A stretch of 50,270 nt of DNA from Globomyces pollinis-pini. Lineage: Eukaryota > Chytridiomycota > Chytridiomycetes > Rhizophydiales > Globomycetaceae. The stretch is taken from the NCBI GenBank assembly GCA_025399215.1, contig MU621216.1, forward strand, positions 1 to 50,270, in the 5' to 3' direction. Shown here in pieces: positions 1 through 50,270 of this stretch. The stretch's first letter is position 1, and every line of letters begins with the position of its first letter. The position numbers and the translations under genes are program-made. The notes beneath the pieces were generated by a model that had not been told where the DNA came from, did no database searches, and saw nothing but the letters and a program-made list of their open reading frames with translations.

Positions 1-395
1 TCTATGTGGATGAGAATATATTTCAAGCAACAGGAGATTGGGAATCAAGAATCAATGGACCACATACTTACAATTTCTATAATGTAGATGATAAAACACT
101 CGTTGGATCTCTAAGTGGTATCATGCATCATGTCAACCACAAAGTTCAAGCTTTTTCAGGCGATTTTGTGTTACTTCCTGCAGTTTATAGTGGACAAGAT
201 GCTTACTATGATGAAATGCGACTTTTCAATTGGAGAACGCAAGAGTTGGTGAAAACGATCTATTTGGAAAAAACTGGGTTTATTGAAACGGAATGGAGAA
301 CTGGACTGCTACCAAACTCATCAATATTTTTTCATTCCACCTCCTCGGGTGATCATACTAACACCACTATGGTTTGTTTTTATGGCATACCGTAG
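1..395 (+). CDS. 3' end of an unrecognised protein (partial)
   Basis: An open frame enters from the left edge in frame 3 and runs about 130 codons to TAG at 393-395. The fragment is soluble-looking with many aromatic residues, for example YNFYNVDDKTLVGSLSG and YYDEMRLFNWRTQELVKT. This alternation of short hydrophobic strands is what one sees in beta-propeller or F-box-associated C-termini, but I recognise no family. There is no transmembrane segment or signal. The true start lies outside the window. Confidence 0.6.
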   Translation, partial: YVDENIFQATGDWESRINGPHTYNFYNVDDKTLVGSLSGIMHHVNHKVQAFSGDFVLLPAVYSGQDAYYDEMRLFNWRTQELVKTIYLEKTGFIETEWRTGLLPNSSIFFHSTSSGDHTNTTMVCFYGIP

Positions 396-919
396 ACCAT
401 GTATATTTGTAAAATCATTCTTTTGAATTTATAATTGAATAAATATATAGAAGTCAATTCTTTTGATTACACATTGTCTTGAATGAATAGAACCTAAATA
501 GATAGTATGATTCTATTGACTGATTGAATTCAGTGTACATGACTTGAATCAAGTTACCCGATTAATAAACAGTTAATCGATGAACATAACAGATATTAAA
601 TGTTATGCTTTTTAAAGATAACTTGAAGCAAATTGCTTTTCAGTTCACACCAAATGGGATTTGGTCATCGGAAGCTGGGCTGTAAGTAGCTGGAGCTCAG
701 ATACCACCTCATCATCATCATAATCTCGATAATCTAACTTTTTTGCTTTGACACAATGATACTTTCATAATGAATATTTTCATAAAGTTCTCAGACTTTG
801 CTTGTATGTGTAACATATCACCTGTATCGTCTTTAAGTTGATGTTTCAGTACCTTGTGAATTTGGTCCCAAAACGTTCAGTATATTGCTTTTAGTCGGAA
901 CTATGCCAGTCTGCTTTTG
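396..919. other. intergenic, no gene seen
   Basis: AT-rich spacer of about 520 bases between the partial gene and the TATA box of the next gene. No convincing ORF, tRNA or repeat was seen. AATAAA-like signals near 437 probably serve the upstream transcript. Confidence 0.5.
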
Positions 920-927
920 TATATAAA
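920..927 (+). promoter_or_regulatory. TATA box of the Cys-rich surface protein gene
   Basis: TATATAAA lies 34 bases before the ATG at 954. Other predicted secreted genes in this window have a similar TATA 30-48 bases before the start. The placement supports the start at 954 rather than a missing upstream exon. Confidence 0.5.
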
Positions 928-953
928 TGGCAATGAATGATGCCTAATACCAA

Positions 954-1526
954 ATGTCCAATCAATACTCCATCGCATATTCTTCAAGCGATTGTGCCAC
1001 CGGTACTGCTACCGGCATTGTGTATGCTCCTGGTTCCAGCGCCTTGTGTGCTATATCACCAAACAAATGTGTGGGTGCTAGTGCTGGTTCCAGCATGGTC
1101 GTTTGTTCACCAGACGATTTTAATGCGATTTCGAATAAAGCATTTGGTAAAGATTATGCTGTAATCTACGGCTATGCCAATTCTACTTGTTCCGGGTCGC
1201 CTCAGACTTACATTGCAGGTCTGATAGTCAACAAATGCATTACATCTGGGTTCACATATAGCGAATCAGACCAAATGTTGACAAGATGTGGATCTACTCC
1301 AAAATCGTACAAAGCGGATCAATGCACCAGCACAGAGACTGGGTATGTGAAGGTATCGATATTTCGTGTTGGTGGAACTTCAACAACTGTTGATACTAAG
1401 GGTCCATCGCCTACCTCTGTCTCACCCGCCTCCACAACCTCACCAGGAAGCACAAATGGTAATATTAACGTTGGATATCCAGCTGCCTCTACGCTTTTAC
1501 AATTATTTTTGGTGATGTTCGTTTAA
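954..1526 (+). CDS. Cys-rich, Ser/Thr-stalked, probably GPI-anchored surface protein
   Basis: A 190-residue intronless ORF. Residues about 6-130 form a Cys-rich region with cysteines spaced as in a disulphide-stabilised extracellular domain. A Ser/Thr/Pro stalk follows (about 140-170), then a short C-terminal hydrophobic stretch (AASTLLQLFLVMFV) that looks like a GPI attachment signal. The oddity is the N-terminus: MSNQYSIAYSSSDC has no hydrophobic signal peptide, and the frame closes at 945. An overlapping frame from 937 is hydrophobic, so a frameshift or unusual start is possible. I do not recognise the domain. Promoter TATA at 920. Confidence 0.6.
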   Translation: MSNQYSIAYSSSDCATGTATGIVYAPGSSALCAISPNKCVGASAGSSMVVCSPDDFNAISNKAFGKDYAVIYGYANSTCSGSPQTYIAGLIVNKCITSGFTYSESDQMLTRCGSTPKSYKADQCTSTETGYVKVSIFRVGGTSTTVDTKGPSPTSVSPASTTSPGSTNGNINVGYPAASTLLQLFLVMFV

Positions 1527-1670
1527 GTATCAATAAATATACTTCAATTTAGAATTTACTTCAAACCTATATTAAACGATGAGTTTACTATAACCGAAAA
1601 CGTTTATTTTAAATACTTATTTCAAATATTAAGTTCAAATGGGTACTCTTTGTACTTGGCCAACTTTACA

Positions 1671-3473
1671 TCAGATGATTTTGACTGAATTTGGTACTGT
1701 GGAGCCAGCAGATGGGAAATGTGTTGTATTTTTCAAGGAATCATCGAACCCTGTGCCTGCAACATTTCTTTTGACACTTTTATCCAACCCATCGTATAAA
1801 GTTTTGTTACTCCATTCAACTGTCGATGGCATTCTTTTCTTCTTGACAATTGATTGTTGGATACTTTCAGCAAGTCTCAGATCACGGTTTGTTAGAAAGC
1901 TTGTAGCTCTGCCCATTCTCCCATACCGTGCCGTTCGTCCCACACGATGCATGTAATTGATTACGCTATGTGGGAAATCATAAAGTATCACATGTCCTAC
2001 TACAGTTGTATCTAAACCTCTACTAGCGATATCAGTCGCAACTGCTATCATGACTTCTTCAGTGATGGTTTTTGTTGAATCTTCATTATTTTCTAGTTCC
2101 TCTGGTATTGAATTAAATTCTGCTAGATTTTTTTGAAACGTTTTTGAATCCAGTGAAGAGCAAAGTTTTCGAACATTATACTTTTTTGATTCGAGGAATG
2201 CATATACACTCTCCGTCGTTTCTTTGGTGTTGCAAAAGATTAAAATTCTTTTTGTCTGTAGCACAGCCCGTTTTAGCACGTCAATCAGCATATTTTGCTT
2301 TGTGTTCGATTGACCTATTCGAAGAAATTGTTGATGTAGTCCTGAAGGAGTTGTATGTAGTGATGGGGTCATCAATCGTAATAAATTAGGAATTTGAGAA
2401 GTGGCCTTTTCCAGCGTTTGTGGGAAGGTAGCAGTGATCAGTAATATAGGAGTAGGTTTTCCTCCTGAAGCATTTCGATGCAAGATAGGTTTTAGAACAG
2501 TTTCCGTCTCTTTCAAGAAAGTGTCATCAAATAAGGTATCAGCTTCATCCAAAACTATACGAGACGTCTGTGATAAATATAGATCTTGATCTTTTATCAT
2601 TTTAGCTAACCTTCCTGGAGTACAAATAAGAATGTCCACTAATATAAATTTGTAATCGCATACCTGGTTGTGCAAGAGATTCATTAACATGCTTCGTAGC
2701 ACCATGCATTCCCAACACTCTTAGTTTCACTACTCTTGCCAGTTTCTTTGCTACTGCTGTAACTTGCTCGATTAATTGCCTTGATGGTAAAAGGATAATG
2801 CACCGAGGACGCCGTAATTTTCTTATATTCAGTAGGGGGACATTGGGCCTTGAAATAACACCAGATGCCGTTTTATAATCGATCATTGTTGAGGCAGTAT
2901 CCTTTTGAGCCTCTTGGAAACTTTCTTCCTCAGCTTTTAACAAATGCATTACAGGAGCTAAATATGCTAAAGTTTTTCCAGAACCTAAGGCACATTAAAA
3001 GAAAAGTTTCAACCTGTTTGTGATCCCACCAAGAAATTCTCGTTTGGCTTATCCAGCAAATGGTTTATGCAAGCAATTTGCACTTGACTTGGTTTAATAT
3101 ATGCCAATTGCTCTTTAATTGCTTCAACTAACTTTGAATTTAGCCCTAATGCTGAAAATGATTTTGCGTGTGTGATATCCGAGTTTCCCATATAACTTAC
3201 AGTTTGTGAAAGATTGTATTTTTCCAACGAAGTTGCCAATCGTCTATCTGGACTAATTGCAAACTGAGTCTTTTTTATCTGACCAGATTTTTTAACATTC
3301 GGTTTCTTGGTCAATGTTGGTTTTTTGTATGGTGAGGGATATTTAGTAGCGAAAGTGAAATTTGAAGAAGTTCTGGCAGGCTTCCATGCATGAGCTTCCA
3401 CTGATCTGCTAAAGTGTCTAATTGAGTTTCCATTCCTGACTACCACCAGTGAATTCAACATACACAAACTCAT
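1671..3473 (-). CDS. mitochondrial-type DEAD-box ATP-dependent RNA helicase (MRH4-like)
   Basis: Three exons, complement(join(1671..2638,2664..2984,3014..3473)), introns of 25 and 29 nt, giving 582 aa. The ATG at 3473 was chosen because it starts a presequence-like N-terminus (MSLCMLNSLVVVRNGNSIRH, Arg-rich, no acidic residues). The frame is open upstream to 3611. Visible helicase motifs in order: Q motif (KPSQVQ), Walker A GSQTGSGKT split by intron 1 after TG, Ia PSRQLIEQ, TPGRL, DEAD box VLDEADTLF, TAT motif ITATFP, RILIFCNTK, VATDIASRGLD and HRVGRTARYGR. All catalytic residues are present. Members of this group act on mitochondrial ribosomal RNA and large-subunit assembly. The MRH4 assignment is inferred from the presequence and diverged DEAD core, so orthology is only moderately sure. 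Confidence 0.88.
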
Positions 3474-3980
3474 AAAAAAAAAAAAAAGTTTTGAAATACG
3501 AGATGAAGTATCAAGATACTGAATAGTTTTAGAATAAAAAAGTACGCTCGAATGTTTCTCGTTTGGATTGTATGGGATATTGGAGCGCATTGTGAGGGTT
3601 TCAGCGTCCAATTCTATTGTTCATTCATTGAATTTATTGTGTAGTTTCGGCTACACTAATACGCTTTCTATGTTCCAAATGGAAATGCATGTATCGGGTT
3701 GAGTGTCAATGTCACTCAAATCTTAATCTGTTGTTGTGCTCAGACTTCAGACAGGTCTGTAACATTTTACATTGAAATCACTGAAATTTATGTCTAAAGA
3801 AGTGAATTTTATTGCTGCGAGGCATTTATCAGAACTTAGAATTGATCTGAGAAACTTACTCCAAACAAGCACAGAAAACTAAAAATGTGAAATGGGGTTT
3901 CAACACTCTCCGGCGAAGGAGTCGACCATAACCAACGTCATTGTCATGTAAAGTTCATTTGATATTCAAACAAGACAAAG
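3474..3980. other. divergent spacer, helicase to lipase 1
   Basis: About 500 bases between the helicase start and lipase 1, both transcribed outward. It contains a homopolymer A tract (3474-3487) next to the helicase ATG. No strong TATA box precedes lipase 1, unlike lipases 2, 3 and 5. No ORF or RNA gene was seen. Confidence 0.5.
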
Positions 3981-5036
3981 ATGCATATCTCTTCTTTACT
4001 CTTGTCATTATATGCTCTTGTTGCTCCAACTCAAGCTGTTCGGTTTGGAAAAAAACCAGTGATGTCTACAATAGCTCAATATGACTTCCCACTCTATATG
4101 CAATTCTCTAGTGCAGCTTGTAATGATCTCAGATTACTAATGTGTAGACTGTGATAAGCTCTTTTCTTCTAGTACCCCAGCATTCAACTGTGGAGCTCGG
4201 TGTGATGGAGCTGTAGCTGGTACGATTTTAAAGCGGTCGGTCATCAACAAACGCACTGAGGCAGCTGGGTTAGTTAATACTTAGATGTACTAAATAGTAG
4301 ATATGTTGGCTATAATCACAAATTGAAAATAGTCATTGCCTCATTTCGAGGATCTTCCAATGTTCAGAACTGGCTAAATAACATCCAAGTGTGGATTTCC
4401 TCCGTTGACGATTGGGGTGTTGTCACGCCTGCTTTATTAGAAGACGGAAACAAATTAGTGCCTTCAAAAGCAAAGGTATATATTGAAACTCACACATTAG
4501 GTCCATGCTGGTTTTGAAAAGGGGTATTTGTCTATTCGCACAGAAATCCAAAGATGCGTTCAATCCCTTGCCGTTAAATATCCTACTTATAAAATTATAT
4601 TTACCGGTCATTCTTTAGGAGGTGCTCTTGCCACGATGGCAGCTGCTGATTTTGTGGAAAATTTCGGTGTAAGTTACGGTGACCGTATATCACTCTATAC
4701 TTATGGCCAACCACGAGTAGGAAATCGTGAATGGGCAGAATATGTTCAAAAATTGCCTTTCGCATCTAGAATGTATCGAATTCAACATCGACGCGATATT
4801 GGTAAATTGATACTTGTGTGTTAACTTTAATAGTTGTTCAATTCCCAGCACAAGTCATGAAATACGTTCATTCTGGCCATCAGTACACTTTATCTGAAGA
4901 CAACAAGACTACTCGCGCCTGCAAAACTTCGGGACCAGCTGGCGAGAGTAAAGCTTGTTTGAAAGATGACCGCCGTTTGCTGGGTATAGCTACACATACC
5001 ACTTACTATAACTACAAATCTAAAGGGTGTGCTTAA
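3981..5036 (+). CDS. secreted class 3 lipase (tandem copy 1)
   Basis: Exons 3981..4119, 4148..4268, 4301..4475, 4501..4801, 4834..5036; introns 28, 32, 25 and 32 nt; 312 aa. A signal peptide (MHISSLLLSLYALVAPTQA) is followed by a short propeptide, then the alpha/beta-hydrolase core of the Rhizomucor lipase family: AAYCDKLF, SFRGSSNVQNW, nucleophile elbow TGHSLGGA (Ser183), GQPRVGNREW, RRDIV (Asp244) and ATHTTYYNY (His300). The triad spacing matches the family. The cysteine pair CKTSGPAGESKAC is conserved in all tandem copies. Such enzymes are secreted and hydrolyse triacylglycerols. First gene of a same-strand array of five. It has the most diverged start of the mature region (VRFGKKPVM) and lacks the clear TATA of its neighbours. 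Confidence 0.9.
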
Positions 5037-5340
5037 TCATTCTTCCGATACTTTGTGTGTCAATATAATAGCTGCAATTTTGGAGAGATATTTTCTTGTA
5101 TATTCTGTTATTATTAGCATCATCTAGATTTTGACAAGATTCGTAATGCCTTCATATCAAGGTTTGAGCACATTTATAGTCATTCGGTTTTAATGATCTT
5201 ACATAGTAAGTAGGATATGTCAGATTTAGTCTAATCAACATGCCAGAAATTAACCAAAACCGTTTCAATTCTAGAAACTTCAGAAAGATTATCACCCCCA
5301 ATTAAATCTTACTTGCTGTTTAAGAGAATTGGTTTTCAGT

Positions 5341-5396
5341 CGTCCGATCGAAACCCTGCTTGTGCAACATCAGTATATCCTTCTATCGTACACGTG
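5341..5396 (+). promoter_or_regulatory. shared upstream box plus CACGTG, lipase 2 promoter
   Basis: A stretch around 5341-5360 (core GAAACCCTGCTTGTG) is nearly identical to one upstream of lipase 3 (7098) and partly to one before lipase 4 (8838). Each is about 320-370 bases before its ATG. A CACGTG palindrome (5391-5396) follows, as it does upstream of lipase 3. This looks like a co-inherited regulatory module. The bound factor is unknown, though bHLH proteins bind CACGTG. Confidence 0.45.
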
Positions 5397-5613
5397 AACA
5401 ACTCATTAAACTACAATTTATAGTGTGTTATTTTGACTAGACAATTCTATTGAAATTTAAAACCTTTTCTGGGATTACAAGATCCCACTTATATAGAAGT
5501 ACATCTGAAAATGGAAGTATCGTATAGATGGGTCAATGCCAGTCAAGTGACATGTCCTTACTTTCGTACCTTCTGACGCTTGGACTAACCTTTCATGACC
5601 TGTTAAAAGATAT

Positions 5614-5635
5614 CGTGTGGAAAAATTATATATAA
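5614..5635 (+). promoter_or_regulatory. core promoter of lipase 2
   Basis: CGTGTGGAAAAAT is followed by TATATAA (5629-5635), 44 bases before the ATG. The same GTGTGGAAAAAT-ATATAA arrangement occurs at 7409-7428 before lipase 3. Confidence 0.55.
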
Positions 5636-5672
5636 TCAATGTATTCGACCACAGAGATATTCAAATACAAAG

Positions 5673-6726
5673 ATGCAATTTTCTTCTTTCCTAATTACAC
5701 TTTACACCCTTGCCGCTTCAATTCAAGCTGCCACAGCTTCAGAAAAGGTTGCGATCTCTCCAAATGCTGAAGAAAACTTCCCACTATTCATGCAATTCTC
5801 TGGCGCAACTTGTAAAATGTGAGATTACTAACGCGTAGACTGCGATAATCTCTTTTCTTCAAGTGCCCCAGCATTCAATTGTGGTGCTCGATGTGCTGGA
5901 GCAGCAGCTGGTACTATCCTTACACGATCCATCAACAACAAAGGCACTGAGGCAGCTGGGTTAGTCAATGTTATAGATTAACTAAACAATAGATTTGTTG
6001 GCTATAACGACAATTTGCAGTTGATCATTGCCTCTTTTCGAGGATCTACCAATGTTCAAAATTGGGTGAACAACATTCAGCTTTGGACGTCCATTGTCAA
6101 CGATTGGGGTGTTGTCACACCTGCATTGTTAGAAGAACGAAACAGAGCATTCCCTTCAGATGCAAAGGTAAATCAGATTTACTCACATTAGGTGCATGCT
6201 GGTTTTGAAAAGACATATTTGTCCATTCGTACAGAAATTCAAAGAGCTGTTCAATCCCTTGCCGTTAAATATCCTACTTACAAGATTGTCTTTACTGGCC
6301 ATTCTTTAGGAGGTGCTCTTGCCACCTTAGGTGCTGCCGATTTTGTTGAAAACTTTGGCGTAAACTTCGGTGAACGTATTTCCCTCTACACTTATGGCCA
6401 ACCACGAGTGGGAAATCGCGAATGGGCAGAATACATCCAAAGCACATCTTTCGCATCCAGAATGTATCGTATTCAACGTCGTCGCGATCTTGGTATTTTT
6501 TTGACGTTAGCTAACCAGAATAGTTGTTCATCTTCCATTTCAATTTATGAAATATGTTCATTCCGGCTTCCAATACACTCTATTGGAAGATAACAAGACT
6601 GTCCGTGTATGTAAAACATCTGGACCGGCTGGTGAAAGTGATGTTTGTTTGAAAGATGACCTTTACATGTTGGGCACTTCTGCTCATACTGATTATTACA
6701 ACTACCAGGCAAGCCAATGTGCTTAA
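5673..6726 (+). CDS. secreted class 3 lipase (tandem copy 2)
   Basis: Exons 5673..5811, 5839..5959, 5993..6167, 6192..6492, 6524..6726; introns 27, 33, 24 and 31 nt; 312 aa. Exon lengths are identical to lipases 1 and 3. Signal peptide MQFSSFLITLYTLAASIQA. The core shows YCDNLF, SFRGSTNVQNW, TGHSLGGA (Ser183), GQPRVGNREW, Asp244 in RRDLV and His300 in SAHTDYYNY, so the enzyme should be active. Its tight similarity to copies 1 and 3, including intron positions, shows recent tandem duplication. The TATA and upstream box in front of it are shared with copy 3, which suggests co-regulation. Confidence 0.92.
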
Positions 6727-7097
6727 GTATCCATCTGATGTAGTATATACAATAAAGCTGCACTATTTTTGATTTCTTTCTGTCCAATTAATTCATGCAG
6801 CATTTCGATTTTACTGTTCGCCTTTCAAGTTTCTATTAAATAGTCTATCACTTATGATTGATTCCGTTCTATTTGAAAGCGTTTTTGTAATGAAAAACGT
6901 TTTTATTGGTTTTGTCATAATGAATAATAAAATCCAGTGAAATGATCAACGATGTGAACTCTATACATTCATAGCATGCTGCTTCTTTGTTGAAAATGTT
7001 CTAGCAACTACCCACATTCTTTGAAGTCCATATAATACGACAAAACACAAACTTAAAAGTTTCCTTTAATTCTTAAATGACACACTTCCGATCAATC

Positions 7098-7162
7098 GTC
7101 TGATAGAAACCCTGCTCGTGTAACCACCATTTTTCATCAAACAACTATCAAAGGCACACGTG
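7098..7162 (+). promoter_or_regulatory. shared upstream box plus CACGTG, lipase 3 promoter
   Basis: Counterpart of the 5341 element: CGTCTGATAGAAACCCTGCTC at its left end and CACGTG at 7157-7162, about 310-370 bases before the lipase 3 ATG. The element is conserved while much of the flanking spacer is not. Confidence 0.45.
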
Positions 7163-7406
7163 ACGCTTTAATTATCCGTTGAGTTCAGGATAGTAAATTT
7201 CATTTAATTATGCTCAAAAATAATCACTAAAGCATGTTTGAGATTGGCAACAGTAAATTGACGAAATGTTTTCGTCTTTGGGGTCACTTTTAAAATCATC
7301 AAAGCGTCATCATCACGTCAAAGACTCAAATGACGTGATCCTAGACCTAACTCAAGTGACATAATACTATACGCTTAGACGACCCTTTCGTGTCATGCCA
7401 AAGCAG

Positions 7407-7428
7407 TCGTGTGGAAAAATCATATAAA
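7407..7428 (+). promoter_or_regulatory. core promoter of lipase 3
   Basis: CGTGTGGAAAAAT then TATAAA (7423-7428), 46 bases before the ATG at 7469. Matches the lipase 2 core promoter. Confidence 0.55.
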
Positions 7429-7468
7429 TTGGACCAATTCCTGCAATGCAATCTATCAAATTACACAG

Positions 7469-8522
7469 ATGCAATTCTCTTCTTTTCTTTTAACACTTTA
7501 CACCCTCGCCAGCTCCGTTGAAGCAGCTCCGACAACGCAAAAGGCCGCTATCTCCGCAAATGCTCAAGATAATTTCCCACTCTTTATGCAATACTCTGGT
7601 GCAACTTGTAATGATATGTGATTAGTAACGCGTAGACTGTGACAAACTTTTTTCTTCTAGTGCTCCGGCATTCAATTGTGGTGCTCGTTGTGGTGGTGAT
7701 ATTGCTGGTACCATCCTTACGCGATCCATCAACAACAAGGGAACGGAAGGAGCAGGGTATGCCAATCCGTATACTGATCAATAGATATGTTGGATATAAC
7801 GATAATTTGAACTTAATCATTGTATCTTTCCGTGGATCTTCTAGCACTCAAAACTGGATAAACAATATCCAAATTGGAACTTCTACCGTTAACGATTGGG
7901 GAATCGTGACACCAGCATTCTTAAGCGAAAACAATAGAGCTTTCCCTGGAAATGCAAAAGTAATATCCTATCTTTCTTACATAGCAGGTTCATTCAGGTT
8001 TTGAAAAGACATACCTTTCCATTCGCAAAGAAATTCAGCAAGCTACTCAATCTCTTGCGGTTAAATATCCTAACTACAAGATTGTGTTTACCGGTCATTC
8101 ATTGGGAGGTTCACTTGCAACCTTGGCAGCAGCCGATTTTGTGGAAAACTTTGGTGCTAGCTTTGCCGACAGAATTTCTCTCTATACTTATGGTCAACCA
8201 CGAGTTGGTAATCGTGAATGGGCCAACTATATTCAAAGCACACCTTTCGCATCTAGAATGTACCGTGTTCAACGTCGTGGTGATCTTGGTAAATTTTCAT
8301 CAAATTTAATTTTTTTTAGTTGTTCATCTACCTTACCAATGGATGAGTTATGTCCATTCCGGCTTTCAATACACCTTGTTGGATGATAACAAGACTATTC
8401 GCGTTTGCAAAACATCTGGACCTGCTGGTGAAAGTGATGCTTGTTTGAAGGATGACAACAATATTTTGGGGACTTCTGTTCACACCCAATACTACAACTA
8501 CAATGCCAATCCATGTGCTTAA
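7469..8522 (+). CDS. secreted class 3 lipase (tandem copy 3)
   Basis: Exons 7469..7607, 7636..7756, 7785..7959, 7988..8288, 8320..8522; introns 28, 28, 28 and 31 nt; 312 aa. Signal peptide MQFSSFLLTLYTLASSVEA. Core motifs YCDKLF, SFRGSSSTQNW, TGHSLGGS (Ser183), GQPRVGNREW, RRGDLV (Asp244) and SVHTQYYNY (His300) are intact. Exon 3 ends AAA rather than AAG at the donor, and the third acceptor is CAG instead of TAG. The variant GYNDNLNLIIVSFRG shows it is closer to copy 4 than to copy 1. Shares promoter modules with lipase 2. Confidence 0.92.
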
Positions 8523-9191
8523 ATTGCTATAGCAACAGTAGGATAGAATCAATAAATTTCTCTATTCATTTTCAACAACTAGTTCCAGCTTTCATTTATC
8601 AAGACATATACCTACTGATGAGCGGAAAGAGAGATTTGAAAAGAATCGATTTAATATGAATGCAAAACTGCAGTGCCTGCTTGAGTACAGCACCCATCAT
8701 CTTGGTTAGAGATCAAGCAACTTTCGAAATGACATTTACCTCCGTTTATAAGTCAAAACGTACCTCCTTGATTTACCTGTATTATGTATTACAATATTAC
8801 AACTTTTACTTGAGAGAAATTATGTCCTTCTCCTCACTGAAAACCCTGTTTGTGACACGTTGGTTGTCATTAAAGAAAATACAGATTAGCACACATGCTA
8901 TCAAGTGCTAAGGGTCACCTGATACAAAAAATCTACCAAAGAGTTTTTGCTGAGATAAATGAGTCTTTGGGATACCGTAGAACTATGAGCATCTATAGTT
9001 CTACTTCTATCCTTTTTTTATTGGGACTCTTGGCGTTTTTGCCATCAAAAAAGAATTCTTTCAACCGGAGAAATGTCTTTGTATATCGTATGACTGAAAG
9101 ACGCTCTGACCGAAAGAAAACACAATGCGTGTGTATCTCAGACTTAAATAGTGGCATTTCTCACGTCCAAAATCTTTCAAAGACTTAGAAA
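8523..9191. other. lipase 3-4 spacer, no gene supported
   Basis: About 670 bases. The ORFs here (8660-8911 and 8895-9188) have no recognisable domain, and one overlaps the region just before the lipase 4 start, so I leave them out. The spacer does hold a copy of the lipase upstream box near 8838. Confidence 0.5.
8835..8863 (+). promoter_or_regulatory. diverged upstream box, lipase 4 promoter
   Basis: CACTGAAAACCCTGTTTGTG followed by ACACGTTGG. This is a mutated counterpart of the elements at 5341 and 7098, about 330-355 bases before the lipase 4 ATG. The CACGTG core is broken to CACGTT. Confidence 0.35.
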
Positions 9192-10211
9192 ATGCAATAC
9201 AGTACTCTATTTAGCGTCATCTCGTTGCTTAGCTCTACCAATGCTATTCCAGCCCAAACCAAGGCAACCATTTCGACCAATGCGCAAGACAACTTTCCAC
9301 TCTTTATGCAATACTCTGGTGCCGCTTGTAATTAAACACTCACTAACGCGTAGATTGTGATAAGCTCTTTTCTTCTAGTGCACCAGCATTCAATTGTGGG
9401 GCTCGCTGTGGTGGTGATGCAAGTGGAACCATCTTGACTCGCTCTATCAACAACAAAGAGACAGAAGGAGCAGGGTAAACCAACTGCTTATAGTAATCGT
9501 AGATTTGTCGGGTACAATACAAACTTAAACTTAATCATTGTCTCTGTTCGTGGATCTGCCAATGCAAAAAATTGGGCAAATAATATTCAGTTATGGACTT
9601 CTACCGTAGATGATTGGGGAAAAGTTACTCCTGCTTTGTTGGAAGAAAATAATAGAGATTTCCCATCAGATGCAAAGGTGCATGCTGGGTTTGAAAAAAC
9701 TTATCTTTCCATTCGAACTGATTTACAGCGTGCCGTCCAATCTTTATCAGTTAAATATCCTACCTACAAGATTGTCTTCACTGGGCATTCTTTAGGAGGT
9801 GCACTTGCAACAATGGCCGCTGCTGATTTTGTTGAAAACTTTGGTGGTAGCTTTGCTGATAGAATTTCTCTCTATACTTATGGCCAGCCGCGAGTTGGTA
9901 ATCGTGAATGGGCCAACTACATCCAAAGCACACCTTTTGCATCTAGGATGTATCGTATTCAACGCCGTGGTGATCTTGGTAATACATAACCGTGTTTTGA
10001 TAGTTTAGTTGTTCAAATTCCTTACCAATGGATGGGATTCTACCACTCTGGTTCTCAATACACCTTGTTGGAAGATAACAAGACCATTCGTGTTTGCAAA
10101 GTTTCTGGTCCAGCTGGTGAAAGTAACGATTGTTTGAATGATGATGGGGGTATTTTGGGTACTTCAGTCCACACCCAATACTACAATTATAACTCAAATC
10201 CATGTGCCTAA
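9192..10211 (+). CDS. secreted class 3 lipase (tandem copy 4, one intron lost)
   Basis: Exons 9192..9327, 9354..9474, 9503..9978, 10009..10211; introns 26, 28 and 30 nt; 311 aa. Signal peptide MQYSTLFSVISLLSSTNA. Core motifs are YCDKLF, SVRGSANAKNW, TGHSLGGA (Ser182), GQPRVGNREW, RRGDLV (Asp243) and SVHTQYYNY (His299). Where copies 1, 2, 3 and 5 have a 24-28 nt intron after the codon ending SDAK, this copy reads straight through (GATGCAAAGGTGCATGCTGG). That is an exact intron deletion with no residue change. The usual S-F-R-G of the oxyanion region is S-V-R-G here. Confidence 0.9.
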
Positions 10212-10477
10212 GTCATTAGTCAGAATAAACGTTCATTTATAGAAGTTTGAATTACATTCTATCATGTCAGTTTTATCTTGTATCTTTATTCTAAGTTCTC
10301 ATATTCCTATTGTGTGTTTCTAATTCCTATTCAAATAAGTTTGCAATTCCCAGGCTGGGAATTTAGATGAAGACACTATCATACTGCATATTGTGTTTGA
10401 GGGATAGAAGTGGGGTGTTGCACTTGCCACGCACGTGCCCTAAACATCAAGGGACTTCCGATTCTTTCATTTAAAAA

Positions 10478-10552
10478 GTGATTGGTTTATCCGAATCATA
10501 AATAATGGCTGTTATGCTGGTTGCTTCGACTGTACTGCTTCTCGGTTATTGA
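10478..10552 (+). pseudogene. relic of a lipase-type promoter and start
   Basis: GTGATTGGTTTATCCGAAT at 10478-10496 is identical to 11274-11292, which directly precedes the lipase 5 start. Nine bases later an ATG (10505) opens a 15-codon frame, MAVMLVASTVLLLGY then stop, which resembles a signal peptide cut short. I read this as the remnant of a duplicated secreted-protein gene whose body has been lost. A chance match of 19 bases is unlikely, but the fate of the coding part is inference. Confidence 0.3.
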
Positions 10553-10634
10553 ACTTGCCACCAAACTGAAATGTGTGCAAGATGAATTATTAATTGTTTA
10601 CTATCCTAACTAGCCAAAGCGACTGATGGTCTAT

Positions 10635-10933
10635 TTAACAAATTATACCCCATATTGTTTCATCAAAAATGTAAGGATCAGTTTGGCAGTCTTTTTTGCT
10701 ACATTTCATCAGTGACATCAATTTCTTTTTTGTCTCTTGCCATGTTCTTGGATTCAAGTCACATAATTCCATCAATTTTGCATCAATTATCTTCAAAAAT
10801 GATTGTTCACTACGCATCGATTGAAGAATGATGTTGAAGTGAAACTGACAGACCTACTGTTTTGATTATTTCCCTTGTTGTAGCAATCCGAAACTAGTCT
10901 TTTCAAATCCAGAAAGATACTTTGTTTCGGCAT
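10635..10933 (-). CDS. small hypothetical protein in the lipase array
   Basis: Proposed exons complement(join(10635..10790,10814..10933)) with a 23 nt intron (GTAGTG...GAAG), 91 aa. The unspliced frame breaks at the intron and the splice restores it. The product is Lys- and Cys-containing and soluble-looking, with segments such as LMELCDLNPRTWQETKKK and KDCQTDPYIFDETIWG. No signal peptide and no family recognised. It is antisense to the array between lipases 4 and 5. It could be a degenerate fragment of a larger gene. Confidence 0.35.
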
Positions 10934-11230
10934 TAAAATCAGTCAAATATTTGTTGGAAGGTTTTTGGCTGCTTATCAGTGGTGCGGATAAGCTTATGTG
11001 CAACCCACCAATAAAACACATATCTACATGTAAGTATCATCCATCAACGTATATAATAGTTTTTCATTTCATATCCACCTTACCCTACGCCAATTTGTAG
11101 CTATCTTAACTTTTGGTGAATACATTGTAATTATGAATATTTCCGCTAATAGAAACTTATCAATTTTACATGAACATCAAAGCTTCTGCCAACTCGTGAT
11201 TCGATAAAATAACGTCATTTTTGTATTTTA

Positions 11231-11292
11231 AAGGTGATTGGTTCTCCGCTTGTCTCATTTCTGTATATAAAAGGTGATTGGTTTATCCGAAT
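11231..11292 (+). promoter_or_regulatory. lipase 5 promoter with duplicated GGTGATTGGTT motif and TATA
   Basis: AAGGTGATTGGTT occurs at 11231 and again at 11271. A TATATAAA at 11264-11271 overlaps the second copy, 47 bases before the ATG at 11311. The downstream copy is extended by TATCCGAATA, and that 19-base string also occurs at 10478. Confidence 0.5.
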
Positions 11293-11310
11293 AAAGAAAT
11301 AAGTTGATCT

Positions 11311-12327
11311 ATGATTTATTCTGCTTTGTTCCTGTTGGTGAGTGGTGCGCCAACTTCAGTTCAGTACCCATTCTCGTCAAATCCTGTGGAAAATTTTCCA
11401 TTGTTTATCCAATACGCTGGTGCAAGCTGTAATATCTTATAGTTCTTACAGTAGATTGTGAGAGGACTGTGGTGCCTGAAGCACCAGATTTTAATTGTGG
11501 AGGCAGATGTACTGGTGATGCATTGGGCACAGTTCTCAGTAAGGCGGTGAATGATAAATCCACTGAAGGAGCAGCGTAATTATTCTTAAATTTAACTGAT
11601 ACCTAGGTTTGTTGGATACAAGTCATCGTTCAAACTTATCATTGTCTCAATTAGAGGCTCATATACAACCAAGAATTGGCTTTCTAATGTGGATTTTGGA
11701 AGATCCATCGTTGACTGGCCAGCCATAGAAGGCTTTAGTACTATCAAACCATTTCCGAAAAAGGCTACTGTAATCCGAAACTTGCTAATTATTTAGATAC
11801 ACGCAGGTTTTGAGAAAACATACCTGTCCATTAGAAAAGATCTACAACTGGCCATCAAAGACGCGGCAGATTCGTTTCCTGATTACTCTATTGTATTTAC
11901 AGGTCATTCAATGGGTGGTTCTCTAGCGTCTATCGGGGCAGTTGATTTTATCAACCACTTTGGGTTGACTTATGCGAATCGCGTGTCTGTTTATAGTTAT
12001 GGAGAGCCCAGGGCAGGCAATAGAGCATGGGCAGAGTACGTACAATCATATCCACATAGTTCTAGAATCTATAGAATCCAACGTCTTGGAGACTTGGGTA
12101 ATTGCATTCATCTTAACGGAGTAGTGATTCATTTACCATATCAATGGACAGGTTATGTACATTCTGGGAGGCAATACACTCTACTGGACGACCAAAAAAC
12201 TGTTCAAACTTGTCAAACGTCAGGGCCAGCTGGCGAAAGTGATGCTTGTTTGAAATATGATAATGACAAATTGAAGATAAGTGTGCATCTAAGTTATTAC
12301 AACTATCGAAGTAACAAATGTGAATAA
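11311..12327 (+). CDS. secreted class 3 lipase (tandem copy 5, diverged)
   Basis: Exons 11311..11428, 11455..11575, 11607..11769, 11797..12097, 12125..12327; introns 26, 31, 27 and 27 nt; 301 aa. Shorter N-terminal region and a four-residue deletion in exon 3, but the same four intron positions as copies 1-3. Catalytic residues are Ser172 in TGHSMGGS (Met replaces the usual Leu), Asp233 in RLGDLV and His289 in SVHLSYYNY. The usual GQPRVGN is GEPRAGN. The last intron is 27 nt without a stop, so it could be retained silently as nine extra residues. Its divergence suggests the oldest duplication in the array or different substrate preference. Confidence 0.88.
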
Positions 12328-12494
12328 AATCGACTCTTTTTTACATGAATTTTCAATATACCACAGGAATTTCGTGTCTCCTAAAGGTATTTGATAATGG
12401 TATCTGGGTCTAATTGATCTTGCCTATTGGGTTCGTATAAACACGTGATAAGAGTGATATCACTCCAAATTCTTAACAATAACATTCTTGATTG

Positions 12495-14998
12495 ATGAGC
12501 AAACTAAAAAGACAAGAGAGACTGCAGCAGCTAGAAAAGGAACGACAACATTTTTATAGAAATTCACAAATTCAATTGAAGGACGAGGAAGAGAGTGGAG
12601 TAGAAGATTATTATCTACCAGAGAGTTTGAAAAAATCATCAAATGATTATCCAGAATATGATAGAAACGACAGAGGAGGATTTCAGAAAGAAACTGTCAG
12701 TAACGCTTTCGAAAGAGCAGCTAATAGTGGGTATAAATCTCACATTGACCAATTCGAAAAAATGGTGTTGAAAGATAAAAAGACTAGAGCAAAGGTAAAA
12801 TACTTTATACTATTTGTTTTTAAATATTCATGGAATAATATTAATTCATTACGGGAAAATTGACTCTTGTTTAGTATCATGTATCTGACAAAACCTTACT
12901 AGAAGATGAAAGAGCAAGAAATGCAGTTTTGGAGCAATCTTATGAAAAGTTGCTATTACAAGTTCAAAATTTACAAAATACCCATTTACAAGATTTGAGA
13001 AATTCAGAACAACGATTTCATTCAGCGTCTTCCGCTTTACAAAAAGCGCTGGTATCTAAATCAGAGGAGTTGATTGAAATGTCCAACAAATTAGCTAGCT
13101 CTCAAGCTAGGTATGAACGCGAATCTAGAAATTGGGCAAAGGAAAGAGTCAGTTTGGCATCCCAAGTAGATACGTTGTCAACCACCAACTCCGAGACTTT
13201 ATCAAAACTAAGCGACAGAGAACGTCGGTTAGGAGAATTGAACAAGTTGCGAAAGGAATTGGCAGAAAGAATTGCCGGTCGAGAGCAAGACTTACTTAAG
13301 TATGGAAAGGCATTGCGAGAACGGGAAGGTGACTATACAAACGAAAAAGAAACTAGAATTAAACTAGAAGGAAAGTTGATGAAAACTGAAAAGGATTTAG
13401 AAAAAAGTCAAAATGAGAATCATGAATTACAAAATCAACTCCAACGAAAAAATATAGAATTAGAAGAACTTAGCAACGTAAAGCTCACATTGATAGAATT
13501 AAAGCGAGACCATGAGGATTTGACCAGAAAGGAAAAGCATTATTTGCAGGAGATAGAGCAAATGTCAACTAGGGAGAGAAAACTGTATCACCAAGTAGAA
13601 GATTTGGTAAACCAAGATCGAAAAAGTAACTTGGAAATCACCAAACTAAATGATCGCCAAAATCAATTATTGAAAGAAATTGATGACTTTAAAAAATTAG
13701 AGAACAAGTTACGACAAGATTTAGCAAATAGTTTACAAGAAGGTGCATTACAAGAGGCTGAAATAGTAAAAGTAGATAAACAAGCAAGACAATACCAACA
13801 AGATACTACCCGATTGTTGCAAGAGATCTCTACCATCCAAACGCAACTACATGAAGTCAAATTAAACAATCAAAACATTTCTAAAGAATTACAATCGGTT
13901 AAAGCTAACGAGGATCAGCTTTTAAAAGAGAAAGAAAGTTTGTTATCCAGAATATCTTTGTTTCAAATGGAAAATCAAAACAAGCAAGTTGAAATCGAAA
14001 CATATCGTCAGCAAGTGAAAGACATTGGTTCACAATTACAATTAGAAAGTCAGCAAAATTCGGACATGAGAAGTCAAAACAAGGAGAAATTCATTTTAGT
14101 ATCTAACAAGATTGCTGAACTACAAGATACTTTGAGTGATACACAAAAACAATTAGCAGACTTACAGGCCAATGAGAAGGTTATTCGAAACACTTTAAAG
14201 CAAAGAGAAGATACCATCCGAAATCAGAATGCAATGATACTTGAAGCTGACAATCGCATCCAGGAGATGTTGGCAAATAGTTCTAAGGATGCTGTGGACC
14301 TTGAAAATTACAAAAATAAAAAACGAGATGAAATCCTTGCCATTCAAGACAAGTACCACTCCGCCAAGCAAGCGATGGATAATGAAATCGCGCAGCTCAA
14401 ATTACAATTCCAACAAAAACAAGGTAACCTGTCAAGCTGTCTTGAAGAAATCTCTCATTTAAAAGCGGAGTTACTAGACATGAATGATATCAAACAATCT
14501 TTGGAAGCCAAAATCCAAGATCTGTTGATTTCTGATGGAAATTTACAACGGCAAGTAGCTTCCTTGACCAGTAGTTTAAATCAAAAAATCGCTGAAGTCA
14601 ATCGGTTAGCAAATAGACATATGTCTTTAGTAGATCAAACAAAAAGGCAAGATGAGGAACTGCAAATGTATCGAGATAACACCACTGTTGCTCGAGATGC
14701 TGATATAACCAGATTACAAACTAATATGGAAGAAATATCGAAAAGATTAAAAACTCAAGTGGATGTGCTTTTGGACGGGAGCAACGAGCATTCACGAGTT
14801 TCCAGCACCAACAATGGATCCAATGCATCACCAGTTAGAACTCGATTTTCTCTGTCCCCATCCTTGACATCAGCTGCTTCTCCACGATTGACCAGCCAAG
14901 GGCTTACGCGAAGTGGCGATAAACATGGAGAAGAAGAATTTGACATTGAACGCATGTTCAGTCGCAACACGAGTACCAAGAGGGTAGAGTTATCGTGA
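12495..14998 (+). CDS. long coiled-coil protein
   Basis: Exons 12495..12794 and 12875..14998 with an 80 nt intron; 807 aa. The N-terminal 100 residues are charged and mixed. From about residue 105 to 720 the sequence is almost uninterrupted heptad coiled coil rich in Glu, Gln, Lys, Asn and Leu. A Ser-rich tail follows (about 735-790), ending in EEEFDIERMFSRNTSTKR. No motor, kinase or membrane segment. Proteins of this build serve as centrosomal, ciliary or spindle-pole scaffolds or golgins. Given MKS1 and an augmin-like gene nearby, a centriolar or basal-body role is possible, but this is inference from architecture only. Confidence 0.8.
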
Positions 14999-15130
14999 TG
15001 TTTTGTTTTGGTATAGTTTTGATTGAAATAAACGGTCGTTTAAGATATCCTAAAGTGGCACCTTTTTGAAACAAAAACAAGCATGAAATCGATTCCTTTT
15101 CCCAATTGAAAAGCCGAGTGAATTTCTTTA

Positions 15131-17086
15131 ATGTCTGAAATATCACCGACTTTGGTTAGTAATAGTCCTTTGGATGACAGGAATTTCACTTATAAAACTG
15201 TCGATACCAGCTCAACTGAAAATGATCGACTACCAAAAGTCTCTCCAGAAACTATGGAATTCTTACATGACTTACTGTTACCATTTCAAACTCCAGGTCA
15301 ACTAAAAACAAGTGGATTGTTTGATTTAACCAGAGAATTGTACAATTTTACCACAACAAAAGTCAAAAGCGTTCGATTTCACCACCCTGAAGTCACTCTA
15401 GTTGCTGATGATTCGCTGGAGCACTATCGCAAGCAACTCAAATCTAATATGAAACTGCTAAACCTGAACAGTCAGCATCAAATTGTATCCAATGCCACTA
15501 ATGAGCGAGGATTTACACCTTCACCTCCATTAATGCTTAAATCAGCACTTAACAAAGGAAGACCTGTTCCAATCCAAAAAATTGAAACTATTGATGACGG
15601 ATTATCATCAGTAGATTCTTTGGATGAAGCTTGGGAAGGAGATGTGGATTTGAACAGTTTCTCAAAAATGGAAGATATTGATGCTAATTCTTTGGCACGA
15701 AAAGTGAATAATCCGGTTCTAAATGATTTACCAACACTAGATTCGATTGATCAGGAATGGCTGGATAATTCATTAAACGAAATATCCGCATCGCTTGACA
15801 CATATCCGTTGGAATACAATCCCGTGGAAAGTCAACCTAATATCGAAATTAATATCGACAATGATGAAGATGAAGACAACATTCCTTTAATTCTGTTGAA
15901 ACCGAAGGCAGTCCCATTGGCTCTTTGTACTAAAAGTGAAGTGTCAAGTACTATATTTTCGGAAAATCTAAATGCATTCTGTAAAGAGCGTGCGGCAAAC
16001 GAATCATCATCTCTCCAAGTGATCAGTAATGACATAAAACGATGGTCATTTAAGAAAGGACGAGATGTTATTGAAGTGTCAAGGGAATTGCTGACATTGA
16101 GCTCTTCTTCATCCAATGTTGACACAAGTTTTTCAACCAATATTCTACCTCCTTCGCTGACAAGAAATGCATCAATCATATCTCATGATTCTGTGTATGA
16201 CAGTGTATCGGATATTTCTAGTATCCCTGAAAACATATCTAATTCGAAACATTCAACGGAAGCCCAACTCCATCAATATTCAAGAAAGAATGACGAATCA
16301 CCAAAACTTCGACACCTTCCACAACCGATCACATCACATATAGAGCAGTCTCGTTCAGTTTTACCTAGCTTATCTTCAAAGCAAGTCAAGCAAAGCAACG
16401 GATATATATATGGCAAAATTTCCACTATCGAGGAATTGTCTGAATCACCTTCATCGTTTTCGGTTTCAGAAAAAAGCCCAAAAACGTCACCTTGTTTACC
16501 ACCTTTGAAATTTCAACCACATCCTTCTTCTAATATCAGTCCACCAGTATCATATGTCTCTCCAAGGAAACCACCGGCTGTAGATTCTAGTGTGACAAAT
16601 GGGATTCATATACTGAAAATCAACCCAACAAATACCCAAGCAAAGTATAACTCAGCTCCTTTGCTTCCTGGAGAAGTATCGAGTCGAGTCACAAATAATC
16701 AGAAAAAGTATAATTCTGATGGATATTTAAACAGCGCTGCAGATCAATCAGTGAACCAACATTCATTAGGAAGAAGTATACCAAGAGTTCCTGTCAACTA
16801 CGAAATAAGCCAAAGAGGAATCGCTCAAGAAACAAATAGAATTCGAACCCAATCTAACCCAACAGTGTCCGATGTACATAAAAAGCAGTCACACCTGGAA
16901 GATTTCCCAAGAGCCATGTCTTCCGAATTCCAAACTTTCCAACCACCGATGAAAGCTGGGAATTTCACGTCTCGATCTCCTGTACCAAAGCGATCACAGT
17001 CCAGCATTTGGACCCAAGCTCCTCAACCTAAACCAAAAGGAATGAAGAAGATTAAAAGCTTATTTTTACACTGTTTCAAAAACTAA
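15131..17086 (+). CDS. large, mostly disordered hypothetical protein
   Basis: A 651-residue single-exon ORF starting 132 bases after the coiled-coil gene. Residues about 35-105 look foldable (EFLHDLLLPFQ, LFDLTRELYNF, EHYRKQLKSNM). The remainder is Ser-, Pro- and Asn-rich low complexity with an acidic patch (NDEDEDN, near 245) and a short ordered segment, IKRWSFKKGRDVIEVSRELL, near 300. The extreme C-terminus is basic and hydrophobic (GMKKIKSLFLHCFKN), which could contact membrane. Not recognised. It resembles a signalling or cytoskeletal adaptor. Confidence 0.75.
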   Translation: MSEISPTLVSNSPLDDRNFTYKTVDTSSTENDRLPKVSPETMEFLHDLLLPFQTPGQLKTSGLFDLTRELYNFTTTKVKSVRFHHPEVTLVADDSLEHYRKQLKSNMKLLNLNSQHQIVSNATNERGFTPSPPLMLKSALNKGRPVPIQKIETIDDGLSSVDSLDEAWEGDVDLNSFSKMEDIDANSLARKVNNPVLNDLPTLDSIDQEWLDNSLNEISASLDTYPLEYNPVESQPNIEINIDNDEDEDNIPLILLKPKAVPLALCTKSEVSSTIFSENLNAFCKERAANESSSLQVISNDIKRWSFKKGRDVIEVSRELLTLSSSSSNVDTSFSTNILPPSLTRNASIISHDSVYDSVSDISSIPENISNSKHSTEAQLHQYSRKNDESPKLRHLPQPITSHIEQSRSVLPSLSSKQVKQSNGYIYGKISTIEELSESPSSFSVSEKSPKTSPCLPPLKFQPHPSSNISPPVSYVSPRKPPAVDSSVTNGIHILKINPTNTQAKYNSAPLLPGEVSSRVTNNQKKYNSDGYLNSAADQSVNQHSLGRSIPRVPVNYEISQRGIAQETNRIRTQSNPTVSDVHKKQSHLEDFPRAMSSEFQTFQPPMKAGNFTSRSPVPKRSQSSIWTQAPQPKPKGMKKIKSLFLHCFKN

Positions 17087-17177
17087 TATATTATTTTTAA
17101 TTGCACTAATATCCTTTAACTAACATTAAGTTTCTTCATCTGGAATGGATGTGTCTTGAAATGTTTTCTTTCATTTG

Positions 17178-18389
17178 ATGGTTAATAGAACACCCATTGG
17201 TCCAGCTTTACCAAACAAGACCAACAATGCGATATCGGAAGTTGGTATTTCAAATACAATATTAAAGGATTTAATAGTGAAGAATTGTGAAAATGAACGA
17301 ACAGTTACCATTGGTCCTTCAATTCCAGATAGTAATTCAACTCGAAAATTCACGGATTGTAGAACAAGAATCAATTACTAAAGTTATTGGACCTTCGATG
17401 CCGTCTAAATCTTCAATTGGACCTACTCTCCCTCCAAAACAAGTTGCAGGACCAACTTTGCCTAGTGGAAATAGTATTGGACCTTCGATGCCGTCTAAAT
17501 CTTCAATTGGACCTACCCTTCCTCCAAAACAAATTGTAGGTCCAACTTTGCCTAGTGGAAATGATATTGGAATAGCTAAAACTGGACCTATGAAAGTGCC
17601 TGTGGGACCAACTATGCCGAATAGGCCAACGGTGGGCCCCACAATGCCAAGTGGATTCATAAGACCTAGAGTAGAATCTGATGAAGAAGATGATTTTGGG
17701 CCTAAACCATTGGTTGGAGTCTCAGAAGAGGTTTTTAAAGTTCCCGATTTTAAAATTATAGATTATATTGGAATATGATAGATTACAAAAGATTGCAATG
17801 ATTGAATCAAGGATTAATGACTATAAACCTCCAAAGCCAAAAACGGATTCAAATACAAAGAAAAGAGATGAATGGATGTTGATACCTCCAAAACCTACCA
17901 AAACTTGTAAGATTTCAAAATATTAATTCTGTGTAGCATTGGGAGATATGAAAGCTAGATCTTTCAGTAGAAAATCAAATGATATCGATACTGATCAATC
18001 TCTATGGACTGAAATGCCCGAAGAAAGAGAAAAACGGTTGAATTCGAACGTAAGATTGCAATTATAGGTACTTATATTTTAGAAACGTAAAGCGCCAAGT
18101 AATATTCCAAAAAGAAACGAAAAGGACATTCAATATCAACAACAAGTGGATGATTATAATGTATTTATCAGCCCATTTAATTTATTAGGCATCACATCGA
18201 CCAAAGTCACTACTTGAACAGCACCAGGAAAGTTTGGCACAAAACATGATGGATAGTGATTTGCCTCCCAAGAGGTTCGACCGAGAAAGAGATATTGTAG
18301 GCGCAAGGATGGATAGCAATAAGAAGGAGAAACTAATTAATGATTCTAAAAATTTGGATTCTAAATTTTCAAGGGGAAAATATATATAA
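17178..18389 (+). CDS. GPALPP1: GPALPP1 / DUF3752 family protein
   Basis: Six exons: 17178..17331, 17363..17739, 17762..17906, 17937..18049, 18083..18160, 18189..18389; introns 31, 22, 30, 33 and 28 nt; 355 aa. The N-terminal half carries repeated G-P-x-L/M-P motifs (IGPALP, IGPSMP, IGPTLP), the family hallmark. The C-terminal DUF3752 part is clear: KKRDEWMLIPP, KARSFSR, SLWTEMPEERE, RPKSLLEQHQ, RFDRERDI and a terminal SKFSRGKYI. The family is conserved in eukaryotes but biochemically uncharacterised. The 22 nt second intron is the shortest I place here. The gene is convergent with MKS1, with stops only 25 bases apart. Confidence 0.88.
17386..17565 (+). repeat. 90-base in-frame tandem duplication within GPALPP1
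   Basis: 17386-17475 and 17476-17565 are near-identical 90-mers. Each encodes 30 residues with three GPxxP motifs. The few differences are mainly at third positions, so it is recent but not brand new. Confidence 0.9.
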
Positions 18390-18414
18390 TCTCATTAATA
18401 TTATATATATTACG

Positions 18415-20123
18415 TTATTCAATAACATTTTCATTCAAGTTGCTTTCTAAACTGGTTGCCGACGAGGATTTTTCAATTTTATCTGGATCTTCCACTGTCG
18501 CTCTTAATTCTTTGATTCTGTTTTTAGCTCTTTGTAAAGCATCTAATAGGTTTTAATATGATTCATATATACCTGACATATATGTCATTCTGGTTGAAGG
18601 TTTCTCTTTATCCTCCACATTTATCATTCCTTCACCCCTTCGTATAAGATTAGAAAAATTCTTACTCTGTTTGTAGTATAACATTGAACCTAAGTTTTAC
18701 TGATCCACTTGATTCTGTTTGAAATCCGTAATGATTGTGAACTTCATTTTCCTAAAATTAGTTTTCAATTGTACAAACTTCCAGTTTCCAATATTCTAAT
18801 ACCTGTAGCTCTGGAGAGCCTCCCAAAAACATAGATTTGAGCTTAGAGTTGTATGGTATCAGAGGTCTCCAAGTTGGCAGCTCAAGTTCATAACTGCCAG
18901 GTTCTTTAGGTAAATTACAACAACAGTATCCCTGAATACTCTGTCGATTACTGTTATCTGAAGACATGACTTTGATGTAAAGAGTTGGGATTTGTTCAGT
19001 TGGGACTATAACAGGTCAGCTCGTTAAGAAATACCTGTTGATATCAGTGACATTTCAATTGGTAGTCCCCAAAAGGATGACATATCATCATTTTCATCAA
19101 ACAAGCAGCTACTGCTTTGAGAATATCCAGTTCGTAACCATGTATTTGATTGAGGATCAACCTTCCAAACATTTGGAATGTCAAAAGAGAATTTACAATA
19201 GATTGTGTTTGAATCAAAATTGTTTCCAGAAATGATTTCTCCAAATAAGGTATACCGATAATTAAATGATTCTGGCAAACAATCAAATCCAATCTGTTTC
19301 AATTGTTCTTCTTTTGCCTTGTTTTGTCTATACAGTTTAGTCTTTGACACTTACAGATTTAAGAATTCAGTAAATATTAGTTTCTCTTTTTCTTCATCTT
19401 TTGCTGATAATTTCTCTGAAATGCAGTCAATTGTATACGTGTATTCTTCTTCGTTGTATTTCAATTTATGGATTTTTGTAAAACTGAATCCAGGCTAACT
19501 ATTAGCTGTAAATTTCTTACTGTAGCTGTAAAATAGCCATCTCCATAATATTTAATCTGACAAAGTAGATTATCCAAATCAATGCCATTTTCGTTTCTAC
19601 AAAAATTAACTCAACAGATTTACTTTGAAAAAGATGCTAGTATATCTAAGGTTTTATAAGATAAATTCTCCCATCGATTCTTGTTCCCAAGATTTGGAAA
19701 GCCAATGGTATTGGCATCCATTTCATTGAAATAAGAATCTTCATACAGATCTGCAATTGGTGTTACTAATCGATTTTGTATTTGCTGAGTGTGCTTTTCG
19801 TATGATAACTCATAGATTTTATCATGAAAGGTCATATTTTGTACTTGTTGAGTTAATCTTTCCATTAAATTCCCATCATTGAATTTGGAACACAATACCA
19901 AATGATCTTTCTTGTCAATTAATCTTCACATACCATTTTTTCGAGATTTGCTTCTTCGTTGAGAACTATAGTTTGCAGTTCTGAGATCTTTTGATATCGA
20001 TTCACCCCATTTGACATCAAATTCATCGATTGCAGCATCTAAACCTTTTTTGTATAATTTAACTTTCAATTTTAGATTTTCTATTCGATCCAATGTTTTG
20101 TAGTGATTTGTTGAACAAGTCAT
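18415..20123 (-). CDS. MKS1: MKS1-like B9-domain ciliary transition-zone protein
   Basis: Nine exons: complement(join(18415..18542,18573..18637,18666..18751,18779..19005,19035..19327,19355..19494,19521..19596,19624..19906,19934..20123)); introns 26-30 nt; 495 aa. The B9 domain (about residues 255-430) is readable: RYTLFGEIISGNNFDSNTIY, FSFDIPNVWKV, FWGLPIEM, QIPTLYIKV, QGYCCCNLPKEPGSYELELP, TWRPLIP, MFLGGSPELQ and YGFQTESSGSVKLRF. This follows MKS1 rather than B9D1 or B9D2 in length and in the SxELE...RTETTG-type end. MKS1 helps build the gate at the base of cilia and flagella. The 5' end faces PGAP3 across 171 bases. Confidence 0.82.
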
Positions 20124-20294
20124 TGTTGTGTGTTTATGGAAACGCGCTCAACTTCAACAACTCTTATCTAAAGAATTGAACCAAACAATTATCGCTTGTC
20201 TGAGAAAGCAATCAGAAGGTACAATTTACTATCAATCCATTGAAGGATCCACTGAAGGATTTTTCTGTAAATTCTTTTTCAAGTCATCAGCAAG
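20124..20294. promoter_or_regulatory. bidirectional spacer MKS1 / PGAP3
   Basis: Only 171 bases separate the two start codons. A direct repeat of ATCCATTGAAGGATCCACTGAAGGAT type occurs around 20234-20260. No TATA box seen on either strand. Confidence 0.4.
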
Positions 20295-21278
20295 ATGAAT
20301 TTTTTATTCATTCTCAGTGTATTGAATCTGATTCTAGCATCAACTGGAGATCGACAACCAGCATATAAAGATTGTGTAAAGAGTTGTGTAAAGTCCTGTG
20401 ATCAGAAATCATTGTCGATAGTTCTTCGATTAACACAATGGACTTGCTCTGATGATTGCAAATATGTTTGTATGCATAAAATTACAGATTCAGCAATAGC
20501 AAATAATCAACAAATTCATCAATATCATGGTAAATGGTAACCACAGTGAATTAAAACAAAAGGCCATTTTATCGATTATGGGGAATCCAGGAACCGTTTG
20601 CAGTGTTATTTTCAATTGGAAATGGATATAATCACTATATGGGGGCTAAGAAGACTCTCTCACGACTTAGCACAAGATACCCTTTGATTCAATTATTGCA
20701 CCTGTACCGTATTGTGTCGATTAATACATGGTTATGGTCTGCTGTGTTTCATTCAAGAGATTTACCACTGACTGAAAAGGTTTATTAATGAGTTCGTATT
20801 GACACTTTAGATGGATTACTTTTCAGCAATGTTAGGCTTGCTAGTAGCCTTGTGTTATTGCCTTCATAGAGTATTTCGAATCCAGTATAATTCCACTGTT
20901 TCTGTCACATTGCAGTTCGCATTCATCACTTTCTTTTTGTTTCATATCTCCTATTTATCATTTTATCGGTTCGATTATGGTTATAATATGATAGCAGGAG
21001 TCACTGTTGGGCTATCACATAACTTAATTTGGGTTGGATGGAGTATTACATCAAAAAGAACTTATGCTTGGAAAATGGGAGTTGTTTCGTTACTTTTAAC
21101 TGGTACAGCACTTCTTGAAGTCTTTGATTTTCCAGCCTTCTTAAGGCTAATTGATGCGCATGCATTATGGCATGGTTCAACTATACCAATTGTAACTATG
21201 TATTGGGAATTTTTGTTAGAAGATGCTATGTATGAGGTATTTGTTTACGGTTTATTCATTCTAGGTTCGTCTTATTAA
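20295..21278 (+). CDS. PGAP3: PGAP3/PER1 GPI-remodelling enzyme
   Basis: Exons 20295..20536, 20563..20779, 20811..21278; introns 26 and 31 nt; 308 aa. A signal peptide (MNFLFILSVLNLILAST) is followed by the luminal Cys-rich segment (DCVKSCVKSC, TCSDDCKYVC, about 25-65). Then KWPFYRLWGIQEPFAVLFS, NTWLWSAVFHSRD, TEKMDYFSAM and the C-terminal DAHALWHGSTIP signature, with about seven hydrophobic segments. PER1/PGAP3 removes the unsaturated sn-2 acyl chain from GPI anchors in the ER or Golgi. Its substrates could include the GPI-type surface proteins predicted at 954 and 49256. Length is normal for the family. Confidence 0.92.
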
Positions 21279-21373
21279 AGGAAAGTTTCCCGAGTAATAA
21301 ATCAATCGGAAATGTTGAAAAACTTCATTGTAATTAAAAATGAAAAATTGAGTATGAGCGCGTTTTCCTCTTC

Positions 21374-22356
21374 ATGAAATTCACTTTTCTTGAAATAGCA
21401 ACATTTGCAGCCTCGACCGCATCCGTTGTATTTATTTTGGCATCAATAGTGGTTGAGCTAGTGAAGAATCGAGCTGCGCTTTGGGGACAACCACCCTCTC
21501 AGCTTCTATTTTTGGCCGAAATTATATTCGTCACCTTTCACATATCTGGAATCACGACATGTTATTTCTCTGCGATATCATTTGTATACAACGATTCATA
21601 CATCGAATGGTCAGAACGAGTATACATCTCAATGTTTGTATACAAAATGGCTTCTGTACTCATTACAAGTGTCCTATTCGGCGTATTTAGTTATGCATGG
21701 ACTAGTGTCAACGCTATTCTACCAAACAGAAAATTACCAAAAATAGTTGCAACGTATTCAAATTTGATTGCTCCTGTGATATACCTATACATTTTTTTAT
21801 TTATTGTAACAATAGTGATAGTGGGTATCAAGTTCTCAGCCGACCCACTAAGATTCTATTTTACGATGGGGTTAATGGTCGCAATCTTTCACTTCCTTAT
21901 TGGATTGTTGCTTGTCCCTATCATTATCGATTTAGCTGTAGTGTTAAAATATTACTTCAAGGTGCAACATGGGAAATCAGGGAAATTTCCGCGATTGGAT
22001 CAAAGTTCATTCTCTCTTATTCGATGTCTTACTGTAGCTATTCTGCTGCTTGGCATCTTGATGCTGTCTACTATGGCTAACTTAAAACACTCTGATATAT
22101 CATACATTTTCAGTCAAGCATCTTTACCAAAGTATAGTGAACCAAAAACAGAAATCTATACACAATTCAGCACAGTTATATTCAGTCTAAGTGGATTTTT
22201 CACTAGTTTCCTTACATTGGGAAAACTAATTGTTTGGGTAAATTAGAATGTTTTTTAATCGTACAGACTCCAGCGAATTATGATCTTGGTGGTTCGTTTT
22301 TGAAATCTAGAATTAGAAAGAAAAATACAATCACAAAAACCCAGGTTAATGGATAA
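21374..22356 (+). CDS. unnamed seven-helix membrane protein, family A member 1
   Basis: Exons 21374..22237 and 22267..22356 with a 29 nt intron; 317 aa. Seven hydrophobic segments are visible at about residues 5-27, 37-63, 70-95, 105-140, 147-185, 205-230 and 255-288. A short basic cytosolic-type tail (SFLKSRIRKKNTITKT) lies beyond the intron. Shares VKNR, YSNLIAPVIYL, LLLVPIIIDL and FLTLGKLIVW with members 2-4. No GPCR D/E-R-Y or NPxxY motif and no known family recognised. The 12th-residue region (LEIATFAASTASVVF) aligns with the N-termini of the other copies, so the start is secure. It is the most diverged in the TM6-TM7 loop (LPKYSEPKTE). Confidence 0.75.
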
Positions 22357-22717
22357 CCTACATTCATGGCATTAAATGAAGAAAAAACGGATTGTGCTAA
22401 AGTAAGCGAAAATTTTCTATATAAACATTGGTAATAACATTATTCCATTGAATTTCTATCACTCTATTGCACCATTAGCAATAAAATATATTGACACTAC
22501 ATTCCGGTCGAGCCTAGGTTCGTATGCTCGTATTCTCACGAGTAGTTGGATTTAATGAAACTTAGCCATCTAATCTTCATAAGTTGTTGCACATCGGCTA
22601 CTTTCTTGATGTCAACGGTCTTGTGTAAAGTGGCACGATGATCGATTTTACACAACACAGTCACGTGAGAGGGAACTTAAATACGTTTGTCATTTTAAAA
22701 TTTGCAACGAGTATTGT
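22357..22717. other. spacer between tandem family A genes
   Basis: About 360 bases, AT-rich. It includes an inverted-looking stretch TCGTATGCTCGTATTCTCACG near 22520. No ORF, tRNA or TATA box stood out. Confidence 0.4.
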
Positions 22718-23737
22718 ATGACTAAATTCACGCTGTTGGATAATGTTGCTTTTGTTGCCCACTCGTTGTCAATCGTTTTTGTATCAGGAGCCATTGTTTT
22801 GGAATCCGTCAAGAACAGAGTCGTACTTTTTAAATCAAGACCTGCTCAGCTGCTCTTCACATCCTATTGCTTCATGTTTATTTTTCATTTAACAGGCTTA
22901 CTAAATGGGTATATATCTGCAGTATCTATGGAACAGCAAGATTCTATGGTTCAATGGACAGAAAAAATGTTGGGTTCAGTCGTTATCTTTAAATCATCTG
23001 TAATTATCCTCAGCAGTATGCTACTCGGAGTCTTTAGTTACACGTGGACTACCGTAAATGCTTTACTGCCTGACAGAAAGCTTGCCAAATTTGTATCCTC
23101 ATATGCAACACTTATCGTTCCAATTATTTTCGTTTTCATTTCAATTTTCCTACTTGTCTTGATTGTGGTGGTAGCCGCATTTTCTCAACAGGCTATGCGA
23201 TGTTATTTTGCAGCATTCTTAACCGTTGGTGTGTTTCAAATATTGATTGGATTATTGCTCATTCCTATTATTATTGATGTAACCACAACTTTAGTTTTCT
23301 ATGTTAAATCCGCAGTAGCAAGAAATGGAGTATACTCGGATGCAGTAGATAACATATCATTCGCATTAACCCGATTGCTTGTGGTTGCTTACACTCTACT
23401 CGCCTTTATGATTCTCTCGGGGTATCTCAACTACAAAGATTCTGATATTTCTTTCATATTGTCGCCTCTTCCGTCGCCAAATAAGTATGATATTCGTAAA
23501 ACAGTTCCGTTTACCCAGGTTAGTACAATCCTCTTTGGATTCGGAGGATTCATTGCCAGTTTTCTTACTTTAGGTAAACTGGTTACAGTGGTAATATCCT
23601 GAATTGTTACTAAATCTATGTAGAAAGCAAGTGGCCCATCTACTGGATCCGATCATAAAACCAACAAATCAACTGTAACTGATTTGAAAAACGCTCAACA
23701 ATCTGGGACGGATATAAGGAATAGGGCAAAAATTTAG
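22718..23737 (+). CDS. unnamed seven-helix membrane protein, family A member 2
   Basis: Exons 22718..23590 and 23624..23737 with a 33 nt intron; 328 aa. Seven hydrophobic helices as in member 1. The loop between helices 6 and 7 carries SPLPSPNKYD, a motif repeated in members 3 and 4 (SPSPNRYD, SPFPSPNVYD). The helix 2-3 loop YISAVSMEQQDSMVQW is nearly identical to member 3. The intron falls immediately after the last helix (GKLVTV) and the second exon encodes a 37-residue polar Ser/Thr/Lys tail. Without splicing the protein would end three codons later, so the tail depends on the intron being removed. Function unknown. Confidence 0.75.
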
Positions 23738-23798
23738 AGTAGATATCAATATAACAATTGATGCGTCCTGACCAAAAATGTTGATAATAATTCATGCT

Positions 23799-26700
23799 TT
23801 ATAAAACTTTAAAATCACCTGATTGTCCTTGACACACAGGACATGACAATATTTTGGAATCAATTCGCTTATAAGTAGTCCCAATAATCGGATTCGCGGA
23901 CTGGGACACAGCTTTAGAAGAATAGATTGAAGATATAGAAGAGTCTGTGAAGCCAGAGACTTTACGATCATCAACTATCAAGAAATAAGTGATTAGAATT
24001 ACCTTGTTCAATGGGTTGCATTTCGATATGAGCTTGAAGGCATGTGGCATGAAAATAATGATGGCAAAAGAAGACTACAACATAATCTTACCAATAAGGA
24101 TTTTATATTGTTACCTGATGAGTTATTGATTAAATCATGACACACAGAGCATGCAGAATCATTCGATACTTTGACACCTTTACGCTGTGATTGAGTTAAC
24201 TGCGTTAGTGAATCCCAAGTATCACTATGTAATATTTTTTCACAACCCTCCCTTAAAGACATCTTTGATTTAATATTGATAAATTTTACCTGGACGCTAC
24301 AATCAGTCATTATTTGAATCAATGCAGCCTTGAGACCTGGTATAGCCAGACCAGAAGGGATTCTCTCAATAACTTTCAATGGGCTAATATGCGATCCCAA
24401 ATTTTCAAGTAGGCCAACAATAAACTCTATACATATTAACGACAGATGACTTGTACTAGGTTTATCCATCGAGAACTTTATAAATTCTTCCCATAATGTT
24501 TGGTCATTTTGCTCCTTCGCAAACTCAATAGCCATATTTACATCCCCAACTCTTTGAATAATCAACTTCAAAGATTCGCTATTTTTGCCCATTTTGCCTA
24601 GTAGATAAATCATTTCTGGCACTAGGTCACGGTCCAAACAAAGCTGGTAGGCCTAATAGTTAGCAGTCATTATACAATACTTCAGGATAAGAATAAGAAG
24701 AGCTGATTCTGAGAAAGTCAATTAACCTGGAAGGGTCATATTCTGCATATAACGACACTTGAAGTGAATGAAAAGCTGCACCTTCCAGAGGATCCTTTAA
24801 GAATAACGCGTCCAAATAAATGTGCAATAATTTCTCATCACTCTGGAGGGACTTGACAGCAATTGAAGGCGGAATATGATCGGTTTGGTGGACTAATAAC
24901 TGCGCTGCTTTAGAACCAACTGCAGATCTAATCCTCTGAGTAGGTAAACCAACTTCAGATTGCATGATTAAATGAGTTGGTTTAGGAGCGTCACCCGACG
25001 CTTCAATGGTTTTAAAATCATACTGCATCATCAGCAATGAGTTTTCGTACAAAAACCCATACAACTGGTTCTCTTCTATGATTTCAAGCTGCCTAGGAAG
25101 GGACAATAGCATTCCGTAGTAAACTGCGCGATCTAACTGTTTATCTTTAGTGAACCTAAAGTAAATAAATAGGTTATTACATTTCGACTAAAATATTGTA
25201 AAGTAAAGAGCTATCTTCTTGAGGCTGTATTAGAGATTGGATAGCTTTCGCAATCGGCTTTACTGCATATATTTCAACGGGCCAAACCTTGATGATTTCG
25301 TAAAATCCCTAATCTCAAAAAAAATCAAATCAATACTTTCAAATCCGAAGTCATGTAGTCTGTCAAAATTAATTCATACAAAGAATTTGGTAGTCTCGGG
25401 TTGTTGATTGGAATATATGGATATATTTTCTATTTTCAACTCTTAAAAATAATTTACCTTAAGTTCTCGAGCTTCTGCGAATTGGTAAATCCATTTTTCC
25501 CATAGTTTAACATCTTTTCCCAAAATTTTCGGACATAGTTCTGCAGCTGATTCGTATTTTTCTACTCGATAAGATCATGATCGTTACTGGTATCTAATAA
25601 AGATTTGATTTGTTTTTGTCCAATCTCAATAAGTAGTTCGTCTTTTCGACTTTCAGGAAATTGTAATCGATTGATTTCTACAGTTTCTAGTGCTTCCTTA
25701 AATCGTTTTTGCTGAACTAAAAAGTCTACATGGTCATTTATATCACGAGGCTTTGCAACAATAATATCTTTCGGTGACATAATGTAGTAAGTGTTTTCAG
25801 TTGTAGCATCTGATTCACAGAATTCTAATCAATTAGAAATTTTGCTCTTTCTACAATACCAAGTCTGTAATCGTTTGGCTGGTACATCTCCGCCCCGTTT
25901 ACTAGTATCTCATCATTAGCCAGTACTTCCCCATCTAAATCCACCACATATACTTCTGGTGACTTTCCAACACTTTTTTGGTTCATTGGTTTGTCCAAAA
26001 CATCAATATTATCAAATTCAGTCAAGTCCATATCATATCCTAACAGAATAATTGATTCATTAAATGGTGCCAATCCACAAACGACAAAACTCATCTTAAA
26101 TTGATGAACTACTTCAACATATTTCGGTGATAAGCCAGATGCAACATCAATTTGAGGTCTTTCCTACTAAATTAGACGTATCACTGTCCAAATTTGAATG
26201 TATTAAGTCAAAGTGAACCATTCCGAAGATAATAACACTTACTTTAATGGTAATCATTTTTACACTATCGCCCCAACCAATCAAAAAAGTTGAAGAATCT
26301 TTCCACGCAATGTTAGAACGAAATAAATCCCCTCTAGTTCCAGAATATCCTTTTTCCACATGACCAAACTTTGAAGATGTCATAACATCATAGATATTAG
26401 TTCCCTAACATGAATTCCAGATTTGGTTGTACTTTTTCATTTGACCAGACAATATATGTGTTGTTCCATGATACAGATGAAATTCTCCCTTCACCAGAGT
26501 GTAAAATAGTTTGATTATTCCCAAACCAACCTCGCAATTAAGGAATTGAACTCATACCCTTTCCACTTAATAACAGATTTTCTGCAGTTCCTCCAGATAC
26601 AAACTGTCTGGAGGTTTTTTTTCCAAAATCTGGCTCAAGTGCAACTGCACTGACTGGGCGTTTAAAGTTAAATGTACTTTGATCGGTTGAATACAAACTG

Positions 26701-27102
26701 TTAATGATAACTGAGAATTTAGCAGAAAGAAACAGTACCAGTTCCATCTCCGCCAGCACTTGCAATGTAATCACCCTAAACTATTAGAATATTATGGTAC
26801 TTGGTTGTCGATGCACAAATTGTTCACTGTACTTGTATGGCACTTCCAAGTCTTAACAGGAGTTCCAATGAGATCCATCAAATGAATAGTTCTAAAATTC
26901 AGAGCTAATTCTATCGATAAGCAACAATAGAATACATAAACAATGGTTGAATTACAAATGAAGTTTACCCCCAATGGGTTCCAATGGCCATAAAGCGATC
27001 AGACAACGACAAGCAGCTGATATTATCTTTATCCAGTAGTTCTGTCAATGATGCTGATAGTTTCGAGTATTTCAGTAGTGGTTCATCACTAGTGTCTGAC
27101 AT
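23799..27102 (-). CDS. VPS41: VPS41, HOPS tethering-complex subunit
   Basis: Sixteen exons, complement of 23799..23974, 24003..24074, 24115..24262, 24290..24652, 24681..25155, 25181..25308, 25337..25429, 25458..25564, 25588..25824, 25860..26163, 26243..26404, 26433..26530, 26558..26710, 26739..26775, 26801..26891, 26969..27102; 925 aa. Introns are 23-40 nt except two of 77 and 79 nt. N-terminal WD40-like part: MAIGTHWGTIHLMDLIGTPV, HTSTVNNLCIDNQGDYIASA, GWGDSVKMITIKERPQ. The linker motif IIVAKPRDINDHVDFLVQQK follows, then clathrin-heavy-chain-repeat helices (PRQLEIIEENQLY, LCLDRDLVPEMIYLLGKMG). The C-terminal RING-H2 has CSVC, CHHYFHATC and CPVC. VPS41 drives vacuole and lysosome fusion. The start at 27102 fits the family (EPLLKYSKL). 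Confidence 0.93.
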
Positions 27103-27377
27103 AAAAAGAGTAAATTTAATGCACCATCGCGTAACCATAGATCTTAGTTTAATGAATTCTTTATAAAAATATTATCGATCCTTGATCCATGGAGAAAGCT
27201 GTCACCCTTAATAAAAGGCCAAGTAAACGATTGAACTATAACAACAAGTATCACAACAGAACAATTCAGCATTTCATCAATTAGCCTAACAATATTCAAA
27301 GTGGATTTTTTGATCTGGCTATTTTATGTCGTTTTTGTTCGTGTCGAACTTTTTACTTTTCCTATTTTAGCTGGTGA
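27103..27377. promoter_or_regulatory. divergent spacer VPS41 / glycosyltransferase
   Basis: 275 bases between two outward start codons. AT-rich with no clear TATA box; presumably a shared promoter. Confidence 0.35.
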
Positions 27378-28417
27378 ATGATAGTGAAGAGTCAAGCAAC
27401 AGGCAATGCGAAAATCATATTTCTTTTTTTAGCTCATGATGGAATACAAAACCAAGATCTTTGGCAGGATTTCTTTTCAAAAACAAAGACTGGGAGAGGT
27501 ATTTAATTCACCATTTCTGTTACCATACTCTTAATACTTCTTAAAGTTATTCGGTACCAAATTTAATAATTTAATAGAATTTGGACTCATTTTATTTGTC
27601 AATCGAGAACATCATCGAAAGAGAGTGAACAACTTTTTCCGTCAATTTTTGATTAATTCACCGTTAAAGAAATGTGAATATGGGAATATTATCCCAGGAT
27701 ATTTGGTGCTAATGCAAGAAGGTGTGTAATAGCCTATTTAATATCAAAAGCAATTGCGCGTTATCCAAATCTGCAACAAGCCTATTGCATACCTGGTAAT
27801 TGTTTACCAATAAGACCTGGTATCGTTACATTTTAATACTAATACTTCAGTCAACTGGTATGCAAAAGAGTTAAATCAATGTGAAGTATGTTTTGATGGA
27901 CTACCAAAGTCCAAAAAGAAACTAGAAGATTACTGGAATAAACGAATATCAAAATCAGGTACGGAAGCATGTCATCATGAATTTAGCAGGATTGGTCACA
28001 TATTCGAACAATTACTCAATGGTTAGAGAGACAATTGACTTCATGATTAAGAACAAAACAGAGCTAACCAGATACCAACCTGTTCATGGTTACTATCCAG
28101 GTATCATTGTCTGATTAATTCATGAAGATGAATTTGCTATGTTCACACTGCTAAAGTACAAGGACTTTGAACTATTCACAAAATCTTTGAAACCAACGTT
28201 TGAGTTCATATGTTATGCTGAATATGTGGAAGAAGAAAATCCAACATTCGGTGATCGTGTATCTACCTGTAGAGCAATAGAATTTGGAACAGTAGAAGAG
28301 TTCCAGAGAGCTTTATCTTTAGCAATGGCTGGCGAAAGTACTGGCTTCATCAGAAAAATATCGGATGGTTTGAAAGTCGCTTATTCATCCGCTATTGGGC
28401 TGCACTTATTGAAATAG
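27378..28417 (+). CDS. core-2/I-branching (GT14)-like glycosyltransferase
   Basis: Six exons: 27378..27498, 27578..27721, 27751..27819, 27851..27958, 27987..28100, 28128..28417; introns 79, 29, 31, 28 and 27 nt; 281 aa. The opening KIIFLFLAHDGIQNQDLWQD matches the FLFLxRDGL...LWxxFF start of GT14/DUF266 enzymes. Also visible are IPGNCLPIRP (cf. SESCIPL) and HGYYPDEFAMFTLL (cf. PDEHYxxTLL). No signal anchor precedes the domain, unlike Golgi enzymes of this type, so it may be cytosolic or lack an upstream exon. The fold assignment rests on short motifs. The donor of intron 2 (GTGTGT) is unusual. Confidence 0.6.
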
Positions 28418-28541
28418 ATAATATTAATTGTACTTAACCACCTTTTGTATACAACCATGATTGAATTAAGACAGCAAGTATCTTTCGAACTTTTTTCGAT
28501 ATATTCGTATTAGTCTAGCCAAGCGATTCCGTCGAGACATA

Positions 28542-28762
28542 ATGATTGTTATAACGAGCAGTAATACTGCTCAATAAAAAATAGTATTATAGCTTTAATA
28601 CAAGGTGAAATATCCTCTAGAATTGCACAGGCCCAAACTCCTGTTCAAAGAACCAGAGAGAACACTACAGAAATTCCAGTTGAAGCAGAACATCAACCAG
28701 TTGAGGACGAACAAGAACCTCAAGTCGCAACAGATAACGAAGAACAAGAAGAACAAGAATAA
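28542..28762 (+). CDS. candidate 62-residue acidic protein
   Basis: Exons 28542..28560 (19 nt) and 28593..28762 with a 32 nt intron (GTAATA...ATAG). Splicing joins MIVITS to an open frame that lacks its own ATG. The product ends in a Glu/Gln-rich acidic tail (DNEEQEEQE). No domain. The support is only frame, splice signals and size match to other introns here. The opposite-strand ORF over it is a mirror of the acidic codons. Confidence 0.35.
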
Positions 28763-28952
28763 AAACTGAGGTTTTTTAAAAATTATAATAGTATGAGTGA
28801 TATACAATGGATTATCCCGTCACAATTATCAAAAAATGATACGAAACATTTAAGAAATAGCGTATCACTTTGAAATACCAGTGTATACTTCGAAAAAACA
28901 TTAGGACATTCAAAAGTACATGGTAAAAGGGTTTTATTGATTCATTTGTACT

Positions 28953-29896
28953 TCACTTGATATTTGTTTTGAGAGCAGTAACGGCAGCCTCTTTGGATTT
29001 CTAGTTAAAATTAGTGAACATTCGCTGCAAACCAAATCGATAAATTTCCCCAGTATCAGGAGGCTGGCAAAAGATCCCCCAAATCCAAAAAGCACATGGC
29101 TTATTTGTGTGAAAGGTGTTGTATTTCGTTGATCATATCGATTTGGGGAAGGGCTTGGTAAAATAATATATGATATGTCTGACTCTTTATAGTTTAGATA
29201 TCCCGACAACAACATGAAGCTAAATAGAATGATTGCAACTATAATGAATCGAAAGAGTGTGAAGGTCGCGTTATTAATCAAACTTCCCTTTTTGGAAACT
29301 GTAAGTTTGATAAATGAACATAAAGCGGTCGTCACATCATAAATGATGGGAATGAGCAATAACGCTATCAATGACTGAAATATAGCCGTTACTAGCAAAG
29401 CCATAAAATAAAATCGTAATGGTTGTTGAATCAACGTAATCGCTAAACCTACCAAAGCCAAGAAGAACATTGATATGAAAAAAAATATGACGGGGACGAT
29501 TAAATTGGAATATGTTGTTACCACTCGTGCTATTTTTCGATTCGGCAGCAATACATTAACAGAGGTCCAAGTGTAACTAAACGTACCCAGAAGGAAACTA
29601 GATCCAACAACAGCTGAAACCTTGTATATAATTATTGGGATCAATATTTTCTTTTTCCAGTCCAAGATAGAGTCTTGTTGTTCCATTGATATTGCTGATA
29701 TATAGCCATTTGCAATTCCAGTTATATGAAAAGGAATAAGAGACAGTAACGCTAAAAACAGTAATTGAGCGGGGCGTGCTTTCAGAGCTACATTTCTGTT
29801 TTGCAATAAATCTATTGATAATGCGACGCATAGAAATATCAATGAGAGAGAATGGGCGATAAAACTGGCATATTCTAAGGGTGTGAATTTTGACAT
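28953..29896 (-). CDS. unnamed seven-helix membrane protein, family A member 3
   Basis: Exons complement(join(28953..29000,29033..29896)), intron 32 nt, 303 aa. Begins MSKFTPLEYASFIAHSLSLIF, collinear with members 1, 2 and 4. Conserved landmarks are YISAISMEQQDS, FSYTWTSVNVLLPNRK, LLLIPIIYDVTTAL and SPSPNRYD, ending FGGSFASLLILGK. The first exon is 864 nt, the same as in member 1. Reading through the intron gives a longer tail (320 aa), but splicing gives IDLKSKEAAVTALKTNIK, which matches the polar tails of the paralogues. Inverted relative to members 1 and 2. Confidence 0.75.
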
Positions 29897-30146
29897 GCAA
29901 GCATTCCCGTAAGAAAATATTTCGCGTCAAAACCTTAACCCAATGACAGTGAAATTGCTTCTCATCCATCAACCTGATATGGATAAGAAACGACAAAAAT
30001 GAACAATAGTGTCGGTTACTATATGATAAGTAGCATAGTTGTCTGTCCCACTATTGCATTCAATACTAAACCCATCACAGACTTTTTCATTGCGCCACAA
30101 TAGATCGAGTACACAAGTAATTTACTAGGACTCAAGTTACTCTTTA

Positions 30147-30881
30147 ATGTTTGAAGTATTGTTAGACCATCCATCAGAAAACAGCGGTAATAGTTGCAAG
30201 GAAGTAAAACTTCTATCCACTGCAAAGGAGGATCAGTTTGAATCATCCAATCTTTGCTACGATAACTCGGAATTGTTAGATCTGCCACTGAATGTTACAA
30301 AGATCGCTACTGGTACGGACTTGAACTCTGATTCAGAAGTGGATGATGTGGAAGAAACAGAGATTGGAATGATCATCAGCAAAACATCGGTCAAGAATGA
30401 ACAAGCAGTTTCGTTCTTACAAATGAACGATATAGACTTAATCGTTGAAGATGATGATGAAATGCAGGAATTTCAATCTAGTCCTCCCATTCAAAATTTT
30501 GCCACATTTCCTGAAATCCAACCACAGACTAATTCACCAGTCTCTTCACCAGTTAGTAGTAGAAATGGGACTTCCACCACATTACATGAAAGTGATAGTG
30601 AAATGAAAACTGAAGTGCCTACCACAACTCCATTGATTTTACAAGATTTGACCGAAATCAGTAAAACTGCCTTGGTCGTGACAGATTCAATAGACTCGGA
30701 CAATGAGCGTGAAGATTCAATCGGATTTGTACCAGATTTACGAATTGAGTTGACCGGCTTTGAAGAATTAGATTATACAAGACAGTCCTATGAAAACGAC
30801 TCACATTATGGAGTACTGTCAAATTTAAACGTTTCAGGTTGGTGGTCTACATTAAAGTATATGTTTTGTTTAGGTAAATAA
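30147..30881 (+). CDS. acidic disordered hypothetical protein
   Basis: A 244-residue single-exon ORF, 250 bases from the divergently transcribed family A member 3. It is rich in Asp, Glu, Ser and Thr, with acidic clusters (SEVDDVEETEIG, IVEDDDEMQEF), a Pro/Ser linker and an aromatic C-terminus (SGWWSTLKYMFCLGK). The terminal segment is the only part likely to fold or bind membrane. Not recognised. Composition suggests a regulatory or adaptor protein. Confidence 0.6.
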   Translation: MFEVLLDHPSENSGNSCKEVKLLSTAKEDQFESSNLCYDNSELLDLPLNVTKIATGTDLNSDSEVDDVEETEIGMIISKTSVKNEQAVSFLQMNDIDLIVEDDDEMQEFQSSPPIQNFATFPEIQPQTNSPVSSPVSSRNGTSTTLHESDSEMKTEVPTTTPLILQDLTEISKTALVVTDSIDSDNEREDSIGFVPDLRIELTGFEELDYTRQSYENDSHYGVLSNLNVSGWWSTLKYMFCLGK

Positions 30882-31620
30882 AGTATGTTTTGTTTTTATT
30901 GCTTGTTCACTCATTTTGGTGAGTCTCAACTTGATATTGGTACTGAATTTGAATTTCGGGTAGTGATGATCGATAGGAATGATGCTGTTAATTCCGCTAA
31001 GCGCGTTTTGGTGGGTAGGGTAATGTATTGGGTCTTGTTTTCTTTGAATAAATGAAGGTGTCGTTTGATTCTATTGATTGTTAAACTCAGGTCCCGAATG
31101 AACTGGTATTGGGTTTACCGTGACTATATAGCCCAAAGTTCAGGCTGTTGAAAAAAGGGCGCCTTCAATCAAACACACGAGTTTTTCTTTTCAATGCTGT
31201 AGAATACTTGCATTACGAGCATCAATCAATAAGTGTTTTGAAATAAGAAGAAGATATGAGTGTATGCATTTCCATTTATGTCCAAATCGAGAATCACAAA
31301 ATCATTTCACCCTGAACTCCCCACAAGGCTCAAAAAGGACAGAGTACTAACATGGAATTATTTTTGGAAATCATATGCAGTCTCTTTAACTCAAATCCCG
31401 TATCTCTGCCAACTTATAATTACCAATCAGATTCTCGCATTGATTCAGACACAAAAACCTTATACTTTATAGTAAGTTGGACACGATTGCCAAACAATTT
31501 GATATCATGGGGTTCGGCCAATGTTTCCAATCTGAAATCCATATTGGCCACAATACCTGGCATAAATCTCGCATCCAGGCTTGATTTGAAGGCTCTTGTA
31601 GCGGCGACCAGAGAACTTTG
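30882..31620. other. intergenic, no gene supported
   Basis: About 740 bases upstream of the LPMO-like gene. ORFs of 70 and 132 codons exist (31260-31472 and 31352-31750), but the second overlaps the LPMO-like start and neither has domain features. Most likely promoter region. Confidence 0.45.
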
Positions 31621-31628
31621 TATAAATA
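31621..31628 (+). promoter_or_regulatory. TATA box of the LPMO-like gene
   Basis: TATAAATA 44 bases before the ATG at 31665, the same spacing as in the lipase promoters. Confidence 0.6.
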
Positions 31629-31664
31629 TACTTTCATCACGCTACAGTATCAAACAAATCAAAA

Positions 31665-32507
31665 ATGTACTTTTACAATTATATACTCTTATCAACTATT
31701 GCTACTACCGTAACTGCTCACGGGTTCTTGAGTGCTCCATCAGGTCTTAATGGACAAAAAGCTACCAAGGTGAACGTTGCTGGTGAACCTTGTGGGAAAG
31801 TGCAGGGAACTTTTCCACCTAATGCTGCTGATCTAGCCGCAACTACCGTTACATTAAAGCCTGGTGATAAAACTGCTAAAATTCAATACATTATTCAAAA
31901 TGGTGATGGGGCTGGTCCCGTAAACATCCAATTTGATCCTTCCGGTACTGGTGACTTTTCCACTATTCAAAACGCTACAATTTCTCAGCAAGTTCCTGGG
32001 GTTAAGGGGATCTTGAAGGGAGCTCGAAGAGACGCAGCTGATGTGATCTTTGAAGTTCCTGCTAATCTCAACTGTCCCAATGGTTGTTTGATGCGTATTT
32101 CTCAAGCTGATCGTCAATTTGGGGCCTGTGCCATTATCAAAACTGGAGCTGAAACTGCCATCCCTGCTCCAGAACCGGTCAAAGGTGCCAAGAAACAAGG
32201 TCAAGTAGGAAAGGCTGCCAAAAAGGGCAAACAAGCTAAAGGAAATGCCAAAAAAGGAAAGGGAAACCAAGGCCGAGCGAAAGGCAAGGGAAAGGGAAAG
32301 GGAAAAGGCAAAGGAAAGAAGGCAAAGAAAGCAAAGAAGGGAAAGAAGGGTAAAAATGGAAAGAAGGCTAAGAATGGAAAGAAAGGGGAAGCCAAAGTCA
32401 ACAAAAGAAATCAGTTAGTCAAGCGCAGCATTGCTCGTCGAGAAGAAGACATTGATGCCGAAGATTTGGCCGCGGATATTGAAGATGGTTTGGTGAATCT
32501 TGTTTAA
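31665..32507 (+). CDS. secreted Egh16/LPMO-like protein with lysine-rich tail
   Basis: A 280-residue intronless ORF. The signal peptide MYFYNYILLSTIATTVTA is followed directly by HGFLSAPSG, so cleavage would expose an N-terminal histidine as in copper-binding LPMO and Egh16/MAS-type fungal proteins. The domain (about residues 19-165) has three or four cysteines (GEPCGK, LNCPNGCLMR, FGACAIIK) and a beta-sandwich-like strand pattern ending QFGACAIIKTG. Residues about 172-247 are an extreme Lys/Gly/Ala repeat. Dibasic sites (KRNQLVKR, IARR) and an acidic end (EEDIDAEDLAADIEDG) follow. Egh16-like proteins are linked to host penetration in pathogenic fungi. Whether this one is catalytic is unknown, and a second histidine of a copper brace is not evident. 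Confidence 0.7.
   Translation: MYFYNYILLSTIATTVTAHGFLSAPSGLNGQKATKVNVAGEPCGKVQGTFPPNAADLAATTVTLKPGDKTAKIQYIIQNGDGAGPVNIQFDPSGTGDFSTIQNATISQQVPGVKGILKGARRDAADVIFEVPANLNCPNGCLMRISQADRQFGACAIIKTGAETAIPAPEPVKGAKKQGQVGKAAKKGKQAKGNAKKGKGNQGRAKGKGKGKGKGKGKKAKKAKKGKKGKNGKKAKNGKKGEAKVNKRNQLVKRSIARREEDIDAEDLAADIEDGLVNLV
32190..32400 (+). repeat. Lys/Gly-codon simple repeat in the LPMO-like gene
   Basis: Purine-rich AAG/GGA/AAA codon runs encode KGKGKGKGKGKK-type sequence over about 70 residues. Expansion or contraction by slippage is likely. Confidence 0.85.
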
Positions 32508-32974
32508 TGTTACTTTGTAAACACACAGATACAATTGTTTCCAATAAATTCAATATGTAAATGTAATTTTCTTTGTATTCCAAATTTTTGAAACTGATAA
32601 GTGTGTAAGATTCTTAATTTTTAGTCATATAGTTAACTCCAATCAGCACATCTCTCTTATCTTTGAATCAATGCGGACCGTAATATAATATCATAGACTG
32701 ACAGAAGTATAGAGCAATATTTTATCCTAATACCACAAACTACAGAGTTCTGTGACTGAACACAAAGAAGCAAAAAAAAAACAAGAGAAAATTGAAACAA
32801 CAAACAACAATACGACAAGGAATATAAAAACCGAACCGAACCAAGCTAAGCATTAACGAGCAGTAAATAAGCGCGGTGCTGAGCAGCAATCACCCAGGAC
32901 CCGACTATACACGCTAGAAAGTCACTCCACCCGCCCGTGTCAAGCCTCTTTCACTTTCCAATTAACTTACTCGG
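32508..32974. other. intergenic, no gene seen
   Basis: About 470 bases including an A/C-rich stretch (near 32760-32860) just before the DUF1769 gene. No ORF or RNA gene supported. Confidence 0.4.
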
Positions 32975-33994
32975 ATGCATTTGCATTCTAATAATACACA
33001 CAAACTACAGGTCAAGGTCGGAACTGACTTGCATAATTTACAGCTGATTAACCCAAATGACGAAGCGAACCCCTTCCTAATTGATTCAGTGCATTTTAAA
33101 GGTGAGTTTATCTACTGCTTTTTTGTTATTACAGACCTCTTGACATCCAGAATCTTATCTCTTTGGTCAATTGTCTAATTAATGTAGGGTTTGTAATGGT
33201 TCGTATCAAGGATTTCAATGGAATTGTTCCGAAAGGATGCGAGTTAAAATCATGTAATACATATTTCCACAACAAGAAGCATGTTTACTCGTTGGTAATC
33301 CAGGGTTCTTTTACCGATACTTACACTGTGGATGATATATTGGTCGCCAGTATGTTTTAATTCTTAATTGTAGGTGAATTTGTAACAACATCGCAAGCAT
33401 ATCTAACCTTAGGAACGTCCTATCAATGTTCCTCATTTTATCGTTAAATTTTGGAATATGGTTGCACCACACTCCATGACAGACTTGGCTGGAATTAAAC
33501 CTTTTGTTCGTTCTTTCGCTCTGTCGGCCTCCAGCATTATAAATATTTCAGCATCAAAGCTATTAGAGTTTTCCAAGCATATACAGGAAGATATCAATGC
33601 TATATTACCAACAAACTTACAGATAAAGAAAAACAGACATTCATTTTGGGAAACCGAGGAAGTAATCTAATATTATATATTGATGGTTAGGGACATTTAG
33701 TTGCAGCGAGGAGGAAACTATTCGTATTGGAAGAGAATCGTAAACAGGCTGTTATAAAACCGGACAGCACCATTTGTAATTCACTTTAATATTGATACCA
33801 AATTAGGTTTAGAAACATTCAATAGCTTTTTTGATCCAAATACTTTCAAAGTTCGAATACCTTTAGGACTGGATATAGATTTACATCATATTTTGGATTA
33901 CCAACCATTACGCTTCCATTTGAAAACAAAGGATGATAGCAAGCACTTTGCTCTGGTGGAATTAAGTCTAGTGCCTGAGGTCTCTACTGACTGA
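32975..33994 (+). CDS. DUF1769 (UPF0590) family protein
   Basis: Six exons: 32975..33101, 33188..33349, 33374..33381, 33413..33661, 33691..33775, 33807..33994; introns 86, 24, 31, 29 and 31 nt; 272 aa. The family pattern is visible: LQVKVGTDLHNLQLINPND, IDSVHFKGFVMVRIKDFNG, YFHNKKHVYSLVIQGSF, TVDDILVAS, ERPINVPHFIVKFW, ARRKLFVLEENRKQ and ICLETFNSFFDPNTFKVRIP. Exon 3 is only 8 nt; both flanking splices are needed to keep frame. The family is widespread in fungi and has no known biochemical function. No signal peptide or membrane segment. Confidence 0.82.
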
Positions 33995-34145
33995 TGGATT
34001 TTAGATATATCATCGTGCATTTAATCTCATTAATATAAATTGTTCGTATAATTCTTTTTGTTTCTCATCGTCAATGTCCTTCGGTGTTTTGTCATTGGTA
34101 TCGAATTGGTTTTTGTCCGACCAATAGATTTGTTCTCCCTTGAAA

Positions 34146-36036
34146 ATGGAAATTGAAAGGCTAAAAGAATTACTAAAAATCAAAGGGTTTAATGCTGAGG
34201 ATTCTCTGGACTGGACTATGGCAATGGAAGAGGAAGGCAAATTCGTTCGACATTTGGCTGATGCAATATATAATCTACAACCTATATCTGAACTCTCAGT
34301 ACAACTGTAACCTACTCTATACTCTTATATTTGATCAGTTTAAAGGAACTTGATGGAGAAGGTTTTGATTGGACTAAGTGTACGACCCCAAATGAGGGTG
34401 AACAAATATTAGATGATTGGGATGAAGAGAAGTGCATAAAGGAGATAGAACAAATGGAAGGAATGTTAAAATTGCAGATACATAGAGAGGAAATGATCAG
34501 GTAAATTTAACTATTGAATCGCCAACATTACTGCATTAGAGTGGAATTACAAGATTTGGATACCCAAGAATGCCATATTGCAAAATCTATCAATATAAAA
34601 AAGCAACTTCAAAAAGATTTAGATTTCGATATCCAGTCACTGTACAACATGGTAAAAGATATATTTAACATTTATGTTAGTTATATAAAGAAACGTCAGA
34701 TTCGTTAAACATTGGTGAAATAATCAATAAGCTACATTGCATTGAAGAAACAGATCCAGAATTTTTTACATCATGTATTGTGAATTGCCTAACTGGATGT
34801 TTCTAGTCTCCTTTATTTTTCAAAATCGAACCTTGACAGATCAATTTGTAAATATTCACTCTGGATATGTTGATGAATTGAAAAATTTATTGAATCGTTT
34901 TGATGTATGCTTTACTTGACTTACTTTTAGACCACACTGTCAAAGACACAATTTAACTTACCATGTGAAACAATTGATGAAATAGATAGACTTCGAGACG
35001 CGTAAGCGATATTTTGAATTGATTATAGCTACTCGGGTTTAGAATACAAAGCGCTAGAGTTAGACATACAATGTCATTATTACGAATTGCTTACAAAAGC
35101 GTTAGAGGAACAGCAAAAGCATATCCTTCAAGGTGATAAAGTGGATTCCGATCCAACTATACCAATCGAATTGAATCACGATTTGTTCGTTGATTCTTTC
35201 AATCCTTTTCTTCGTGAATGCAAACCATTACTGGATGATTTAGTTCTGCACAAGATCACATCACCAATTTACTCAGAAATATACCAATATCAAATCAATA
35301 GCCAATCGCAGTTGCTTCAGTGCATAAACGAAGTTAACATCAATTTTTCTTAAACTTACAGATCATTGATATATCTCTAGATTTTGTAACGACACTTCAA
35401 TATCGCTCCATATGTGCTACCAAAGATACTGAACTTATTTCAAGCCAAATAGACTCAATACATCCTCTATTGGTTGAGTTGGATAAACATTCAAACTATT
35501 GGAAAGGGCTATCGGTATTCTAAGATCATTAATTGTAGAATATTATGGCTAAATATCCCAAAACATCTGATGCAACCCAATATATGGACGGCACTAATTT
35601 ACTCATTCAAGAATTGGAAGCACTTTTTGAAGGTTTTTGCACCGGCATTAACTAGCAGGACAATTTCAATATGGAATGTATCATTCTGACCCATTTCTGA
35701 ATAGGGTTAAACAATTTAAAGAACATGGCGTGGAATTAGATAACACTCAGAAAACTCTGATAAAATCGTTGTATCTATCTACCAATAACATGTATGTATT
35801 AATTGAAAATGGTTATTCTAGGAACCAAAACGTACAGAAACTATTAGATACCATACATACATTCTCAGTCAGCAGACATCATCTTAGTGCACCCAAACCG
35901 ATATTAGACTCCGTGTCTGATATTGAATCTCAAATAACTGATTTACATCCTCGTGTCAAGTACCTTTCTGCAATGGGTAATTGATATTTGATTAATGATT
36001 AAAGTAAATGAGTTAGTAAACCAATCGGATGACTGA
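34146..36036 (+). CDS. HAUS3: HAUS3-like augmin complex subunit
   Basis: Eleven exons: 34146..34306, 34339..34500, 34540..34651, 34681..34774, 34807..34904, 34931..35001, 35029..35332, 35362..35514, 35539..35632, 35656..35976, 36005..36036; introns 23-39 nt; 533 aa (525 if the last intron is retained, ending at 35984). The N-terminus (LLKIKGFNAEDSLDWTMA, FVRHLADAIYNLQPISELS) follows the HAUS3 pattern of a GxxxxDSLxW start, a FLxWF-like segment and a second GFDW element. The rest is alpha-helical with long coiled-coil segments, and the length is near the usual 550-600. Augmin recruits gamma-tubulin to spindle microtubules for branching. Assignment rests on N-terminal motif and architecture. 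Confidence 0.55.
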
Positions 36037-36175
36037 TTTAATAAATAAAATTCAACGAAATATGATTAATTTACACTAAACAGACGCTAAATAGTTGGAT
36101 ATATAGAGATGATGATAACTAAAAGATTCACATGATAGGTTTAAAAAGGAAAAGAATTCATTGAGAAAATTGTAA

Positions 36176-37163
36176 CTACTGTACAATCGCTGATTGCGCG
36201 ACGGATGCAGTGTTTTTTGAAGAAACTTTCTTGGACAAGACACGTTTCTAATCGTTAATGTAACATTATCATTACTGGCAAGATATACTTTCCAAGGAAA
36301 AGGACACTTGTGATCATTCCTGCAAGTCCAAACGCAATATTCGGAACTTCACTGTGTCGATTCATCAATTTCACGTCATATACGTTTGGAGAAGGAAAGG
36401 GCGATTTAAGGTAAGCCATGTCTACCTGTCTAGCATTATTGAAACCACCCCAAGCCAAATAAGCCATCATCATCACTTCAACACCAATACAACGTACCAA
36501 TCCAAACGATACTTTATCAAAGAACCCAGTATCTTCAGAATTACTTACAGATGATCGTACAGTCTGGTACAAAAAAAATGCTCGGATCAAGTCGAGAAAA
36601 GATGGAATAAGAAGAAAAGTAAAGAGAAACTGAAAACATGACATGATAATGAACCTAGCAAAAAAGAAACGCAAAGGTTCGGTTGCAAGTAAAAAACCTA
36701 CAATAACATACCCTGACACTACAAGCAAAATTGTAGCTAATATAGAAGTAAGAAGTACTTGACACTCTGGAGATATCCCTTGACTGTTCTAGCCAAAGAT
36801 TTTCCCTGACCTAACAGTGATTCAAAACTGATCCAATAGTTTAAGAACATACAAAAGTAACCAAAAGTAGTTGCTAAAGATCCAATCATATATAATGTCA
36901 TTGGTATGGCCAATTTAACTTTTCCAACTGCAAAAGAAATCACCATTGTCTACCGATACAGCTGCAACATAAGTACACCATATGTGGGAGAAATGAAATA
37001 TAATTAAAGAAACACACGCAATGACTCCAATTTTGAAACTTTCAGTTTTCTTTGTCTCCATTTTACAGTAAATGAAATCCACAACAATAGCAACTGTTAA
37101 GAATATGATTGAAACTGAATGTGTTGCAATCTGAATATAGTCAATTCCAACCAATGCACCCAT
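36176..37163 (-). CDS. unnamed seven-helix membrane protein, family A member 4
   Basis: Exons complement(join(36176..36247,36276..36736,36766..36918,36944..37163)); introns 28, 29 and 25 nt; 301 aa. It has two introns more than the other members, plus the same C-terminal intron after the last helix (GKYILP). Starts MGALVGIDYIQIATHSVSIIF. Conserved elements are YVAAVSVDN, FLLIPSFLDLIRAF, SPFPSPNVYD and GLAGMITSVLFLGK, with a basic Lys/Ser tail (KRVLSKKVSSKNTAS). The first intron could be 25 or 16 nt, a difference of three residues; I chose 25 because it fits the local size range. The most diverged member in sequence. Confidence 0.7.
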
Positions 37164-37531
37164 TCCAAAAACGATAAAATCGATAAAGAAAGACGCGATT
37201 AGTCACACAAAAAACCGTCGAGTTTTGATTCGTATGTTGAAAATTAGAGGATTCGAACTCAAGTTTTCGATCATATTTGATGATTTTACAAACTAAAAAA
37301 GTCGAGAGATGAAGTCTGTCAAAGGTGAACTGTGAATTTGCCGAAAAATCTGTCAGATATTATAAACATTCCATTATAATTTTATTCTAGGATGCAATAG
37401 AACTTTTGTATAATATTACTCCTTTCTTCAGATAGGGTAATTAAAGCACTGAGTGTCCATAAACAAATACCAAGAATTTATAAAAATATTCTGTTAAAAT
37501 AAACAATGTATCTATTGAATCAAAAATTATT
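37164..37531. other. intergenic, no gene seen
   Basis: About 370 AT-rich bases between family A member 4 and the TYW3 stop. A GAGTTCGAATCC-like string (minus strand, near 37250) resembles a tRNA T-loop, but stems do not form around it. Confidence 0.4.
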
Positions 37532-38128
37532 CTAATTCGAAGGTGTACTTTCAAAGTAGGTCTTGAATTTTTGTAGTAATATATCCATTCTCTCCTCGTT
37601 TTTATCAAATTTCTGATTAGACAGGTTAACCAATAGTTCAATATAACTAGGCGATACAATCATATATATAGTATCAGTATCTTTCTGATAATAACCAATT
37701 GGTGCATCCAACTTTAATGAACTTTTGATCTGTAACATACATTGTTTCTTTCCATTCACCAAAGCAGAGTATCGATATCCAGCATCAAAACAAACCTGTA
37801 ACAAACTTGTTGCATTTTCTAATGATGCAGATATGTGTAAGATAAATGGTTCGAATTTAAAAGACACCAGAGGTAAGTTTTCTGGGATATCACCATCGTA
37901 AACTATATTTTGAGTAAATTTGATAGCTGGAACTCGTTCATGGGAGACAAATGCCCAAAACCCCTTTTCTGTACCCTTTTCAACAAATACTGATATTCTA
38001 CCAGAGCATGAAGATGTAGTTTTATAGTCTTTCGTCGCATTTATCAATTCCATGAATGGAAAAATTAGAGGATCGATCGTTCCTTTTGGAGACTTGTCCA
38101 CATCCACTTCTACAGGATTCAATAACAT
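37532..38128 (-). CDS. TYW3: TYW3, tRNA wybutosine-synthesizing protein 3
   Basis: A single exon of 198 aa. Signature DKSPKGTIDPLIFPFMELIN, then TTSSCSGRISVFVE and GFWAFVSHE, the canonical SxSCSGR and SH motifs of TYW3. TYW3 is the N4-meth­yltransferase step in making wybutosine at position 37 of tRNA-Phe. The N-terminus (MLLNPVEVDV) is shorter than in many homologues, so a short upstream exon cannot be excluded. Poly-T tract directly upstream of the start. Confidence 0.9.
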   Translation of the reverse strand: MLLNPVEVDVDKSPKGTIDPLIFPFMELINATKDYKTTSSCSGRISVFVEKGTEKGFWAFVSHERVPAIKFTQNIVYDGDIPENLPLVSFKFEPFILHISASLENATSLLQVCFDAGYRYSALVNGKKQCMLQIKSSLKLDAPIGYYQKDTDTIYMIVSPSYIELLVNLSNQKFDKNEERMDILLQKFKTYFESTPSN

Positions 38129-39161
38129 TAAAAAAAGAAAAAAAATTAAACGTTTTCAAGTTCAGTTGAAGGGTTGGAAACTGAGGTATTCAAACACTTT
38201 ATGCCAAACACCATTCGCAGCGGTTCCATGATGGAAGGCTTTAATTAGCATAGATAACTTTTCCGTTATCATCCGGCAGCATTTTCTTGCGCATTTATAA
38301 TTAGTGCATGAAGGAAGCACATGTCTAATGGGAATGAGTCTGGGAGAGTGTAACAGCACTAGCTAGACTTGAAAAAGAAATTACTGACATTCAAATTCCT
38401 GGTACAAACTCTCTGACTACACAGCATTTGCCGTATCTTAGGGACTGGATTCGTACATTGATGAAATGAATTAAAAAATGAAGGTGTTTAATATGGATGA
38501 ATTAAAAATATCCGTCTATTCATCCACTATCTTCAAAAAGATGTATTTATCCATGAAAATTTCACGGACTACCATGTAAATGATTCAAAGTAGCTTGCTT
38601 ACAAGACATCACTAGGTAATAATCCCTTAAATGACGTGGAGTTCCTTTATTACTCCTTGACCGTAAAATCGATCTAATTTGTGAATTGTAACCGCACTCA
38701 ATAAATGGCTGAAGACTCACCTGACATTTTGGTTAGTTATACAGGATGTGGCTAGAACAGGGTCTGATTATACTACTGATCCCTTACGTTCATTCATAAC
38801 TACAATGAAATGCTTTGAATTACCGTGAAATTTCTTTTCTTTAATTGCGCTGTACTTGCTAGTGAAGCAGGGTGTTTCTGTTTTTTTTGCTTCCCGAAGT
38901 ACCTGGTGCCACGTTACACACCAGCGGAATGATGGTAATTTATGTGGTCGCATGAGCAGATCAAAGATATCAACATCAGAGTTATTGCTATTCCCACTCT
39001 CCTATTCCTTAGAGGGTACACGAAAGGATCAACGAAGTATATAGCACTAGTGGCGAACTTATCCAGGCTATGATCAATTAAAGCTGAACACAGGTGAACA
39101 CATATCAAAGAGCGCATGCATCTCTTTGGCCTAATTGGGATGACCCCTTTGAGATCGAGAG
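38129..39161. other. intergenic, about 1 kb, no gene supported
   Basis: Several 60-115 codon ORFs on both strands, none with a domain, signal peptide or plausible splice partner. One overlaps the lipase 6 start on the opposite strand. Probably promoter and spacer. Confidence 0.45.
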
Positions 39162-39168
39162 TATAAAA
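39162..39168 (+). promoter_or_regulatory. TATA box of lipase 6
   Basis: TATAAAA 48 bases before the ATG at 39210. Confidence 0.6.
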
Positions 39169-39209
39169 AGAGTCAATCAAACTCTGGTCTATCAACCAAT
39201 AGAAAGAAA

Positions 39210-40193
39210 ATGTATACAAGTATCGTCGCACTTCTCTTTGCCTTATCCACTGCTGCCCCAAGTCCTGCTGCTTCTTTTGACCAGGTCAAGCAAGTTTTTC
39301 CAACCTATATGGCCTACTCATCCACTGTTTGTAAGTTTCATCAAGATCTTTAATTTTCATAGATTGCCAAAATCTTTTTGATGATGAATTAGACTTTGAC
39401 TGTGGCCATAAATGTGAAGTAGCTCAAATAAAGAACTCCAAATTGGCTCTCGCTCAATATGACAAGAAATCTACAAATGCTGGTTACGTTGCCCACAACC
39501 CAGATCTGAAGACTATTGTTGTTGTATTCAGAGGAACAGCTACCGTTCAGAGTGTTATTACTGACTTGAAGCTCTGGAAATGTAATACCAGTTGGAAAAA
39601 CGTGCAAAACGCAAAATTGCACTTTGGGTTTTTAGAAGCATTCAATAAAATCAAAAGCCCTTTGTTGGCCAAAGCATTAGAGTTGGCTAGTGATCCGCAA
39701 TACAAGGATTATCAAATCAACTTCACTGGTCATTCCTTGGGTAATCTAAACCGTGTTTCTAAACGATAGGTGGTGCTCTAGCGCTTTTGGCTGCAACAGA
39801 CTTCTATGAAGCTAACCCACAATACGCAGATCGTATTTCACTCTTCAGTTACGGTCAACCAAGAGTTGGTAACAAAGAATTTGCAAGATACATCAACAAA
39901 TTACCATTTGCTAGTCGTATCTATAGAATTGCTAGAAGAGGTGATCCAGGTAAGCTGCAAGTCAAACTTAACCATATTTAGTTCCTCATTTGCCTTTTTC
40001 ATCAATGGGTTTTGAACATACAACTAATCACATTTCACTCTTGGGCAACAATGTTGATGCTGTACAGTGTGCTAGTGATTTCCCAGAGACTGGAGAATCC
40101 TCCGAGTGTATGAATGATTTCTGGGAAACCAATCCACTCCGTCATTTGATTTACTACGAATCAATGTCAAATCCATTCAATTGTTGGTATTAG
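39210..40193 (+). CDS. secreted class 3 lipase (dispersed, divergent copy 6)
   Basis: Exons 39210..39330, 39363..39740, 39770..39949, 39982..40193; introns 32, 29 and 32 nt; 296 aa. Signal peptide MYTSIVALLFALSTAAPSPA. Core: TVYCQNLF, VFRGTATVQS, TGHSLGGA (Ser165), GQPRVGNKEF, RRGDPV then PHLP (Asp225), and PLRHLIYY (His281). It shares the first and last intron positions with the tandem array but has an intron splitting the nucleophile-elbow codon GHSLG|G that the others lack, and it lacks two of theirs. It retains the PHLP motif typical of family lipases. An ancient paralogue rather than an array member. Confidence 0.92.
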
Positions 40194-40348
40194 TTTAAAG
40201 TTGCAAATATATGTTCAAAATTGCTTTTTCATAATTTAATATTGCATGGTAATAATGAGCTACACAACCAACTAGTACTTCCTATACGAACAACTTCAGA
40301 ACGGATGTAAAATATGTACGTGATATATTACGCATCCTAACTTTGCAA

Positions 40349-40651
40349 CTAACCGATAAAAGAGTCAAATTGTGGTGTATGTTGAGGTGATGGTACACTA
40401 GGAGGTAATGGACGGGAAGGAGGTAGCAATGCTGGTGGTAATCCATGAGAAAGTGACGGAAAGTGTTGTAATTCATCTTCAATAGCCTTTAAATGTTGAT
40501 TCTTCTCTTCCTGTAAATCTTTGATTTGTCCCTCTAATTGATTCCTATTGACATCATTGTTGCCGGTTAATTTCAAGTTGATATCACTGATTGATTGCTC
40601 AATTCGTTCGATCGCTTCGAGACTTAGAAGAACTAGAGCAGGAAGTTTCAT
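40349..40651 (-). CDS. small coiled-coil / Pro-rich hypothetical protein
   Basis: 100-residue ORF. Residues about 10-65 form a charged amphipathic coiled coil (IERIEQSISDINLKL, QLEGQIKDLQEEKN). A Pro-rich tail follows (LPPALLPPSRPLPPSVP). Its layout resembles small subunits of multiprotein complexes, but I cannot assign one. Convergent with lipase 6. Confidence 0.5.
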   Translation of the reverse strand: MKLPALVLLSLEAIERIEQSISDINLKLTGNNDVNRNQLEGQIKDLQEEKNQHLKAIEDELQHFPSLSHGLPPALLPPSRPLPPSVPSPQHTPQFDSFIG

Positions 40652-41046
40652 ACTTTTCAGTAGTTGATAGATAAGATAGTCTTTACTCTTGGTTTAGTTT
40701 GGAGAAAAAATAATACTCAATAATGACAATACATGGCCACGTTAATACCAATCTATCGAATAGATCATATCAAAATGTGACACATCACCATTTAATGGGT
40801 CCCTCCAGAATAATGGCCCTGTCCATAATGTTCCGTTGCAAAAATACATTAGACTGCAGTACCACACAACCAATGAATCGTCAGTTATTGGATCATTTTC
40901 TTTAAAGCAGTATTGAATAGTTGTAGTTTTTATCTTATGATCTTTCTTTGGTGGTCAAAGCGGGTCAAATAAACACTACGTGGCATTTGGTGAAAAGCGA
41001 AAATCGAAGCGAAAAAGCAAAAGCAGAAAAGCATCAAACATGTGAG
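40652..41046. other. spacer, no gene supported
   Basis: About 395 bases between outward-reading genes. A 60-codon ORF at 40723 has no features. The open frame of the next gene extends back to 40948 without an ATG. Confidence 0.4.
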
Positions 41047-42090
41047 ATGGACACCTATAAAAAGAGCAATTTAAATGGCATTAAATCATCTCATCAAATG
41101 ACAGTCTATGAAAAGTGTCTTAACAACTATGAACGTGCCCAACATCATTTAGATCGGGCCTACAACAAATTGGAGCATGCCCAAAGATCTTACGATCACA
41201 CTAACAGCTTGGCTCAGAAAGCTCAACGCGATCTCGAACGAGCAAAGAGGGAAGTCGACCGTTGTGTCTCTGATTTAGAAGAAGCCAAATTGGACTTGAA
41301 AAATTCTGCTGATGAAAGATCAAACAAAAATAACTTCAAGTTCAAATACAAGTTTGATGATTCACCTGGTCCAGCTACAGAAATAGATATTGATTTTGAC
41401 AAGTTTACCAATCAATTTCATACTGAATTTGAAAAAGCAAAAACAGAATTTGATAATGCTTTCAAATCAAAGAAACCTCATGGTAAACCAAAGCATCATT
41501 CAACCAAACCAAAAAAGATGAAGGTTATGTATAAATTTGACGATAAACCTGGTGATCCACAACAGTTCGATATTGATTTCAATGATTGGTCTGCTAATAT
41601 TCAAACTTTGGTAGAAACTTTTGGTAGCTTATTCCAAACTAATTCGGATGATTGTCGTTCTTCTAAAGGAAAAGCTACGCAAAAACCAAACACTGAACAA
41701 AAAGGTCAAACTGTGGAAACAACAGAAAATGTGGGTCAAACTATGGAAACAGGAAAGAACGATGTCCCATCTAAAGAGGCAATCGATAATTCAACATCTG
41801 AACAAAAACCCGATTCATCTACCCCAGCAACTAGTCCTGTTCCTGAAGAATCTGAAACTACACCTGTAGATTTTGAAATAGTGGAACACGTAACACAACC
41901 TTCCAATGAAACTCAGACTCCAGAAGTATTACCGAACTATACATTAACCAATGAACAAACAGAGCAATCTCAGAACCTCATTCTCGAATTCCAGCGCCAG
42001 ATGTTGGAGTTCCAACAACAAATGAAAGACCATCAAGAACAAATGAAACAGTTTCAACAGGATTTCAAGAATCAAAGCAAATCCACCTGA
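41047..42090 (+). CDS. coiled-coil protein with an internal YKFDD repeat
   Basis: Taken from the first in-frame ATG (41047), 347 aa; the frame is open back to 40948 without ATG, so an upstream exon is possible. Residues about 20-95 are a helical coiled coil (YERAQHHLDRAYNKLEHAQR). Two related segments follow, FKYKFDDSPGPATEIDIDF and VMYKFDDKPGDPQQFDIDF, about 75 residues apart, each followed by an amphipathic stretch. Then comes a Thr/Glu/Ser-rich linker with FEIV (LIR-like), and a Gln-rich C-terminal helix (LEFQRQMLEFQQQMKDHQEQ). No family recognised. Confidence 0.65.
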   Translation: MDTYKKSNLNGIKSSHQMTVYEKCLNNYERAQHHLDRAYNKLEHAQRSYDHTNSLAQKAQRDLERAKREVDRCVSDLEEAKLDLKNSADERSNKNNFKFKYKFDDSPGPATEIDIDFDKFTNQFHTEFEKAKTEFDNAFKSKKPHGKPKHHSTKPKKMKVMYKFDDKPGDPQQFDIDFNDWSANIQTLVETFGSLFQTNSDDCRSSKGKATQKPNTEQKGQTVETTENVGQTMETGKNDVPSKEAIDNSTSEQKPDSSTPATSPVPEESETTPVDFEIVEHVTQPSNETQTPEVLPNYTLTNEQTEQSQNLILEFQRQMLEFQQQMKDHQEQMKQFQQDFKNQSKST

Positions 42091-42175
42091 TAAATTTTAA
42101 TACTGATTGAATGTGAATAAACTTTATTGTCAACAATTTTATATCTAAACCGTTGAAAATAAGTATGTTTCTGTT

Positions 42176-43132
42176 TTACTTTTCATCCTGATCTTGTGGT
42201 TTTTGGTCGGTCACATTATTGGTAACAGCTGGTAAACCTAATTGCGAACCACTTTGCATTTGATCGCTGATAATATTCTTTAAGAATATGCCGTATGATA
42301 GATTGCATTTGACTCTCATCACCAGAGTGGTAGCTGTAACAGCACTATCGAACAAAATAGAGATTCCTGATGCAATAATAACTTTCAACGCGACGTCAAA
42401 CAAAAGTAATAACCAAATAATGATATACTCGAATAGCATTAGCTTTGCTGTTGCAGACTTTTTCATTTTGGTTTTTGTTGACTTTTCCAGATTTAATTCA
42501 TGAAAGATTTTTGCCAATAACTTAAAATCAGTAACCACTGCCAGAGCTTCGGTAACCAGTATAAATCCAATATTGATGGGTTTGAAATAAAGTGCATTGT
42601 AACTTGATCTATTTAAGAATAAATTTTTGGGAACTGCTTCAATGATACAAAAGTACACTGGAATCAATGTGAAAAACGGAATCAGATAAAGTGCCATAGA
42701 ATATCTACTTAAGAATTTGAAAATTTTCGATTTTGGGTAAGCAAAATATAATCTTTCGATAGTGTTGTGATTAATAATCACCAACCCATACTGATTTGCA
42801 ACAAAAATGATAACTGTCGTAAGATTACTTACTTGTGCCGGTTGGCCAATAGAGTTGATTGGATATGCAAAAATTGCAGCTATAGATAGTACGAAAAGTA
42901 AGAGATTGAGTATAGTTTGACGACTAGAATCTTTCTTCAAACTGAAAACCAATCCATGGGTTACAAGATTTTGTGAAGTAATAGCAAAGTTGATTCCGGA
43001 AAATGTACAACCTCCAGCGAGGGTCAGTGCCGGTAATGCTGAAATGGACATTAAGAAATGAGAAAACACGTAATAGTTTGTCACACGGTATTGATGAGAA
43101 AACGATCGAACTTTGTTCAATATCGAAAACAT
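42176..43132 (-). CDS. unnamed polytopic membrane protein, family B member 1
   Basis: Single exon, 318 aa from the ATG at 43132 (the frame is open to 43162). About seven hydrophobic segments. Motifs shared with the gene at 46840: THGLVFSL, RQTILNLLLF, QYGLVIINHN, LYLIPFFTLIPVY, FKPINIGFILVTE, then ASGISILFDSAVTATTL near the C-terminus, and a polar tail. Charged insert (KSTKTKMKKSATAK) between helices 5 and 6. No sequence relation to family A that I can see, and no known transporter or GPCR signature. Confidence 0.72.
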   Translation of the reverse strand: MFSILNKVRSFSHQYRVTNYYVFSHFLMSISALPALTLAGGCTFSGINFAITSQNLVTHGLVFSLKKDSSRQTILNLLLFVLSIAAIFAYPINSIGQPAQVSNLTTVIIFVANQYGLVIINHNTIERLYFAYPKSKIFKFLSRYSMALYLIPFFTLIPVYFCIIEAVPKNLFLNRSSYNALYFKPINIGFILVTEALAVVTDFKLLAKIFHELNLEKSTKTKMKKSATAKLMLFEYIIIWLLLLFDVALKVIIASGISILFDSAVTATTLVMRVKCNLSYGIFLKNIISDQMQSGSQLGLPAVTNNVTDQKPQDQDEK

Positions 43133-43396
43133 GAAGTCAGTTAGATTTTCTTGAATTTTCAAAAGTGTCGGTTTTTTGTAGGAAAATAAAAGAGTATAGC
43201 CAGTGCCTTAGTTTCTGTGATTCGCTGATAAATAATGTAAATGTATCTAATACGAGTTTCCTGGCATATTTGATGGTCTGAATATTGATAATTCCCAAAT
43301 AGTCTTTCTAGAATTTTTCATATGCTCTACCTCGAAACTGTAACTGGTCTTAATTTATCCACATGACGTTAATTTTCCATTTAAACTACAACGATT

Positions 43397-44768
43397 TTAT
43401 TTTAGAACATTAGAAGGAGGCAAAAGTGAATAGCGAAAACAGCATCGTATGAGCTCTGAACTAGTAAACAGTCCCGTCCGAGAGAGAATATGCAAACCAA
43501 AGGAATTCCGAAGAAGCAACACATCAGCAAGTAACCGTAGATCGACTTCGTAAAATGATTCGGTCATTATTTGAAACATATGAGAGATACAATCAAATGG
43601 TAGTATGCCTTGTAGCAGAAGTATTTTAGACCGATTTTTGATTAGGGAAATGGCATTCTGAGTTTTCCTTGTTCGTTTATCGAGAACAGTATTCCAAGCT
43701 GGAACTCGATCTGAATACTGAAAACTAATACCAAACAGCATGGAAAGCAATGCTGGATGTGGGTTATAGTTCGAGAGCAAGTATGGTAGATTAATATCTG
43801 AAAATGTACAGTTGAACACAGTGAGAGTTGTATTATACCTAAATCCTGTATCTAAGATTGATTTCATAGCATCAATAGAATGACAATCGCCAAAGGATAA
43901 GTTCGAAATTATTTTGTTTCTAGTTAAAAACATTCCTAATTGAATTGCTTGATTTTCCATAATTATCATTGATCGCTCAAAATGAAGCGATTCCAAATTA
44001 GTATTGTCTTGTATTTTAGCTAGCCAATTGAAAGAAAACGGCATGTTTGACTCCCCAATCCGTAATGTGATTAATGGTGTATTCTCATTCAACAATTGCT
44101 CTAAAGAAGTCATTGCAGAGTCTGGAAAGCCGGTATTCGTTATATCCAAGGTATTTAGTTTCTTATGTTCTTTTAGTGCTCCGAGAATAATTATCAAACT
44201 GTCTCCTATCATATTTCTAGAAATGTCCAAAGAACCAATGGAGGTATTAATCGACAAAAAGTGTCCTAATGCTTTTGCGCCTACAAGTTCCATACCAACA
44301 TCAACTAATTGCAAAACTTTGAGTGTTTTCGTTGATTTGATCGCTGCCAGAAGACTAAATATTACCACATCTAAACACAATTAACTATTTCATAATACCT
44401 CCTAAATAATTTCCCGCAAAGCATAGGTTTCTTAAATGGTGTTGGGTCGGAAGTGAGCGAGATAAGGCAGTAATGGAGTCTCGATTCAGCAGGGGTGCTA
44501 TAGCGCGACTGTGTAATGTGAATTCCGATAAGGAACCATCAGCAATTCCATTAATAATTAAATTAATTAATTTAGAATCCAGTACATTAGTTTCAGCGTA
44601 TGATAAAGACACACTAGTCACCTTGTCCATTGCAGACTGTAAATACAAGGAGGCATCTTCTAAGGAAAGGCTGGGATTGAATTTGGAATTGTTTTGGAGA
44701 GAGTATTTCTTGATGTGCTTCAATATACTATACCAAGCTTGGTATTCAGGCAATAGTTGTAATTTCAT
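43397..44768 (-). CDS. leucine-rich repeat protein (RNase-inhibitor-type LRRs)
   Basis: Exons complement(join(43397..44370,44399..44768)), intron 28 nt, 447 aa. Repeated segments such as LKVLQLVDVGMELVGAKALG, TSIGSLDISRNMIGDSLI, LNTLDITNTGFPDSAM and TNLESLHFERSMI follow the RNase-inhibitor/NLR LRR pattern (about residues 75-330). The last 100 residues are helical without LRRs. No signal peptide, NACHT or F-box, so it is probably an intracellular adaptor. The intron lies within the LRR block at NYLG|D. Confidence 0.75.
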
Positions 44769-44975
44769 GCAAAGAATATTAATTGTACGTCACCACCAAC
44801 CGTGTCTTAAAAAATACAGATCACCAACAGTAGTGTATTTAGAATATCAATAGAATAAGGTAGAGGAATTAAATGTAATTTATCCTAGTGCGTTATTAAT
44901 TTGTGGAGATGGATTATGCATTGACTTCTTAGTTCCAACGTGATTCTGATCGAGCCTCAGTCAGTGCGGAATTCA

Positions 44976-44983
44976 TATAAAAA
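44976..44983 (+). promoter_or_regulatory. TATA box of the carboxypeptidase gene
   Basis: TATAAAAA, 30 bases before the ATG at 45006. The out-of-frame ATG at 44987 would lie only 11 bases away, which favours 45006 as the start. Confidence 0.55.
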
Positions 44984-45005
44984 GCAATGAAATTCTTTGA
45001 CTTTT

Positions 45006-46652
45006 ATGATGCTTTTCTCAGTCTTAATTTCGCTTGTATTGGCAAAGAAGCATTTGGTTAACCAAGTGGATCTGTTTATGGATACTTCTATTCACCTGGG
45101 AAATACTCACTCTGCTACTCATGCTTCCCACCACGAAAAGATCTCTCCTTTTGTTTCCAGATCTACTAAAGTTACTACTACTTCCACTGGAAAGAAACAG
45201 GAATGGAACGTTTTCACTCACTCTGCTTTCCCTAAATACTCTATTCGTACCAAGGAAGACTCTAAATTGTGCGATCCATCTGTTAAACAGGTACTAATTA
45301 TTACTTTTAATCATAGATCACTGGTTACTTGGATGTTGATGATGAAAAACACTTCTTCTTTTGGTTCTTTGAATCAAAGTCAAAACCTAAAACTGATCCC
45401 CTAGTCTTATGGTTGAACGGTGGCCCTGGTTGCTCCAGTCTCACTGGGCTACTAATGGAACATGGTCCTTGTCGTCCTACCGCTGGTGGTGCAGATACTG
45501 TACCTGACCCATCTTCATGGAATACCGATGCAAATATCATTTACTTGGATCAAGTAAGAATATTAATCATTTAATTTCTAGCCCGTAAATGTGGGATTCA
45601 GTTACTCTGAAGGATCTTCTCCAACTAACTCTGATGATGTTGGTGTAGATGTACATGCATTCCTTCAAGTCTTTGTTCAAGCTTACCCTAAATATGCTGC
45701 ACTTCCTTTCCACGTTACTGGTGAATCATATGCTGGTCATTATATCCCTGCAATTGCCAAAGTCATTCTAGATGCCAATAGTTTGATGAAAAATGACAAA
45801 ACCCCTAAATTACTTTCTGATGAAGGTATTGGGTTCATCAACTTGACTTCTATTGCGATTGGAAATGGTTTAACTGATCCGCTTACCCAATATGAGTACT
45901 ACCCCGACATGGCTTGTGATACCAAATATGGACCAATTTTGCCAGAAGAAACTTGTGATGAAATGCGTGGAAAGTACAACACTTGTAAATCTTTAATCAG
46001 TGCTTGTTACCAATACAAAACCCCATTCACATGTGTGTAAGTGTCAATATTGGTTAATTTCTAGACCTGGTTCCTTCTATTGTAACTCAGCAATGATTCA
46101 ACCTTTCCAATCCACTGGTTTGAATATCTACGATATCCGAAAGAAATGTGACCCATCCAACCCTCTCTGTTACGATATTTTGAATGATATTGAAGCTTAT
46201 CTAAACCGCGCCGATGTTCAAGAAGAATTAGGGGTTGATGTTCAATATGAAGGATGCAAGCGTAATATCAACATGAACTTTTTATTGGCTGGTGATTGGA
46301 TGCACCCATACGTAGAGTATGTTCCATACATTCTCGAGTCTGGCGTGAAAGTATTGATCTATGCTGGTGATGCTGATTTTATCTGTAACCACATTGGAAA
46401 CAAGGCATGGGTACTTGCATTAGAATGGGAAGGACAAGAAGCTTTCAATGCTGCTGAAGACTGGAAATGGACCTCCAAGATCACCAAACGTGAAGCAGGT
46501 GAATTCCGTATGGCTGGTAACTTGGCTTACTTGCGTGTTTACGAGGCTGGACATATGGTTCCTTATGATCAAGTAAGGTTTTTTATTATTAATTGTAGCC
46601 TGAACATTCTTTGGAATTCTTTAGCATGTGGATCCATGGACATAAGAAATGA
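45006..46652 (+). CDS. serine carboxypeptidase, S10 (CPY-like)
   Basis: Exons 45006..45290, 45317..45553, 45582..46036, 46065..46572, 46599..46652; introns 26, 28, 28 and 26 nt; 512 aa. Signal peptide [13 protein letters not shown], then a propeptide of about 75 residues. Mature domain: [32 protein letters not shown], Ser in [12 protein letters not shown], Asp in [14 protein letters not shown] and His in [12 protein letters not shown], so the full triad is present. Disulphide cysteines are typical of the family. S10 enzymes cleave C-terminal residues at acidic pH in the vacuole or outside the cell. The short last exon encodes [19 protein letters not shown] upstream, as in the lipases. Confidence 0.93.
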
Positions 46653-46839
46653 TTTGTTTAGGAATAAAGTTTCTTCAGTAAATACTTTAAATAATTTGGT
46701 TGCATTGAATTTATGAAACCAAAATGAGATAACATTACTAGCAGAATAGTGAGCAACATGAAGTACAAGAACTACATTCTCAATACTGCAATAATCAAAC
46801 TATTGGTGACGAATACTTTTCTAAACTAATTATATTGAA

Positions 46840-47760
46840 TTAAACCTGAACTGAACCAGATTGAATTGGATCAATGGTATTCCAGTTATGAGCCATGTCA
46901 GTAACTCCTGAGGGATCTTTAGAGGCATCAGGATTGGAACATTGAAGGTGTGACAAAAGTACTTGCCCATACTGCAAATTGAACTTGGACCGTAAAGCAA
47001 GTGTAGTAATAGTAACAGCACTATCAAATAATAAGGGAATTCCATTAGCAATCAGTATTTTGATGAAAATGTCCAATAGCAACACGATCCAAATCACAAT
47101 ATAATCTAACCAAATATTTCCTGATTTGTATATTGCCAAGGATGACTTAAAATCGATCAACTGGTTAGAGGTTGAATTAGAAGTTTCTTCATCAATTGGT
47201 TGAGATTGATTCACACACGTCAACAAATACAAGTCAATAAAAGACGCCAACAATTCCGTTGCTATCACCAAAAAGATATTTAAAGGTTTAAAATAAAACC
47301 TGTTAAATTTTGATTTGTTTAAAGGTAGACCTTTGGGTATAGTTTCAATGGCAGCCAAGTAAATTGGTATCAATGTGATAATTGGTATCAGGTATAAGAT
47401 TGGCCAAAATGCATACAATTTTCTGAATGTACTGAGGTGAGATTGAGCTGCTCCCAATCTTGCAAACGAGTTATGATTGATGATAACCAGTCCATATTGA
47501 ACGATAGTGAATACAATCAATGTGAAGATATTTGAAACCACGTTATTGACTGCTAAATAATTCAATAGATAGGAAAATATAGAGCATGTGGAAGCAAACA
47601 ACAGAATCAATGATAAGAGTGTTTGTCGATGTTTGTCATTCACAAGACTAATATGAAGTCCATGAGTGCGCAGTATACAAGAATTGATAAATACATTTAG
47701 ACAACTGAAAGCAACTCCTGATATTGCAGTAATCAAATAAACTGTGCCTGTATTGTCCAT
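46840..47760 (-). CDS. unnamed polytopic membrane protein, family B member 2
   Basis: 306 aa from the ATG at 47760; no earlier in-frame ATG, though the frame stays open about 95 bases further. A 23 nt intron (GTGACG...ATGAG) joining the ATG at 47840 to this frame is possible and would add about 20 residues. Shared with member 1: THGLHISL, RQTLLSLILLF, IVQYGLVIINHN, LYLIPIITLIPIY, YFKPLNIFLVIATE, ANGIPLLFDSAVTITTLAL. About seven hydrophobic segments. The helix 5-6 loop (EETSNSTSNQ) and C-terminal tail differ from member 1. Function unknown. Confidence 0.7.
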   Translation of the reverse strand: MDNTGTVYLITAISGVAFSCLNVFINSCILRTHGLHISLVNDKHRQTLLSLILLFASTCSIFSYLLNYLAVNNVVSNIFTLIVFTIVQYGLVIINHNSFARLGAAQSHLSTFRKLYAFWPILYLIPIITLIPIYLAAIETIPKGLPLNKSKFNRFYFKPLNIFLVIATELLASFIDLYLLTCVNQSQPIDEETSNSTSNQLIDFKSSLAIYKSGNIWLDYIVIWIVLLLDIFIKILIANGIPLLFDSAVTITTLALRSKFNLQYGQVLLSHLQCSNPDASKDPSGVTDMAHNWNTIDPIQSGSVQV

Positions 47761-48206
47761 TGAGCAATTTGAGTTGATAAATGTTGCTATATATAGAACT
47801 AAAGGTCCCGTCTCATAGGCTTCATCAACGTCACCCACATGTATGATTAATGTTTATAATTGTGTTTGGTAATGAACAGCAACCTAATCTTCCTCTAATT
47901 AATTATTTGCCATTCAAATACATTGAACTGGTACTTGCACTGTTTTTCCAGTGTTTATCGTAAAGATATTATAGCATCAAGTTGTTTAGTTTCAAATGGA
48001 AGGCAGACCGAGCCTTCACACGCTTTTTGGTTGTGGGTTCAGAAACCTATAGGTGGGTATATCCACTAAATTGAGTATCAACAAACCTTGGTTATGTGAA
48101 ATTAAGTTTAGAATTGTTAAGTTATTGACTGAAACTCTATTGAAATCCACTATTTTACCGCATTTCATTTGAACTTAGAGGAAAAAGTTTGTAATCAAAA
48201 CTAACA
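47761..48206. other. divergent spacer, no gene seen
   Basis: About 445 bases between family B member 2 and the phosphodiesterase gene, both reading outward. AT-rich, no clear TATA box or ORF. Confidence 0.4.
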
Positions 48207-49131
48207 ATGAAATTCCTGACGTTGAATATGTATCTAAGACCACCATTCATTCAATCAAATGGCGGAGATTATAAATGGGAAAGGGTTGAGGAATTGTTGA
48301 AAGTATTAGCTGATTACGATGTTGTTGTTTTGCAGGAATGCTTTAAGGCCTTTTCATCAAGAGCTAATTATTTGATTCAAAGGGCTGCGGATATTGGACT
48401 GATTTATCATGCTGTCCCAATCAGTAATTGGTTGGATTTTCAAATCGATGGCGGATTGTTGGTTTTAAGTAGATATCCATTAGAAAATCAAGACTTTTGT
48501 AAATTCAAGAACAGTGCACACTCTGATAGGTATTCATAATCATTCGCTGACGTATTTTGTAGTTTAGCAGCGAAAGGGTGTTTTTACACTGAAATTATCA
48601 TCAATAGTGTTCATCTACAGATATTCACGACCCATACTCAAGCGTCGTATGATGATTTACAGGATCAAACTCCTGCATTGGAAGCCAGAAAAAGTCAATT
48701 TGAACAAATAGCCAAATTCATACAAGAAAAGAAAAAAGTCAATCAAGTATGTATTCTTGCTGGTGATTTTAACGTGGATGGTCTTCCTCAGACAAATGAT
48801 AAGAGTCATTCAGATGAATATCAGAATATATACGACATTCTATCACATAATGCAGTAAATATTTCCTTTTTAATCTCTTTAGACATTTCAATGGAAAGAC
48901 ATTATTTTTGATAAACTGGGACATCACCCAATTACCACATCATCTATTCATAAATTACAACCCGACACATGTTCTAAATGTCTAGATTATGTTTTTATTC
49001 ATAATGAATCGAGTAGATTTATTGTTAAAGATTGTAAAATACAGGAGTTTAAGGTCGACGAAAACCCAAAGGGAATCACCAATGTATCAGATCATTGTGG
49101 GGTTTCTTTTAACTTTAATATTCAAACATAA
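48207..49131 (+). CDS. neutral sphingomyelinase-like EEP phosphodiesterase
   Basis: Exons 48207..48529, 48563..48854, 48883..49131; introns 33 and 28 nt; 287 aa. Endonuclease/exonuclease/phosphatase fold: FLTLNMYLRPP with the metal-binding Asn, VVVLQECF (catalytic Glu), THTQA, ILAGDFNVDG (Asp, Asn), CLDYVFIH and ITNVSDHCGVSF (Asp-His). All active-site elements are present. The NMYLRPP opening and overall length fit sphingomyelinase C-type members rather than DNA-repair or deadenylase ones. No signal peptide or C-terminal membrane helices, so it is probably cytosolic. Substrate could be another phosphodiester. Confidence 0.72.
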
Positions 49132-49255
49132 TGTGAATCGAAACTTGTGCTAATATAATCTATCAATCTAAGTTTCGTGAATCATTTAATTGTACTGAAT
49201 ATACCTTAAGATCTACTAGTATTTAAAGTTCAAAAGTAATAATAAAGCTGATTTA

Positions 49256-49822
49256 TTATAATAAGATAAGAACTGCACCAACAAATATAGTATGCGCTAG
49301 TGTATATGAACATGCCGCAGAATTCTTGTTTGTAGGACTTGGACTTGGTGTACTCTCGGTTTTCTTTGAAGCAACAGATGAACCATCAGATAAACCAGCA
49401 AAATTGGTGTTTTGGGCCATTCCAACCGCAGTTTGAGCAGCATACAATTGTTGTTCAGCAGCACTTAATCGCCCAGCATCTCCTGCAACCTTCGCAGCAG
49501 CGTACTCTCCTTGAGCAGCTAATAATCGTGGATTTGTGTCTTCACTTTGATTACTTATCGTCTGAGCGGCAGCTAATTCGGATTTAGCAGCTTTTAAGCG
49601 ATATGGTTCGCCAGCAGCTTGCGCTGCGATGAACTCGTTTTCTGCTGCTGTCAACCGTTGAGCATTACCCAGTTTTTGACAACCAGCAATCAAATCTGTC
49701 AAGGTTTGAGCAGGTTTACCAGCAATTATCCCTTCGGTATACGCTTTCATGTCACATTTTGCTTCTCGAACTGACAGCTCTCCAAAGGCAAGGGTAGCAA
49801 GGAACAGTATTTGAAGTTTCAT
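49256..49822 (-). CDS. Ala-rich repeat surface protein, probably GPI-anchored
   Basis: 188 aa from the ATG at 49822, chosen because MKLQILFLATLAFGELSV is a good signal peptide (an ORF continues upstream to 49885). Residues 56-134 are four degenerate repeats of about 20 residues, pattern RLxAAxxExxAAQxxG (RLTAAENEFIAAQAAG, RLKAAKSELAAAQT, RLLAAQGEYAAAKVAG, RLSAAEQQLYAAQT), likely helical hairpins. A Ser/Thr/Pro stalk and a C-terminal hydrophobic segment (YTLAHTIFVGAVLILL) suggest GPI attachment. Two cysteines flank the N-terminal segment. Not recognised. Confidence 0.65.
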   Translation of the reverse strand: MKLQILFLATLAFGELSVREAKCDMKAYTEGIIAGKPAQTLTDLIAGCQKLGNAQRLTAAENEFIAAQAAGEPYRLKAAKSELAAAQTISNQSEDTNPRLLAAQGEYAAAKVAGDAGRLSAAEQQLYAAQTAVGMAQNTNFAGLSDGSSVASKKTESTPSPSPTNKNSAACSYTLAHTIFVGAVLILL

Positions 49823-50176
49823 TTTAATTTGGTAGGTTATCCACCTTCGATAGAATTGGTTTAATCTACGGATAAAGTGTTTCAACCTGTTTCAATCTCT
49901 GTTTAACAAAAACCACTCCAATGGGTAGCACTTTTCAATTCTTCCTATTACATGAAGTAGTTTTTACATTTTTAAGTACAAAAGGAAGCTAAAACATTTC
50001 ATTCCGAACCTTGTAACACAATATAATTTCAGGAACAAAACTAAAGGGATCCTCGGATAAAATACATGAGACAAACGCCGGCTCAATTTCACAAATCTTT
50101 TTGGATTCGTTGTAAAAAATTCAAATTTAAAGAAAAGAAACCAAAAGTGGTCATTTTATTCTAACTCTCGATTATT
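49823..50176. other. spacer, no gene seen
   Basis: About 350 AT-rich bases between the Ala-rich protein and the partial gene at the right edge. Confidence 0.4.
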
Positions 50177-50270
50177 TCACGGCTTTCCACACATATCTTT
50201 GAGGTAACCAAAGAACAGATTAGCTTGAGAAACATTTTCAGTTTGAAATTCCCAATGGCGACCGCCAATA
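50177..50270 (-). CDS. possible C-terminus of a further gene (partial)
   Basis: On the minus strand an open frame enters from the right edge and ends at TGA (50177-50179), encoding GGRHWEFQTENVSQANLFFG then YLKDMCGKP. Only 31 codons are visible, too few to identify. The residue mix looks like coding sequence. Confidence 0.35.
   Translation of the reverse strand, partial: IGGRHWEFQTENVSQANLFFGYLKDMCGKP

What the first reader, a model, noticed from the sequence alone, without database searches (positions are those of the whole stretch)
21374..37163. Family A: four paralogous seven-helix membrane proteins of unknown function
Genes at 21374, 22718, 28953(-) and 36176(-) share length (301-328 aa), seven helices, collinear N-termini, a LLLIPIIID-type helix 5, a helix 6-7 loop motif SPxPSPNxYD (in three of four) and one intron exactly between the last helix and a short polar tail. 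Four copies in 16 kb, tandem and dispersed, imply an expanding lineage-specific receptor- or transporter-like family. I recognise no known GPCR or transporter motif.
Basis: partly seen in the sequence, partly recalled or inferred. Interest (0 to 1): 0.75.

Follow-up and report, generated by a model that had tools for sequence, protein, structure and literature searches.

The report
Orphan seven-helix receptor-like family in chytrid
A chytrid fungus carries a family of related seven-helix membrane proteins that match no described family found here and look most like cell-surface sensors, in a genome that also holds an unusually large and oddly built set of G-protein alpha subunits.

Summary
The family is real and larger than reported. 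The window is contig C127 of Globomyces pollinis-pini (Chytridiomycota); that genome holds at least 25 homologous loci on 16 contigs. Seven averaged hydropathy peaks, an N-out charge bias (23 of 23 sequences) and a short candidate intron just after the last helix (same codon in 17 of 20 loci) are family-wide. Three window genes are open; the fourth (36258-37163, -) is broken by two frame changes. Window copies are old duplicates (dS above 3), so "expanding" fits other clusters better. No convincing Pfam, NCBIfam or PDB match; protein hits only in Globomyces. The same PDB search with class C GPCRs of this genome finds mGluR4 at 4e-22, so the silence is informative. Family A shows a weak in-register TM1-TM2 similarity to them (24%; 0 of 200 shuffles reach it), absent for the window-type subgroup alone.

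Best reading: a lineage-specific receptor family of GPCR topology. Context: further orphan multi-helix families and 41 G-alpha loci, of which 38 of 40 readable have Leu or Ile for the catalytic Gln.

The parts
21374..22246 (+). Family A gene 1, main exon (7 helices); candidate tail-intron donor GTAAAT lies in the last codons of the ORF
22718..23590 (+). Family A gene 2, main exon (open frame runs to 23602); the same gene in Globomyces sp. JEL0801 is P0001, 325 aa with tail
23591..23623 (+). Candidate tail intron of gene 2 at the family's conserved position (33 nt; P0001's model starts it 9 nt earlier)
   Evidence: no RNA
23624..23737 (+). Polar tail exon of gene 2 (KASGPSTG...NRAKI, stop)
28934..29896 (-). 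Family A gene 3; public model P0002 (303 aa) uses the tail intron
36258..37163 (-). Family A gene 4, broken: profile 5-79, 75-136 and 135-291 lie in alternating frames
42179..43162 (-). Family B orphan multi-helix gene (separate family; context only)
46843..47838 (-). Family B orphan multi-helix gene (separate family; context only)

Best explanation
Family A is a lineage-specific family of seven-helix plasma-membrane receptors of GPCR topology: N-terminus outside, positively charged inner loops, and a basic Ser/Thr-rich cytoplasmic tail encoded on its own small exon. Most likely each paralogue senses a different external cue (nutrient, pollen compound, pheromone) and signals through heterotrimeric G proteins. 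Shown: homology, seven hydrophobic segments, charge bias, shared tail-intron position, purifying selection in close pairs, no convincing match to a described family, co-occurrence with a large G-alpha set. Inferred: surface location, ligand sensing, G-protein coupling.
For: Seven peaks in the aligned family. K+R fraction in predicted inner loops 0.159 against 0.091 outer, same direction in 23 of 23 sequences. Inner helix halves more conserved than outer (mean BLOSUM 1.58 vs 0.89, p 0.0015, 23 sequences). Tails of 10 public models average 27% Ser/Thr and 21% Lys/Arg. dN/dS 0.19-0.35 in 10 close pairs. Weak in-register TM1-TM2 similarity to class C GPCRs of the same genome: hhalign 24%, score 32.9, reached by 0 of 100 shuffles of each side. 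The genome has 41 G-alpha loci, 9 class C loci over cut-off and 9 RGS matches.
Against: No significant sequence match to any GPCR class, although class C domains of the same genome do match. The class C similarity is absent with the four-sequence window-type profile (0.1%) and the global probability is 1%. No consistent outer-side excess of dN/dS. Side-specific conservation is weak when loops are included (p 0.043) and absent in the window-type subgroup (p 0.96 with loops, 0.38 helices only). Nine of 24 members did not give exactly seven peaks alone. Most G-alpha loci lack the catalytic Gln, so canonical coupling is not assured.
Confidence: 0.55

Rival explanations
1. Family A is a small transporter, channel or lipid-handling membrane protein family that happens to have seven helices; paralogues differ in substrate.
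For: No GPCR-class match. In the seven-sequence C303/C116-type subgroup, Arg164, Trp168, Gln173, Gln177 and Pro186 around helix 5 are invariant and could line a substrate path. No consistent outer-side excess of dN/dS.
Against: No convincing match to a transporter family in Pfam, NCBIfam or PDB. The inner-half conservation and Ser/Thr-rich basic tail are more usual for receptors (general knowledge). Internal repeats were not tested.
Confidence: 0.22
2. Seven-helix receptors that do not use G proteins, for example ligand-gated channels of the insect gustatory-receptor type.
For: Tandem and dispersed multi-copy pattern as in chemoreceptor families.
Against: That superfamily has the N-terminus inside and longer chains (recalled); here charge bias predicts N outside in 23 of 23 sequences and chains are about 300 aa.
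Confidence: 0.1
3. Surface proteins for mating, self-recognition or cell adhesion rather than sensing of environmental chemicals.
For: Lineage restriction at search sensitivity and, in one JEL0801 protein, a mosaic pattern suggesting exchange between paralogues.
Against: No extracellular domain: helix 1 begins within about 13 residues of the start.
Confidence: 0.1

Closest known systems
Class C (glutamate-type, 7tm_3) GPCR seven-helix domains of the same genome
   Same: Seven averaged hydropathy peaks; weak in-register similarity over TM1-TM2 that shuffles do not reach
   Different: No Pfam 7tm_3 match, no PDB match, no large extracellular part; similarity not significant alone
The 17 fungal GPCR classes of Liu, Salamov and Grigoriev 2025 (PMC12842992; abstract, sections 2.5.2, 3.1, 3.2, 3.5 and passages seen)
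   Same: The paper leaves 141,666 seven-helix fungal proteins in 1969 clusters not identified as GPCRs (section 3.5); family A could be among them
   Different: Family A matches no Pfam GPCR model; 'Globomyces' does not occur in the main text. Its 67 query sequences and supplements were not tested
DUF6534 putative GPCRs of Agaricomycotina (same paper)
   Same: Orphan seven-helix family proposed as receptors
   Different: No DUF6534 match in 24 members; the paper's consensus predictions are all in Agaricomycotina
Insect gustatory-receptor-like proteins (recalled, not tested by sequence)
   Same: Seven-helix, multi-copy chemoreceptors
   Different: Opposite predicted membrane orientation and shorter chain

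Membership tests
GPCR (any class) | Seven helices, N-terminus outside, C-terminus inside | tested here: met
   Family average; charge bias. Prediction only; 9 of 24 single sequences did not give exactly seven peaks
GPCR (any class) | Sequence match to a described GPCR family | tested here: not met
   positive control
GPCR (any class) | Couples to a heterotrimeric G protein | not testable with these tools
   G-alpha loci present but no assay or complex prediction possible
GPCR (any class) | GPCR fold by structure | not testable with these tools
   first job failed
Class C GPCR (7tm_3) | Match to Pfam 7tm_3 | tested here: not met
   no family A locus among 14 matches
Class C GPCR (7tm_3) | Profile similarity over the seven-helix domain | tested here: inconclusive
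   24% local, 1% global; 0 of 100 and 0 of 100 shuffles; 16% for A3; 0.1% for the window-type subgroup
cAMP-receptor-like (Dicty_CAR) | Match to Pfam PF05462 | tested here: not met
   3 matches, on C1 and C99, none at a family A locus
Families B and C of the same genome | Profile similarity to family A | tested here: not met
   hhalign 0.16% and 0.25%; controls between family A subgroups 98.1-99.5%. Family D was not compared
Insect gustatory-receptor-like | N-terminus inside (recalled) | tested here: not met
   charge bias; prediction only
DUF6534 seven-helix proteins | Pfam DUF6534 match | tested here: not met

The most novel reading that the evidence does not exclude
Globomyces has evolved a large private sensory system: several unrelated orphan multi-helix receptor families (A, B, C and perhaps D) served by about 38 G-alpha subunits whose catalytic Gln is Leu or Ile. 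Such alphas should be slow or unable to hydrolyse GTP, so signalling would be ended by something other than intrinsic or RGS-aided GTPase activity, or receptors would act on permanently GTP-loaded alphas. Family A would be a new GPCR class and this a non-canonical G-protein cycle.
Probability: 0.25. Interest if true: 0.87.

Novelty: new variant of a known kind. Interest (0 to 1): 0.6.

Why it matters
A chytrid with at least 25 members of one orphan seven-helix family, further orphan families and 41 G-alpha loci suggests that zoosporic fungi hold a large undescribed sensory repertoire. Earlier work already noted that Chytridiomycota have a broader, more animal-like GPCR set than other fungi (PMC3251606, abstract and passages seen), but by known families. 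For G-alpha, a 2019 paper reports twelve genes in Mucor circinelloides and says its group had reported the largest number of G-protein genes in fungi there (PMC6936849, passages seen). If the Leu-for-Gln alphas are functional, they offer a natural test of how a G-protein cycle runs without the usual off-switch.

Tried and rejected
PDB profile hits of A4 (erbB-2 fragment E 0.054; MesI/Lpg2505 E 1.1 and 1.2) and of A3 (one, E 1.5) are chance-level. Scattered weak Pfam hits (14 families; DUF969 E 0.0016 in 1 of 24, PEN-2 0.015 in 1, COX8 0.11 in 2) rejected. Rhodopsin-type reading: the conserved Lys of LGKY sits at the inner end of helix 7 and is replaced in 4 of 24 rows, unlike a retinal Lys in mid-helix (recalled). 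Introns as the cause of gene 4's breaks: disfavoured, since the family profile runs through all three pieces without a gap. Viral homologues: two scans of viral contigs matched patterns but found no relative. dN/dS split by membrane side showed no consistent difference. A link between families A, B and C was tested and not found.

Sampling limits: protein searches scored only the 7997 candidates sharing most words (5103 candidates); absence outside Globomyces is therefore weak evidence, and I did not verify that close Rhizophydiales proteomes are in the database. A4 holds 20 of the 25 own-genome loci (C122 as P0003) plus P0001 and P0010-P0012; left out were gene 4 (broken), C116:51136, C3 and C266 (partial) and C221 (found later, in two exons). 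In one search P0001 was dropped as a near copy of gene 2. For one search I took from the 81 rows those covering profile 210-235; one further such row (C230:7819) belongs to the C230 gene already counted.

Full report
What the window is. The window equals contig C127 of an 18.5-Mb, 459-contig genome. Globomyces pollinis-pini proteins P0002 and P0003 lie on contigs of 50270 and 51228 bases, the lengths of C127 and C122, so the organism is that chytrid. Neighbouring genes include a Per1-like gene at 20811 and an Egh16-like gene at 31665.

The observation. Genes at 21374, 22718 and 28953(-) are open and homologous. The gene at 36258-37163(-) matches the family over its whole length, but in three pieces in alternating frames (profile 5-79, 75-136, 135-291), with three stops when read through by the search tool. 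Nothing is missing between the pieces, so it is a pseudogene or carries assembly errors. Helix 5 motifs read LLLVPIIID, LLLIPIIID, LLLIPIIYD and FLLIPSFLD.

Size of the family. Repeated six-frame searches gave at least 25 loci on 16 contigs (tally): four in the window, four on C303, three on C116, two on C17 and single ones elsewhere, some partial at contig ends. One further G. pollinis-pini protein, P0010, lies on an 8912-base contig that did not appear among the matches in G000. Subgroups are bound by full-length profile matches: 99.5% (E 3.9e-22), 99.1% and 98.1%. A tree puts window genes 1-3 with C122 in one clade (support 1.00) and the C303/C116/C32 genes in another (1.00); one deep node has 0.18 and one node inside the window clade 0.13.

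Age and selection. Ten close pairs have dN/dS 0.19-0.35, so the genes are maintained. g2-g3 and g1-g3 have dS 3.3 and 3.4 and g2-C122 2.4: old, saturated duplicates. C303 pairs have dS 0.40-0.54, 116b-C3 0.26, 116a-116b 1.02.

Topology. The aligned family has seven hydrophobic peaks. With an outside N-terminus, inner loops are richer in Lys and Arg (0.159 vs 0.091) in 23 of 23 sequences. Inner helix halves are more conserved over all 23 (p 0.0015; with loops p 0.043), in the 12-sequence C303/C116-type set (p 0.012; with loops 0.76) and in six divergent members (p 0.010; with loops 0.0018), but not in the four window-type sequences (p 0.38; with loops 0.96). Columns are not independent, so these p values are rough. 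Helix positions come from my hydropathy peaks, not from a dedicated topology program.

The tail intron. A GT at exactly 27 nt after the anchor occurs in 17 of 20 loci scanned, one codon away in 2 (C1, C150), none in C14. The two C17 genes were not in that scan; their frames read on through the tail. Candidate introns are about 24-34 nt. Tails of 10 public models average 27% Ser/Thr, 21% Lys/Arg and 7% acidic. The shared position in members only about 20% identical argues for a single origin.

What it is not. The four window pieces scanned alone gave one Pfam hit far below its cut-off (11.2 against 30 bits). Among 24 members the best Pfam hit was E 0.0016 in one member, the best NCBIfam 0.032. 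PDB searches found nothing useful. Protein searches found only Globomyces (3, 4 and 10 proteins). As a positive control, eight class C seven-helix domains of the same genome (A10) hit metabotropic glutamate receptor 4 at 4e-22. So the method sees a remote GPCR of a described class when one is there.

A weak thread to GPCRs. Family A against those class C domains gives 24% over TM1-TM2, aligned TM1 to TM1; the C303/C116-type subgroup A3 gives 16%, the window-type subgroup 0.1%. Global alignment runs collinearly 5-291 to 1-247 but at 1%. Shuffling columns within 8-column blocks of either profile reached the score in 0 of 100 and 0 of 100 trials, best 24.7 and 20.4 against 32.9. Families B and C against class C give 0.4% and 0.5%. 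This is a hint, not membership.

Setting. The genome has further orphan multi-helix families; the members scanned have no Pfam match over cut-off. Family B, seeded by window 46843-47838(-), has 27 matches and six averaged peaks. Family C, seeded beside the C122 gene, has 50 matches at E up to 0.01, the weakest near 0.003, and seven peaks. Family D, seeded beside the C284 gene, has 34 exon-level matches on 13 contigs; its seed alone shows five peaks. A, B and C are unrelated by profile (0.16-0.35%); D was not compared.

G-alpha. The Pfam G-alpha model gave 81 matches, of which 41 non-overlapping ones cover profile positions 210-235, on 14 contigs. Of these 41 loci, 40 had a readable switch II: 36 DVSGL, 1 DVNGL, 1 DVSGI and only 2 DVGGQ (C230 and C327; a narrower first scan read 33); C49:58196 could not be read. 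One of the 38, C58:31876, meets a stop soon after in that frame. A switch I Arg-x-x-Thr was found upstream in 39 of 40 (for C114 the scripted hit is a second match and the printed stretch also holds RIVTQNIS). P-loop motifs were found at 35 places in the first 20 stretches fetched. Pfam confirms G-alpha for three exons and a PDB search for one. In textbook G-alphas this Gln is catalytic and Gln-to-Leu is constitutively active (recalled). The search finds exons, so conventional G-alphas with many short exons may be missed.

Mechanism. The most likely reading is a family of GPCR-topology receptors for external cues. The co-occurring G-alphas make coupling plausible, but their altered switch II means the cycle may not be the textbook one. 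Co-occurrence is correlation only.

Literature. PMC12842992 (abstract, sections 2.5.2, 3.1, 3.2, 3.5 and passages seen) defines 17 fungal classes and leaves 141,666 unclassified seven-helix proteins; its main text does not name Globomyces. PMC3251606 (abstract and passages) mined 79 fungal genomes for known GPCR families and noted the broad chytrid set. PMC6936849 (passages) gives twelve G-alpha genes in Mucor. PMC12716839 (passages) includes Batrachochytrium dendrobatidis in its taxon list. PMC13391722 (one passage) mentions the Globomyces genome. I saw no description of this family or of the G-alpha set in the listings (titles and abstract starts) of searches; most subscription journals and all supplements were out of reach.

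Noticed in passing
Own genome G000, 14 contigs (C21 x9, C49 x7, C280 x5, C366 x4, C58 x4, C161 x3, C197 x2, seven single): 41 G-alpha loci; 38 of 40 readable have DV[SN]G[LI] where the catalytic DVGGQ is expected, 2 are canonical. Many lie close together on one contig.
   Followed up: partly
window 42179-43162(-) and 46843-47838(-): Second orphan multi-helix family (B) with 27 matches in the genome and no Pfam match over cut-off in the members scanned.
   Followed up: partly
L017:1540-2373(+), beside the family A gene on C122: Third orphan family (C), 50 matches; longer members have an N-terminal part of about 200 alignment columns before seven hydrophobic peaks.
   Followed up: partly
L019:1977-2924(+), head-to-head with the family A gene on C284: Fourth orphan family (D), 34 exon-level matches on 13 contigs. 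The matched A and D frames end 41 bases apart in opposite directions; D's first ATG lies about 75 bases further in.
   Followed up: partly
P0010 and P0011: The JEL0801 protein P0011 is 97-100% identical to P0010 over its first 120 residues and 65-85% after that, while its tail equals that of P0008 apart from three residues near its start: possible gene conversion between paralogues.
   Followed up: partly
window 31665-32507(+): Egh16-like protein with a long Lys/Gly-rich C-terminal part.
   Followed up: no
Own genome G000: Nine class C (7tm_3) loci over cut-off and nine RGS matches, few compared with 41 G-alpha loci.
   Followed up: no
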